This document shows, piece by piece, positions 1-52,014 of a stretch of DNA of 52,014 bases. The position numbers and the translations under genes are program-made. Numbering within the stretch: position 1 is the first letter of the stretch; each line of letters starts with the position of its first letter. The notes beneath the pieces were generated by a model. It had not been told where the DNA came from, made no database searches, and was given only the letters and a program-made list of their open reading frames with translations. The stretch is from Bacteroidaceae bacterium. Its GTDB lineage: Bacteria > Bacteroidota > Bacteroidia > Bacteroidales > Bacteroidaceae. The stretch lies in NCBI GenBank assembly GCA_017650045.1, contig JAGCFP010000084.1, forward strand, positions 1 to 52,014. Direction: 5' to 3'.

Positions 1-3000
1 CACGGAAAGAGTGAACTTTGTGCGGAAGTGTATCTGGAAAAGGCGCAACACCTACATAATGAAGGGAAGTATAAGGAAGCGGATAAGGTTTGTGATGAAG
101 CCATCGGACGTTATCCGTCTTATCGTCGCATTGCTGCTTTGAAAAACCTGAAGCAGCAAATGTATCAGCCATCGGTTAATGTGCGTTATCCTCAGTTTGG
201 CCATCCGTCAGAGGATGTCAAACTACAACTGCACTATGCCAATGTGCGAGGGGTGGATGTCTATGTCTATCAAACTGCGCTTACAAGTATCCCTGAGAAT
301 TATGAGCCAGACAAGATTGCTTATAAGAACTACAGCTTGCTAAAATCGGAACACTTTACTTTCTCGGAGGCCGATTTAGTGAAGAAGGAGCCTATTCTGG
401 ATAAGGATACGGTTCTGACACTCCCTGCTGTCAGTAAACCTGGGGTGTACTTGTTGCGTGTGGTACCCATCGGAGAAACGGGTATGGTCAAGATGGACTA
501 CATGGCTGCTTCAAGACTGAAACTGGTGTCAATGAATTTAGGTGATGGCAAGTATGAACTGACTACCATAGATGGACAGAGTGGTCATCCTGTCACTGAT
601 GTGCAGGTCACTCTCTACTCGGGTTATGGACGTACACGCAAGTCGTTGCAACAGTTCCTAACGGATAAAGAAGGTAGGTACCTAATACAGCTGGATAAGA
701 ATGAGCGTGTAAGTGCCTATAGCTTGAGTAAGGGTGATGATACAACGTTGAAGAACCAATATCTGAACTTGCAAAGCTATTATCGTACTCCTTCTTCCCA
801 AGATGATAGAACGGAAGTGAGAGCATTCTTGTTGACCGACCGTTCTCTGTATCGTCCTGGTCAGACAATCTATGTCAAGGGCATACTTTATAATCAGAAA
901 GGCAGGGAAACGGAGGTAAAAACCGACTTTAACGATGAGTTGCTGCTGCTTGATGTCAATGGACAAGAAATCAGTCGCCAAAAGGTAAGTACGGGTGACT
1001 TCGGCTCCTTCCGTGCAGAATTCATGCTTCCAAGTGCTTGTCTTAATGGTGATTTCACTTTACGCCTCAATGATAATGGAACAACGACTAACGTGAGGGT
1101 GGAGGAATACAAACGCCCCACTTTCGAGATAGGATTTAATCCTATAACCACCGCTTATCGTTTAGGCGATGAAGTGGTGCTGACAGGTTTTGCCAAAATG
1201 CTCAATGGCGTCTCTCTGCAAAATGTACCTGTGCACTATACCGTGATGAGGCAGGAAGAAGGACGCTATTGGCGATGGGGAAAAGAGAAGCCATTGGTAG
1301 CCGATAGTGTCACCATAGACCAAGCAGGCAACTTCAACATTCCATTGCATTTACAGAAAGATGATTCGCGCCCAAGAGTGAATACCTATTATTTCCATGT
1401 GAACGTGACAGTCACTGATGTGAATGGAGAAACTCAGGAAGCATCCACAACATTGACGGTTTCACAGAAGGCGTACACAATCTATGCAGATATTCCAGGT
1501 GTCGTGGAGAAAGGAGATTCCTTGAATTATACCATTCGTGTAGAGAATTTCCAAGGCGAGGGTCAGGCACAGAAAGTACGCTACCGCCTTTTCCGCATTG
1601 AAAGCACTCAACCCGATGAGCGTAAAGAAGTAAAGGTTTCTGAAGCGGTGGTAGATGCTGGTCAGAAGGTGGATTTCACAGCTTGGAAGTCGTTACCATC
1701 TGCCAGGTATAAGTTGGAAACATCCCTTCCTATGGAAGATGATTTGGAGGAAGCTTTACGTGCAGTGAATATGGTAGAGTTTATGCTATATTCTGTATCT
1801 GACAACAAACTTGGTACGTTCACGCAGGTATTCTGTCCTTCTTCAAGCCTGACGTTCTCAGAAACAGAAACTGCGGACATCATTTATGGAACATCTTTCA
1901 AGGATACCTATGTCTTCTTGGATATCTTCAAGGGAAATGAGCGCTTAGAAAGTCGGGTCTTGAACCTGTCAGATGAATTGACTACTTTGCACATGCCATA
2001 TAAGTCGGTTTATGGCGAAGGCATCACCTTGCTGTTCTTCTTCGTGAAGAACGGGGAAGCCTATTCTCAGATGGTAACATTGAACAAGAAATACCCTGAA
2101 AAGGGATTGAAGTTCAAGTGGGAAGTATTCCGCGACAAGTTACAACCAGGACAGCAGGAAGAGTGGAAACTAGTCATCAAGGATGCAAAAGGAAAACCTG
2201 CCGTGGCAGAACTCTTGGCACTGATGTATGATGAGTCGCTCGACAAGATTTACCATCGTAGTCAGGGGCTCTGGGTGAATTATCCGCACTATTACAGATA
2301 TGTGAATAAGCAGATGACAGGTAGGATGGAGAATTCTATGTATCTGCAAAAACTCATCCGCAATCTCGATGTAGCTCCGATGCTGGATTTCGACTACTTT
2401 ATGTCCTTCTTCCACCGCTACTATTATAATAATAGTGTGCGTATGTATGCCAGAAGTCTGGGGGCTGCAGCTCCTCAGATGAAGATGGGCGTGGCCATGG
2501 CAGAAGCAGAAGATGCAATGGTGATGGAGGAAGCTACTATGGAAACTGCTGCCTTCGATGATATGGGTGGTGCGCTCAACGAAGAGGATGCAGGACCGAT
2601 GGAGCTGCCTAATGCAGACGCATCTCTAAGAACTAACTTTGCTGAAACTGCATTCTTCTATCCACAACTTCACACCAATGAGCAGGGTGAGGTGGTGATT
2701 TCATTTACTATTCCAGAGAGTCTGACGCGTTGGAGTTTCGTGGGTTATGCTCACAGTAAGGAGATGGAGACAGGAACCCTGAAAGAAACCGTGACAACTG
2801 CCAAAGACTTTATGCTCAGACCTAATATGCCACGTTTCCTTAGAGTGGGGGATAAGACGCAGATAGCTGCCTCTGTGCAGAATCTTAGTGAAAAACAAGT
2901 CGAAGGAACGGTAAACTTCATCTTGTTTAATCCTGTGGACAATCGCGTATATTCTTCTCAAAAGTTGCCTATCAATGTGAAAGCAGGTGAAACGGGTAGC

Positions 3001-4950
3001 GTGAACTTTGGCTTTACTGTTCCTGAAGATATCGACCTTATGGGTATCCGTATGATGGCGAATACCGAGGAATTCAGCGATGGAGAGCAGCATGTGTTGG
3101 CCGTATTAAGCAATAAGCAATATGTGATAGAAAGTGTGTCCATGCCTATCCGTGGTAATCAGACTCGCACATTCAGCTTGGAATCACTTTTCAATCATCA
3201 TCATAAGAGTGCCTCTCAGAAACGTCTGACAGTGGAATTTACGGGCAATCCTGCGTGGTATGCTGTTCAGGCATTGCCATCGGTAAGTACCCCGCTACAC
3301 GACAATGCCATTGATTGGGCCATTTCTTATTATGTCAATACGTTGGCCAGTCATATTGCCAATAGTCAGCCTCGCATTCAGCAAGTGTTCAATCGTTGGA
3401 AGAATACCGATGCTGCCAAGGAAACCTTTATCAGCCAACTTCAGAAGAATGCCGATCTAAAGGAAATCTTGCTGAATGAATCACCTTGGGTATTGGATGC
3501 TCAGGGTGAAGCCGATCAGCGACAGCGCATCGCTACGCTCTTCGATCTCAATCAGATGAAGGATAAGCAAACCTCGGCTTTGGTAAAACTGCAAGGTCTG
3601 CAGAACGAAGATGGCGGATGGAGTTGGTACAAGGGAATGCGAAGTAGTTGGTATACCACAACTTTCATTGTGGAGCAACTGGCGCGTATTCCGATACTTA
3701 CCCAGACAACTTTATCTCCACAGAGTGAACAGATGCAGGAAAAAGCATTCAGTTATCTGCATGATGAGGCTCTGGATACCTATAAAGAGATTCAGCGATG
3801 GATGAAGCGTGACAAAAACTATAAGTACGAGTATTTGTCGAATGCCATGATGGATTACCTCTATCTGATAGCCATTACAGGCGTAGATGTACCCAGGCAG
3901 AATAAAGAAGCCTATGCCTTCTTCATGGAGCGTGTGCCCAATAACCTGACGAATGGTTCTTTGACTTGTAAGGCCATGAGTGCAGTGATTTTGAAGAAAG
4001 CTGGACAGGAAAAGAAAGCAAATGAGTTTATCGCTTCTTTGAAAGAGCATCTTGTCATGGAAGACGAACTTGGAGCGCACTTTGCCTTCCTTGATCAGCC
4101 TTATGCTTGGGGTATGCTCCCCATTCCTACCCATGTGGCAGTGATGGAGGCCTTTGGCGAGTTTGAAGGAAATGAAACCCTCATTGAGGAGATGAAAATC
4201 TGGCTGTTGAAGCAGAAACAGACTCACGGATGGAACAATAGCGTGGCCACTACAGATGCCGTGTATGCTTTGCTATGTACAGGTACAGACTTGTTGCAAA
4301 ATCAAGGAGATGTGAGAATCAGTATTGGCGATGAAGTCATTGAAACTCTTGCTCCTGCAAAGACCATTGTGCCAGATCTGGGATATGTGAAGCAGAGTTT
4401 TACCGACAATAAGAAAGTGCTAGATGCCAGTGAGGCTGTGGTGGAGAAAAGGGATGCAGGCATTGCATGGGGAGCTGTCTATGCCCAATATCTCTCACCA
4501 ATGACCGATGTGACACAACAAGGAGCAGAATTAAATGTAGATAGGAAGTTCTATGTGGAGCGTACAGATGCCAATGGCAGGAAGTCGTTGGTGCAGATAG
4601 GTGATAAGGCGATGCTGAAGGTAGGTGATATGGTCGTTTCACGCATCACCATCTCTTTAGACCGTAGCATGGACTTCGTGCAACTGAAGGATCGTTTAGC
4701 TTCTTGCTTTGAACCATTGAATGCACTTTCTGGTTATCGTTGGAACCTAGGCATTGGATACTATGTAGAAAGTGAAGATGCTGCAACCAACTTCTTCTTC
4801 GATGCTTTAGGAAAAGGAGTCTATGTTCTGGAAAGCAGATATCGTATTTCAAGGGCTGGAACTTATCAGGTTGGCATTGCAAGTATGCAGTGTGCCTATG
4901 CTCCGGAGTATGTCTCTCACTCTTCTGGAATGACTATAGAAGTGGAATGA
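1..4950 (+). CDS. Alpha-2-macroglobulin family protein (5'-truncated by window edge)
   Basis: The frame is open to the first base, so the true start lies upstream; the GTG at 28 is only the first possible start inside the window. About 1,650 residues remain. The N-terminal visible part looks TPR-like (AQHLHNEGKYKEADKVCDEA). Then come MG2-type macroglobulin features (DRSLYRPGQTIYVKGILYN), a Met/Ala/Glu/Asp-rich low-complexity stretch coded near 2,480-2,600, the A2M core (ETAFFYPQLHTNEQGEVVISF) and an alpha-alpha toroid region (LQNEDGGWSWYKG). Bacterial relatives are envelope proteins thought to trap or resist proteases. The thioester CxEQ motif of classical A2M is not visible: the equivalent place, coded near 3,290-3,330, reads PLHDNAIDW. 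The following DUF1573 gene has its own promoter-like box. Family assignment is confident; function is inferred. Confidence 0.9.
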   Translation, partial: HGKSELCAEVYLEKAQHLHNEGKYKEADKVCDEAIGRYPSYRRIAALKNLKQQMYQPSVNVRYPQFGHPSEDVKLQLHYANVRGVDVYVYQTALTSIPENYEPDKIAYKNYSLLKSEHFTFSEADLVKKEPILDKDTVLTLPAVSKPGVYLLRVVPIGETGMVKMDYMAASRLKLVSMNLGDGKYELTTIDGQSGHPVTDVQVTLYSGYGRTRKSLQQFLTDKEGRYLIQLDKNERVSAYSLSKGDDTTLKNQYLNLQSYYRTPSSQDDRTEVRAFLLTDRSLYRPGQTIYVKGILYNQKGRETEVKTDFNDELLLLDVNGQEISRQKVSTGDFGSFRAEFMLPSACLNGDFTLRLNDNGTTTNVRVEEYKRPTFEIGFNPITTAYRLGDEVVLTGFAKMLNGVSLQNVPVHYTVMRQEEGRYWRWGKEKPLVADSVTIDQAGNFNIPLHLQKDDSRPRVNTYYFHVNVTVTDVNGETQEASTTLTVSQKAYTIYADIPGVVEKGDSLNYTIRVENFQGEGQAQKVRYRLFRIESTQPDERKEVKVSEAVVDAGQKVDFTAWKSLPSARYKLETSLPMEDDLEEALRAVNMVEFMLYSVSDNKLGTFTQVFCPSSSLTFSETETADIIYGTSFKDTYVFLDIFKGNERLESRVLNLSDELTTLHMPYKSVYGEGITLLFFFVKNGEAYSQMVTLNKKYPEKGLKFKWEVFRDKLQPGQQEEWKLVIKDAKGKPAVAELLALMYDESLDKIYHRSQGLWVNYPHYYRYVNKQMTGRMENSMYLQKLIRNLDVAPMLDFDYFMSFFHRYYYNNSVRMYARSLGAAAPQMKMGVAMAEAEDAMVMEEATMETAAFDDMGGALNEEDAGPMELPNADASLRTNFAETAFFYPQLHTNEQGEVVISFTIPESLTRWSFVGYAHSKEMETGTLKETVTTAKDFMLRPNMPRFLRVGDKTQIAASVQNLSEKQVEGTVNFILFNPVDNRVYSSQKLPINVKAGETGSVNFGFTVPEDIDLMGIRMMANTEEFSDGEQHVLAVLSNKQYVIESVSMPIRGNQTRTFSLESLFNHHHKSASQKRLTVEFTGNPAWYAVQALPSVSTPLHDNAIDWAISYYVNTLASHIANSQPRIQQVFNRWKNTDAAKETFISQLQKNADLKEILLNESPWVLDAQGEADQRQRIATLFDLNQMKDKQTSALVKLQGLQNEDGGWSWYKGMRSSWYTTTFIVEQLARIPILTQTTLSPQSEQMQEKAFSYLHDEALDTYKEIQRWMKRDKNYKYEYLSNAMMDYLYLIAITGVDVPRQNKEAYAFFMERVPNNLTNGSLTCKAMSAVILKKAGQEKKANEFIASLKEHLVMEDELGAHFAFLDQPYAWGMLPIPTHVAVMEAFGEFEGNETLIEEMKIWLLKQKQTHGWNNSVATTDAVYALLCTGTDLLQNQGDVRISIGDEVIETLAPAKTIVPDLGYVKQSFTDNKKVLDASEAVVEKRDAGIAWGAVYAQYLSPMTDVTQQGAELNVDRKFYVERTDANGRKSLVQIGDKAMLKVGDMVVSRITISLDRSMDFVQLKDRLASCFEPLNALSGYRWNLGIGYYVESEDAATNFFFDALGKGVYVLESRYRISRAGTYQVGIASMQCAYAPEYVSHSSGMTIEVE

Positions 4951-4996
4951 GTGTAAGTCTTTCTAGATGAAATTATGGTTTTTCAAATAAAAACTG

Positions 4997-5004
4997 TACT
5001 TTTG
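4997..5004 (+). promoter_or_regulatory. -7 promoter box (TACTTTTG) for the DUF1573 gene
   Basis: Matches the Bacteroidetes TAnnTTTG consensus 22 bp before the ATG at 5027. No clean TTTG -33 box is visible. Confidence 0.5.
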
Positions 5005-5026
5005 TAGCATTAAAGCTATAATTGAG

Positions 5027-6094
5027 ATGAAACGTTTTTTACTCATCCTATATTTTTTAGTCATCGGGGTGTGCTGTGCGTTATGTCAACCGCAGTTCAA
5101 TCCGACGACTACTTCTGTTGATCTTGGAAAAGTAGAGTGGAAGAAACCCACTCAAATTAAATATACGATTACCAACTCTGGAAATGCTCCTTTGGTGCTC
5201 TCTGATGTAGAACCGGACTGTTCTTGCACAGTGGCCGATTGGACGCAGAGTCCCATCGCTCCGGGTGAAAGCGGTCAGATTAACCTTACTTTTGAAGCCG
5301 AGACTCTGGGGCATTTTCAAAAGTCGGTAGCTGTATGGACCAATACCGAACCTCACATTGCTTATCTGTCATTCAGAGGACAGGTGCTTCCTGAAGTGAA
5401 AGACTATACGGCATCGCATCCTTATCAGATAGGCGATATCCGCTTGGATACTACGAGTATTGATTTCCCAGAGGTACACTTAGGTGAACGCCCTGTGTTT
5501 CACATGAGTATGGCCAACATGTCTCAAGAGAATTGGGAACCTGTCTTGATGCATCTGCCTTCTTATATGACGATTATGTCTACCAAGGAGATTTTAGCTC
5601 CAGAAGACAAGTGTGATATAGAATTGACCTTAGACTCATATATGCTTCCTGACTATGGACTAACGCAGACATCGGTATATTTGTCTCGTTTCCCTGGTGA
5701 TAAGGTTGGTGCTGCTAATGAGATTCCTGTGACAATCGTGTTGTTACCCGATTTCTCTGCTCTGACGGAGAATGATCGCTTGAATAGTCCGCGTATTCAG
5801 ATTTCTACTACAGAGATAGACATGAGTACGGAATTACAGAGCAAATCAAAGGTAAGAAAAGACATCACCATCACGAATGCAGGAAAATCCTTACTTAGGA
5901 TAGGAAAGTTGCAGGTATTCAGTAGAGCTGTGAATGCCGATATAAAGAATACAAAGATAGCTCCAGGGGAGTCAGTGCCATTGCGAGTTACGGTGAACAA
6001 AAAGGACATAAGACCGAATAGCCGAATGAGTCTGCTGATTATCAGCAATGACCCTGACCATACGATGGAGATAATCAATATTAAGACTGAATAA
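5027..6094 (+). CDS. DUF1573 secreted protein
   Basis: 355 residues with an N-terminal signal peptide (MKRFLLILYFLVIGVCCALC). The first Ig-like domain has the DUF1573 hallmarks: VDLGKVEWKKPTQIKYTITN, then DVEPDCSCTVADW and APGESGQINLTF. A second related domain lies near residues 140-230 and a third near 265-355 (KDITITNAGKSLLRIGKLQV). DUF1573 proteins are abundant in Bacteroidetes as exported or surface proteins with ASPM/SPD-2/Hydin-like beta folds; no enzymatic role is known to me. Cys18 and Cys20 sit near the signal-peptide end, but I do not see a clear lipobox. It follows the A2M-like gene by 76 bp on the same strand. Confidence 0.85.
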   Translation: MKRFLLILYFLVIGVCCALCQPQFNPTTTSVDLGKVEWKKPTQIKYTITNSGNAPLVLSDVEPDCSCTVADWTQSPIAPGESGQINLTFEAETLGHFQKSVAVWTNTEPHIAYLSFRGQVLPEVKDYTASHPYQIGDIRLDTTSIDFPEVHLGERPVFHMSMANMSQENWEPVLMHLPSYMTIMSTKEILAPEDKCDIELTLDSYMLPDYGLTQTSVYLSRFPGDKVGAANEIPVTIVLLPDFSALTENDRLNSPRIQISTTEIDMSTELQSKSKVRKDITITNAGKSLLRIGKLQVFSRAVNADIKNTKIAPGESVPLRVTVNKKDIRPNSRMSLLIISNDPDHTMEIINIKTE

Positions 6095-6110
6095 TAGTAA
6101 TGAAAATGAT

Positions 6111-7214
6111 ATGATGGATCATCCTGAAAATAGCGAAGAATACAAAGGTCTGCAGGTAAATGCAGGCGTAGAGGGCGGCGTATCTATTGTAAATCCATAT
6201 CGCAAGAAAAATCCTCGTAAGCCACAGCCAACAGTGTCTGAGTTTGTAGAAGGTATCGTGAAGGGTGACATAACCATGCTCAGTCGTGCTGTGACATTGG
6301 TGGAGAGCGTGAAGCCAGAGCATCAGGTCATTGCGCAGGAAGTGATAGAGAAATGCCTGCCGTATTCGGGTAATTCTGTACGTGTGGGTATCAGTGGAGT
6401 GCCTGGTGCAGGAAAGAGTACTTCCATCGATGTGTTTGGGACGTATGTACTTGAGAAAAAGGGAGGAAAATTGGCTGTGTTGGCCATAGACCCAAGCAGT
6501 GAACGCACCAAAGGAAGTATCTTAGGTGACAAGACGCGTATGGAACACTTAGCTATTCATCCGAAGGCATTCATTCGTCCTAGTCCTTCTGCAGGTTCTT
6601 TGGGAGGTGTGGCTCGGAAAACTCGTGAGACCATTGTACTTTGTGAAGCTGCAGGATTCGACAAGATTTTTGTGGAGACCGTAGGTGTAGGACAGAGTGA
6701 GACTGCTTGTCATTCCATGGTGGATTTCTTCTTGGTCATCCAGTTGGCTGGTACTGGTGATGAACTTCAAGGTATCAAGCGTGGTATCATGGAGATGGCA
6801 GATGGTATAGTCATCAATAAAGCTGATGGAGATAATGTAGAACGTGCAAAGCTTGCAGCAAGTCAGTTCCGCTCTGCATTGCACATGTTCCCCGCTCCAG
6901 AATCAGGATGGACTCCAGAAGTTCATACCTACTCTGGTTTCTATAATCTGGGTGTAGATAAGGTTTGGGATATGATTTACCGTTACATTGACTTTGTGAA
7001 GCTGAACGGTTACTTTGATTACCGTCGTAATGAGCAGAGCAAATATTGGATGTATGAGAGTATCAATGAACAACTGCGCAACAGTTTCTATCAGAATGAA
7101 CTTATCGAGCCTATGCTTGCTATGGAAGAGGCGAGGGTGTTGCAAGGCAAGGTCACTTCGTTTGTAGCTGCGAAGCATTTACTTGATACCTATTTCGATG
7201 AAATGAAGAAATAA
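6111..7214 (+). CDS. meaB: Methylmalonyl-CoA mutase-associated GTPase MeaB
   Basis: 367 residues, the usual MeaB/ArgK length. The P-loop is GVPGAGKST (about residues 96-104), followed by AIDPSSERTKGSILGDKTRM, the FIRPSPSAGSLGGVARKTRE segment, the DxxG-like region FVETVGVGQSE and the NKADGDN base-recognition motif. MeaB is a G3E-family GTPase chaperone that protects and loads B12-dependent methylmalonyl-CoA mutase; this fits the propionate/succinate metabolism typical of Bacteroidales. The mutase genes are not in the window. Two adjacent ATGs (6111, 6114) are possible starts. The next gene starts 18 bp downstream. Confidence 0.93.
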   Translation: MMDHPENSEEYKGLQVNAGVEGGVSIVNPYRKKNPRKPQPTVSEFVEGIVKGDITMLSRAVTLVESVKPEHQVIAQEVIEKCLPYSGNSVRVGISGVPGAGKSTSIDVFGTYVLEKKGGKLAVLAIDPSSERTKGSILGDKTRMEHLAIHPKAFIRPSPSAGSLGGVARKTRETIVLCEAAGFDKIFVETVGVGQSETACHSMVDFFLVIQLAGTGDELQGIKRGIMEMADGIVINKADGDNVERAKLAASQFRSALHMFPAPESGWTPEVHTYSGFYNLGVDKVWDMIYRYIDFVKLNGYFDYRRNEQSKYWMYESINEQLRNSFYQNELIEPMLAMEEARVLQGKVTSFVAAKHLLDTYFDEMKK

Positions 7215-7232
7215 TATTTAAACTATAAGGTC

Positions 7233-8054
7233 ATGGATAAACAAGCCAATTATATCAAACGCATAGAGATTCCGAATCTTTGGGATCGCTATCGCATTGC
7301 TTGGGACCTTCGCCCTGATGTGAACATCTTGGGTGGTATAAATGGTGTCGGGAAAACGACCATCCTAAATCGATCCATTGATTATCTGGAACAGACCACG
7401 GGTCATGTGAAAAATGATGAGAAAAATGGCGTCAAGGTGTTTTTTGATGATCCCGAAGCCACCTTCATACCATACGATGTGATTCGTAGCTATGACCGCC
7501 CACTGGTGCAGGGAGAGTTCACTGCACGTATGGCAGACCCCCAAGTGCGTTCAGAACTGGATTGGCAAATTTATCTCCTCCAACGACGTTACTTGAATTA
7601 TCAAGTCAATATAGGAAATCGCATGATAGAATTGTTGGGTGGAGATGATGAAGATCGGTTAAAGGCTACTAAAGTGTCAGAACCAAAGCGTAAGTTCCAA
7701 CGACTCATTGATGACCTTTTCAGTTATACTAAAAAGAAGATAGATCGTAAAAGCAATGAGATTATCTTCTATCAAGGACGTGAACGCCTCACACCTTACC
7801 AGCTTTCCGCAGGAGAGAAACATGTGTTGGTCATTCTACTTACTGTTTTGGTGCGAGAAGGTGAGCACAGTGTACTTTTCATGGATGAGCCAGAAGCCTC
7901 TTTACATATAGAGTGGCAGCAACGACTTATCAGTATGATTAGAGAACTGAATCCCAATATGCAGTTGATTCTTACTACACATTCTCCTGCCGTCATCATG
8001 GATGGATGGATGGATGCTGTAACAGAAGTCAGTGAGATTGCTACAGAGTTATGA
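7233..8054 (+). CDS. AAA/ABC-type ATPase, partner of DUF4435 protein (AriA-like?)
   Basis: 273 residues with a complete SMC/ABC-type ATPase core: Walker A GGINGVGKTT (residues 34-43), ABC signature LSAGEK, Walker B VLFMDEPEASLH and H-switch TTHSP. There are no membrane segments, so it is not a transporter partner. It overlaps the DUF4435 gene by 4 bp (ATGA), so the two proteins are probably made together. ATPase plus DUF4435 is the composition of PARIS anti-phage systems (AriA/AriB). The ATPase here is shorter than the PARIS AriA proteins I know of, and the neighbours are housekeeping genes, so membership in PARIS is an inference. Confidence 0.8.
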   Translation: MDKQANYIKRIEIPNLWDRYRIAWDLRPDVNILGGINGVGKTTILNRSIDYLEQTTGHVKNDEKNGVKVFFDDPEATFIPYDVIRSYDRPLVQGEFTARMADPQVRSELDWQIYLLQRRYLNYQVNIGNRMIELLGGDDEDRLKATKVSEPKRKFQRLIDDLFSYTKKKIDRKSNEIIFYQGRERLTPYQLSAGEKHVLVILLTVLVREGEHSVLFMDEPEASLHIEWQQRLISMIRELNPNMQLILTTHSPAVIMDGWMDAVTEVSEIATEL

Positions 8055-9058
8055 GTCTTTCTCTCCGAAATAATTTGTCTTCCCAATACTTGGAGGCTGC
8101 ATCTAAGCTTAGTCCCAAGCAGAAGCGTCGTCGCATCGTGGCTTACGTAGAAAGCTACGACGATATATATTTTTGGCGAAGCATTCTCTCTGAGTTTGAG
8201 AATGAGACACGTTATTTCCGAGTGATGTTACCCTCTAATTCATCTCTTTCCAAAGGCAAGAAGATGGTACTTACCAGTTGCTTGCGAAGTACACAACTTG
8301 GAAAGAATCTTATTGCATGCGTGGACAGTGATTATGATTACTTGCTGCAAGACTCTACAGATGTTTCCAGGGAGATGAACACGAACCCTTACATTTTCCA
8401 GACTTATACATACGCCATAGAAAACTATCAGTGTTATGCTGAGAATCTTCACGACATCTGTGTGGAATCTACATTAAACGATCATCAGATATTCAATTTT
8501 CCTGCCTATATGCGTGAATATTCTGAAATAGTCTGGCCTCTTTTTGTATGGAACATCTTACTTTATCGTCAACACATGAATAATAGTTTCCCTATGAATG
8601 TCTTCTGTAACGTCACCATTCCTCCTACGATTGACATTCGGAAACCTAAGTTCAGTCTTGATGCCCTTCGCTTACAGGTGGAAAGGAAGATGGACGAGTT
8701 GGCCAAACGACTTCCTCAGTTTGTAGATAAACTCGAAGGGATGGATGAAGAACTTCAAAGATTGGGGGTAACTCCTCAATATACCTATCTTTTCATGAAG
8801 GGGCATCATATTAAGGAGAATGTCGTGATGAAACTTGTCAATCCTGTGTGCGTCCAGTTGCGTCGTGAACGTGAAGATCAAATCCGTCGTTTGGCTCAAC
8901 ATCGTAAGCAATATGAAAACGAACTCTCAGGCTACAATAACAGTGCGTCTCCTGTGGAAGTCATTATGCGCAAGAACGACAATTATAAAGATCTTTTCCT
9001 CTACGAATGGATACGTGAGGATATAAGCCAGTTCTTGATGGAGAGTGAAAAGAAATAA
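8051..9058 (+). CDS. DUF4435 (TOPRIM-like) protein, AriB-like candidate effector
   Basis: 335 residues. The N-terminal half has the DUF4435/TOPRIM layout: an invariant Glu after a beta strand (IVAYVESYDD, Glu34) and an acidic DxDxD cluster (CVDSDYDYLL, Asp92/94/96). These are the metal-binding residues expected of a TOPRIM nuclease. The C-terminal half is helical and charged and I recognise nothing in it. The start ATG overlaps the ATPase stop (ATGA). In PARIS, the DUF4435 subunit AriB is the toxic nuclease released by the ATPase scaffold. The gene converges on trkH with an 8-bp gap. Confidence 0.8.
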   Translation: MSLSLRNNLSSQYLEAASKLSPKQKRRRIVAYVESYDDIYFWRSILSEFENETRYFRVMLPSNSSLSKGKKMVLTSCLRSTQLGKNLIACVDSDYDYLLQDSTDVSREMNTNPYIFQTYTYAIENYQCYAENLHDICVESTLNDHQIFNFPAYMREYSEIVWPLFVWNILLYRQHMNNSFPMNVFCNVTIPPTIDIRKPKFSLDALRLQVERKMDELAKRLPQFVDKLEGMDEELQRLGVTPQYTYLFMKGHHIKENVVMKLVNPVCVQLRREREDQIRRLAQHRKQYENELSGYNNSASPVEVIMRKNDNYKDLFLYEWIREDISQFLMESEKK

Positions 9059-9066
9059 TTGCGTTT

Positions 9067-10518
9067 TTAGTTGCGATTCCAGAAACTGGGGTTGAATAGA
9101 ATAAGTACGGAGAATAATTCCAGACGACCCAGTAACATTAAGAACGATACCAACCATTTCCCTGCTGCAGGAAGTAAATGCCATTGGAACTCATGTCCTG
9201 AGGAACTTAAGCCAGGTCCCATATTGCTGAGAGGAGAAACGACACATCCTACTGCTTCGACAAAAGGTAATCCCATCACCATGAATATAAGTGTACAAGC
9301 TACGACGATGATGAAATAGAGCATGGTAAATCCCATCACAGTACTGATAAGTTGTGGTGCCACCGCTTGTTTGTTGATACGAACAGGTAAAACGGCATAA
9401 GGATGCAGGATATGACGGAATTCGTTCTTTACTGTCTTCATAAGCACCACCCAGCGTATCATCTTCATACCACCACTGGTACTTCCTGCACATGCACCTA
9501 TCATCATAGGAATAATAAGCAATCCCCATCCTACTGCTGGCCAAGTCATAATATCACTGGTGGCAAGACCACTGGAAGTGTGTAATGAAACAACCTGGAA
9601 GAGTGCTTTGCGGAAAGCCTCTTCACCTCCCATGCCTGTGCGTGCAAACAATATCAGTGTGATAATAAGTGTTAGACCAATGACGGAGCATAAGTAGAAT
9701 CGCAGTTCAGTATCATCGGAAAATTTACGAAACTTACGTTGTAGGAACATCAGTTGCAAGTTGAAATTGATGCCACAGATGAACATGAAAAGTGTGATGA
9801 CATATTCAATGTAGGCAGAATGATAGTATCCTATGCTTTCTTGATGGGTAGAGAAACCACCTGTGCAAGTCGTAGAGAACGCATGGCAGATACTGTCGAA
9901 TGGACTCATACCTCCCAATAGTAGAAGTCCGAAAACAATGACAGTGAAGCCTGCATAAAGTGACCACAGCCATTTGGCAGTGACCCCAATGCGAGGAGTA
10001 ACTTTGCTGCGGGTAGGTCCACTAACTTCTGCAGCAAAAACCTGTAGGCTCCTGCTTCCGAAGATAGGGAGTATGGCAAGGGTAAACATCAGTATGCCTA
10101 ATCCGCCAAGCCATTGGGTAAAGCAACGCCAAAAGAGAATCCCATGGGGCATGGAATCAATATCCGTCAGTATGGTACTTCCAGTACTGGTAATGCCACT
10201 CATAGATTCAAAGAATGCATCAGAAACATTGGGAATATGTCCGCCAATAAGATAGGGTAGGGTTCCAAAGATGGTATAGGCTAACCATGAGAAAGTGACA
10301 AGCACATAGCCATCACGTCGAGTAAACTGACGTGGAGCATTATGCCCGATAAAGAACAGCGTCAGTCCTGCAACAGAAGTTATCAGTGTAGAGATAAGGA
10401 AACTCTGCAATGCATCGTCTTGATAATAGTATGAAACGCCTGCGCTTATGGCAAGCATCAGTGATTCTATTCCAAGCAATACACCTACTAACCTGAATAT
10501 GGTCTTGAACCTTATCAT
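9067..10518 (-). CDS. trkH: TrkH-family potassium uptake protein
   Basis: 483 residues, highly hydrophobic, with the repeated membrane-pore-membrane pattern of Trk/Ktr channels. Selectivity-filter-like segments are visible (SMSGITSTGSTIL, TTCTGGFSTH, HTSSGLATSD, CAGSTSGGMKM). It is the inner-membrane K+-translocating subunit and works with TrkA encoded immediately upstream; the two genes overlap by 4 bp. Order of transcription is dxs, trkA, trkH. Confidence 0.93.
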   Translation of the reverse strand: MIRFKTIFRLVGVLLGIESLMLAISAGVSYYYQDDALQSFLISTLITSVAGLTLFFIGHNAPRQFTRRDGYVLVTFSWLAYTIFGTLPYLIGGHIPNVSDAFFESMSGITSTGSTILTDIDSMPHGILFWRCFTQWLGGLGILMFTLAILPIFGSRSLQVFAAEVSGPTRSKVTPRIGVTAKWLWSLYAGFTVIVFGLLLLGGMSPFDSICHAFSTTCTGGFSTHQESIGYYHSAYIEYVITLFMFICGINFNLQLMFLQRKFRKFSDDTELRFYLCSVIGLTLIITLILFARTGMGGEEAFRKALFQVVSLHTSSGLATSDIMTWPAVGWGLLIIPMMIGACAGSTSGGMKMIRWVVLMKTVKNEFRHILHPYAVLPVRINKQAVAPQLISTVMGFTMLYFIIVVACTLIFMVMGLPFVEAVGCVVSPLSNMGPGLSSSGHEFQWHLLPAAGKWLVSFLMLLGRLELFSVLILFNPSFWNRN

Positions 10519-11855
10519 TTGAAGAACTTTTCGATTTTCTGAATCATGCTGCTAAGACAGAATACCATCACATGGTCGCCCTTCTCAATAAGGGTGTTGC
10601 CATTTACCACCATACCTTCACCTTTACGTACCAGTCCTCCGATGGTTGTTCCCTTAGGAAGCCCTAAGTCTTTAACTTTATCCTTCGTGATACGCGAACC
10701 TTCTTTGACAATAAATTCAGCGACATCTGCATCAGCAAAGGTAAGGCATTTCACGTTCTCCACATCAGCATCCAGCATCATTTGGTAGATACGGCTGGCT
10801 GCTATTTTCTTCTTGTTGATGACAGTCCCTATATCCAGACTTTCTGCCATAGGGATATAATCGATATTCTCTACTTCTGCAACTGACTTCTGAACGCCAT
10901 AGCGCTTAGTAGCCAAGCAAGAAAGAATATTGGTTTCTGCATTTCCAGTGAGTGCGATAAAGGCATCCGTATTCTCCAATCCTTCATTGAGCAGAATGTC
11001 CATGTCGCGTCCATCTCCTCCAATGACGAGCACATTTCCTGATAAAACATTATTCAGTCGTGCAATGCGGTCAGGATTCTGTTCAATGATCTTTACGCTC
11101 ATATAGTCGGGCACATACATGGCAGTACGGATGGCAATGCGGCTTCCGCCCATGATCATCACACTGCGAACGTCTGGATAGTCTTCCTTTCCTGCTATCT
11201 TACGGATATATGGAACATACTTACGTGTAGTGGTAAAATAGACAATATCCCCCAGACGGATGAAATCATCACCACGAGGAATGAGGGTTTCACTACCACG
11301 TTTGATGGCCACTACGTGATAAGGAAGGTTGGGAGCACCCAATGTTTTCAGTTGCACATTAAGTATTTCTGCTTTCTGACGCATTTTCACTCCTATGAGG
11401 ATAAGGGCACCATCACAGATTTCCCACCATTGTCTTACCCAACTCATCTTGATGGCAGAGACAATTTCCTTCGCTGCCAGATGTTCTGGATAAATCAGTG
11501 AGCCCACTCCCATCTTTCGGAAGAACTCCTGTGCATGAGGGTCCAGGTATTCATAGTTGTCAATACGAGCCACTGTCTTGCGGGCGCCTAAATCAGCAGC
11601 AAACATGCAGGAAGTAAGGTTACGACTCTCGTCTGGTGTTACTGCAATAAAGAGATCTGCCTTACCTGCTCCCACATCCTTCAGTGTATGGATACTGCTG
11701 GGACTTCCCACCGCCGTCATAAGGTCGAAATTGCTGCTAAGTACACTAAGTTTCTCCTCATTCTCATCGATGAGGGTAATGTCTTGATTCTCGCGTGAAA
11801 GCATCTTTGCGAGATGGGTTCCTACGGCTCCAGCGCCAGCGATAACGATTTTCAT
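10515..11855 (-). CDS. trkA: Trk system potassium transporter TrkA
   Basis: 446 residues with two RCK modules in tandem. Each starts with a Rossmann nucleotide-binding glycine motif: MKIVIAGAGAVGTHLAKML at the N-terminus and SVMIMGGSRIAIRTAMYV near residue 230. Each is followed by a TrkA-C-like domain. TrkA is the cytoplasmic NAD(H)-binding regulatory subunit that gates TrkH. The gene starts 3 bp after dxs ends and overlaps trkH, so the three are probably one operon. Confidence 0.93.
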   Translation of the reverse strand: MKIVIAGAGAVGTHLAKMLSRENQDITLIDENEEKLSVLSSNFDLMTAVGSPSSIHTLKDVGAGKADLFIAVTPDESRNLTSCMFAADLGARKTVARIDNYEYLDPHAQEFFRKMGVGSLIYPEHLAAKEIVSAIKMSWVRQWWEICDGALILIGVKMRQKAEILNVQLKTLGAPNLPYHVVAIKRGSETLIPRGDDFIRLGDIVYFTTTRKYVPYIRKIAGKEDYPDVRSVMIMGGSRIAIRTAMYVPDYMSVKIIEQNPDRIARLNNVLSGNVLVIGGDGRDMDILLNEGLENTDAFIALTGNAETNILSCLATKRYGVQKSVAEVENIDYIPMAESLDIGTVINKKKIAASRIYQMMLDADVENVKCLTFADADVAEFIVKEGSRITKDKVKDLGLPKGTTIGGLVRKGEGMVVNGNTLIEKGDHVMVFCLSSMIQKIEKFFK

Positions 11856-11858
11856 TAC

Positions 11859-13763
11859 TTATAAGTTTTTAGATAAGCACTTGGCTATACCTTCTACGTC
11901 GATGCCACAGATATGATAAAGCTCAGCCACTTTCCCATGTTCGATGAATTGGTCAGGAATACCCAGACGTTCAACTTGCGGATGGAATCCGTGTGCGTCC
12001 ATCCACTCTAATACAGCACTTCCCATGCCACCAGTGACTGCTCCGTCTTCGATGGTCACGATGCGTTGGAAGCGCTTTCCTATTTCCTTCAGCATCTCCT
12101 CATCCAGCGGCTTCAGGAATCGGAGATCATAGTGAGCAATGCTCTTCCCAGTTTCTGCTTCAACTTGCTTGATAGCTTCTGAAGCCAGATTACCTATTGG
12201 TCCGATACTTACTACTGCCAAGTCCTTACCATCTTTCAATAGTTGGCCTTTCCCAACAGGTATTTCTTCCAACGGACAATGCCAATCGTCCATTACACCA
12301 CGCCCTCTTGGATAACGAATGACAAACGGACCTTTATCTGGCAGTTGTGCAGTGTACATCAGTCGGCGAAGTTCCTGTTCATTCAGTGGTGAGGCGATGG
12401 TAAGATGTGGAACTGTGCGGAGAATGGCCATATCGAGCATTCCATGATGGGTAGGACCATCTTCGCCCACTAATCCTGCTCTATCTAAGCAGATTACCAC
12501 AGGAAGACGTAGCAGGGCGATGTCATGTACAATGTTGTCAAAGGCTCGTTGCATGAATGATGAGTAGATGCTTAAGAAGGGCTGCAGACCTTCTTTTGCC
12601 AAACCACCTGAGAATGTGGCAGCATGCCCTTCTGCAATACCTACATCGAAAGCCCTGTCAGGCATGACTTCCATCAATTTATTCATAGAACTTCCAGAAG
12701 GCATTGCTGGCGTGATGCCCACTATACGCGGATTCTGCTTTGCCAGTTCTACCAACGTTTCTCCGAATACATCCTGATATTTCATGGGGAGTTCCTGAGT
12801 GCTTTCCTTCTCTTGCTCTCCAGTATTAGGGTCGAATTTTCCTGCTGCATGCCATGCTGTAGGATCTTTCTCTGCAGGCTCAAAGCCTTTGCCTTTCTTG
12901 GTATGCAGATGAAGCAACTTCGGACCCTTCATTTCCTTCAACTGTTTGAGCACACGCACCAAGTTTAGTACATCGTGCCCATTGATAGGACCGAAGTAGC
13001 GGATATTCAAGCCCTCAAAGATGTTCTGCTGTTGGGCAATGGTACTTTTCAGACTATTGCCCAGACGGATGAGGCTCTTTCTGCGGTCATCATCCATCAA
13101 GCCCAACTTTCGCAGCACTTTCGATGCTTTATCACGAAGGTTGTTGTAGCCTTCCGAAGTATGCAGATTAGCCAGATATTCCTTCATGCCACCCACACTG
13201 TTGTCTATCGACATGTCGTTGTCGTTGAGGATAATCAGCAGGTCATTTGGAGTGGTCGATACGTTATTTAATCCCTCAAATGCTAATCCACCACTCATGC
13301 TCCCATCGCCTATCACTGCCACTACATGACGGTCTTTTTCACCTTTCAGTTGGGCAGCTACTGCCATTCCAAGGGCAGCAGAGATGGAGTTCGAAGCATG
13401 TCCGCATGCAAACGTATCATACTCACTTTCCTGTGGAGAAGGGAAGGGGCGGATGCCCCCAAATTTGCGGTTAGTTGAAAAAGTCTGGCGCCTTCCTGTC
13501 AATATCTTATGTCCATAGGCCTGATGCCCCACATCCCACACGATGCGGTCGTAAGGTGTCTGGAACACATAGTGCAGCGCCACTGTTAGTTCCACGGTTC
13601 CAAGACTGGCTGCAAAATGCCCAGGATTGCAAGAAACCTCCTTAATAATGTCTTGGCGAAGTTCCTTACATAGCTCTGGCAACTGGCTGACTTCCAATTT
13701 GCGCAGGTCGTCTGGAATATTTATGTCTTTCAGCAGTTGCTGCTGTTCTGTATCTTGATTCAT
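11859..13763 (-). CDS. dxs: 1-deoxy-D-xylulose-5-phosphate synthase
   Basis: 634 residues, the normal Dxs length. The thiamine diphosphate motif is visible ([19 protein letters not shown]), as are the N-terminal [22 protein letters not shown]-type segment, [14 protein letters not shown] in the pyrimidine domain and VIRYPRGRG. The enzyme condenses pyruvate with glyceraldehyde 3-phosphate in the first step of the MEP isoprenoid pathway, also supplying precursor for thiamine and pyridoxal. It is the first gene of the apparent dxs-trkA-trkH operon. The -7 box at 13,788-13,795 sits 25 bp upstream of the start. Confidence 0.95.
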
Positions 13764-13787
13764 CTTATTTCTTAATCAATTATGCTG

Positions 13788-13795
13788 CGAAGATA
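13788..13795 (-). promoter_or_regulatory. -7 box (TATCTTCG on minus strand) for dxs-trkA-trkH
   Basis: The forward strand reads CGAAGATA just upstream of the dxs start, a one-base variant of the TAnnTTTG consensus seen at other promoters in this window. Confidence 0.45.
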
Positions 13796-13850
13796 ATAAA
13801 AAAAAAGATACTTGGAGAGATATTCGTATTTTTACTACATGTTGTTATTT

Positions 13851-13955
13851 TTTTTCTTGTGCACAGAAACATTTTTTCTTGTGCGTAGGAGTAAATTATC
13901 CCTATGTAAAATTTTTTTTCTAGTTAGGAAAATATTTTTTCCTAGTTAGAAAATA
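13851..13955. repeat. Phased A/T-tract region containing CTAGTTAG repeat copy 1
   Basis: In the divergent dxs/GSCFA intergenic region, CTTGTGC occurs at 13,856 and 13,878 (22 bp apart). CTAGTTAG occurs at 13,920 and 13,942 (22 bp apart). All are separated by T- or A-rich tracts. The CTAGTTAG pair with its A/T spacer recurs at 27.5 kb and 51.8 kb. Spacing of two helical turns suggests intrinsic bending or a multimeric protein site; function is unknown. Confidence 0.7.
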
Positions 13956-14008
13956 ATAATATTGAGAAGAAATGAAAGTTGTAAGCCTATCATATGAAAA
14001 AAATGCAT

Positions 14009-14016
14009 TATCTTTG
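14009..14016 (+). promoter_or_regulatory. -7 box (TATCTTTG) for the GSCFA-murF/alr genes
   Basis: Perfect TAnnTTTG match 30 bp before the ATG at 14,046. No TTTG at the -33 distance. Confidence 0.55.
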
Positions 14017-14045
14017 TCGGATAATATGCAAAAACTTGATGCCGT

Positions 14046-15035
14046 ATGCTGAAACTCTGCACTGCTGTGGAAAAGCCAGTCTCCATGCCTGCTCTGCATT
14101 ATGGAGAAGACATGCTGATGCTCGGTTCTTGCTTTGCTGATCAGATGGGAAAACGCTTGATGAATGCGAAGTTCCAATGCGATGTAAATCCTTACGGGAC
14201 ATTGTACAACCCATGCTCCATCAGTAGGGCTTTGCGCGAAATCATAGAGGGAAAGGCGTATTTGGCACAAGATTTGTACTTTTATAATGGATGCTGGCAC
14301 AGTGCAATGCATCACGGAGATTTCTCTAAGGTGCAACAAGTTGATTCACTGCGACTTATAAACGAGCGTATCAGTCGGGCACACCAACATCTTGGCTCTT
14401 TGAAACACTTGTTCATCACTTTTGGCACTGCATGGGTGTATGAAAGGGAAGGGAGCGTCGTGTCAAATTGTCATAAACGCCAAGAATCCGACTTCCTTAG
14501 AAGGCGTCTTTCGGTGGAAGAAATAGTTGACGATTATGCTGAATTGACAACGATGTTGCTTGCGAAATATCCTGACATGGATGTGACATTTTCTGTCAGT
14601 CCTATCCGCCATATTCGCGACGGTTTACATGAGAATCAACTCAGTAAAGCTACCTTGCTGATGGCCATCGACACTTTGCAGGAAAAACTGCATTCTGAAA
14701 GGATACATTATTTTCCTGCCTATGAGATGATGATGGATGAATTTAGAGACTATCGGTTCTATGCGGCCGATATGGTGCATCCCTCAGAAGTGGCGGAGCA
14801 GTTGATTTGGGAACGTTTTGTGGAATATACCATGAGTACTGCCACTAAAGAGCAGATGAAAGAAGTGGAGAATGTGGAGCGCATGTTGAGCCATCGGCCT
14901 TTGCATGAGGAGACGGAGGCTTACAAACAGTTTTTGAAACAATTAATACTGAAGATAGACCAACTCACGGACAAATATCCGCAGCTGGATTTTAGAGAGG
15001 AAAGGAAAGAATGCCTTACGAAATTGGAAAAATAG
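14046..15035 (+). CDS. GSCFA domain-containing protein
   Basis: 329 residues. The N-terminal motif that names the family is visible (LMLGSCFADQMGKRL, about residues 22-36). Further along are FITFGTAWVY, a conserved VSPIRHIRDG and a late DMVHPSEVA motif. These are reminiscent of SGNH-type hydrolases (Ser in the GSC block; Asp/His in the DMVHPS block). The substrate is unknown. The reading frame runs 25 bp into murF-alr, so the two genes are translationally linked and the protein may act in envelope metabolism; that link is inference. Confidence 0.85.
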   Translation: MLKLCTAVEKPVSMPALHYGEDMLMLGSCFADQMGKRLMNAKFQCDVNPYGTLYNPCSISRALREIIEGKAYLAQDLYFYNGCWHSAMHHGDFSKVQQVDSLRLINERISRAHQHLGSLKHLFITFGTAWVYEREGSVVSNCHKRQESDFLRRRLSVEEIVDDYAELTTMLLAKYPDMDVTFSVSPIRHIRDGLHENQLSKATLLMAIDTLQEKLHSERIHYFPAYEMMMDEFRDYRFYAADMVHPSEVAEQLIWERFVEYTMSTATKEQMKEVENVERMLSHRPLHEETEAYKQFLKQLILKIDQLTDKYPQLDFREERKECLTKLEK

Positions 15036-17509
15036 CGCAAATTATTGATGCTCGAAGATTGGGTGATTCTACGCAGCAGATAACTTGGCTGCTGACTGAC
15101 AGTCGATCACTGACGACCAATCCTGAGCAGACTTTGTTCTTTGCCCTTCAGACGGCAAGGAATAATGGTGCGCGATTCATTCCCCAGCTTTATGATAGAG
15201 GAGTGAGGAACTTTGTGTTGAATGAAGAAGGGCTCAGTAAATTGGATACAACCCTCTTGAAAGATGCTAATCTGCTGATAGTCAATCATCCGCTCCAAGC
15301 CTTGCAAACATTGGCAGAGTATCATCGCCGTCGTTTCCATTGCCCTGTAGTGGGAATTACTGGCAGCAACGGAAAGACCGTGGCGAAAGAATGGCTTTAT
15401 CAGTTGCTCAGTAAGGGCGGCCATAAAGTGGTGCGCTCTCCACGCAGTTATAATTCGCAGGTAGGTGTTCCACTCTCCGTTTGGGGGCTCGATGAGGATA
15501 CGGAAGTTGGAATCTTCGAAGCAGGAATCTCCAAACCTGGTGAGATGGATGCATTGGCAGACATTATCAAGCCTACCATTGGCGTACTGACGAATATTGG
15601 AGGTGCCCATCAGGAGAACTTCACTAACATGCGACAGAAATGTTTGGAAAAACTCAAGCTTTTCCGTGAAAGTGACGTGATTATCTTCAATGCCGATGAT
15701 GAGCTTATTAACAGTTGTGTGCAGGAAACTATCTTGCCCACTCGCCAGATGGCTTGGAGTAGGAAGGATCCAGAAGCGCTCTTATACATTAATGAAATAG
15801 AAAAGGGAGAGCAATCTACGAAAGTGAAGTTCACTTATCTGCATGAGTTCATGGCTGGCTTTAATCTGCCTTTCATCGACGATGCCTCTATAGAAAACTC
15901 ACTTCACTGTCTGGCAGTTTATCTTTACCTGCTTCGCGAGATACCAGAAGGTTTGCTGAAAGGCTTAGAGACTTTGGAACCAGTGGCCATGCGTCTGGAG
16001 GTGAAGGAAGGTAAAGACGGTTGCCTGCTCATCAACGATAGTTACAACAGTGATTTAGGCTCATTAGACATCGCTTTGGATTTCTTAGGTCGTCGTTCAG
16101 AAAGTCACCAATTAAAGCGCACTTTGATACTGAGTGATATGCTGGAAACAGGATGGTCTTCGAGCACGCTTTATAAGAAAGTGGCAAAGTTGGCCGAGAC
16201 CTATGCTGTGGAGCGTATGGTAGGCGTGGGACATGAGATCAGTAAGGCTGCCTTTTGTTTTGAAAAGATAAAGGAGAGTCAGTTCTATGAGAATACTGCA
16301 GAATTATTGGATGCCATCAATCATCACCAGTTGGAACTGCGGAATGAAATCATTCTGATTAAAGGAGCCCGAAAGTTTGGTTTCGATGCGTTGACAGAAC
16401 TGCTTGAGAAGAAAGTGCATGAAACGATATTGGAAGTCAACCTTGGTGCCATGATTGCCAATCTGAATCACTATCGCAGTTTCCTGAAACCTGAGACCAA
16501 GATGGTTTGCATGGTGAAGGCTTCTGCTTATGGAGCAGGGTCTTATGAAGTGGCGAAAACATTACAGGAACATCGGGTGGATTATCTGGCAGTGGCAGTG
16601 GCAGATGAGGGCTCTGAGCTTCGAAAGGCTGGCATTACCGCCAACATTCTGATTATGAATCCAGAACTTACGGCCTTCAAAACCATGTTCGACTACCATC
16701 TGGAACCCGAAGTTTACAGTTTCCATTTGTTGGATGAATTGGTGAAGGCTGCAGAAAAAGAAGGTGTGACGAATTTCCCAATTCATATCAAGTTGGATAC
16801 AGGAATGCATCGTTTGGGCTTCTTGCCAGATGAGATTCCTGCATTGATTGCCCGCTTGAAAGCACAGAATGCAGTCATGCCTCGCTCCGTATTCTCTCAT
16901 TTTGTAGGAAGTGATTCTCCGCAGTTTGATGCCTTTACTCGTCGTCAGATTGCCGTATTCGATAAAGTTTCCAGTGAATTACAAGCGGCCTTCCCACATA
17001 AGATTCTGCGTCATATCTGCAATACGGCAGGCATCGAACGATTCCCTGAAGCACAGTATGATATGGTGCGTCTGGGTTTGGGACTTTATGGTATCAATCC
17101 TATCAATAATGGTACGCTACACAACATTAGTACGTTGAAGACCACCATCCTACAGATTCATGAGGTTCCTGCAGATGAAACAGTGGGGTATAGTCGTAGA
17201 GGTGAATTGAAGCGGACTTCGCGTATCGCTGCCATTCCTATCGGCTATGCGGATGGCTTGAATCGTCATCTGGGTAGGGGAAATGCCTATTGTCTGGTGA
17301 ATGGTCAGAAAGCAAAATATGTGGGAAACATCTGCATGGATGTTTGCATGATAGATGTGACGGATATCGACTGCAAGGAAGGAGACCAAGTTGAGATTTT
17401 TGGCGATCACCTTCCTGTGCATGTACTGAGTGATGCATTAGACACTATTCCTTATGAGGTACTGACAGGCATCAGCAACCGTGTGAAGAGAGTGTATTAT
17501 CAAGATTAA
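15011..17509 (+). CDS. Bifunctional MurF / alanine racemase
   Basis: 832 residues. The N-terminal half is a Mur ligase: ATP loop GSNGKT (residues 118-123), LTNIGGAHQENF and NDSYNSD. The C-terminal half, from about residue 470, is a fold-type III alanine racemase: PLP-lysine segment MVKASAYGAG (Lys503), HIKLDTGMHRLGF, and GNICMDVCMIDVTD with the region that carries the catalytic Tyr. MurF adds D-Ala-D-Ala to UDP-MurNAc-tripeptide and Alr makes the D-Ala. The fusion is a known Bacteroidetes arrangement. The start at 15,011 overlaps the GSCFA gene. Confidence 0.93.
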   Translation: MPYEIGKIAQIIDARRLGDSTQQITWLLTDSRSLTTNPEQTLFFALQTARNNGARFIPQLYDRGVRNFVLNEEGLSKLDTTLLKDANLLIVNHPLQALQTLAEYHRRRFHCPVVGITGSNGKTVAKEWLYQLLSKGGHKVVRSPRSYNSQVGVPLSVWGLDEDTEVGIFEAGISKPGEMDALADIIKPTIGVLTNIGGAHQENFTNMRQKCLEKLKLFRESDVIIFNADDELINSCVQETILPTRQMAWSRKDPEALLYINEIEKGEQSTKVKFTYLHEFMAGFNLPFIDDASIENSLHCLAVYLYLLREIPEGLLKGLETLEPVAMRLEVKEGKDGCLLINDSYNSDLGSLDIALDFLGRRSESHQLKRTLILSDMLETGWSSSTLYKKVAKLAETYAVERMVGVGHEISKAAFCFEKIKESQFYENTAELLDAINHHQLELRNEIILIKGARKFGFDALTELLEKKVHETILEVNLGAMIANLNHYRSFLKPETKMVCMVKASAYGAGSYEVAKTLQEHRVDYLAVAVADEGSELRKAGITANILIMNPELTAFKTMFDYHLEPEVYSFHLLDELVKAAEKEGVTNFPIHIKLDTGMHRLGFLPDEIPALIARLKAQNAVMPRSVFSHFVGSDSPQFDAFTRRQIAVFDKVSSELQAAFPHKILRHICNTAGIERFPEAQYDMVRLGLGLYGINPINNGTLHNISTLKTTILQIHEVPADETVGYSRRGELKRTSRIAAIPIGYADGLNRHLGRGNAYCLVNGQKAKYVGNICMDVCMIDVTDIDCKEGDQVEIFGDHLPVHVLSDALDTIPYEVLTGISNRVKRVYYQD

Positions 17510-17555
17510 AACATTAAAAAGAATAGATAGTAGAAACATTTAAAATTCAGAGATT

Positions 17556-17783
17556 ATGGAAAACTTGATTTTATTTGGAATGCCTACGGGCTCCGAGTGG
17601 ATTATTATCCTCGTGATTGTATTGTTGCTCTTTGGTGGAAGGAAGATTCCAGAGCTGATGAAAGGCTTAGGTAAGGGTGTTAAGATGTTCAAGGACGGCG
17701 TAAACGAAGCTAAGGCTGAGATTGACGATGCTGCCAAGGAACTGGAGAAGAAGGACACAGAAGAGAAGAAGACAGAGAAGTAA
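17556..17783 (+). CDS. tatA: Sec-independent translocase subunit TatA/TatE
   Basis: 75 residues. A short N-terminal membrane helix ([16 protein letters not shown]) ends in the FGG hinge, followed by an amphipathic helix ([20 protein letters not shown]) and a charged Lys/Glu tail. TatA oligomers form the passage for folded proteins carrying twin-arginine signals. It lies 31 bp upstream of tatC. No TatB is visible nearby, as is usual for minimal TatAC systems. Confidence 0.93.
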
Positions 17784-17814
17784 TTTTTATAGGAATTCCT
17801 GACAAAGAGAACAC

Positions 17815-19554
17815 ATGGGAATCGTTAAGCAAATCATAGAAGAGAGAGAACTGAGTTTTTGGGACCACTTGGACGTCTTGCGTTGGCTATTGTTCCGAGT
17901 TATCTGTGCATGGGTGATATTGTCTGTTGGCTTTTTCATCATTATGCCTGATTTCTTTGACAAGATTATTCTGGCTCCTTGTTACAACGACTTTGTCTTC
18001 TATGATTTCTTACGATGGATAGGACAGCAGTTGCATCTCAGCGACCCGTTCTTCACGCAAGATGAGTTTGAAGTTCACCTGCAGAACATCAACCTTGCTT
18101 CCCAGTTCTTTACGCACATCACCACCTCTTTCCTTATGGCTGTGGTGGTTACAGCTCCATATCTGGTTTATGAGATATGGCGCTTTGTGCGTCCTGCCCT
18201 CTATCCTAACGAACTGAAGGGCGTACGAAAGGCTTTCTCCTTGGGTACTGTCTTTTTCTTCATAGGAGTGGCTGTGGGCTATTTCATGATCTTCCCATTG
18301 GCGCTGCGTTTCCTCTCTACCTATCAGTTGAGTGTAGCCATTGAAAATGAGATTTCACTGACTTCCTACATCGACAACTTCATGATGCTGGTGCTCATGA
18401 TGGGTGTGGCGTTTGAACTTCCATTGGTTACTTGGTTGCTCTCTCTTATAGGATTGGTAACACGCAGTTTCTTGCGCGAGTATCGCAAGCATGCTTTCCT
18501 GTTGATAGTTATTTTTGCTGCCGTGATCACTCCTACAGGTGATCCGTTCACGCTTTCTGCAGTTTCTCTTCCGCTTTATCTGCTCTATGAACTCAGTATT
18601 TTCATGGTAAAGGAAGACAAGGATGAAGACGAAGAGGAAGAAGAAACTGAGAAGGAAGAAGCAGAGACTTCGGAAGGCAAAGAGAATAAGTTGGTGGAAA
18701 ACAAGGCCGAAGAAACAAAAGCATTGCCTTCTAAAGACCAAGAAGGAACTGCCACGGAAGATGATTCTGCTCCTGTTGATGGAGAGAACATCTCTGATGC
18801 TGAGACTTCGGAGGAAGTGAAAGCGGCTACTCCTGCTCCTACAACGATGGAGTTTCCAGAAGAGAGCGAGTTTACACCTGAGAGTGAGGGGGTTAATCTT
18901 GCAGCTCCAGAGATGGTGGAATATGAGGATGAATATTACATGGAGAACGATATGGTGCAGGTTCGTCAGGTACCTAAAGAGAAGCCTGTCGATTCTGTTG
19001 CTGTTGAGGAAACAGCAAAACCTGTTGATTCAGTTCCTGTAGAAGAAGCAGGAAAAACTGCTGAGACAACTTCTTCAGAAACTTCTGCGAAAGTCTATGA
19101 AGATGGTGTGGCTCCATACGAAAAACTCTATGTACGTCCAGAAGATCAGTTTGTAGATGGCGGAGATGAGTCTGGCTATATGTTCCAAGGAACACCTCCT
19201 ATAGATCCTTATGCACCTTACAAGGAAGTTGTGGAGCGTCCTGCAACAGTCTCCTACGTGGCTCCACAGGCGTTGGAAGGTTTGGATTATTTGGAAGCTG
19301 CTCGCGTGGAAGCACGGGCCGCACAGAAAGCTGCTGATGCTGCTGCTCAGATGGCACAGAATGCTGCCAATGAAGCCTTGGAAGCTGCTAAGCGTGCTAA
19401 TGAGGCAGCAGAAGAAGCTATCCGTAAGGCAGAAGCCGTACTGAAAGAGATGGAGCGTCGAAAAGAAGAAGAGGAGTTGAAGAAGGCCATCAAACCCATC
19501 ATCGATGTGAGCAAGATCCGTTATGACATAGATAGTCTGCCTCCAAAAGCGTGA
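17815..19554 (+). CDS. tatC: TatC with about 310-residue acidic and Ala-rich coiled-coil tail
   Basis: Residues 1-265 are an ordinary six-helix TatC: SFWDHLDVLRWLLFR at the start, then VYEIWRFVRPALYP, a middle loop, GVAFELPLVTWLL and AVITPTGDPFT. The remaining ~314 residues are not part of the usual TatC: an Asp/Glu-rich segment (about 266-290), a Pro/Glu/Thr-rich linker and an Ala/Glu/Lys-rich helical stretch (about residues 488-555, coded near 19,275-19,480) ending IRYDIDSLPPKA. TatC binds twin-arginine signal peptides in the inner membrane; the cytoplasmic tail's role is unknown. Its stop overlaps the GTG start of the next gene. Confidence 0.9.
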   Translation: MGIVKQIIEERELSFWDHLDVLRWLLFRVICAWVILSVGFFIIMPDFFDKIILAPCYNDFVFYDFLRWIGQQLHLSDPFFTQDEFEVHLQNINLASQFFTHITTSFLMAVVVTAPYLVYEIWRFVRPALYPNELKGVRKAFSLGTVFFFIGVAVGYFMIFPLALRFLSTYQLSVAIENEISLTSYIDNFMMLVLMMGVAFELPLVTWLLSLIGLVTRSFLREYRKHAFLLIVIFAAVITPTGDPFTLSAVSLPLYLLYELSIFMVKEDKDEDEEEEETEKEEAETSEGKENKLVENKAEETKALPSKDQEGTATEDDSAPVDGENISDAETSEEVKAATPAPTTMEFPEESEFTPESEGVNLAAPEMVEYEDEYYMENDMVQVRQVPKEKPVDSVAVEETAKPVDSVPVEEAGKTAETTSSETSAKVYEDGVAPYEKLYVRPEDQFVDGGDESGYMFQGTPPIDPYAPYKEVVERPATVSYVAPQALEGLDYLEAARVEARAAQKAADAAAQMAQNAANEALEAAKRANEAAEEAIRKAEAVLKEMERRKEEEELKKAIKPIIDVSKIRYDIDSLPPKA

Positions 19555-22500
19555 AACCACAAGACTCTTACGACATTCTTTTGGCAGCGGCCTCATGTAG
19601 GGAGGATGAGCTGAAAGTTGCCTATAGGCAGTTGCGTGAACTGCTTGAGGAATGTTGTAAATCGCAGTTGGATGAAACGGCGTTTCAAAAAGCCGATTTA
19701 GCTGCCTGTATTAACTATGTGGCTGTGAAGCTTAATATCAGCAATGTTGCGCAGCATAGGTTGCATACCTTTCGTCTAACTTCCAATGCCATCTTAAATC
19801 ATCAGGAGGAACCTACCAGAGATTCTTTGCTTAGGGATGTCAAGACCTTGGCTTTCTTTATACAACTTATTTCCGATCAACCCATTCCTCCTTCATTGCA
19901 TCGTTTGCTCCCACAGGCTGATGCTACCTATAACGCTGCTCCTCCCTCTTTGCGCAAGGAAAAGTGCATGCGCGTGTCTTACTTGTATAAAGATGATCAC
20001 TACCTTTACGTTCAATCGCTGGACAAATCTTTTGAAGAACCTCTAAAAGTACGATACAACATTGAAGAAGTGAATGCAGAATTTGCTGAAACGTCTTCCT
20101 TGCTTTGGTCTCAAGCTGTATTAAATCTTCTGGATGTTGGCATTGATTCTGAGGGAATCCTTATTCCTACGATCATCGTACTTGAACCAGATTATCTTTT
20201 GGATATCAGTTCTTTGGCAGAGTGTTATAAGGAATATGGGCATCATCCTGCCAATTACTTGGTCAATCGTCTGTCCCCTTCACAAAACACATCTGCCATG
20301 CTTCTTGGAAATATCGCCAATCTTTTCTTGGATGAATGGATTTATGCGGTTGAGACTCCTGATTACCAAAAATGCATGCGGAAAGCCTTTCGTATATATG
20401 CTTTACAACTGGTGGCTTGCAACGAGTTGAATGATCCTGTAAAGGCAAAGGCTTTCTTCAAGCAGTGTGAGCAACAGTTTCTGAACATGAAGCAGACTGT
20501 GGAGCATACCTTTCAGGCTGAGGGGTATAAACTCCAAAAGAAGGATGCGGTTTTGGAACCTAGTTTTATATGCGAAGCCTTAGGTGTTCAAGGCCGTCTG
20601 GACTATATGCAACGTGATATGAGCTCTTTCATAGAGATGAAATCAGGCAAGGCAGAGGAGTTTAAGTCCAGAGGGCATTTACTCTTGAAGGAAAACCATC
20701 AAGTGCAGATGCAGCTCTATCAGGCGGTGCTGGAGTATTCCATGGGGAAAGACCATCGGCATACCAAAGCCTATTTGCTTTATTCACGTTATCCTTTTCT
20801 TTATCCAGCACGTCCGTCGTGGGCTTTGCTTCGTAGAGTCATCAACGTCAGGAATCAGATCGTAGCTACGGAGTATGCTGTGCAGCAACAGCATAGCGAG
20901 GAGTTTACAGCAAAGTGTCTGGCAGCGATTAATCCTGAAGTAATGAAGCAGCAAGAGGTAAACGACAGATTCTGGAACAGTTACCTGAAACCTCAAATAG
21001 CCAGTTTTGAGGAGAAATTGTATGCACTTAATTCGTTAGAACGATCTTATTTTTATACGTTGTATCAATTTGTCACTACCGAACTCTATATTTCCAAAGT
21101 TGGTGGAAGTGCGTATGACCTTCAGCGGGGTGCTGCTTCGCTGTGGCTTTCTACTCTGGAAGAAAAGGAAGAAGCAGGAGAGATTGTTTATGATTTGCAA
21201 TTGGTCGAGAATCAAAGCGCATCGGAGCAAAAACCTTTCGTGGTTTTGAAAAGGGAAGTGGCTTCGTCCATGCAACCTAATTTCCGTGCAGGTGATGCAG
21301 TGGTGCTTTATAAGAGGAATCTGCCAACCGACAATGTGACTTGCCAACAAATCTTCAAAGGAAATGTGGAGGATATTGGGAGAGAACGATTAGTGATTCG
21401 TTTGCGCATGTCGCAACGAAATCCACGAGTGCTTCCTTCCGATAGTCTTTATGCCGTAGAGCGTGACTATATGGATACGTCGTTTCTCACAATGTTCAAG
21501 GGTTTGGTAGCTTTCCTTTCTGCAAATCGTGAACGTAGGGCATTGCTCTTAGGACAGCAGTTGCCTCGTTACGATTCTGCTTACGATGAACGTGTATCTG
21601 AAGAGACTGACGATTTCAAACGCATTTCTCTCAAGGCGCAGGCGGCGAAGGATTATTTCCTGCTGATAGGTCCTCCTGGCACGGGGAAGACTTCCCGTGC
21701 CTTGCGAACTATGGTGGAAGATTTTCTTAGTCAGGAAAAACAATTGCTCCTTCTTTCCTATACCAACCGTGCAGTGGATGAGATCTGCAAAATGTTGGAA
21801 CACATTGAGCCTGTACCTGATTATATTCGTATAGGTAATGAGTTGAGTTGTGAGGAAACCTATCGTCCTCATTTGTTGGAGAATTTATTGGACGGACTGA
21901 TTAATCGGCGTGAAGTGCGCGAGCGTTTGGAGCGTTGCTGCATCTTTGTGGGAACGGTTTCCACCATCTCTGCCAAACCAGAACTTTTCCACTTGAAACA
22001 GTTCGATGTGGCGCTTATTGATGAGGCTACGCAGATTTTAGAACCTCAGCTGCTTGGCATTCTTTGTGCTCAAACTCCTGAAGGAAAAGATGCGGTAGGA
22101 AAGTTTGTGTTGATAGGCGACCATAAGCAGTTGCCTGCTGTGGTGCAGCAATCAGTTCAACTATCTGAGGTAAAGAATGAACATTTGAGGAGCATCGGTT
22201 TACTCAATCTCAGGGATTCTCTTTTCGAGCGATTGTACCGAAATCTGACCGATCAACACTGTTTTGACATGCTTTGCCGTCAAGGGCGCATGCACGATGA
22301 GGTTTCTGCGTTTGCCAACGATACCTTTTATGAGAAGCGCCTTCAACCAGTAGGCTTGCCACATCAGCTTGACACACTTTCTGTGGCTCCTGGTCTTCAG
22401 GTTATTGATTTGGCACATCTGCTCGACCGCCGAGTGGCTTTCTTGCCATCGACACCTGAGCCGCCTCTTGCTTCTTGTAAACGCAATGCTTCTGAAGCGT

Positions 22501-22913
22501 GTTTAGTGGCTCGCTTGGCACACTCTCTTTTCAAACAATATGTTGTTATGGAAGATTTCAATCCCTTGCAGACGCTTGGTGTGATTACTCCTTACCGCAG
22601 CCAGATAGCCTTGATACGACAAGAATTGTCGGCCCTAGGTATTCCAGCCTTGCAAGAGATTACCGTTGATACCGTGGAGCGTTATCAGGGAAGCGAGCGC
22701 GATGTCATTATCTACTCTTGCTGTTTGAACCGTCCCCGCCAATTGGAGCAACTATCTTGCATCACAGAAGACCACGGAGTGCAGATAGATCGCAAACTGA
22801 ACGTAGCTCTTACGCGTGCTCGACGTCAGCTTTTTATTATCGGGGTGCCCGAGATTATGGCACAGAGTCCGCTCTATGCTCGACTGATGCATTGGGCAGC
22901 ATCTTATTTATAG
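19551..22913 (+). CDS. Dna2-like PD-(D/E)XK nuclease / superfamily 1 helicase
   Basis: 1,120 residues starting at GTG 19,551 inside the tatC stop. A PD-(D/E)XK nuclease site is readable at residues 345-367: GVQGRLDY (Asp351) and FIEMKSGK (Glu362, Lys364). The C-terminal third is a UPF1/Dna2-type SF1 helicase: Walker A GPPGTGKT (707-714), SYTNRAVDEI, Walker B ALIDEATQ, motif III VLIGDHKQLPAV, TVERYQGSERD and motif VI NVALTRARRQLF. It is probably a DNA-end or replication-fork processing enzyme. The N-terminal 300 residues are unassigned. Confidence 0.85.
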   Translation: MKPQDSYDILLAAASCREDELKVAYRQLRELLEECCKSQLDETAFQKADLAACINYVAVKLNISNVAQHRLHTFRLTSNAILNHQEEPTRDSLLRDVKTLAFFIQLISDQPIPPSLHRLLPQADATYNAAPPSLRKEKCMRVSYLYKDDHYLYVQSLDKSFEEPLKVRYNIEEVNAEFAETSSLLWSQAVLNLLDVGIDSEGILIPTIIVLEPDYLLDISSLAECYKEYGHHPANYLVNRLSPSQNTSAMLLGNIANLFLDEWIYAVETPDYQKCMRKAFRIYALQLVACNELNDPVKAKAFFKQCEQQFLNMKQTVEHTFQAEGYKLQKKDAVLEPSFICEALGVQGRLDYMQRDMSSFIEMKSGKAEEFKSRGHLLLKENHQVQMQLYQAVLEYSMGKDHRHTKAYLLYSRYPFLYPARPSWALLRRVINVRNQIVATEYAVQQQHSEEFTAKCLAAINPEVMKQQEVNDRFWNSYLKPQIASFEEKLYALNSLERSYFYTLYQFVTTELYISKVGGSAYDLQRGAASLWLSTLEEKEEAGEIVYDLQLVENQSASEQKPFVVLKREVASSMQPNFRAGDAVVLYKRNLPTDNVTCQQIFKGNVEDIGRERLVIRLRMSQRNPRVLPSDSLYAVERDYMDTSFLTMFKGLVAFLSANRERRALLLGQQLPRYDSAYDERVSEETDDFKRISLKAQAAKDYFLLIGPPGTGKTSRALRTMVEDFLSQEKQLLLLSYTNRAVDEICKMLEHIEPVPDYIRIGNELSCEETYRPHLLENLLDGLINRREVRERLERCCIFVGTVSTISAKPELFHLKQFDVALIDEATQILEPQLLGILCAQTPEGKDAVGKFVLIGDHKQLPAVVQQSVQLSEVKNEHLRSIGLLNLRDSLFERLYRNLTDQHCFDMLCRQGRMHDEVSAFANDTFYEKRLQPVGLPHQLDTLSVAPGLQVIDLAHLLDRRVAFLPSTPEPPLASCKRNASEACLVARLAHSLFKQYVVMEDFNPLQTLGVITPYRSQIALIRQELSALGIPALQEITVDTVERYQGSERDVIIYSCCLNRPRQLEQLSCITEDHGVQIDRKLNVALTRARRQLFIIGVPEIMAQSPLYARLMHWAASYL

Positions 22914-23605
22914 ATAAGAAAGATGCAGGGCTGTTTAGAGAGGTCTGGAACATGGCCTTTCCATTCTTTTAATGTTTGCGTAACAATGTATTCCTCTTCA
23001 CAGGTGATGTTGGCTGCGATGCAAAGTCGTGTCTGCGGGCGACAGGTGGCCAGAATGTCCTCTACCAGTCGGTTATTGCGGTAGGGTGTCTCGATAAAAA
23101 TCTGGGTTTGTTGCTCCGTGTAGGCTCGTTGCTCCAACAACTTTAGGCGTTTTGTACGGTCGGCTGCCTCAATGGGTAGGTAGCCGTTGAAGGCGAAACT
23201 CTGTCCGTTGAAACCTGACCCCATCACAGAGAGAATGATGCTCGAAGGGCCTATCAGTGGTACCACCTTCAGGTGCTTACGCTGTGCCAATGCCACAACA
23301 TCGGCTCCGGGATCGGCTATGGCAGGACATCCAGCTTCAGAAATCACTCCCATGGAATGTCCTTCTTCCAATGGCTTGAGGTAACCGCTGATTTCTTCGG
23401 GTGAGGTATGCTTATTGAGTGGATAGAACTGCGATCCATCTATGTCGAAGTCTTTATCTACTTTCTTCAGAAACCGGCGGGCAGAGCGTACGTCCTCCAC
23501 AATGAAGTGACGAATGTCACGCACCACTTCTTGGTTATAGGTTGGCAATACGCGTTCCACTGCAGTGTCGCCAAGCAAGACAGGTATCAGGTAGAGTGCA
23601 GCCAT
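22904..23605 (-). CDS. RsmI-like SAM-dependent methyltransferase (tetrapyrrole methylase fold)
   Basis: About 233 residues from the start I prefer (MAALYLIPVLLGD, 23,605). An upstream in-frame ATG at 23,623 lies inside the -7 promoter box, so it cannot be used. Visible motifs are GVISEAGCPAIADPGADVV, the SAM-binding PLIGPSSIILSVMGSGFNG and FIETPYRNN, typical of the 16S rRNA 2'-O-methyltransferase RsmI family. It is shorter and more divergent than E. coli RsmI, as in the second RsmI-like paralogue of Bacteroidetes. The 3' end overlaps the helicase gene by 10 bp in convergent orientation. Confidence 0.85.
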   Translation of the reverse strand: MAALYLIPVLLGDTAVERVLPTYNQEVVRDIRHFIVEDVRSARRFLKKVDKDFDIDGSQFYPLNKHTSPEEISGYLKPLEEGHSMGVISEAGCPAIADPGADVVALAQRKHLKVVPLIGPSSIILSVMGSGFNGQSFAFNGYLPIEAADRTKRLKLLEQRAYTEQQTQIFIETPYRNNRLVEDILATCRPQTRLCIAANITCEEEYIVTQTLKEWKGHVPDLSKQPCIFLIYK

Positions 23606-23620
23606 ATTACTTGTTTTTTG

Positions 23621-23628
23621 CAAAGATA
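23621..23628 (-). promoter_or_regulatory. -7 box (TATCTTTG on minus strand) for the RsmI-like gene
   Basis: CAAAGATA on the plus strand. It lies 5 bp from the oppositely oriented -7 box of the hemolysin III gene, and decides the start of the RsmI-like gene. Confidence 0.6.
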
Positions 23629-23633
23629 CTGCT

Positions 23634-23641
23634 TATCTTTG
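23634..23641 (+). promoter_or_regulatory. -7 box (TATCTTTG) for the hemolysin III gene
   Basis: 20 bp before the ATG at 23,661. Back-to-back with the divergent RsmI-like promoter, so the two -33 regions must overlap the opposite promoter. Confidence 0.6.
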
Positions 23642-23660
23642 TAATCACAAAATCAGAGCT

Positions 23661-24308
23661 ATGATCAAACGCTATACACATAAAGAAGAACTGTGGAACT
23701 CATGGTCTCATGTCGGAGGCATTGTGCTGGGCATAGTTTTCGGTATCATCTTCTTGTATTGGTGTTTCTCTGAGAAAAACGGTTGGGCTTCTGCTGGGGT
23801 TATTCTCTACCTCTTCGGTATGCTGATGTCCTACATCGCTTCGGTGGTTTATCATGCACTGCCTGTAGGCTATTGGAAAGAGCATCTGCGCAAGTGGGAT
23901 CATGCCGCTATATATTGGCATATCGCTGGTTCTTATTCACCCATTACATTAGTAGCTATGCGCGAGCAAGGTTATTGGGGATGGAGCATCTTCTGCTTCA
24001 TTTGGCTCTGTGCAATTGTGGGTACGGTGATGAGCTTTGTAAGACTTCAGGAACACAGTCATCTGGAGACCCTCTGCTTCGTGGGGATGGGACTCTCAGT
24101 ATTGGTGGCTTTCAAGCCGCTGATGGACAGTGTGTCGGCAACAGCCATTGCCTGGATAATTGCCGAGGGTGTGTGCTACATCACAGGTGCCTTGTTCTAT
24201 AGTTTGCGCAAGTGCAAATACATGCACACCGTATTTCATTTTTTCGTGCTTCTAGGCTCTTTGTGTCACATCATTGCAGTGTGGGATGTGCTGATGCAAT
24301 ACGTCTGA
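23661..24308 (+). CDS. Hemolysin III family (TrhA/YqfA, PAQR-like) membrane protein
   Basis: 215 residues with about seven membrane helices and the family's signature residues: EELWNSWSHVGG near the N-terminus, YHALPVG after the second/third helix, DHAAIYWHIAGSYSP, and HTVFHFFVLLGSLCH near the end. The conserved His/Asp/Ser residues resemble the metal site of PAQR proteins. The name comes from a Bacillus cereus haemolysin, but most homologues are membrane homeostasis proteins. The last 38 bp overlap lipA on the other strand. Confidence 0.9.
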   Translation: MIKRYTHKEELWNSWSHVGGIVLGIVFGIIFLYWCFSEKNGWASAGVILYLFGMLMSYIASVVYHALPVGYWKEHLRKWDHAAIYWHIAGSYSPITLVAMREQGYWGWSIFCFIWLCAIVGTVMSFVRLQEHSHLETLCFVGMGLSVLVAFKPLMDSVSATAIAWIIAEGVCYITGALFYSLRKCKYMHTVFHFFVLLGSLCHIIAVWDVLMQYV

Positions 24309-25149
24309 AATGCTTCTCGGCATGATAGGATGAGCGTACCAGCGGACCGCTTTCCACCTGCTGGAATCCTTTTTTCAAACCTATTTCCCGATAGATGGCA
24401 AACTGTTCAGGAGTGACGTATGCTTGTACAGGATAATGCTTATGGGTAGGTTGTAGGTATTGTCCGATGGTCAAGATCTGACAACCTACGCTCAGCAAGT
24501 CATCCATCACTTCTTCAACTTCCTTAGGCGTTTCACCTAATCCTACCATGATGCCGCTTTTAGCTGTAATGTTGTAATGGGTAATAGTCCTGATGACTTC
24601 AAGACTACGTTCGTATGTGGCAACACTACGGACAACGGGCGTAAGTCGCCGCACGGTTTCCATATTGTGTGAGATAATCTCGGGATAGGTGGCAGCCACT
24701 TGTCCCACCAGTTCAGTATGTCCCTGAAAGTCGGGTATCAGCACTTCCAAAGTGGTTTTAGGATTTACCCGTTTAATGGTTTCGATGGTCTTTACCCAGT
24801 GTGCTACTCCAAAGTCGGGCAAGTCATCGCGATCTACCGAGGTAACAACGGCGTGTTTCAGTTTCATCAGTTTGATACTCTGTGCCACCTGTTCAGGTTC
24901 TTCATCATTCAATGGCAAAGGTTTGCCACTGTGTGTATTGCAGAACTTGCAGGCACGTGTACAGATGTCACCACCTATCATAAACGTAGCTGTACCCTTT
25001 CCCCAGCATTCTCCCATGTTTGGACAGCGTCCGCTGCTGCAGATGGTGTGCAGGTGGTGGGTGTCCACTATTTTCTTGGTTTCTGCATAGTGCTCATTGG
25101 CACCTATGGATACTTTCAGCCACTCGGGTTTTCTCAGATGGTCTGTCAT
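24271..25149 (-). CDS. lipA: Lipoyl synthase
   Basis: 292 residues. Both iron-sulfur clusters of LipA are readable: the auxiliary cluster CSSGRCPNMGEC (C-x4-C-x5-C) and the radical SAM CTRACKFC (C-x3-C-x2-C). They are followed by VTSVDRDDLPDFG and VMVGLGE-type segments, and the C-terminal SGPLVRSSYHAE with the conserved RSSY. The enzyme inserts two sulfurs into octanoyl-lipoyl domains. No lipB is nearby. The gene starts 4 bp inside the upstream peptidase gene, giving a likely two-gene transcript. Confidence 0.95.
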   Translation of the reverse strand: MTDHLRKPEWLKVSIGANEHYAETKKIVDTHHLHTICSSGRCPNMGECWGKGTATFMIGGDICTRACKFCNTHSGKPLPLNDEEPEQVAQSIKLMKLKHAVVTSVDRDDLPDFGVAHWVKTIETIKRVNPKTTLEVLIPDFQGHTELVGQVAATYPEIISHNMETVRRLTPVVRSVATYERSLEVIRTITHYNITAKSGIMVGLGETPKEVEEVMDDLLSVGCQILTIGQYLQPTHKHYPVQAYVTPEQFAIYREIGLKKGFQQVESGPLVRSSYHAEKHFRRIASAHPTLQ

Positions 25150-27359
25150 TTCAATTCGCGATTGAAGAATTCCGTCAGTCTGGTATAGAGATGATTCCGT
25201 GTATTACCTCCGAAGATGCTGTGGTTGCGGTTGGTATAGACCTGCATCTCAAACTGCTTGCCTACTTGTACCAACTTTTCAGCATACTCCGCCGTATTCT
25301 GGAAGTGCACGTTGTCATCAGCCATTCCATGAACGATGAGCAGGCGACCACTGAGTTTGTCGGCACGCTCCATGCACGAAGAAGCCTTGTATCCATCGAA
25401 GTTCTGCTGTGGTGTACGCATGAAGCGTTCGCCATATACGGTGTCGTAGTAGTTCCAGTCAGTAACGGGAGCTACAGCTACTCCTGCCTTGAAGACAGGC
25501 GTTCCCTCACTCATGGCCATCAGCGTCATGTATCCGCCGAAACTCCATCCCCAGATACCTATCTTGTTGCTGTCCACATAAGGGAGTGAACCCAGATACT
25601 GTGCAGCAGCCACTTGGTCTTGTGCTTCTTTCACACCTAACTGCATATAGGTGCATTTCTCAAAGTCAGTGCCTCTGCCACCGGTACCTCGTCCGTCCAC
25701 GCAAGCTACCACGAATCCCTGGGCTGCCATGAAAGTTTCCCAATCTACTCCGCCAAAGGAATCGAGTACCTCTTGTGATCCCGGACCGCTATATTGTGTC
25801 ATCAGTACGGGATATTTCTGTGAAGGATTGAAGTTGGCCGGACGCATAATCCATCCGTTCAGCTCATCGCCACGTTGGGTAGTAAAAGTGAAGAACTCCT
25901 TGGTGGGCAGATTATATTCCGCCAGTCGCTGCACCAGTTCTTTATTATCCACCAGTGTGCGCAGTTCTTTGCCGTTATTGTCATGTACGGTAATGATGGT
26001 TGGCGTATTGAGATTACTGTAACGGTTAACAAAGTACTTCATGTCACTGCTAAACTGAGCGCTGTTGGTGCCTTCACGTGGTGTGAGACATGTCTTCTTA
26101 CCTTTCTTATCTACTTTATAGATGGCTTTGCGCAGCGGACTGCCTTCGTTGCTTTGGAAGTAGAAGGCTCCTTCTGTAGGTGCATATTCCAGGAAATTGG
26201 TAATCTCATAATTGCCATCGGTGATTTGTTTTTGCAACTCGCCGTTTAAGTTGTACCAATATAGATGGTTATGACCGTTACGCTCGCTCATGAAAGTGAA
26301 TCCGTCGGTAAAGAACTGGATATTGTCCAAGATGTCTTCCTTGATATAGGTATCTGTCTCATCACGAAGTATTAGTCGGCAGTTGGTACTGCGAGGATTG
26401 CACATGTAGAGGTCGAACTGATTCTGTTGGCGGTTCAGTGTCATGATAGCCAGTTGGTCTGCATTCTTTGTGAAGCGAATGCGTGGGATGTAACTGTCGT
26501 CATTGATGGGCACTTCCATCTTACGTGTCACACGACTTTGGATATCGAATGTATGAACGCTTACCTTGCTGTTGGCTTCGCCTGTCTTCGGATATTTGTA
26601 CACATAGCTTCCCGGATATTTTTCAAGGTCGGCATTATGGGGAGCCATACCTGCGAAGAGTGGAAAATCATACTGTTTCACACCACTTTCATCAAACTTG
26701 ATATAAGCAAGCATCTGACTGTCAGCACTGAACTCCAGCGCACGATTGAAACTGAATTCCTCTTCATAAACCCAGTCTGGAATGCCGTTGATAATCTCGT
26801 TGCGCTTGCCATCGGTGGTCACTTGGCTCTCACTGTTATTATAGAGTAATTTCACGAGGAAGATGTTGTTGTCGCGTACAAAAGCCACCATCGTACCATC
26901 AGGAGAGAATACAGGACTTTGCTGCGGACCACCATCACTAAGCCGCTGAACGGCATTGCGGATTTGTCCAGCAGTATTGCGTCGGAGGCTATAAAGATAA
27001 TATACGGCAGTGAATGAACGACGGTAGATTGACTGGCTCTCTGTAGCAATGAGCAGATAGTTGCCATCTGGAGAAAACTCATAGCTGTCGAACCGCTCGA
27101 ACGGACAGTCGCGTGCTGTTTTCACATCAAAGAGCACTTCCACCTGTTCTCCAGTTTTGTAGCTGTACTTCACCACTTGTCCATCGCGTGTCATCTGCGT
27201 GAAGTGCTCTCCATCGCCAGGTATGGGAGTCATGCCACTGATGCCTCTGGCGCTGAAAGTTCCCTGCATCACATCGCTGAACTGTATTTCTTTCTTGCCT
27301 TGGGCTGCCAATGCCAGTGTGCAAAGGGCGCAAAGCATTATCAATGTAAATCTTTTCAT
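25146..27359 (-). CDS. S9 family peptidase (dipeptidyl peptidase IV type), exported
   Basis: About 737 residues. A signal peptide is clear (MKRFTLIMLCALCTLALAAQ); an extra ATG 6 bp upstream (27,365) is the alternative start. The N-terminal two thirds are a DPP-IV beta-propeller (FSPDGNYLLIATES, FSPDGTMVAFVRDNNI, SERNGHNHLYWY). The C-terminal alpha/beta hydrolase has the triad: Ser in GWSFGGYM, Asp in HGMADDNVHF, His in NRNHSIFG. It would remove Xaa-Pro dipeptides in the periplasm. Its -7 box is at 27,387-27,394. Confidence 0.93.
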   Translation of the reverse strand: MKRFTLIMLCALCTLALAAQGKKEIQFSDVMQGTFSARGISGMTPIPGDGEHFTQMTRDGQVVKYSYKTGEQVEVLFDVKTARDCPFERFDSYEFSPDGNYLLIATESQSIYRRSFTAVYYLYSLRRNTAGQIRNAVQRLSDGGPQQSPVFSPDGTMVAFVRDNNIFLVKLLYNNSESQVTTDGKRNEIINGIPDWVYEEEFSFNRALEFSADSQMLAYIKFDESGVKQYDFPLFAGMAPHNADLEKYPGSYVYKYPKTGEANSKVSVHTFDIQSRVTRKMEVPINDDSYIPRIRFTKNADQLAIMTLNRQQNQFDLYMCNPRSTNCRLILRDETDTYIKEDILDNIQFFTDGFTFMSERNGHNHLYWYNLNGELQKQITDGNYEITNFLEYAPTEGAFYFQSNEGSPLRKAIYKVDKKGKKTCLTPREGTNSAQFSSDMKYFVNRYSNLNTPTIITVHDNNGKELRTLVDNKELVQRLAEYNLPTKEFFTFTTQRGDELNGWIMRPANFNPSQKYPVLMTQYSGPGSQEVLDSFGGVDWETFMAAQGFVVACVDGRGTGGRGTDFEKCTYMQLGVKEAQDQVAAAQYLGSLPYVDSNKIGIWGWSFGGYMTLMAMSEGTPVFKAGVAVAPVTDWNYYDTVYGERFMRTPQQNFDGYKASSCMERADKLSGRLLIVHGMADDNVHFQNTAEYAEKLVQVGKQFEMQVYTNRNHSIFGGNTRNHLYTRLTEFFNRELK

Positions 27360-27386
27360 AATCATTATTCTTTAGTTTTATTGATG

Positions 27387-27394
27387 CAAAGATA
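27387..27394 (-). promoter_or_regulatory. -7 box (TATCTTTG on minus strand) for the S9 peptidase-lipA genes
   Basis: CAAAGATA on the plus strand, about 28 bp upstream of the preferred peptidase start. A near match to the -33 box (ATTG on the minus strand) lies about 20 bp further upstream. Confidence 0.55.
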
Positions 27395-27473
27395 ATACAT
27401 TTCTTCTCAGATTGCAATACTTTTCAAGTATCTTATGAGCCTGTTCCTCCGATGTGGTACAGCGCTCTGTTTT

Positions 27474-27535
27474 TTTTCTCTAGTTAGAAAAATATTTTTT
27501 CCTAGTTAGGGAAATAAATTTCTATAGTTAAGGAG
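27474..27535. repeat. CTAGTTAG repeat copy 2
   Basis: CTAGTTAG at 27,480 and 27,502, exactly 22 bp apart, with a spacer matching copies 1 and 3. A degenerate third unit (CTATAGTTAAGG) follows at about 27,522. It lies between the divergent S9 peptidase and radical SAM genes. Confidence 0.75.
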
Positions 27536-27549
27536 ATGATGCTTTTTTG

Positions 27550-27557
27550 TATCTTTG
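27550..27557 (+). promoter_or_regulatory. -7 box (TATCTTTG) for the radical SAM gene
   Basis: It ends only 4 bp before the ATG at 27,562, so the mRNA would be leaderless or nearly so. The in-frame TTG start at 27,547 lies inside the promoter and is excluded. Confidence 0.5.
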
Positions 27558-27561
27558 CAGC

Positions 27562-28569
27562 ATGAATGTACAGGCGCCATATCGTAAATATGCCGACTTG
27601 CTGGCTGAATATTTTCCGTATAAGGTACAGAAATTGCCAGTGGACGGAGGCTTTACTTGTCCTAATCGTGACGGGACAAAGGGTAGAGGAGGTTGTTCGT
27701 ATTGTCTGAATAGCTCCTTTCATCCAGCCTATGGGCAGTCGTCCCTTTCCATCACAGAGCAGTTGGAAAAGGGCAAACGCTTTTTTGCAGGCCATTATCC
27801 AAATATGAAGTATCTGGCCTATTTCCAGTCGTTTACGAACACTTATGCTCCATTGACGGAACTGAAGCGTAAGTACGAAGAAGCACTGCAAGTGCCCGAT
27901 GTGGTGGGCTTAGTTATCTCCACGCGGCCCGATTGTCTGTCTGATGAGGTACTTCATTATTTGAAGCAACTACACACATCCTCTTTCGTGATTCTGGAGA
28001 TAGGAGTGGAGAGTTGCGACGATCAGATTTTGAAAGCAGTGAACCGCTGTCACACTTTTTCTGAATCAGAAGATGCCATCGAGAGAGCCACAGTAGTAGG
28101 TATTCCTGTTTGTGCCCATGTGATCCTTGGTTTGTCACATTTTGGCACATATACCGCACGCGAAGAAGCGCAGTGTTTATCAAAAATGCCGATTTCATCG
28201 GTAAAAATCCATCAGCTGCAAATCTTACGTGGAACCAAATTGGCACATCTTTATGATGAAACTATGCGCCAACAGACGAGCGAGCCAATGATTAGTCAAC
28301 AAATATTCTCCTGTCTCTCACTTTCGAAATACATCGATGAATTGGGTGTTTTTATCTCTCATCTGCGACCAGATATTGCCATCGAACGACTGGTTTCACA
28401 ATCGCCTTCTGAACTGTTGATAGCTCCACGATGGGGGATGAAACCAGAGGCTTTTCAGTTGTGCTTTGAAAAGTATCTTACAGAAAATGGTCTGTTTCAA
28501 GGTAAGTTCTATGATTCTTTTCTTCGAAATGTGGCAAATAAAAGAACAAGTAACGATATACAATATTAA
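27562..28569 (+). CDS. Radical SAM protein, TIGR01212/YhcC family
   Basis: About 335 residues from MNVQAPYRKYADLL. The cluster motif is of the longer type CPNRDGTKGRGGCSYC, as in YhcC-like proteins, followed by KYLAYFQSFTNTYAPL, GLVISTRPDCLSD and LEIGVES. Members are radical SAM enzymes of uncertain substrate, some linked to archaeal Elp3-like tRNA enzymes. The start is set by the -7 box immediately upstream. Confidence 0.87.
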   Translation: MNVQAPYRKYADLLAEYFPYKVQKLPVDGGFTCPNRDGTKGRGGCSYCLNSSFHPAYGQSSLSITEQLEKGKRFFAGHYPNMKYLAYFQSFTNTYAPLTELKRKYEEALQVPDVVGLVISTRPDCLSDEVLHYLKQLHTSSFVILEIGVESCDDQILKAVNRCHTFSESEDAIERATVVGIPVCAHVILGLSHFGTYTAREEAQCLSKMPISSVKIHQLQILRGTKLAHLYDETMRQQTSEPMISQQIFSCLSLSKYIDELGVFISHLRPDIAIERLVSQSPSELLIAPRWGMKPEAFQLCFEKYLTENGLFQGKFYDSFLRNVANKRTSNDIQY

Positions 28570-28578
28570 AAAAATCAC

Positions 28579-28586
28579 TATCTTCG
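28579..28586 (+). promoter_or_regulatory. -7-like box (TATCTTCG) for the flavodiiron gene
   Basis: One mismatch to TAnnTTTG, 26 bp before the ATG at 28,612. Confidence 0.4.
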
Positions 28587-28611
28587 CCACATTATTATAA
28601 AAACATGCATT

Positions 28612-29799
28612 ATGAACAAGACATTAATTAAAGGAAAGATTCATTACGTGGGTGTCAACGATCGCAACAAGCACTTGTTTGAAAACATGTTGCCGTTGCC
28701 TTACGGCGTATCTTACAATAGCTATCTCATTGACGATGAACAAATCACACTGATTGATACTGTGGAAGCCAGCTTCTTTGAAGTATTCCTGCAGAAGATT
28801 CATCGCCTCATCGGAGACAAGCCCATCAAATACCTTGTCATCAACCATATGGAACCCGATCATTCTGGCTCTATCCGACTGATAAAGCAGGAATACCCCG
28901 ACATTACCATTGTGGGCAATGCCAAGACTTTCGGAATGATTGAAGGTTATTATGGTGTTCAAGGCAACCAGTTGGTTGTGAAGGAAGGTGATACGCTGGA
29001 TTTAGGTTACCATAAATTGACTTTTTACATGGCTCCTATGGTACATTGGCCAGAGGTAATGGTAAGTTATGACAGCACGGAGCAAGTACTCTTCAGTGCC
29101 GATGCTTTCGGATGTTTCGGTACCCTTGATGGTGGTTTCCTTGATACTCGCATCAACCTTGATAAGTACTGGTATGAGATGGTTCGCTACTACAGCAATA
29201 TCGTTGGTAAGTATGGTGCTCCTGTCCAACGTGCTTTGGCGAAGCTTGGTACCCTTCCAATTCAAACTATTTGTTCTACACATGGTCCTGTGTGGACAGA
29301 ATATATCCCTAAGGTGGTAAGTATTTACGATCGTCTTTCGCGCTATGATGCCGATGAGGGCGTAGTCATTGCGTATGGTACCATGTACGGCCATAATGAA
29401 CAGATGGCAGAAGAGATTGCTTCCGAACTATCTGCTCGAGGAGTAAAGAACGTTGTGTTGCACAATGTGAGCAAGAGTGATCCTTCCGACATCATTGCGG
29501 ATATCTTCCGCTATAAGGGATTAATCATTGGTTCGCCAACATACAATGCCAACCTCTATCCTGGTATTGAGGCATTGCTTAGCAAGATTCTGCTTCGTGA
29601 GGTGAAGGGACGATTCTTCGGCTATTTCGGTTCTTTCACATGGGCAGGTATGGCAGTGAAGAAGATGGCAGAGTTCGTGGAGAAGAGCAAATTCGACTTG
29701 GTGAGTGAGCCTGTAGAATTCAAGCAAGCCATGAAGGGTGATGACTTTGTGAAGGCTGCTGCACTCGCTGAGGCTATGGCAAAGGCTTTAGGACATTAA
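28612..29799 (+). CDS. A-type flavodiiron protein (FprA family)
   Basis: 395 residues, the length of a two-domain flavodiiron protein. The beta-lactamase-like domain carries the di-iron ligands: HMEPDH (H-x-E-x-D-H), PMVHWPEVM, FSADAFGCFG and STHGPVW. The C-terminal flavodoxin domain has AYGTMYGHNEQMA (FMN phosphate loop), IGSPTYNANLYP and GYFGSFTWAGMAV. These cytoplasmic enzymes reduce O2 to water or NO to N2O, protecting anaerobes. There is no fused rubredoxin domain, so electrons must come from a separate donor. Confidence 0.93.
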   Translation: MNKTLIKGKIHYVGVNDRNKHLFENMLPLPYGVSYNSYLIDDEQITLIDTVEASFFEVFLQKIHRLIGDKPIKYLVINHMEPDHSGSIRLIKQEYPDITIVGNAKTFGMIEGYYGVQGNQLVVKEGDTLDLGYHKLTFYMAPMVHWPEVMVSYDSTEQVLFSADAFGCFGTLDGGFLDTRINLDKYWYEMVRYYSNIVGKYGAPVQRALAKLGTLPIQTICSTHGPVWTEYIPKVVSIYDRLSRYDADEGVVIAYGTMYGHNEQMAEEIASELSARGVKNVVLHNVSKSDPSDIIADIFRYKGLIIGSPTYNANLYPGIEALLSKILLREVKGRFFGYFGSFTWAGMAVKKMAEFVEKSKFDLVSEPVEFKQAMKGDDFVKAAALAEAMAKALGH

Positions 29800-29863
29800 A
29801 GACAATAAATTAACAATGTATTGAGATTTCTTTATTAGATATTTAACTTTAAAACTAAACAAA

Positions 29864-30676
29864 ATGAGAGTAATTATTGAACCCGACTACAAAACATTGT
29901 CGCGCTGGGCTGCTTGCTATGTAGCTTCACGTATCAATGCTGCAAAACCTACGGAAGAAAAACCTTTTGTATTGGGTTGCCCTACAGGTTCTTCACCTCT
30001 GGGCATGTACAGTGAACTGATTAAATTGAACAAGGAAGGTAAGGTTTCCTTCAAGCATGTAGTGACTTTCAACATGGACGAGTACGTTGGCTTGCCAAAG
30101 GAACATCCAGAAAGCTATTATAGCTTCATGTGGAACAATTTCTTCAGCCACATCGACATTAAGCCCGAGAATACTAATATACTGAATGGCAATGCGCCCG
30201 ACTTAGTGGCTGAGTGCACTCGTTTTGAGGAGAAGATCAAGCGCTATGGTGGAGTGGATCTATTCATGGGTGGTATCGGTCCTGATGGACATATCGCTTT
30301 CAACGAGCCAGGTAGCTCCCTGACTTCACGTACCCGTCAGAAGACGTTGACTACAGATACCATCATCGCCAACTCTCGTTTCTTTGATAATGACGTAAAT
30401 AAAGTGCCAAAGACTGCACTGACTGTGGGTGTAGGTACTGTGATGGATGCCAAGGAAGTGATGATTTTGGTTAATGGACATGGGAAGGCTCGTGCCTTGA
30501 AACACGGCATCGAGGGTGCTGTGACACAGATGTGGACCATCAGTGCGTTGCAGATGCATCCAAGAGGCATCATCGTGTGCGACGATGCTGCTACGGATGA
30601 ATTGAAGGTAGGTACTTACCGCTACTTCAAGGACATTGAAGCAGCAAACCTTGATCCGGATAATATGCTTGAATGA
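29864..30676 (+). CDS. nagB: Glucosamine-6-phosphate deaminase
   Basis: 270 residues, the hexameric NagB length. Motifs are the phosphate loop [16 protein letters not shown], catalytic-region [24 protein letters not shown] and the C-terminal [12 protein letters not shown]. It converts glucosamine 6-phosphate to fructose 6-phosphate and ammonia in amino-sugar breakdown. It overlaps the following HAD phosphatase gene by 4 bp. The 64-bp upstream gap holds only a weak -7 candidate (TTAACTTTAAAA near 29,845). Confidence 0.95.
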
Positions 30677-31467
30677 TAAAAGCACTTTTCTTCGATATAG
30701 ACGGGACTTTGGTGAGTTTTAAGACTCACCAAATCCCTTTGTCCACGTTGCAAGCGCTGGAAGAAGCGAAGCAGCGTGGTATCTATATCTTTATCTCAAC
30801 TGGCCGACCAAAGGTGCTTATCACCGTGCTGGGAGAGATGGAAAAGCGTGGACTGATAGATGGTTTCATCACTATGAATGGTGCTTATTGCTTCGTAGGT
30901 AACGAGGTGGTAAACAAGAAAGCCATTGATAAGTCTGAAGTTGAGAGCATCATGACTTACTGCGAGCAACGGAATATTCCCTGTATGGTAGTGAGTGAGC
31001 ATGACATCTGTATCTGTCAACCTGATAAGCTTTATGAGAGTCTGTTTTATGGACAGCTTCAAGTAGGCGTTCACATTCCTGAGAGAACTACTACAGCCGT
31101 GTTGGAAGAAGCCAAGGATGTGCTTCAACTTACAGCCTTCCTTACTATAGAACAAGAAGCTGAGATTAGACCCTCTGCAAGTAGGGTGGAGTATGGGCGT
31201 TGGCATCCCGCTTTTGCCGACATTACACCACAGGGAGTCACCAAACATCAAGGCATCGATGTGTTTTGCAAGCACTTCGGCATACAACTGGATGAAACCA
31301 TGGCATTTGGTGATGGAGGAAACGACATTCCTATGTTGTGTCATGCTGGCGTTGGAGTAGCGATGGGAAATGCTATTGATGAAGCTAAAGAGGCAGCTGA
31401 TTATGTGACTACTGATATCGACGAGGATGGGGTGGCACATGCATTAAGACACTTTCAAGTAATTTGA
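30673..31467 (+). CDS. Cof-type HAD-superfamily hydrolase
   Basis: 264 residues. HAD motif I is FFDIDGTLV (nucleophile Asp8-x-Asp10), motif II is FISTGRP, and motif IV is [13 protein letters not shown], with the Cof-type C2 cap domain between. Cof-type enzymes dephosphorylate sugar phosphates and related small molecules. Overlap with nagB suggests a sugar-phosphate substrate, which is inference. Confidence 0.9.
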
Positions 31468-31470
31468 GTT

Positions 31471-33213
31471 ATGGAATTTACACCCGATAAAACCAACAAA
31501 GAGTTTCAGGATGCACTGAACATGATTCAGTACACCCGTCGCTCGCTTTTCTTGACGGGCAAGGCTGGTACGGGAAAGAGTACATTCCTGCGTTATGTGT
31601 CAGATCATACCAAGAAGAAGCATGTGGTGCTGGCTCCAACGGGCATTGCTGCCATCAATGCAGGGGGAAGTACATTGCATAGCTTTTTCAAGTTGCCTTT
31701 CTACCCTTTGTTGCCCGATGATCCCAACTTCAGCGTTCAGAAAGGGCGCATTTTCGAGTTCTTCAAGTATAACCGCCAGACGCGCAAGTTGCTTGAGGAA
31801 CTGGAACTCATCATCATCGATGAGATTTCTATGGTGCGTGCTGATATCATTGATGCTGTGGACCGTATTCTACGCGTTTTTTCCCATAACTTGCGAGAGC
31901 CTTTCGGAGGTAAGCAGTTGCTTCTCGTGGGCGATGTTTATCAGTTGGAACCTGTTGTCAAAGCCGATGAACGTGACATCCTAAACCGTTTCTATCCCAA
32001 TCCTTTCTTCTTTTCTGCCAGGGTGTTTCAAGAACTATCTCTGGTGTCTATAGAGTTGCAAAAGGTTTATCGCCAGACCGATGCCCAGTTTGTGAATATA
32101 TTGGACCATATACGCAAGAATACGGTAAGCGGCATGGATCTGCAGTTGCTTAATAATCGCTATGAGGCTGATTCCCCAGAAGACGGAGAAATGCGCATTA
32201 CTTTAGCCACTCGTCGTGACCAGGTGGATTATATCAACGAGCGCAAGTTGGCAGAACTTCCTGGTGATCCTGCTATCTTCCAAGGAGAGATCATGGGAGA
32301 CTTTCCCGACAGTAGCCTGCCTACCACGAAAGATCTTCTTTTGAAACCAGGTGCGCAGGTGATCTTTGTGCGCAATGATTTCGATCGTCGCTGGGTTAAT
32401 GGCACCATTGGTGTGGTGGAAGGCTTCGATGTGGAAGAGGAAACGCTCTATATCATCACGGAAGCAGGAGAACAATACGATGTGAAACCTGAAACTTGGC
32501 GCAACATCCGCTATACTTACAACGAAGAAAAGAAACAGATAGAGGAAGAAGAACTGGGCACTTTCACACAGTTCCCCGTACGCTTGGCATGGGCCATCAC
32601 AGTACATAAGAGCCAGGGACTTACATTCAACAACGTCATTATTGATTTTACGGGAGGTGCCTTCGCTGCGGGCCAGACCTATGTGGCGTTGAGCCGTTGT
32701 CGCTCTATGCAGGGCATTGAGCTTAAGACTCCACTGAGTCGCAGCGATGTGTTTGTGCGTCCAGAAATTGTGCAGTTTTCTCAGCGATTCAATAATCAGC
32801 AAGACTTGGATAGAGCCATGCGTGAAGCTCAGGCCGATCTCTCCTATGCCGCTGCCAATGAAGCCTTTGAGAAGGGTGATTTTGAAACCTTCTTCCCTCA
32901 TTTCTTCAAAGCCATTCATGCTCGATACGACATAGAGAAGCCTGCTGTGGTACGCTTGATGCGTAAGAAACTAAATGTCATTAATGCACTGAAGAAAGAG
33001 ATAGAAACCCTGAAACAGGCAGAAAAAGACAAGAATAAGGCTTTGATGCGTTATGCCAGAGAATATGTAGTCATGGGTGATGAGTGCCTGAAACATGGCA
33101 TGAAGGAAGCTGCCCTGAAAAACTACGATAAGGCAGTAACCCTTTGTCCCACATACAAAGAAGCCTGGAAGAAAATTCGTAAAACAGAAAAAGAACTATT
33201 AGGAAGACAGTAA
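31471..33213 (+). CDS. Pif1/RecD-like SF1B helicase with helical (TPR-like) C-terminus
   Basis: 580 residues. Walker A is GKAGTGKST (30-38), followed by VLAPTGIAAINAGGSTLHSFF (Pif1-type motif Ia), Walker B LIIIDEISMVRAD, LLLVGDVYQLEPV, and the C-terminal AITVHKSQGLTFNNVIID and YVALSRCRS motifs. The last ~130 residues are a charged helical region with a TPR-like unit (YVVMGDECLKHGMKEAALKNYDKAVTL, shown in two overlapping parts). A role in fork or G-quadruplex processing is typical of the family. The stop overlaps the next start by 1 bp (TAATG). Confidence 0.9.
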   Translation: MEFTPDKTNKEFQDALNMIQYTRRSLFLTGKAGTGKSTFLRYVSDHTKKKHVVLAPTGIAAINAGGSTLHSFFKLPFYPLLPDDPNFSVQKGRIFEFFKYNRQTRKLLEELELIIIDEISMVRADIIDAVDRILRVFSHNLREPFGGKQLLLVGDVYQLEPVVKADERDILNRFYPNPFFFSARVFQELSLVSIELQKVYRQTDAQFVNILDHIRKNTVSGMDLQLLNNRYEADSPEDGEMRITLATRRDQVDYINERKLAELPGDPAIFQGEIMGDFPDSSLPTTKDLLLKPGAQVIFVRNDFDRRWVNGTIGVVEGFDVEEETLYIITEAGEQYDVKPETWRNIRYTYNEEKKQIEEEELGTFTQFPVRLAWAITVHKSQGLTFNNVIIDFTGGAFAAGQTYVALSRCRSMQGIELKTPLSRSDVFVRPEIVQFSQRFNNQQDLDRAMREAQADLSYAAANEAFEKGDFETFFPHFFKAIHARYDIEKPAVVRLMRKKLNVINALKKEIETLKQAEKDKNKALMRYAREYVVMGDECLKHGMKEAALKNYDKAVTLCPTYKEAWKKIRKTEKELLGRQ

Positions 33214-33824
33214 TGATACTTAAACTTTACACTAAGAACAACGCACCTGCCGTTTTGCAGCAGATAGTTGATACGCTCAATGATGGAGGCATCGTGATCT
33301 ATCCTACCGATAGTCGTTATGCCATAGGTTGTCATGCTTTGAAAGAACGTGCCATTGAGCAAGTTTGTCGACTCAAGGGCATTGATCCCAAGAAAAGCCA
33401 TCTTTCTGTGATTTGTTACGACCTCAGTACTGTGAGTGAATATGCCAAGGTAGATAATAACACCTTCAAGTTGATGAAACGCCACTTGCCTGGTCCTTTC
33501 ACCTTTATTTTGGAGGCTTCCAGTCGTTTGCCTAAGATTTTCAAAGGACGTAAGGAGGTTGGTATCCGCATGCCCGACAATGCCATTGTCAGTGAGATTG
33601 CCCAGTTGCTGGGAGCTCCTATCCTTACCACCTCCCTGCCTTACGATGAAGACGAGGACATTGCCTATCTCATTGATCCTGAACTTATCGCAGAGAAGTG
33701 GGAAGACCAGGTAGATATAGTCATTGATGGGGGCATGGGAGGCGCAGACCTTACCACAGTCGTCGATTGTACAGAAGGTTCGCCAGAGATCATCCGACAA
33801 GGAATCGGGGAACTTGATGTCTAA
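33213..33824 (+). CDS. Sua5/YciO/YrdC-family protein (threonylcarbamoyl-AMP synthase-like)
   Basis: 203 residues, the single YrdC domain length. Motifs are GGIVIYPTDSRYAIGC, KGIDPKKSHLSVIC, HLPGPFTFILEAS and the C-terminal TTVVDCTEGSPEIIRQG. YrdC/Sua5 proteins make threonylcarbamoyl-adenylate for t6A37 tRNA modification. This sequence looks nearer the YciO branch, whose activity is less certain. Translationally linked to the Pif1-like helicase. Confidence 0.88.
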   Translation: MILKLYTKNNAPAVLQQIVDTLNDGGIVIYPTDSRYAIGCHALKERAIEQVCRLKGIDPKKSHLSVICYDLSTVSEYAKVDNNTFKLMKRHLPGPFTFILEASSRLPKIFKGRKEVGIRMPDNAIVSEIAQLLGAPILTTSLPYDEDEDIAYLIDPELIAEKWEDQVDIVIDGGMGGADLTTVVDCTEGSPEIIRQGIGELDV

Positions 33825-33850
33825 ACCATTATAGTTATAGAAAAAATGTG

Positions 33851-33858
33851 TATCTTTG
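33851..33858 (+). promoter_or_regulatory. -7 box (TATCTTTG) for the Rid-family gene
   Basis: Perfect consensus, 21 bp before the ATG at 33,880. It overlaps an in-frame TTG at 33,856, ruling out that longer start. Confidence 0.55.
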
Positions 33859-33879
33859 CGCCGCATTTCAGAGGTTAAT

Positions 33880-35028
33880 ATGAGCAACAGACAGTTTATA
33901 GCGTTCGATAAAGCCTATGCGGAATTAAGTAGTTTCCAGGTAGAGGGTGGTATTTCAGAATACCACCTCATGGTGCATGTTACGGATGCTACTTTGTCAT
34001 TTTCTGCTCAGCTCGATGTCTTGTTTACCGCTTACGATACACTGCAGAAGGGCACCTTGAAGGGGGCGCAATCTGTTTTTAAGCGTTTCTTCCTCAGTGA
34101 TGCTGCCAATCAAGCGGCTCTTTTAAAAAAAATGACGTCTCAAAGTTCTGATGGTGCTGTGTCAATGGTCCAGCAGGCACCTTTAAACGGAACCAAAGTG
34201 GCTCTCTGGTGCTACTTGATGGAAGGAGCTACAGGCAGGATGTGCTCTGATGGTATGTATGAGGTACAACATGGGGCTTATCGCGAACTCTGGTCTATGG
34301 GCAACCTTATTCGTACTGCTAATTCTGAATCTCAAACCCGTCTCTTGTTCGACGATTACGTGCAGAAGCTTAACGAGCAAGGCCTCACATTGGCTGGTAA
34401 TTGTATGCGCACATGGCTTTTTGTGAAAGACATCGACCATAATTATTCTGGAGTGGTACGTGCCCGCAATCAGGTCTTCCAGACACAAAACCTCACCCCC
34501 GATACCCATTTCATTGCCAGTACAGGCATTGGTGGTGGCAATCCACAGTTGGACTCTCTCGTACAATTAGATGCTTTTGCCGTTGATGGTCTGCAACCTG
34601 ATCAGATACATTTCCTCTATGCCCGCACGCATCTCAATCCAACCTATGAATACGGTGTGAGCTTCGAGCGTGGTACTTATGTGGATTATGGAGATAGACG
34701 CAAAGTCTATATCTCAGGTACTGCCAGCATCAACAATAAGGGGGAGATTATGTATACTGGGGATGTCTGCAAGCAGGCTGTCCGTATGATCGAAAATGTG
34801 GAAATGCTATTGAAAGAAGCCGCATGTACCTACAATGATGTAGATCAGATGGTAATCTATCTGCGAGATCCAGCAGATTATCAGGTAGTGAAAGAAATCT
34901 ACCAGCAACGTTTTTCCGCTATACCTAAAGTTATCGTGAATGCCTCTGTCTGCCGTCCTGGCTGGCTGATAGAGATGGAATGTATGGCCACTAAGTCGCT
35001 CTCCAATCCTTCTTTTGCCAATTTCTAA
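33880..35028 (+). CDS. Rid-family (YjgF/UK114-like) double-domain protein
   Basis: About 382 residues from MSNRQFIAFDKAYAELS. The C-terminal half resembles Rid/YjgF proteins and FkbO-like chorismatases: LTLAGNCMRTWLFVKDIDHNY, TGIGGGNPQ, VYISGTASINNKGEIMYTGD and CTYNDVDQMVIYLRDPADY. The N-terminal half is less recognisable. The first helical/barrel region may be a degenerate second copy of the fold. Enzymatic activity (imine deaminase or chorismate hydrolysis) cannot be told from sequence. It is the last host gene before the repeat-rich gap and the integrated element. Confidence 0.75.
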   Translation: MSNRQFIAFDKAYAELSSFQVEGGISEYHLMVHVTDATLSFSAQLDVLFTAYDTLQKGTLKGAQSVFKRFFLSDAANQAALLKKMTSQSSDGAVSMVQQAPLNGTKVALWCYLMEGATGRMCSDGMYEVQHGAYRELWSMGNLIRTANSESQTRLLFDDYVQKLNEQGLTLAGNCMRTWLFVKDIDHNYSGVVRARNQVFQTQNLTPDTHFIASTGIGGGNPQLDSLVQLDAFAVDGLQPDQIHFLYARTHLNPTYEYGVSFERGTYVDYGDRRKVYISGTASINNKGEIMYTGDVCKQAVRMIENVEMLLKEAACTYNDVDQMVIYLRDPADYQVVKEIYQQRFSAIPKVIVNASVCRPGWLIEMECMATKSLSNPSFANF

Positions 35029-35054
35029 GTATGCCCCACATTAAATTTTAGCAC

Positions 35055-35078
35055 GAACACTAGTAATACTTAGTGTTC
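35055..35078. terminator. Hairpin after the Rid-family gene
   Basis: GAACACTA and TAGTGTTC form a perfect 8-bp stem with an 8-nt loop, 27 bp after the stop at 35,028. It lacks a long T-run, so it may be a weak terminator or a 3'-end stabilising hairpin. Confidence 0.4.
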
Positions 35079-35088
35079 TTCATAGTCA

Positions 35089-35176
35089 GTCATGGTTATG
35101 ACTGAGCTAAGTCATGACCTTGACTGAGCTAAATCAACGTGATGAAAGTTCTAAGTCACCGTAATGACTGAGTAGA
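35089..35176. repeat. Degenerate 22-bp tandem repeat, four units
   Basis: Units at 35,089, 35,111, 35,133 and 35,155. Units 1 and 2 share GTCATG and TGACTGAGCTAA; unit 3 keeps the terminal CTAA; unit 4 keeps GTCA and TGACTGAG. No open reading frame explains them. Units are contiguous, without unique spacers, so this is not a CRISPR. Confidence 0.65.
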
Positions 35177-35200
35177 ATGGTGTGCGTAAGCGTTACAAAT

Positions 35201-35428
35201 GAATTTATGCAAAAACACCTCACACCTCACCTTACGCTGAATAGTTATTGATTCATTTATATTAATAAGGGTGAGGTGTTGAAACAACACCTCACCACAC
35301 ATCACCTCTATGCATAAGACTTGGTGAGGAGTGGTGAAGTTTAAAGATAACACCTCACCTTCGAAAACGAATATCCTTCATGATATAACTAAGCAAAGGT
35401 GAGGTGTGAGGTGTTTTTGCATATATTC
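35201..35428. repeat. 228-bp inverted-repeat element built on ACACCTCAC / GTGAGGTGT
   Basis: The outer arms 35,208-35,233 and 35,396-35,421 are perfect 26-bp reverse complements; with one mismatch they extend to 35,201 and 35,428. Inside is a second perfect hairpin (12-bp stem, 3-nt loop, 35,270-35,296), and another ACACCTCACC copy lies near 35,350. The arrangement resembles a MITE or a REP/BIME-like element. I see no target-site duplication. The 710-bp gap 35,029-35,738 holds this, the tandem repeat, the tRNA terminator, attL and the integrase promoter region, and no convincing gene. Confidence 0.75.
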
Positions 35429-35451
35429 GTCCTTATTCTTTTTGGAAAAAG

Positions 35452-35486
35452 AAAAAGCACCTCTGAAAATCTCAGAAGTGCTTTTT
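35452..35486. terminator. Original tRNA-Met terminator (now displaced from the tRNA)
   Basis: AAAAAGCAC and GTGCTTTTT flank a second short stem, forming a bidirectional hairpin with A/T tails. It abuts the 3'-tRNA fragment at attL, where it would have terminated the uninterrupted tRNA on the minus strand. Confidence 0.7.
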
Positions 35487-35530
35487 GTAGCGGGAGGGGG
35501 GCATGATCCCTCGACCTCATGATTATGAAT
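35486..35530. other. attL: 45-bp duplicate of the tRNA-Met 3' half
   Basis: Identical over 45 bp to 43,835-43,879. It corresponds to the tRNA from the anticodon loop to the 3' end on the minus strand, and is a non-functional tRNA remnant. Confidence 0.9.
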
Positions 35531-35582
35531 TCAGCAATGATAAATATGTGTAAATATATTTGCATGAAAATGAATTATTTAC

Positions 35583-35590
35583 TAATTTTG
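35583..35590 (+). promoter_or_regulatory. -7-like box (TAATTTTG), possible integrase promoter
   Basis: Matches TAnnTTTG. It lies about 149 bp before the integrase start, upstream of the arm-type repeats, so integrase binding could repress its own gene; that is inference. Confidence 0.35.
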
Positions 35591-35642
35591 TAGGCGAAAA
35601 CATAAACCGCAATAAATGGTAATATTTAGCAATAAATCGTCA

Positions 35643-35666
35643 AAATGTTTTCGCTATGTTTTCGGA
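35643..35666 (+). repeat. Putative integrase arm-type site, left end
   Basis: A 24-bp sequence with two ATGTTTTCG units in tandem; 23 of 24 bases match 43,762-43,785 near the other end, in the same orientation. Further partial copies follow (CTATGTTTTC at about 35,671 and GTTTTCGC at about 35,690). Confidence 0.65.
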
Positions 35667-35738
35667 AAATCCTATGTTTTCTGATTTTTGTTTTCGCTTA
35701 CTATAAAATAATATATAATTTAATATAATCATGAGGTC

Positions 35739-37175
35739 ATGAGAGCAAAAGAAGTTTCAGAAGTAGGGGGCTGTAATATAAGTATCGTCCTTGACAAAAG
35801 AACAAGTAAGGGCAATGGCACTTATCCCGTTTCATTGCGTTTCACGATAAACAGAAAATCGTGGTATTATAGAATAGGCGACAATTTGACAGAATCAGAA
35901 TTTGACCAAATACAAAACACGTCTTCCAGGAAAGGGAGACCGACAGAGAAACAACTAAGCCGCTCAAAAATAAAGGAATCGTGGATTGCACAACTTGAAG
36001 CATACAAAGAGCGCGTTTCTGAAATAGCAAAACGCAATTCCTTGACGATTGATTTATTAAGGGCAAATCTTGTAGGCAAAAGCATTAAATCCAGTTTTAT
36101 AGATGTTTGGGAAGGCATTATTTCGGAGCGAAGATATTGCACGGCTCAAAGTTATACCTATGCATTGCACTCTTTCACAAAACATACAGGATTTACAAAA
36201 GAAGATGGCTTTTCTGTTAATGCTGAAACATTCCACCGCTGGGTTCAGGGAATGACCGATGAGGGGTTCAGAAAGACCACAATAGGGATTTATCTTCGTG
36301 TGGCGAGAGTTGTTTATAACGAATGCATTAGGCTTGGGTATATTCAGCAAAAAGAATATCCTTTTTCCAACAAATCAGACAGGGCACATGATGAATCGAT
36401 TTCTATACCGAGAGGTTCGAGTAGAAAATCCCAATATCTGAACGTTAACCAAATGACAGATTTATTTAATCTTTTCATTAGTGGGGATGTAGAAAAAATT
36501 AAAGTTCGCTATAAATACCAGACAAAACTTATTAAGGAAAACCTTGGGTTATTCCTTTTCATGTATTGCGGAAATGGCATGAATCTCGCCGACGTCGCTT
36601 ATCTAAAATATGACGATTACTATTTCCAGTCTGATGGAAAGGCATTTCGTTTCAATCGCTCAAAGACTAAAGACAGAAGCGATAACGAAAGTGAGGTAAT
36701 CGTTCCTGTTACAGAGGCATTAAGCAAAATTATTGATGCGATAGGAAGCAAACCTTCATACGGACAACTTGTTTTCCCTAAAATTCTTGCTAATGCTTTA
36801 AATGAGGAGCAGCGGGTAAAACGGATTGCACTTGTAAATGCCAGTGTTCTGGATAATTTGCGGAGAGTTTCTAATTATCTCGGTTGGAATATCAGACCAT
36901 CGGCAACATGGGCAAGGCATTCTTTCGCAACTAACTTAACCCACCAGTCGGTGCCTGAACGATATATATCCGAATCTATGGGACATAGTGTAGAGAAAAA
37001 CGTAACGTCGCGATATATCGCGGATTTCCCGCTCGAAAGGCAAATAGAGTACAATTCTTTATTGTTCCGTCTTGAGGATGATGCGGAGAAACAAAGACGC
37101 AAGGATTTGGCAACCGAGTTATTAAAGAGCCTGACAGCAGAAGAACGCGCAGAACTGATAAAATCGTTACTTTAA
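35739..37175 (+). CDS. Tyrosine recombinase / phage-type integrase
   Basis: 478 residues. The N-terminus is an arm-binding domain of Bacteroidetes type (ISIVLDKRTSKGNGTYPVSLRF), followed by a SAM-like core-binding domain (about 110-210). In the catalytic domain I see the beta-hairpin Lys (FNRSKTKDR), box II ATWARHSFATNL, ESMGHSVEKNVTSRY and nucleophile Tyr in SRYIADF. The box I Arg is not obvious: the position reads CGNGMNLADVAYLK, a variation I associate with this phylum's integrases. It sits next to attL and is read into the element. A hairpin terminator follows. Confidence 0.92.
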   Translation: MRAKEVSEVGGCNISIVLDKRTSKGNGTYPVSLRFTINRKSWYYRIGDNLTESEFDQIQNTSSRKGRPTEKQLSRSKIKESWIAQLEAYKERVSEIAKRNSLTIDLLRANLVGKSIKSSFIDVWEGIISERRYCTAQSYTYALHSFTKHTGFTKEDGFSVNAETFHRWVQGMTDEGFRKTTIGIYLRVARVVYNECIRLGYIQQKEYPFSNKSDRAHDESISIPRGSSRKSQYLNVNQMTDLFNLFISGDVEKIKVRYKYQTKLIKENLGLFLFMYCGNGMNLADVAYLKYDDYYFQSDGKAFRFNRSKTKDRSDNESEVIVPVTEALSKIIDAIGSKPSYGQLVFPKILANALNEEQRVKRIALVNASVLDNLRRVSNYLGWNIRPSATWARHSFATNLTHQSVPERYISESMGHSVEKNVTSRYIADFPLERQIEYNSLLFRLEDDAEKQRRKDLATELLKSLTAEERAELIKSLL

Positions 37176-37195
37176 GCCTTCCACATAATAAAGAT

Positions 37196-37227
37196 AAAAG
37201 AGTTACCATTAGGTAGCTCTTTTTTAT
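37196..37227 (+). terminator. Intrinsic terminator after the integrase
   Basis: AAAGAG-T-TACC pairs with GGTA-G-CTCTTT (ATTA loop, one G-U pair), followed by a T-run. It lies 20 bp after the integrase stop. Confidence 0.75.
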
Positions 37228-37316
37228 TTTGCATAAATCCTAAACCTAAAATAAATATTAAGAAAGTTGTTAATACAAACTTGAATTAAAATGCACTGGC
37301 GCAAATCTTAACGCAT

Positions 37317-37324
37317 TATCTTTG
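37317..37324 (+). promoter_or_regulatory. -7 box (TATCTTTG) for the HTH/excisionase gene
   Basis: Perfect consensus 29 bp before the ATG at 37,354. With the upstream terminator it gives the second operon of the element its own promoter. Confidence 0.55.
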
Positions 37325-37353
37325 TGATATAATAATTAAAAAATGCATGAATT

Positions 37354-37629
37354 ATGGATAAAATTAATGAAAAAACGATGCTTGTAGTTTCGGCAAGTGA
37401 CCTACGGCAGTTTGGATTGGAACTGATCCAAAGTGCTCTTGGTTTTAATTGTGAAAGTACACAAAGAAATGAGGATGAGCTTTTAACGATTAGTGAGGCG
37501 GCGGCACTTCTTGGTGTATGCAAAACGACCTTTTGGAAACTGAAAAAGCAGGGGAGGATAAGGGAAATCCGTTTAGGAAAACGGAATCCTCGTTATTCCA
37601 AAAATGAGTTACTTGGACTTCTTAAATGA
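37354..37629 (+). CDS. Excisionase-like helix-turn-helix protein
   Basis: 91 residues. The C-terminal 45 residues are a MerR/AlpA-type winged HTH of the 'helix-turn-helix domain 17' kind: LTISEAAALLGVCKTT, FWKLKKQGRI, then the basic wing RLGKRNPRYSKNELLGLL. Such proteins act as recombination directionality factors or as switches in tyrosine-integrase elements. The N-terminal 45 residues (LVVSASDLRQFGLELIQSAL) are the short helical leader common in Bacteroidetes versions. It has its own promoter between the integrase and the putative initiator. Confidence 0.82.
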   Translation: MDKINEKTMLVVSASDLRQFGLELIQSALGFNCESTQRNEDELLTISEAAALLGVCKTTFWKLKKQGRIREIRLGKRNPRYSKNELLGLLK

Positions 37630-37695
37630 TTAATAGAAACAGAGCAAACAGCATTTCGGTGGCTGAGGCTGAAAGATACTCAACAAGATAGTATA

Positions 37696-38424
37696 ATGGA
37701 AGAACGATTGCATTTTTATACGTTTCCGTGTTCACTAATGAAAGGCTTTTCTGAATCAGAAGAAAAGGCAAATCATTGTTTGGAACTAATTATATGCTTT
37801 GTTGGTTTCAGGGCTTGGATTGATAGTAAATGTAATGATGTTAGGCGTTTTAATAGTATAATTTGCAAGAGATTGAGGTTATCCAATTTTTTTAATGGCA
37901 TAACTTATGATGAATTTATAAGGATGCCAATAGCTCAGGAAATGATAGCGATTTTCAACAACCATTCCAAAGAGGCTAATTTCTCAATGTCAATAGATAC
38001 CTTTTTTCACTTTAAAAATAGTGACAAGATAAGACAGACAGACAGAGAACTATTATTGGCTTTTCTTTCTGTTAAAAGCATACTCGGAGGACGTACTTAC
38101 TGGCTTACAAATAAAACTATACTACTTTCAAGAATGAGCGGAAACACAAAAACTAAAGCGGATGCCATTAGTTCATCATTAATGAAATATACTTCACGTT
38201 ATCACTTGGGTATCTTGCTTAATGGGTTATTTCTAAAGTACGGAGTTAGTATCTATTCGGATAGGGGAATCAGAGGTTTCTATATATCATTAAAAAAGAC
38301 TGATAACGACGAACCAGATTTGGAATGGCTTGCTGATGTTGTAGAAGAAAAAAGGAAAGCTAAGGATAATTCTCTTCACAAGGCTTTAAAGAAGATAAAG
38401 AGCCAGCGTAATGGTACATCATAA
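37696..38424 (+). CDS. Putative replication initiator (winged-helix-like), unrecognised family
   Basis: 242 residues, not assigned to a family by eye. Residues about 120-205 could form a winged helix: a first helix (LLLAFLSVKSILGG), a turn region (YWLTNKTILLSRMSG), a recognition-like helix (KADAISSSLMKYTSRY) and a beta wing (YSDRGIRGFYISLKK). The C-terminus is strongly basic. The gene ends inside an array of ten ACAT-cored repeats spaced about one helical turn. This is the usual place of an iteron origin next to its initiator, and the basis for the call. It could also be a transcriptional regulator. Confidence 0.45.
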   Translation: MEERLHFYTFPCSLMKGFSESEEKANHCLELIICFVGFRAWIDSKCNDVRRFNSIICKRLRLSNFFNGITYDEFIRMPIAQEMIAIFNNHSKEANFSMSIDTFFHFKNSDKIRQTDRELLLAFLSVKSILGGRTYWLTNKTILLSRMSGNTKTKADAISSSLMKYTSRYHLGILLNGLFLKYGVSIYSDRGIRGFYISLKKTDNDEPDLEWLADVVEEKRKAKDNSLHKALKKIKSQRNGTS

Positions 38425-38530
38425 CGACATCTTAATACAACATCTTAATACAACATCATAACGACATCAAACAACATTCTTAACAACATTATTACAGCAT
38501 TCTTAACGACATTATTACAGCATCCTTATA
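38413..38530 (+). repeat. Iteron-like array, candidate replication origin
   Basis: Ten ACAT or AGCAT cores at about 38,416, 38,427, 38,440, 38,453, 38,464, 38,474, 38,486, 38,497, 38,509 and 38,520, that is 10-13 bp apart. The fuller consensus is C[A/G]ACAT-Y-nTTAATA. The array starts within the last codons of the putative initiator and is followed by a very AT-rich stretch (38,530-38,590). Confidence 0.6.
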
Positions 38531-38586
38531 AAGAGCTATATAATAAAGAGAAATAAAGAGCTAAATAATAAATAAATGGAATAATA

Positions 38587-38630
38587 AAAGAAGAAAGATT
38601 TTCTTCTTTGTCGATTTCAAGAAAAATCGA
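38587..38630. other. Two adjacent hairpins downstream of the iteron-like array
   Basis: 38,587-38,609 is a perfect 10-bp inverted repeat (AAAGAAGAAA / TTTCTTCTTT) with a 3-nt loop. 38,611-38,630 is a 7-bp stem (TCGATTT / AAATCGA) with a 6-nt loop. They may be a terminator, or part of the origin as a single-strand initiation or nicking structure. Confidence 0.5.
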
Positions 38631-38654
38631 CCCTGATTTTGAGGACAAAACAAT

Positions 38655-38849
38655 ATGATAATTAAAATTTACGAAAAACCCGATAGTAAGGGCAGCCTAA
38701 TTGCTACGCGTCAATGCCCATTTGACTACCCGCACAAGGTTGGCAGCTCTGAATGCATAAGATGTATAAATTTTAAATCAATTTATCAGAGTGGAAAAGT
38801 CGATTGCGCGATGAATTCCCCTCAATATGAACAGGGAAAATTATTTTGA
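38655..38849 (+). CDS. Small Cys4 protein, unknown function
   Basis: 64 residues (MIIKIYEKPDSKG...). Four cysteines at residues 21, 34, 37 and 51 (CPFDYPHKVGSSECIRC, then VDC) could bind one zinc ion. No family is recognised. It stands alone between the hairpins and the methyltransferase gene, 22 bp upstream of the latter. Size, Cys spacing and charge suit a small DNA- or protein-binding factor, which is inference. Confidence 0.55.
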   Translation: MIIKIYEKPDSKGSLIATRQCPFDYPHKVGSSECIRCINFKSIYQSGKVDCAMNSPQYEQGKLF

Positions 38850-38871
38850 TAACATTTATAAAAAGTAAGAT

Positions 38872-40281
38872 ATGAAAGCGAAAAGAAGGATAAAGATTTC
38901 ATTACTGGAAGAAAATGAAGGACAGATACTAGAAGTTCCGCGAAATCCACGTTGGATCTCTGATGAAAAGCTCGAAGCACTTGAAAGAAGTTTGGAGCGT
39001 TCGCCAGAGCTATTGGAAGCGCGTCCGCTGATAGTTTATCCGTTAAATAACAAATACGTAATCCTTGGTGGGAATATGCGCCTACGCGCTTTAAAACGGC
39101 TCGGAGCGATTGACGTACCTTGTTATGTCCTTTCGATAGAAACACCAGCCGCGAAACTTCGCGAAATTGTCATTGCCGACAATAACGCTTTCGGACAAAA
39201 CGACTGGGAGGCTCTGAAGGAGTGGGATGCGGAGGAACTTGCCTCATGGTCGTTTGACCTGCCCGATTGGCAGGAGGACGAATTACAAGACTTCACAGAG
39301 GAAACAAATCAAGAAGATAAGCAGCTTGACGATGAGGCGGCGGAAGCGTTACTTAACGATGCGATTAAAGACGCGGCGGGCGAGTTTGCCAATCAGTTCG
39401 ATGAGTTAGGGGGCTTTTCATTCATTACACCACACTCCGCGCGTTTTAACTTTATTCAATTTGACAGATATGGCAAAGAGTATCACAGATACAATTCCCT
39501 AGCTTTCCACAAAGTTCAATTTCAGACGAAAGGTGATAATTTTAGTTCTTATGAGGGGTTGAGGCTGATTCAAGACGGGACTATTAATCCTGAGCGTTTG
39601 CGCTTTGTCTGTGGCGACAGATGGAGCTCCCTGCCTACGGGAAGCCTTGCCTTTGGCGGGGCAAAGATGCCGCTTGATTTTCCCGCAGACCTAGCGCGTG
39701 ACCTTATCAATGAGTTTGCAACAGATGGCAAGGTGCTCGATCCTTGCGCTGGGTGGGGCGGACGACTTGTGGGCTTCCTTGCAAGCGAAGCGGATGAGTA
39801 TGAGGGCGTGGACGCATCGCCTGAGCAGGTGAGCGGTGATTTGCTCATTTACGACACGTTTAAGACAGCCTGCCGACGGGAAAAGAAAGTAACGATAACT
39901 TGCACACCTTTTGAAAAGAAACCCCTTCAAAGCTCTTATTTCGATATGGCGATAACTAGCCCCCCATATTTTGACACAGAGCAATATATCGGTGGAGAAC
40001 AGTCACACGATGTTTATAAAAGCTATGAAGATTGGCGCGAGGGTTTTTACCGCACATTAATTGCAAAATGTTTCGATACTTTGAAAGATGGCGGAATGTT
40101 TTGCCTTCAGGTCGGGAGCCAACGTTACCCGCTACTTGATGACGGAAAGAAGATTGCAAGCGAAATCGGCTTTGATTTGGTCGAGGTGCGAGCAACAGAA
40201 ATGAAGAATAACCAAACAGGTACAGAGCTTGAACGGGGCGAGGTGGTTGTAATTCTTCGGAAGTCTGATAATAACAGATAA
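38872..40281 (+). CDS. ParB-like nuclease domain fused to DNA methyltransferase
   Basis: 469 residues. The N-terminus is a ParB/Srx-type domain with the GGNMRLRALKRLG motif (66-78). The C-terminal half (from about residue 280) is a SAM-dependent DNA methylase: motif I VLDPCAGWGGRL (from about 288), EGVDAS, and motif IV SPPYF (363-367), which points to an amino-methyltransferase (adenine or cytosine N4). Such fusions are frequent in phages and mobile elements, usually without a partner restriction enzyme, and none is seen here. It probably methylates the element or helper DNA. It is followed within 13 bp by the DUF5681 gene. Confidence 0.87.
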   Translation: MKAKRRIKISLLEENEGQILEVPRNPRWISDEKLEALERSLERSPELLEARPLIVYPLNNKYVILGGNMRLRALKRLGAIDVPCYVLSIETPAAKLREIVIADNNAFGQNDWEALKEWDAEELASWSFDLPDWQEDELQDFTEETNQEDKQLDDEAAEALLNDAIKDAAGEFANQFDELGGFSFITPHSARFNFIQFDRYGKEYHRYNSLAFHKVQFQTKGDNFSSYEGLRLIQDGTINPERLRFVCGDRWSSLPTGSLAFGGAKMPLDFPADLARDLINEFATDGKVLDPCAGWGGRLVGFLASEADEYEGVDASPEQVSGDLLIYDTFKTACRREKKVTITCTPFEKKPLQSSYFDMAITSPPYFDTEQYIGGEQSHDVYKSYEDWREGFYRTLIAKCFDTLKDGGMFCLQVGSQRYPLLDDGKKIASEIGFDLVEVRATEMKNNQTGTELERGEVVVILRKSDNNR

Positions 40282-40294
40282 AAAACAGGCAGCT

Positions 40295-40603
40295 ATGGCA
40301 AGATTTAAGAAGGGAGAGAGTGGCAACCCGAAGGGTCGCCCGCTTGGAAGCAAAAACGAGAAGTCGGCTTATATCCGCGACTGGGTTGTAAGCCTGATAG
40401 GCACTAATAGCCATGACCTTTTAGCTACATTCAAGAATCTAAATTTAAAGGAGAAATGGAAAATTATTGTTGCGCTGATGCCCTACGCAATTCCGCGCCA
40501 GGTGGAGCAGAAAATTGATGCAAACGTGGATTTATCTTCGCTTGACGACAGACAATTGGATTTGGTAATTGACGGCTTAATTAATGAATTGGCAGATGAA
40601 TAA
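40295..40603 (+). CDS. DUF5681-type protein, small-terminase-like
   Basis: 102 residues. The N-terminus is the highly recognisable basic motif FKKGESGNPKGRPLGSKN (about residues 4-21), which defines DUF5681. In phages such genes commonly sit directly upstream of the large terminase and are thought to include small-terminase-like DNA-binding proteins. Here no large terminase follows. A TerS-like gene without TerL is a hallmark of PICI-type satellites, which redirect a helper's packaging motor. The role is inferred from context. Confidence 0.72.
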   Translation: MARFKKGESGNPKGRPLGSKNEKSAYIRDWVVSLIGTNSHDLLATFKNLNLKEKWKIIVALMPYAIPRQVEQKIDANVDLSSLDDRQLDLVIDGLINELADE

Positions 40604-40907
40604 TAACAATAAAGATGAGGCTATTATATTGACAAAAGAAGATAAACTTTTTTTGCTCAACCTCGCACGGCAGGGGTTCGTTACTGATGCCGATAAATCA
40701 ATACTTCGCGAAAAGTTCTTTGCTGGAGAGCCTCAGCTACTTATCCGATGTGTCAGCACAAAGGCAGAGGTGGAGGAATTGCACCGACTTGACGAATTAA
40801 GGAAAAATTTTCACATCGACGGCGATTGTGGCGTACTGATGGAAAACGACCCGATGGTAAAAGAGGTGTTCGAAGAAATAGATCGTTTTAGAAATGGCTT
40901 GGCATGA
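40596..40907 (+). CDS. Small acidic protein of unknown function
   Basis: About 103 residues from MNNNNKDEAII (an earlier in-frame ATG at 40,584 is possible). It overlaps the DUF5681 stop by 8 bp, so the two are translated together. The sequence is helical and acidic (LTKEDKLFLLNLARQGFVT, VFEEIDRFRNGLA) with no recognised family. The tight link suggests a partner of the DUF5681 protein, for example a second packaging or capsid-size factor; that is speculation. Confidence 0.6.
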   Translation: MNNNNKDEAIILTKEDKLFLLNLARQGFVTDADKSILREKFFAGEPQLLIRCVSTKAEVEELHRLDELRKNFHIDGDCGVLMENDPMVKEVFEEIDRFRNGLA

Positions 40908-40981
40908 TTCTAAATTTTTGTTTAACCTCATTAAAAAGCAGAAGCCCACCTGTTTTGTTTCAGGTTTGCGTCGGTGAAACA

Positions 40982-41049
40982 GGGGCGGACTTATTCCGAT
41001 TGTTTTTTAAGTTGTATGTTTACTAATCAATAAGTCCACCCCCTTTTTA
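40982..41049 (+). terminator. Long inverted repeat, probable terminator
   Basis: 40,982-40,995 and 41,029-41,042 are 13/14 complementary, with a 33-nt loop, followed by CTTTTT. It closes the methyltransferase-DUF5681 gene group. A smaller pair (CCTGTTT / AAACAGG) lies just upstream. Confidence 0.5.
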
Positions 41050-41071
41050 GAATTAAACAGATGTTTGGATT

Positions 41072-41368
41072 ATGGAAACGGGTGAAAGATATTTTCAAAA
41101 GTTCAAAGGCGGTTGCCAACTTTTGAGTGATGACGGCTGTTTGAAGATTATCCTACGTTGTACGATAGACCGTGGAGCGAATGGAAAAGAAACAAGGTTT
41201 TACACGGCACATACTTTCGTTTACTACAAAGAAGAGGACGGAACGAGTGGCTGGTACGAGTCAACAAACGTGAGTATACATAAAAGTATTGGTGCGTACA
41301 TTAAAGACATTTTAAATTGTCAGGATTTTAGGAAAAGCGTAAATGAATTTAAAAAATATAACTTATGA
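41072..41368 (+). CDS. Hypothetical element protein
   Basis: 98 residues (METGERYFQKFKGG...). Predominantly beta by appearance in the first half (CLKIILRCTIDRG, RFYTAHTFVYYKEEDG) and helical at the end. No recognised family, signal peptide or membrane segment. It overlaps the next gene by 4 bp (ATGA), which indicates joint expression. Confidence 0.65.
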   Translation: METGERYFQKFKGGCQLLSDDGCLKIILRCTIDRGANGKETRFYTAHTFVYYKEEDGTSGWYESTNVSIHKSIGAYIKDILNCQDFRKSVNEFKKYNL

Positions 41369-42036
41369 GAAAAGAAGAAAAAATATTTGTTTTACAAGAC
41401 GATTTCAAGGCTGATGAGCTAAGGCGAGACCTTTATACTGGACTCAATCAGTTAAGGAGAATCGGCGAAATTTTGCAAGGATCTGGAATAATTCTCACAA
41501 ACGAGGTTATAAATGATTGCATACGCTTGAAACGAGCGTTTAAACAGGGCGGGCGAGCATTGACAAAAAATTGCAACGCTGGAAGCCTTGCGACACCCTA
41601 CGAAGTCATTTCCGTATGGGAGAATGCCGAGCATCTGTTTGAAGCATTCGAGGAAGCACACCACAAGACAGGTAACACGGCTTTCGATGAGCAACTTTCA
41701 GAGCAACGCGAAAAGCTGTTTGAAAAAGTTTTAAAAATTACGGAAAAGATTAATGAGCACGGACGCGCGGAGATACTTCTTTCTTGCGCCTGTGTCATTG
41801 ACGGACAGATTACCGCAAGGGCAGATTTCGAGGACGAAATCAAGAAAGCAACAAGCGTTTACATCGAATCCGATGAGGCTTTAAAGCTGATGAAGTTACA
41901 CCAGCAGGCAGAAGCCGCACTAAATAGATTGCATGAGGCGATACCGTGTGCAATATTTGACGTCCAAGACATTTTCGAGACCTTGGAGGACGGCACTATC
42001 CGCCTTGTGCCTTTCGATTATAACAGATTTGTATAA
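41365..42036 (+). CDS. Hypothetical helical element protein
   Basis: 223 residues, charged and mostly helical (LYTGLNQLRRIGEILQGSGI; EQREKLFEKVLKITEKINEH; LKLMKLHQQAEAALNRLHEA), probably coiled-coil. No catalytic motif seen. The extended helical build could suit a structural or scaffolding-like protein, but I do not recognise it. Translationally coupled to the 98-residue protein upstream; the next gene starts 20 bp downstream. Confidence 0.65.
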   Translation: MRKEEKIFVLQDDFKADELRRDLYTGLNQLRRIGEILQGSGIILTNEVINDCIRLKRAFKQGGRALTKNCNAGSLATPYEVISVWENAEHLFEAFEEAHHKTGNTAFDEQLSEQREKLFEKVLKITEKINEHGRAEILLSCACVIDGQITARADFEDEIKKATSVYIESDEALKLMKLHQQAEAALNRLHEAIPCAIFDVQDIFETLEDGTIRLVPFDYNRFV

Positions 42037-42056
42037 CACAATAAAAAGAGCAAAAA

Positions 42057-42404
42057 ATGGGAAAAAGTGAAATTAATTTAGAAGAACGCCCTTTCCTTAA
42101 AATGATGGTGGAGCGTGACCGAGCAATAGCGGAACGGCGTTTGAAAGAAAGGCGTGAAAGTGCGAAAGCTCCTTATGTCAGAGAATTGGAGGAGATTAAA
42201 GCCCGCGCCCATAGAGATGGATTCAAGCGCGAAGAAGATGAGAAACGCGAAAGCGAGCTTTTGACTATTTGCGAAATGATTGACAGCGGGGAAATTGAGC
42301 CCGTAAAATCTTCGTTTGACTTCGTTGGGGCGATGAAAGATTTTGCGGCAAGAAGAATCGAAGCAGAAAAGCAGCGCATAAATCAAAATCATGGCATAGT
42401 ATAG
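42057..42404 (+). CDS. Highly charged small protein of unknown function
   Basis: 115 residues dominated by Arg, Lys and Glu (MMVERDRAIAERRLKERRES; REEDEKRESELLTICEMIDS), predicted by eye as long helices. No family recognised. It is the last of the 41,072-42,404 gene group. The following 180 bp hold imperfect inverted repeats (TTCCC near 42,494 / GGGAA near 42,518) but no gene. Confidence 0.6.
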   Translation: MGKSEINLEERPFLKMMVERDRAIAERRLKERRESAKAPYVRELEEIKARAHRDGFKREEDEKRESELLTICEMIDSGEIEPVKSSFDFVGAMKDFAARRIEAEKQRINQNHGIV

Positions 42405-42585
42405 TATTATGTTGTACCTTTACTTTTTGCATTCGTGTTCGGTTCGTGATGAATAGAATACGATTTTGTTAAACATCGTTAAGGAAATGGTGTTCCCTCG
42501 GTTTTTCCTTGTGGCTTCGGGAAATAACCGTACCATTGCAATGAGATTTTAAATAAATAAGTTTTACAATTAAAAGAATAAGATT

Positions 42586-42843
42586 ATGGACTTTAAAGGA
42601 ACTTACTCTCCAAATCGTTTTATAAGTGAAGATTTCGCAACGTTATCTTTAAGTTTAAATGACGTTATGGCATTGCTGTCTGATAATATGCACAGCTATC
42701 CAATGTCGACCGACCCAATCAATCAGGCATTGACGGAAGCAATGAAGCATTTACAGCTTGCTGATGCCGAGATAAACAGAGCTATTGGAATAGATGCCCT
42801 AAGGGCTTTCCGTGAAGTGGCAGAAGATGAAGAATTATTATAA
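42586..42843 (+). CDS. Hypothetical small element protein
   Basis: 85 residues (MDFKGTYSPNRFISEDFATL...). Two amphipathic helices are likely (LSLNDVMALLSDNMH; LTEAMKHLQLADAEINRAI). No recognised family. It is flanked by gaps of 181 and 133 bp, so it may be transcribed on its own. Confidence 0.55.
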   Translation: MDFKGTYSPNRFISEDFATLSLSLNDVMALLSDNMHSYPMSTDPINQALTEAMKHLQLADAEINRAIGIDALRAFREVAEDEELL

Positions 42844-42929
42844 ATAATCTCACTCAAAAAACATTATTTTATTAATGTTTGTTTTGTGCCATGCTGCCCG
42901 TATCTGTGAAGATGTGGGCAGTATTTATT

Positions 42930-42961
42930 TTTGCAAGAGATATACTTTTTTATTATTTTTG
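42930..42961 (+). promoter_or_regulatory. Promoter (TTTG, 20-bp spacer, TATTTTTG) for the right-end gene pair
   Basis: TTTG at 42,930-42,933 and TATTTTTG at 42,954-42,961, a good two-box Bacteroidetes promoter 15 bp before the ATG at 42,977. Confidence 0.6.
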
Positions 42962-42976
42962 CGGTTATTAGTGATT

Positions 42977-43321
42977 ATGGAAAATAATAAAGAAATCAGG
43001 CTTGCCTTTAGCCAGCAAAATTTAGGTTGTATTTATGAGAGTGCAAAAGCCCGCATGAAAGCCCACCCTAAAAGGGCCGCCGATAAACTAAAAACCGTAG
43101 AGGGATGTCCTCATTTTGAAAGTAAAAAAGAGGCGGAAGAATTTGCAATAAAGATGGCAAAGGAAAAACCGTATGGGGGCATCAAACTATGGGCTACGAT
43201 AAAGAAAGAAGAAGAGTTTTACCTTCTTGGTGCTCCGTGGTTAGTATCAGATGGGAATCAGCACATGGCAGCCGAGTATGTCGGACTTTGTTTTATAGAT
43301 AATGCTTATAACCTGATTTAA
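42977..43321 (+). CDS. Hypothetical cargo protein A at the element's right end
   Basis: 114 residues from MENNKEIRLAF; the longer reading frame from 42,875 contains the promoter, so the short start is preferred. The sequence (MKAHPKRAADKLKTVEGCPHF, LWATIKKEEEFYLLGAPWL) matches no family I know. It is followed after 2 bp by a second 114-residue gene, making a two-gene unit with its own promoter next to attR. This is where satellites and prophages often carry accessory (defence or toxin-antitoxin) genes. Confidence 0.6.
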   Translation: MENNKEIRLAFSQQNLGCIYESAKARMKAHPKRAADKLKTVEGCPHFESKKEAEEFAIKMAKEKPYGGIKLWATIKKEEEFYLLGAPWLVSDGNQHMAAEYVGLCFIDNAYNLI

Positions 43322-43323
43322 AA

Positions 43324-43668
43324 ATGGCGGAAGATTTTATTAATATAAGCTGTGACGATTTTAAATACTTTCATGGAGAGGAGAAGAATCCATATCCAGA
43401 TGAGGATATACGTTCAAAGTTTTGGCATGGAGAAATGATGTTTCATTACGTTATAAAGAAACAACATGAGGATTTGAACTACGATTTTTTTAAAGGACTT
43501 ATAAATGATGTGAAAGAATGGAGGAAAGAACTTAGTAGCCCAAACAATCCTCATCATGATTTCGCGGAACGATACAACGACAAACAGATTACAATAGTTT
43601 TTTATATCGCTATGCTTTTTGGAAAGTGGTGCCCATACGATGACCTAGGGTGGATTTTTGAGTATTAG
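43324..43668 (+). CDS. Hypothetical cargo protein B at the element's right end
   Basis: 114 residues (MAEDFINISCDDFKYFHGEE...), acidic, rich in Asp, Tyr, Phe and Trp. No recognised family. Separated by 2 bp from the upstream gene and probably co-translated. Acidic and basic partners of equal size would suit an antitoxin/toxin pair, but no toxin motif is visible. The stop is about 94 bp before the right arm-type site. Confidence 0.6.
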   Translation: MAEDFINISCDDFKYFHGEEKNPYPDEDIRSKFWHGEMMFHYVIKKQHEDLNYDFFKGLINDVKEWRKELSSPNNPHHDFAERYNDKQITIVFYIAMLFGKWCPYDDLGWIFEY

Positions 43669-43761
43669 ACGCATCTTTTGTACTTTACGTTTTTTTCCCG
43701 TTATTAAATCAAACACAGGAATCCCCCTTAAAAGTAGTAAAGATAAAGTAATAATGGGTAG

Positions 43762-43785
43762 AAATGTTTTCGGTATGTTTTCGGA
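43762..43785 (+). repeat. Putative integrase arm-type site, right end
   Basis: 23 of 24 bases identical to 35,643-35,666, same orientation, with two ATGTTTTCG units. It lies 50 bp from the attR core. Confidence 0.65.
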
Positions 43786-43791
43786 GTAAAG

Positions 43792-43825
43792 AAAAAGCAC
43801 CTTTAAGTAAACCTTAAAAGTGCTT
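43792..43825. terminator. Element-supplied replacement terminator for tRNA-Met
   Basis: On the minus strand, AAGCAC and GTGCTT plus an inner stem (TTTAAG / CTTAAA) form a hairpin, followed by a T-rich run, 12 bp after the tRNA 3' end. The sequence differs from the displaced host terminator at 35,452-35,486 but shares the outer AAAAAGCACCT. Confidence 0.7.
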
Positions 43826-43834
43826 GATTATCAA

Positions 43835-43879
43835 TGTAGCGGGAGGGGGGCATGATCCCTCGACCTCATGATTATGAAT
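43835..43879. other. attR: 45-bp repeat restoring the tRNA-Met 3' half
   Basis: Identical to attL. The element's copy completes the tRNA gene from the anticodon loop to the 3' end. Confidence 0.9.
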
Positions 43880-43910
43880 CATGCGCTCTAACCAGCTGAG
43901 CTATCCCGCC
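43837..43910 (-). tRNA. tRNA-Met (CAT anticodon), integration site
   Basis: 74 nt without encoded CCA. Acceptor GGCGGGA pairs with TCCCGCT (one G-U), D-arm GCTC/GAGC, anticodon stem CATGA/TCATG with loop TTCATAA, discriminator A. The T-arm is unusual: stem GAGGG/CCCCC with an A-C mismatch and loop ATCATGC instead of TTCRANN. The attL copy has the same bases. CAT could also mean tRNA-Ile2 (lysidine-modified), but the body suits elongator Met better. A promoter with both boxes lies upstream. Confidence 0.9.
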
Positions 43911-43928
43911 ATCGCTGTTTAGCGGGTG

Positions 43929-43960
43929 CAAAGATAGGCACTTTATTTAAATCTGCCAAA
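43929..43960 (-). promoter_or_regulatory. Promoter of tRNA-Met
   Basis: Minus strand TTTG (43,957-43,960), 20-bp spacer, TATCTTTG (43,929-43,936), about 18 bp before the tRNA 5' end. The start region CTTTGCACCCGCT is shared with the promoter at the window's right end. Confidence 0.65.
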
Positions 43961-44043
43961 CTTTAAGTAAATTTTTTGCGTAAATGTTTTCTGCTTTCAA
44001 TAAAAGTACCTAATATTGCAGCGCATTAGCAAACAGTGTGTTT

Positions 44044-44439
44044 ATGGAAACGATGGAACGAAAAAAGATACAGCTTCAATATCAACTGAAACCTACATCT
44101 GAGGTGATCTTATGGGATGCCATCAGCACACCTTCGGGCTTGGAATCATGGTTCGCCGAGAAGGTGATTATGACAAACAATCGCGAGGTGACTTTCAAAT
44201 GGGCAGATGAGGAAAGACACGCTAAGGTGGTGGGAGTAAGAGGCTTTTCATACATCCGTTTCAGATGGGTGGATAGCGAATTTCCGCGGGAGTATTTTGA
44301 GATTAAGATGGCGCATGATGAACTGACAAGCGATTTTACACTGGTGATCACCGACTTTACGGATGTGGCTGAGGCGGAGGATTATACCCGATTATGGGAC
44401 CATCAAGTGCAGACTTTATGCAGAAATTACGGCTTTTAG
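44044..44439 (+). CDS. START-like domain protein (SRPBCC/AHSA1-type)
   Basis: About 131 residues from METMERKKIQL (an in-frame ATG 6 bp upstream is possible). The fold pattern is that of the small START-like proteins of Bacteroidetes: IQLQYQLKPTSEVILWDAIS, TPSGLESWFAEKV, VRGFSYIRFRWVD, and a C-terminal long helix YTRLWDHQVQTLCRNYGF. These have a hydrophobic ligand cavity; the ligand is unknown. It lies directly next to the tRNA and upstream of the Lpt permease. Confidence 0.82.
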   Translation: METMERKKIQLQYQLKPTSEVILWDAISTPSGLESWFAEKVIMTNNREVTFKWADEERHAKVVGVRGFSYIRFRWVDSEFPREYFEIKMAHDELTSDFTLVITDFTDVAEAEDYTRLWDHQVQTLCRNYGF

Positions 44440-44483
44440 TAAACTTTCTCATTTTTTATACCCTTTGCAAACCGATTTTATGC

Positions 44484-44491
44484 TATCTTCG
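44484..44491 (+). promoter_or_regulatory. -7-like box (TATCTTCG) for the LptF/G gene
   Basis: One mismatch to consensus, 18 bp before the ATG at 44,510. A TTTG lies at 44,464, with a short 16-bp spacer. Confidence 0.4.
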
Positions 44492-44509
44492 CAGCGAAAT
44501 TGGTAAAGT

Positions 44510-46486
44510 ATGCTCCGAATAAAGAAACTAGACATATTTATTCTGAAAAGTTTCTGCCTGTTGTTCACGGGCACTTTCTTCATATGTCTCTTTATTTTCA
44601 TGATGCAGTTTTTGTGGAAGTATGTGGACCAAATGGTGGGAAAGGGACTGGATATGTCGGTATTGGCCCAGTTTTTCATTTATGCGGGACTGACGTTGGT
44701 GCCTGCTTCTTTGCCACTGGCGGTGTTACTTGCTGCATTGATTACCTTCGGAAACTTCGGAGAGCGTTTCGAGTTGATGGCCATGAAGGCCGCAGGGGTT
44801 TCACTGGTGCAAATCTTGCGCCCTCTGGTGGTGTTCATCGCTTTCATTTGTGTCGTTTCGTTCTACTTCCAGAATGTGGTAGGACCTTATGCACAGTCGA
44901 AATTATGGACATTGGTACTTTCCATGAAGCAAAAGTCGCCTGAATTGGATATCCCCGAAGGGGCTTTCTACGACCAGATTCCAGGATATAATATCTATGT
45001 GGGGTATAAGAACAGGGATTCTGGAGGCCTCTTCGATGTGTTGATTTACAATTTCCAGAACGGATTTGATAATGCACAGATTATCTATGCCGACTCTGCG
45101 CACATGGAATTGACATCGGACAAGCAGCATCTGTATCTGCATCTTTATAATGGTGAGGAGTTTGAGAACCTGCGCTCACAGTCAGTTAGTCAGGAGAGTG
45201 TGCCTTACAGAAGAGAGAGTTTCGTGGAGAAGCATGCCTTGATAGAGTTTGATTCCAACTTTAACATGATGGATGAGGGTATCATGGACAATCAATCCAT
45301 CAGTAAGAACATGGCACAACTGGAAGCAGATGCCGATTCTATGATGCAGGTGGTGGATAGTCTGGGTAGCATGAACTTCCATGATGTGGTAGATCGCGTA
45401 TATCGACCTGTAGGTATGGAGCCAAAGTTGTTGATTAGGGGTGAGCTGAACACTTCAGAGGAAGTGGCGGAGGAAGAGGAAGAAAAAAAGGAATATATGA
45501 CCAGCGCCAAGGATCTGACACACATTACATCAACTACTTTCGTGAATGTGGATAGTATCTATAACGTTTCCAGTCTGGATGACAGAGAGAAGTTTGTGGG
45601 AGATGCTTTTGCAGAAGTAGCGCAAGTGCAGAGTGACTGGATGAATAAGGATACGAACATGAAGATTGTGATTGGTAACATGCGTCGCCATCAGACGGCC
45701 TGGCATGAGAAGCTGACATTGTCGCTGGCCTGTATGATCTTCCTCTTTATTGGGGTAGCATTGGGTGGCATCATCCGTAAAGGAGGCTTGGGTATGCCTG
45801 TGGTGATTTCTGTCATTATCTTCATTTTCTATTATATAGTGAATAATACTGGATTCAAGATGGCCAGAGAAGGAAAGTGGTTGATATGGTCGGGCATGTG
45901 GCTGAGTACGGCAGTGCTGGCACCTATCGGGGCATTCTTAACTTATAAGAGCAACAATGATTCGGTGGTAATCAATATGGACCAAGTAACTGCTGCGGTG
46001 AAGAGATTCTTTGGCATCAGGAGCAAACGTAATTTAGTACGCAAGGATGTGATCATAGATGATCCGGATTATCCTACATTACCTGAGCGTTTAGAGGCCT
46101 TGAGTACAGAATGTGCTGACTATATGCTCCAGAAGAACCTGAAACATGCGCCCAACTACTACACGCTTTGGACCAGTACGGAAAATGATGTGGAGGCCGA
46201 GAACATTAATGATCGATTGGAAACATTGATAGAAGAAATGTCGAATACTCGTTCTGGTTACCTACTGAATGCACTGAACAGCTATCCTGTGTTATCGACC
46301 AACGCACATGTTAGGCCATTTAATAACCGTTGGCTGAATTTAGCTTGCGGAATATTTTTCCCTTTGGGATTATTTTTCTATATTCGTATCTGGATTTTCA
46401 GACTTCGATTACAGAAAGATCTGGAACGTGTGATAGAGGTTGATAATGAAGCAATTAACGTAGTTAATGGCATTTTGAAAGAATAA
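44510..46486 (+). CDS. LptF/LptG (YjgP/YjgQ) family permease, long form
   Basis: 658 residues, far longer than E. coli LptF/G (about 360). The N-terminus has membrane helices (FTGTFFICLFIFMMQFLW; LVPASLPLAVLLAALITFGN) flanking FGERFELMAMKAAGVS, a family signature. A large periplasmic region follows (about 130-390), then helices 4-6 (SLACMIFLFIGVALGG; VVISVIIFIFYYIV; MWLSTAVLAPIGAFL). After that comes an extra ~150-residue part ending in another hydrophobic segment (LACGIFFPLGLFFYI). It is the membrane subunit for LPS export with LptB. Confidence 0.88.
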   Translation: MLRIKKLDIFILKSFCLLFTGTFFICLFIFMMQFLWKYVDQMVGKGLDMSVLAQFFIYAGLTLVPASLPLAVLLAALITFGNFGERFELMAMKAAGVSLVQILRPLVVFIAFICVVSFYFQNVVGPYAQSKLWTLVLSMKQKSPELDIPEGAFYDQIPGYNIYVGYKNRDSGGLFDVLIYNFQNGFDNAQIIYADSAHMELTSDKQHLYLHLYNGEEFENLRSQSVSQESVPYRRESFVEKHALIEFDSNFNMMDEGIMDNQSISKNMAQLEADADSMMQVVDSLGSMNFHDVVDRVYRPVGMEPKLLIRGELNTSEEVAEEEEEKKEYMTSAKDLTHITSTTFVNVDSIYNVSSLDDREKFVGDAFAEVAQVQSDWMNKDTNMKIVIGNMRRHQTAWHEKLTLSLACMIFLFIGVALGGIIRKGGLGMPVVISVIIFIFYYIVNNTGFKMAREGKWLIWSGMWLSTAVLAPIGAFLTYKSNNDSVVINMDQVTAAVKRFFGIRSKRNLVRKDVIIDDPDYPTLPERLEALSTECADYMLQKNLKHAPNYYTLWTSTENDVEAENINDRLETLIEEMSNTRSGYLLNALNSYPVLSTNAHVRPFNNRWLNLACGIFFPLGLFFYIRIWIFRLRLQKDLERVIEVDNEAINVVNGILKE

Positions 46487-46495
46487 ACTTATAGG

Positions 46496-47710
46496 ATGAC
46501 TATGGATAAAATAAAGTTGGATACAATAGAGGAAGCGGTAAAGGATTTTGCCAGAGGTGAGTTCGTGATCGTAGTGGATGATGAGGATAGGGAAAACGAG
46601 GGCGACTTGATAGTCGCTGCGGAGAAAATCACGCCTGAGCAGGTCAACTTTATGCTAAAGAATGCCAGGGGTGTACTTTGTGCACCTATTACCAACTCTC
46701 GTTGTAGGGAACTGGATCTTCCTCGTCAGGTATCTGACAATACCTCAGTACTGGGCACTCCTTTCACTGTGACTGTGGATAAGTTGGAAGGGTGTACAAC
46801 GGGGGTATCTGCTAAAGACAGGGCTGCTACCATCCGTGCATTGGCAGATCCTGCTTCTACACCTAACACTTTTGGAAGACCAGGGCATGTGAACCCACTT
46901 TATGCACAAGATAAGGGCGTTCTTCGCAGGGCTGGTCATACAGAGGCCACCATAGACTTGGCTCGCTTGGCAGGACTCTATCCAGCAGGGGCGTTGATGG
47001 AAATCATGAACGAAGACGGTACCATGGCACGACTGCCTGAACTCCGTAGAATGGCTGATGAATGGGGCCTGAAACTCATCTCTATTCACGACTTGATAGC
47101 TTTCCGTTTGAAACAGGAATCTATGGTGGAAAAAGGCGACGAGGTAAGTATGCCTACAGCTTTTGGTGATTTTCGTCTGATACCATTCCGCCAGAAATCC
47201 AATGGATTAGAGCACATCGCACTTTTCAAAGGCACTTGGGAATCCGATGAACCTGTGCTGGTAAGGGTGCATTCTTCTTGTGCAACAGGAGACATCTTTG
47301 CCTCTAAGCGATGCGACTGTGGGGAACAGTTGCATAAGGCCATGCAGATGATAGATAAGGCAGGAAAAGGTGTGATCGTGTATCTGATTCAAGAGGGGCG
47401 TGGCATAGGATTGATGGATAAAATCAGGGCCTATAAGTTACAAGAAGAAGGTATGGATACCGTAGAGGCAAATCTGTGTCAAGGACACTTGGCGGATGAG
47501 CGCGATTACGGTGTGGGGGCTCAGATCTTACGAGAACTGGGGGTACATAAGATGCGCTTGATTACCAATAATCCTGTAAAGCGAGTGGGATTGGAAGCCT
47601 ATGGTTTGCAAATTACAGAGAACGTGCCTATAGAGATAGCTCCAAATGAATACAACCAGCGCTATCTGCGTACGAAGAAAGAGCGCATGGGCCACAACCT
47701 TCATTTATAG
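46496..47710 (+). CDS. ribBA: Bifunctional DHBP synthase / GTP cyclohydrolase II
   Basis: 404 residues. The N-terminal RibB half has [18 protein letters not shown] (acidic metal site), [11 protein letters not shown] and the [12 protein letters not shown]-type segment. The C-terminal RibA half has the zinc cysteines in [22 protein letters not shown] and the C-terminal [13 protein letters not shown]. The enzyme supplies both starting substrates of riboflavin synthesis. No riboswitch is visible in the 9-bp gap after the permease gene; the closeness suggests co-transcription. Confidence 0.95.
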
Positions 47711-47748
47711 AAATAGATAGTATTTATAATTCATAATTCATCATTGAT

Positions 47749-48942
47749 ATGAACCAGTTATCCAATCGTTTGAACAGCCTGTCTCCATCGGCTACGCTGG
47801 CGATGTCGCAGAAGAGTGCAGAACTGAAAGCACAAGGTGTAGATGTAATCAATCTGAGTGTGGGAGAACCTGATTTCAATACACCCGACCATATTAAGGA
47901 AGCTGCCAAGAAAGCTATAGATGAGAACTATTCCCGCTATTCTCCTGTTCCTGGTTATCCTGACCTTCGGAATGCCATTGTGAGAAAGTTGAAAAAGGAA
48001 AATGGTTTGGATTTCACAGCTGCACAGATCTCTTGTGGCAATGGTGCCAAGCAGTGTGTTTGCAATACAGTACTTGTCTTGGTAAATCCAGGGGATGAGG
48101 TGATCGTTCCTGCACCTTACTGGGTGAGTTATACCGAAATGGTGAAATTGGCAGAAGGAACTCCTGTCATTGTACATGCAGGGATAGAGCAAGATTTCAA
48201 GATCACTCCTAATCAATTGGAGGCTGCCATTACCCCTAAGACAAAAGCGCTGATTCTCTGTTCTCCTTCTAATCCTACAGGTTCTGTGTATAGTAAAGAA
48301 GAATTAGCAGGTCTGGCTGCTGTGCTGGTAAAACATCCTCAGGTGTTTGTCATTGCTGATGAAATCTATGAGCATATTAATTATGTGGGTAAACACGAGA
48401 GTATTGCCCAGTTTGTTGAGATTAGAGAGAGGGTAGTAATTATTAATGGTGTTTCCAAGGCATATGCGATGACGGGATGGCGTATAGGTTTCGTGGCAGG
48501 TGCAGAATGGATAGTAAAGGCTGTGAATAAGTTGCAAGGCCAATATACCTCAGGGCCTTGTTCTGTGTCTCAGAAAGCTGCTGAAGCTGCCTATAACGGA
48601 CCTCAGGAACCTGTGGAGGAAATGCGGCAGGCATTTGAACGCAGACGAGATTTGATTGTAAAACTGACGAAGGAGGTGCCTGGTTTAGAAGTGAATGTTC
48701 CTGATGGTGCTTTCTATCTTTTCCCTAAATGCAGTTCTTTCTTTGGTAAATCATTTGGTACAAGGAGAATCAATAATGCGGATGACTTGGCAATGTATTT
48801 GCTAGAGGAAGGTCATGTGGCTTGTGTCAGTGGGGCTGCTTTTGGGGATCCCAACTGCTTCCGTATGAGTTATGCTACGAGTGATGAGAATATCGTTGAG
48901 GCGATACGTCGTATTAAGGAAGCTTTAGGGAAGTTGAAATAA
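47749..48942 (+). CDS. Pyridoxal-phosphate aminotransferase (aspartate aminotransferase type)
   Basis: 397 residues, class I fold. Visible motifs: SVGEPDFNTPDH, the substrate-loop region YSPVPGYPDLR, CSPSNPTGSVY, ADEIYEHINY, the PLP-lysine motif NGVSKAYAMTGWRIGF, and the C-terminal FRMSYATS with the conserved Arg for the alpha-carboxylate. It belongs with AspB/AAT type Ib enzymes. Terminated by the hairpin at 48,956-48,997. Confidence 0.92.
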   Translation: MNQLSNRLNSLSPSATLAMSQKSAELKAQGVDVINLSVGEPDFNTPDHIKEAAKKAIDENYSRYSPVPGYPDLRNAIVRKLKKENGLDFTAAQISCGNGAKQCVCNTVLVLVNPGDEVIVPAPYWVSYTEMVKLAEGTPVIVHAGIEQDFKITPNQLEAAITPKTKALILCSPSNPTGSVYSKEELAGLAAVLVKHPQVFVIADEIYEHINYVGKHESIAQFVEIRERVVIINGVSKAYAMTGWRIGFVAGAEWIVKAVNKLQGQYTSGPCSVSQKAAEAAYNGPQEPVEEMRQAFERRRDLIVKLTKEVPGLEVNVPDGAFYLFPKCSSFFGKSFGTRRINNADDLAMYLLEEGHVACVSGAAFGDPNCFRMSYATSDENIVEAIRRIKEALGKLK

Positions 48943-48955
48943 GATTTTTGATGAA

Positions 48956-48997
48956 AATAATAAAGCCCGGCTTTAATGAGTCGGGCTTTTATTATTT
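48956..48997. terminator. Bidirectional intrinsic terminator
   Basis: AATAATAAAGCCCG pairs with CGGGCTTTTATTATT (one bulged base) around a 12-nt loop. It serves the aminotransferase and the convergent ferredoxin gene. Confidence 0.85.
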
Positions 48998-49008
48998 TAG
49001 ATGTGTGA

Positions 49009-49182
49009 TTACTCTGGTAAAGAAATAGCCTCATTAGGGCATGCACCAGCGCAAGTGCCACATTCTACACAGCTATCAGGGTCGATCTCATAGTGAGAAG
49101 CACCTTCTGATATTGCTCCTACTGGACACTCATCTACGCAAGTTCCACAGGAAATACAATCGTCACTAATTACGTAAGCCAT
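49009..49182 (-). CDS. 2[4Fe-4S] ferredoxin
   Basis: 57 residues. Two classic cluster motifs are readable: CISCGTCVDECP and CVECGTCAGACP, each CxxCxxCxxxCP, with the clostridial-type pseudo-twofold layout (AYVISDD start, PVGAISEG and PNEAISLPE). It is a small soluble electron carrier, a plausible donor for anaerobic enzymes such as pyruvate:ferredoxin oxidoreductase. It is convergent with the aminotransferase gene, with its own -7 box at 49,217-49,224. Confidence 0.95.
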   Translation of the reverse strand: MAYVISDDCISCGTCVDECPVGAISEGASHYEIDPDSCVECGTCAGACPNEAISLPE

Positions 49183-49216
49183 TTTATTAAGAATTTAATT
49201 GGTAAAAAATGCTCGA

Positions 49217-49224
49217 CAAAAATA
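49217..49224 (-). promoter_or_regulatory. -7 box (TATTTTTG on minus strand) for ferredoxin
   Basis: CAAAAATA on the plus strand, 34 bp upstream of the ferredoxin start. Confidence 0.5.
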
Positions 49225-49294
49225 CGTCTTTTATTCTTTCCTTGTATCGGTTTATAGGGTTAAATATTCAATTTATATATCTTCTAAATAAGTT

Positions 49295-51073
49295 TCAGTT
49301 GGAAAATTCAAGAGCAAACTCATTTTTTAAATCCAGAAGGGTATGATTCTTTTCTGCCATTTCTTGGAACCGTTCGGTCTTGGTAAAAGCTTTAGGCTGT
49401 TCTTTGCTTTCGTTGATAGTGATGTTAATCTCAAGAATGTCATTATGCAATGCTTTCTGTAAGTATTGTTTAATGTCTGGTAAAATGGTCTGGAAATCAT
49501 TGGCAGCTAATTTGTTGTCCACCTTGAGTTCGATTTTCGTCTCATCGAGTAAATCGATTTGAGTATTAAGCATCTTCTTTGCCATTGCAACTTGTTCAAT
49601 AGGCAGATTGTTGGCATATTGCTCCCATTTACTCTTCACGTCATTTAAACTGATTGGCTGTTTTTCCAAAGTAGTAGCTGAGCTGTTTTCTTTGGGCACC
49701 TGTACTGCTTCCTTTGAAGCGTCTTCTGAACGTTTTGTAATAGAAATACTCAAAGAGGAAATTTCTTTTACTTTCTTTACTTTGCGTTCTTCTGTTTTAA
49801 TAGATTGTGGGTAATTGACTCCCACATTAGTTGCACCCTTCTCTGATGTTTTTTCTGAAGAAGGGACCGTTGGTGTCACTGGCTTATTGACAGTAGCTGT
49901 GGCATTGTTGGATGCCTGTTTGTTGAAAATGGGTTTTATCGTCGTCTTAGGGCTAAGCCCCCCCGACGGTTCTTCTTCACTGCCAGTAAGTTGTGCCAAC
50001 TGTATGAGTGTCAGCTCCACCAAAAAGCGTTTATTCTTACTTAGTCGGTAACTTAAATCGCAGTCGTTGCAAAGTTTCATGGCTTTGTAAAGGAATGGCA
50101 ACTGACATTTCTTGGCTTGTTCCTTATAGCGATCTCTGATGCTGGCACCAACTTCCAGGAGCGAAGTAGTGGCTTCGTCTTTACTGACAAGCACGTCACG
50201 GAAATGGGAACCTAATCCTGTAATGAAATTTCCTGCATCAAAACCTTTGTTGATGACATCGTTGAGTAATAGTAAACTCTCAGTTACTTTTCCCGCCAAC
50301 AGATAGTCTGTCAGTTTGAAATAGTACTCATAATCCAGTACATTGAGGTTCTCTAAAACTTGCTGGTAGGTGATGTTCCCTTTGGTGAAACTTGTCACTT
50401 GATCAAAGATGGAAAGGGCATCACGCATGCCGCCATCGGCTTTTAAAGCAATGACATTCAGCGCTTCTGGCTCTGCATGAATGCCTTCTTTAGCGGCTAC
50501 TCTTGCAAGATGTGCCACGATGTCTTCTACTCCTATGCGATTGAAATCGTATATCTGGCAACGTGACAAGATTGTGGATAATATCTTATGCTTTTCTGTG
50601 GTGGCCAAAATGAAGATGGCATGACGAGGTGGTTCTTCCAAAGTCTTCAAGAAGGCATTGAAGGCAGATGTGGAGAGCATGTGCACCTCGTCAATGATAT
50701 AAACTTTATACTTTCCGATTTGAGGTGGTATATGGACTTGCTCTACTAATTGTCGGATGTTATCTACGGAATTATTTGACGCGGCATCCAATTCAAAAAT
50801 GTTGAAAGAACGTTGCTCATTGAAGGCCTTGCATGATTCACATTCATTGCAGGCCTCTCCGTCTTCATGTGGATTCAGACAGTTGATAGTCTTGGCAAAG
50901 ATACGTGCGCAAGTGGTTTTTCCAACGCCTCGCGGGCCACAGAATAAATAGGCTTGTGCCAGTTTCCCTGTTGCTATGGCGTTCTTAAGCGTAGTAGTCA
51001 ATGCCTCTTGTCCCACAACGGACTCAAAAGTGGTGGGACGGTATTTTCGTGCGGATACGATATAATTCTCCAT
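49295..51073 (-). CDS. dnaX: DNA polymerase III subunit gamma/tau
   Basis: 592 residues. Clamp-loader motor motifs: RPTTFESVVGQE, Walker A GPRGVGKTT, the four zinc cysteines (CLNPHEDGEACNECESC), Walker B VYIIDEVHML, LATTEKHKILSTILSRCQ (SRC arginine finger) and GGMRDALSIFDQ sensor 2. The C-terminal third is a Ser/Thr/Lys-rich linker plus a tau-like helical domain. It loads the sliding clamp and couples polymerases at the fork. The -7 and -33 boxes at 51,094-51,125 overlap the divergent DivIC/FtsB promoter. Confidence 0.95.
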   Translation of the reverse strand: MENYIVSARKYRPTTFESVVGQEALTTTLKNAIATGKLAQAYLFCGPRGVGKTTCARIFAKTINCLNPHEDGEACNECESCKAFNEQRSFNIFELDAASNNSVDNIRQLVEQVHIPPQIGKYKVYIIDEVHMLSTSAFNAFLKTLEEPPRHAIFILATTEKHKILSTILSRCQIYDFNRIGVEDIVAHLARVAAKEGIHAEPEALNVIALKADGGMRDALSIFDQVTSFTKGNITYQQVLENLNVLDYEYYFKLTDYLLAGKVTESLLLLNDVINKGFDAGNFITGLGSHFRDVLVSKDEATTSLLEVGASIRDRYKEQAKKCQLPFLYKAMKLCNDCDLSYRLSKNKRFLVELTLIQLAQLTGSEEEPSGGLSPKTTIKPIFNKQASNNATATVNKPVTPTVPSSEKTSEKGATNVGVNYPQSIKTEERKVKKVKEISSLSISITKRSEDASKEAVQVPKENSSATTLEKQPISLNDVKSKWEQYANNLPIEQVAMAKKMLNTQIDLLDETKIELKVDNKLAANDFQTILPDIKQYLQKALHNDILEINITINESKEQPKAFTKTERFQEMAEKNHTLLDLKNEFALEFSN

Positions 51074-51093
51074 AAAAAGTGTCTTTTCTCATG

Positions 51094-51125
51094 CAAAAGT
51101 AACAAAAAAATCCTATCTTTGCAAA
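51094..51125 (-). promoter_or_regulatory. dnaX promoter, nested with the divergent promoter
   Basis: Minus strand TTTG (51,122-51,125), 20-bp spacer, TACTTTTG (51,094-51,101). The spacer contains the plus-strand -7 box of the next gene. Confidence 0.6.
51114..51121 (+). promoter_or_regulatory. -7 box (TATCTTTG) for the DivIC/FtsB-like gene
   Basis: 24 bp before the ATG at 51,145, inside the spacer of the dnaX promoter. Confidence 0.6.
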
Positions 51126-51144
51126 CAATATTAAGTCAGAGTGC

Positions 51145-51453
51145 ATGGACAAGTTTTCTTCTATTGTTCGATTCTTTGGGAGGTATAAGTATATTATTAC
51201 ACTTCTCATCTTTGGTGTAATCATCGTATTCCTCGATGAGAACAGCATTTTGCGTAGGATGGAGGTTGCCAATGAAGCTCGGAATACGCGTGATGAAATA
51301 GAAAAGTATCGCAAGGATTTTGAGGAAAGCACATTAAGACTGAATGAGCTTGATGCAGATTCCAATTCTATCGAACGAATTGCCCGTGAGAAATATCTGA
51401 TGAAGAAGCCCAATGAGGATGTGTATGTTTTTGAGGAGGACTTAGTGAAATGA
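51145..51453 (+). CDS. Septum formation initiator (DivIC/FtsB-like)
   Basis: 102 residues. One N-terminal membrane helix (YIITLLIFGVIIVFL) is followed by a periplasmic coiled coil (about residues 35-70) and the family-typical ERIAREKYLMKKPNEDVY. Such bitopic proteins bridge early and late divisome components at the septum. It overlaps the downstream membrane protein gene by 4 bp (ATGA). Confidence 0.88.
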   Translation: MDKFSSIVRFFGRYKYIITLLIFGVIIVFLDENSILRRMEVANEARNTRDEIEKYRKDFEESTLRLNELDADSNSIERIAREKYLMKKPNEDVYVFEEDLVK

Positions 51454-51782
51454 AACGATTGGTTCAACCGTTAATGCTCGTTGGCGCTGTGCTTGCATTG
51501 GTGGGAGTGGCATCTTATATCACACATTGGTCTCTTTCTCCTTATATATATACTATAGGCGCAACGATGGTGGCATTGGCGCAAATTAATTCTCCCATTA
51601 AGACAGATAATATCACTTTGAAGAGACTGCGTGCACAGCAGATCATCGGAGCTATCTTGCTTGTTGTAACGGGTGCGCTGATGTTTTTCATGCATCGGAA
51701 CGAGTGGATTGTCTGTTTGTCTGTAGCTGCTCTTCTGGAACTTTATACAGCATTCAGAATACCTCAGCAGTTAGAAAAATAA
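51450..51782 (+). CDS. Small integral membrane protein, unknown function
   Basis: 110 residues with about four hydrophobic helices (LMLVGAVLALVGVASYIT; YIYTIGATMVALAQI; IIGAILLVVTGALMFFM; IVCLSVAALLELYTAF). No known family recalled by name. Coupling to the DivIC/FtsB-like gene suggests a conserved pair in this group. The stop codon lies immediately before CTAGTTAG repeat copy 3. Confidence 0.75.
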   Translation: MKRLVQPLMLVGAVLALVGVASYITHWSLSPYIYTIGATMVALAQINSPIKTDNITLKRLRAQQIIGAILLVVTGALMFFMHRNEWIVCLSVAALLELYTAFRIPQQLEK

Positions 51783-51783
51783 A

Positions 51784-51825
51784 TTTTCTAGTTAGAAAAA
51801 TATTTTTTTCTAGTTAGCAAAAAAA
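51784..51825. repeat. CTAGTTAG repeat copy 3
   Basis: CTAGTTAG at 51,788 and 51,810, 22 bp apart, same spacer as copies 1 and 2 apart from two variable positions. It starts just after the stop codon at 51,782. The rest of the 232-bp end region holds only A/T-rich DNA and the promoter below. Confidence 0.75.
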
Positions 51826-51930
51826 ATAATTGCCTTCCCTATTTATATTATATAATAAGGTATTCATTCGTTCATTTGGGTATTATTTTTACTTTTTTGC
51901 ATATTTTCTTAAAAATTCCGGTAAAAATAT

Positions 51931-51961
51931 TTTGTGGTTGTCTAAAAAGTGCTTACCTTTG
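51931..51961 (+). promoter_or_regulatory. Strong consensus promoter at the right end of the window
   Basis: TTTG (51,931-51,934), exactly 19 bp, then TACCTTTG (51,954-51,961): the textbook Bacteroidetes arrangement. The start region TTTGCACCCGCT is shared with the tRNA-Met promoter. A leader hairpin with a 9-bp stem follows at 51,966-51,990. The transcribed gene lies beyond the window; a stable RNA or highly expressed gene is likely. Confidence 0.8.
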
Positions 51962-52014
51962 CACCCGCTTTCCGAGAGTAACGGGAAGCGCGTCCAATAA
52001 AATGCTTACAATGA

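Follow-up and report, generated by a model that had tools for sequence, protein, structure and literature searches.

An island at a tRNA-Met gene

The window that we analysed is a 52,014-nucleotide stretch of contig JAGCFP010000084.1 from a Bacteroidaceae bacterium. It contains a small island with the following features.

35486..35530, no strand: attL, a 45-bp direct repeat, 100% identical to 43835..43879
35739..37175, plus strand: tyrosine integrase, 478 aa
37354..37629, plus strand: excisionase-like helix-turn-helix (HTH) protein, 91 aa
37696..38424, plus strand: putative replication initiator rep242, 242 aa
38427..38572, no strand: putative origin, with iteron-like arrays (units of 12/13 bp and of 23 bp) immediately 3' of rep242
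38655..38849, plus strand: s64, small Cys-rich protein
38872..40281, plus strand: ParB-like domain fused to a DNA methyltransferase, 469 aa
40295..40603, plus strand: DUF5681 protein of 102 aa, proposed to act in packaging recognition like TerS
40584..40907, plus strand: p107, coupled partner whose start overlaps the DUF5681 gene
41072..41368, plus strand: p98
41365..42036, plus strand: p223
42057..42404, plus strand: p115
42586..42843, plus strand: p85
42977..43321, plus strand: p114a (frame open from 42875; the ATG at 42977 is preferred)
43324..43668, plus strand: p114b
43835..43879, no strand: attR, the second 45-bp copy
43836..43910, minus strand: tRNA-Met (CAT), intact, the integration target

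The original prediction of perfect att repeats at tRNA-Met holds: the two copies agree at 45 of 45 bp, and their start-to-start distance of 8,349 bp is the length of the island. ARAGORN places tRNA-Met at 43836..43910 on the minus strand, so that the right copy forms the 3' portion of a tRNA gene that is intact. A 45-bp match at a tRNA gene far exceeds chance. The GC content of the island is 0.391, compared with 0.445 in the remaining window, and its 13 genes are intact and all called on the plus strand. Judged from the sequence, we conclude that the island integrated site-specifically into tRNA-Met by means of its own integrase.

Family searches agreed with the genes that had been named beforehand. 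The integrase matches PF17293 (1.4e-7), PF00589 (3.5e-7) and phrog_1 (1.4e-16), and the excisionase-like protein matches HTH_17 (PF12728, 1.5e-8) and phrog_66 (2.5e-7). Perhaps the latter could be a TerS? Its match to the TerS family phrog_57 (0.0011), the one TerS match apart from the DUF5681 case, is weaker than the excisionase match, and we read it as that of a generic HTH. The ParB-methyltransferase matches the N6/N4 methylase family PF01555 (1.8e-8), phrog_17622 (5.1e-35) and phrog_498 (7.1e-21), with a ParB_N match below the Pfam cut-off; the DUF5681 protein matches PF18932 (2.6e-7). Eight small genes of no assigned role were counted, where seven had been listed. Among these, no homologue is supported for p115, p85, p114a or p114b.

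TerL, portal, capsid, tail and relaxase had all been called absent previously, and Pfam and PHROGs searches with the 13 proteins, 8 of which belong to no family, matched none of them; the same holds for the 10 proteins searched in NCBIfam and the 10 searched in PADLOC. Hence no relaxase, capsid or TerL, singled out in advance as telling against a satellite, was detected.

The putative initiator rep242 has no family match in Pfam or PHROGs. Its AlphaFold model is confident (pLDDT 87), and a structure search gave no significant fold match at E 0.001. A two-row rep242 profile finds matches in 12 of 393 genomes of the order, its own genome included. The iteron-like array reported earlier is well supported: its best tandem-repeat score is 95, above all 40 dinucleotide shuffles (maximum 46), and six other rep loci have repeats in the corresponding position, with one marginal case. 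One locus with a rep242-type initiator, L060, encodes a Terminase_2 TerS (PF03592, 1.4e-25), and no TerL was detected there. By sequence, the island has an excisionase-like gene and an initiator-like gene followed by an iteron array, the putative origin.

Could the island instead be an anti-phage or superinfection island, whose DUF5681 protein disturbs phage packaging while the island itself is not packaged? Satellites are described as often interfering with phages in the part of PMC10803314 cited here, and the ParB-methyltransferase travels with cargo of no assigned role. However, PADLOC returned methyltransferase-type matches for the ParB-methyltransferase (best MTase_II, 2.2e-11, and mad2, 3e-11), a weak PD-Lambda-5_A match (0.041) and a weak match of p114b to GajB that we disbelieve, while the presence of an initiator and iterons in the island itself speaks for replication. 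We consider a purely defensive island quite improbable.

DUF5681 genes in phage loci

In the island, the DUF5681 gene follows the ParB-methyltransferase gene, and p107 stands where phages carry TerL. We collected relatives of the DUF5681 protein, taking the best 80 of at least 174 viral relatives and the best 80 of 245 genome relatives; both collections favour the window's type of DUF5681 because they were ranked by likeness to it. TerL profiles match 69 of the 80 viral loci. Phage-type DUF5681 genes on viral contigs have TerL at most 1.5 kb downstream in 46 of the 47 loci with room for it (within 150 nt in 41), and a ParB match lies in 37 of these loci. For island-type DUF5681 on viral contigs, TerL is within 1.5 kb in 13 of 17 and within 150 nt in 6. 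A script filter left no DUF5681 ORF in 9 of the 80 viral loci and in another 23 loci, which these distance counts pass over; L004, L092, L094, L098 and L104 are among them, though DUF5681 is present in these five. The TerL models were trained iteratively on these same loci and verified afterwards with Pfam and PHROGs: among 63 TerL proteins (61 viral), Pfam matches were to Terminase_3 in 50, Terminase_6N in 41 and Terminase_6C in 12, and 13 of 14 odder calls match the phrog_2 TerL.

Tailed-phage loci of this kind (L044, L155, L163, L172 and L173) resemble the island in having ParB, or ParB-methyltransferase, followed by DUF5681. They differ in that the small coupled p107 replaces TerL in the island, where structural genes are absent. 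This arrangement, as a phage terminase locus with a small coupled gene in place of TerL, makes the DUF5681 protein a TerS candidate, a new result here. The PHROGs that it matches all lack an assigned function and none is a named TerS family; its predicted fold has low confidence (pTM 0.40).

An integrative mobilizable element that spreads by conjugation or generalized transduction, with DUF5681 as an ordinary DNA-binding protein, would also carry an integrase, an excisionase and replication genes. Moreover, DUF5681 lies away from TerL in phages of the type of BF1-TP2 (about 19 kb apart in BF1-TP2 itself, where we take as TerL a gene that is labelled tail spike but bears a Terminase_6C note). 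Against such an element, the 13 proteins include no relaxase match, DUF5681 occupies the TerS position in nearly all the phage-type loci counted above, and a search of 72,556 plasmid records with the island-type DUF5681 of L104 gave no match at E 0.01. We regard a mobilizable element as unlikely.

Related islands in Bacteroidota

At least 40 distinct small islands with island-type DUF5681 were found in Bacteroidota. A repeat at a tRNA or tmRNA gene is present in 37 of 40, with bounds partly set by hand; in L129 and L131 the only repeats lie some 70-80 bp away from the tRNA, and L157 has no tRNA. The 36 firmly bounded islands span 4.8-13.6 kb (median 7.0 kb). TerL profiles match 1 of the 26 islands searched internally. 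Among the best 80 of 245 genome relatives, TerL is present in 2 of the 38 host-genome loci that combine island-type DUF5681 with an integrase match at any position (E 0.01). Across the order, 40 of 393 sampled genomes have island-type DUF5681, part of which is expected to lie in phages or in loci without integrase. One survey of related loci considered only the strand of the DUF5681 gene when scoring TerL and integrase.

In most of the islands the gene after DUF5681 is a small coupled one, at the position of the phage TerL. The partner-gene profile recovers it in just 14 of the 38 loci with an integrase and misses p107 itself (E 0.01). On the suggested check for a shared gene order, s64, DUF5681, p107, p98 and p223 keep their order in L088, an island-like locus of the same family; the islands sit at different tRNA genes. 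Comparison of p115 with L088 was not significant. Homologues of p223 occur in L089 (5e-7) and L088 (6e-7), then in L333, L112, L126 (the same as L349) and L102; five of them had no PHROG match at 0.01, and the family turned up in none of the viral loci collected. The sister island L107 carries D5_N/DUF5906.

Might the island be what is left of a larger prophage that has decayed? Its ParB-methyltransferase-DUF5681 run does look like a piece of a phage terminase locus (L044). However, the att sites are perfect and the 13 genes intact, dN is low relative to dS for DUF5681 and its partner in three locus pairs, and the homologues are mostly islands of similar small size that integrated separately at a variety of tRNA genes, not the remnants of a single prophage that had been named in advance as counting against a satellite. 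A remnant, already disfavoured, is very improbable.

Known satellites and candidate helper phages

PICIs have a divergent regulatory module of Stl or AlpA type and a Pri/Rep primase module. The island resembles PICIs and SaPIs in its size of about 8 kb, its integrase and excision factor, its own putative replication functions, its candidate TerS-like gene and its lack of structural genes. It differs in that its TerS candidate is a DUF5681 protein, its initiator has no family match and no divergent regulatory gene was called, all 13 genes lying on the plus strand; none of the 13 matches a primase in Pfam or PHROGs. It is not a PICI by membership, and no match was found to capsid genes of its own such as cf-PICIs carry. 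P4-like satellites carry a P4-type replicase, Sid, Psu and delta, none of which was matched among the island proteins. The island shares with phage satellites in general its integration by its own integrase and, by profile search with 8 proteins outside any family, the lack of structural genes and TerL.

The part of PMC10803314 cited here does not name the island's phylum among those with PICIs; the carriers of satellites that it names are Firmicutes, Gammaproteobacteria and marine bacteria. The Vibrionaceae PICMIs described there are likewise small, with an integrase and an HTH regulator and no capsid-remodelling genes. According to that part, PICMIs adjoin fis, encode a primase of the DUF3987/DUF5906 kind and yielded no terS homologue; the island, in contrast, lies at tRNA-Met with a putative initiator, iterons and a candidate TerS-like gene and without a primase match. 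No described Bacteroidota satellite was found in the literature searched.

We conclude, with a probability of roughly 70%, that the island is a helper-dependent phage satellite that works like a PICI and belongs to a Bacteroidota family without a description in that literature. The position of DUF5681, its recurrence in small islands and its sharing with a candidate helper type support the Bacteroidales satellite first proposed. A temperate helper would trigger excision, rep242 would fire replication at the iterons, and the TerS-like DUF5681 protein, perhaps with p107, p98 and p223, would bring helper TerL and procapsid to the satellite DNA.

Does this extend to a phylum-wide class? We hold the case evenly balanced. 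Such a class would have mosaic replication modules and tRNA or tmRNA targets, and would be defined by a hijack cassette: a TerS-like DUF5681 protein in translational coupling with a small partner that bears a KIxLLxxLxxG-type motif and occupies the TerL place, then in some p98 and p223. Its members would exchange DUF5681 with temperate helpers resembling BF1-TP2 and BKO1-TP3, and would commandeer the TerL of these helpers. If the satellite reading is right, this major phylum of the gut has satellites of a class of its own. The cassette could then serve as a marker in searches, DUF5681 would gain a function, and the candidate helpers belong to a phage type already isolated, so that helper dependence could be put to a direct test.

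Neither a helper nor an excised form nor packaged DNA was observed, and the host MAG (77% complete) has no Terminase_6N TerL. The Bacteroides temperate phages BF1-TP2 and BKO1-TP3 are helper candidates by sequence. Like the island, they carry a homologous DUF5681 (1.2e-24 and 2.5e-17) and an integrase of the same family; unlike it, they are 65-68 kb phages with annotated portal genes, in which no rep242 homologue was found. In the tree, their DUF5681 genes are sisters of those of islands L092 and L094 (100/86 and 99/93). Co-occurrence of island and prophage is weak (P 0.03-0.05); 10 of 16 genus loci resemble prophages of this type, and two genomes, G617 and G678, each carry both an island and such a prophage.

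The tRNA-Met island and its genes

The 8,349-bp island was predicted to lie between perfect 45-bp att repeats at a tRNA-Met gene. The two copies are indeed identical, and the right one overlaps the intact tRNA gene:

35486-35530 and 43835-43879: exact 45-bp direct repeat, att copies
43836-43910, minus strand: intact tRNA-Met (CAT), its 3' part being the second repeat copy

Thirteen intact genes were called in the island, every one of them in plus orientation, and its GC is below that of the rest of the window (0.391 vs 0.445). Integrase, excisionase-like HTH, ParB/methyltransferase and DUF5681 proteins were all named by Pfam and PHROGs, as originally proposed; the ParB_N match is below cut-off, and the same protein has an N6/N4 methylase domain. 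The last three proteins belong to no family in either database. The claimed absence of capsid, portal, tail, large terminase (TerL) and relaxase genes was upheld: none was matched among the 13 proteins in Pfam or PHROGs, or among the 10 given to each of NCBIfam and PADLOC. The HTH protein matched a small terminase (TerS) family (phrog_57, 0.0011), which we took as a generic HTH match.

Outside the island, left of attL, window:35088-35437 has several GGTGAGGTGT-type repeats in direct and inverted orientation, together with a 22-bp tandem repeat; 33-nt inverted-repeat arms (35201-35233 / 35396-35428) are 97% complementary. The ParB part (window:38884-39261) shares 47-48% identity with a protein found in Leptospira phages LE3 and LE4. 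The window ParB is also 46-48% identical to that of a tRNA-His prophage (L031:5114-19730, genome G087), where we recognised by eye integrase, ParB, TerS-like, TerL, portal and capsid genes.

DUF5681 in phages and islands

A 5.4-kb faecal phage record (L044) has the gene row ParB-MTase, DUF5681, TerL, with the TerL gene (Terminase_6C, 6.8e-8) overlapping DUF5681. The window has the ParB-MTase-DUF5681 order, and p107, a small gene overlapping DUF5681, stands where TerL would be. We examined the best 80 of 174 viral relatives, dropping 9 of the 80 loci from the TerL-distance count. Among viral loci with 800 nt of room, phage-type DUF5681 had TerL within 1.5 kb in 46/47, 41 of them within 150 nt; 37 showed a ParB match somewhere in the locus. 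For island-type DUF5681 in viral loci the figures were 13/17 and 6. On these counts, DUF5681 holds the TerS position in many phages. As a check on the TerL calls, 63 of the proteins (61 viral, L044 and L035) were compared with Pfam, giving Terminase_3 (50), Terminase_6N (41), Terminase_3C (39) and Terminase_6C (12) matches; 13 of 14 from island-type or distant loci matched phrog_2.

From genome-contig loci and sampled genomes of the same family, genus and order, we collected 40 distinct islands (2 duplicates removed, rechecked). Repeats lie at a tRNA or tmRNA gene in 37/40; the targets were tallied as Leu 16, Arg 5, Met 4 and various others. In L129 and L131 they come only within ~70-80 bp of a tRNA. 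The 36 firmly bounded islands span 4.8-13.6 kb (median 7.0). Since repeats go down to 13 bp, single short-repeat islands are weaker cases than the window's. Three TerL profiles matched 1 of the 26 islands whose interiors were searched, vs 69/80 viral loci. The exception, a 7.6-kb tRNA-Leu island (L115:4036-11665), carries a genuine TerL (PF17288, PF04466) after its DUF5681 gene, and neither portal nor capsid was recognised in it; six structural/TerL proteins from two phages had no match in the other 25. Host-genome loci with island-type DUF5681 and an integrase match (E 0.01, anywhere in the locus; 23 further loci dropped) had TerL in 2/38 (L115, L152).

Among 20 order loci fetched from 48 listed places, mostly the best scoring, an integrase lay upstream in 15, a tRNA/tmRNA-associated repeat was present in 12 and a same-strand TerL in none; the genus loci gave 5/16, 4/16 and 0/16. 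Replication genes vary among islands: rep242-type (after the window's 242-aa putative initiator), Phage_CRI (L109, L116), D5_N/DUF5906 (L107) and DEAD helicase (L111). One of the 40 islands is a 6.9-kb integrase and DUF5681 element in Vibrio sp. qd031 (L157:4243-11125; 17-bp repeat, no tRNA); the class may extend past Bacteroidota. Two islands each carry two DUF5681 genes (L111:9989-11239, L131:9618-10276).

A probable helper-dependent satellite and candidate helpers

Because of island structure and conservation, we retain the original proposal, a phage satellite of an undescribed family, as the best reading: the island is probably helper-dependent (roughly 70%). A helper phage would induce it, and excision, replication and packaging would follow. 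It would work like a PICI, yet is not one by membership. The parts seen of the literature searched, chiefly open-access (including PMC10803314, PMC11389934, PMC12946183 and PMC12324425), yielded no description of a Bacteroidota satellite, and DUF5681 turned up there only for a Salmonella phage.

Bacteroides phages BF1-TP2 (E 1.2e-24) and BKO1-TP3 (2.5e-17) carry island-type DUF5681. In a DUF5681 tree built on few columns, their genes are sister to islands L092 and L094 (100/86, 99/93), and the window clusters with L088/L089 (99/97). Changes between island and viral context on the tree number at least 4, with 10 as drawn and 21 in shuffles. Prophages of these types resemble 10/16 genus loci and share a genome with an island in G617 and G678; co-occurrence is in weak excess (P 0.03-0.05). 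Both types are candidate helpers. Their DUF5681 lies near the integrase and away from TerL, which weakens a simple TerS rule for DUF5681.

The putative rep242 replication module

The rep242 protein matched no family; a two-row profile found it in 12/393 genomes of the order, its own included. The predicted iteron-like array was borne out, the window's repeats exceeding 40/40 shuffles. In 11 loci, tandem repeats at the rep242-type gene or immediately 3' of it were compared with 40 shuffles. They outscored every shuffle in seven (the window, L004, L058, L060, L117, L123 and, if marginally, L063) but failed to do so in L061, L064, L067 and L121; the L061 and L064 genes look like orphan copies. 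A confident AlphaFold model (pLDDT 87) found nothing significant in a fold search; the non-significant matches listed are to winged-helix proteins and initiators of phage replication, among others. We infer that rep242 is an initiator acting on the iterons.

The island-like locus L060 (genome G415) has integrase and HTH genes and a rep242-type initiator with iterons on its 3' side, and it also encodes a true Terminase_2 small subunit (PF03592, 1.4e-25), which supports the idea that the rep242 lineage travels with TerS-type genes. No att repeat was found at a tRNA in L060, and no TerL match in L060, L070 or L071. Very long genes occur at L060:13540-17190 (no Pfam match, tape-measure-like only by eye) and in the rep242-type locus L121 (10916-14794; Pfam tape measure TMP_3, 5.7e-22). 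Two island-like loci encode a phrog_5377 protein (L089:11317-11790, L060:13034-13531), and that of L089 additionally matches tail completion/Neck1 (phrog_5, 7.9e-7).
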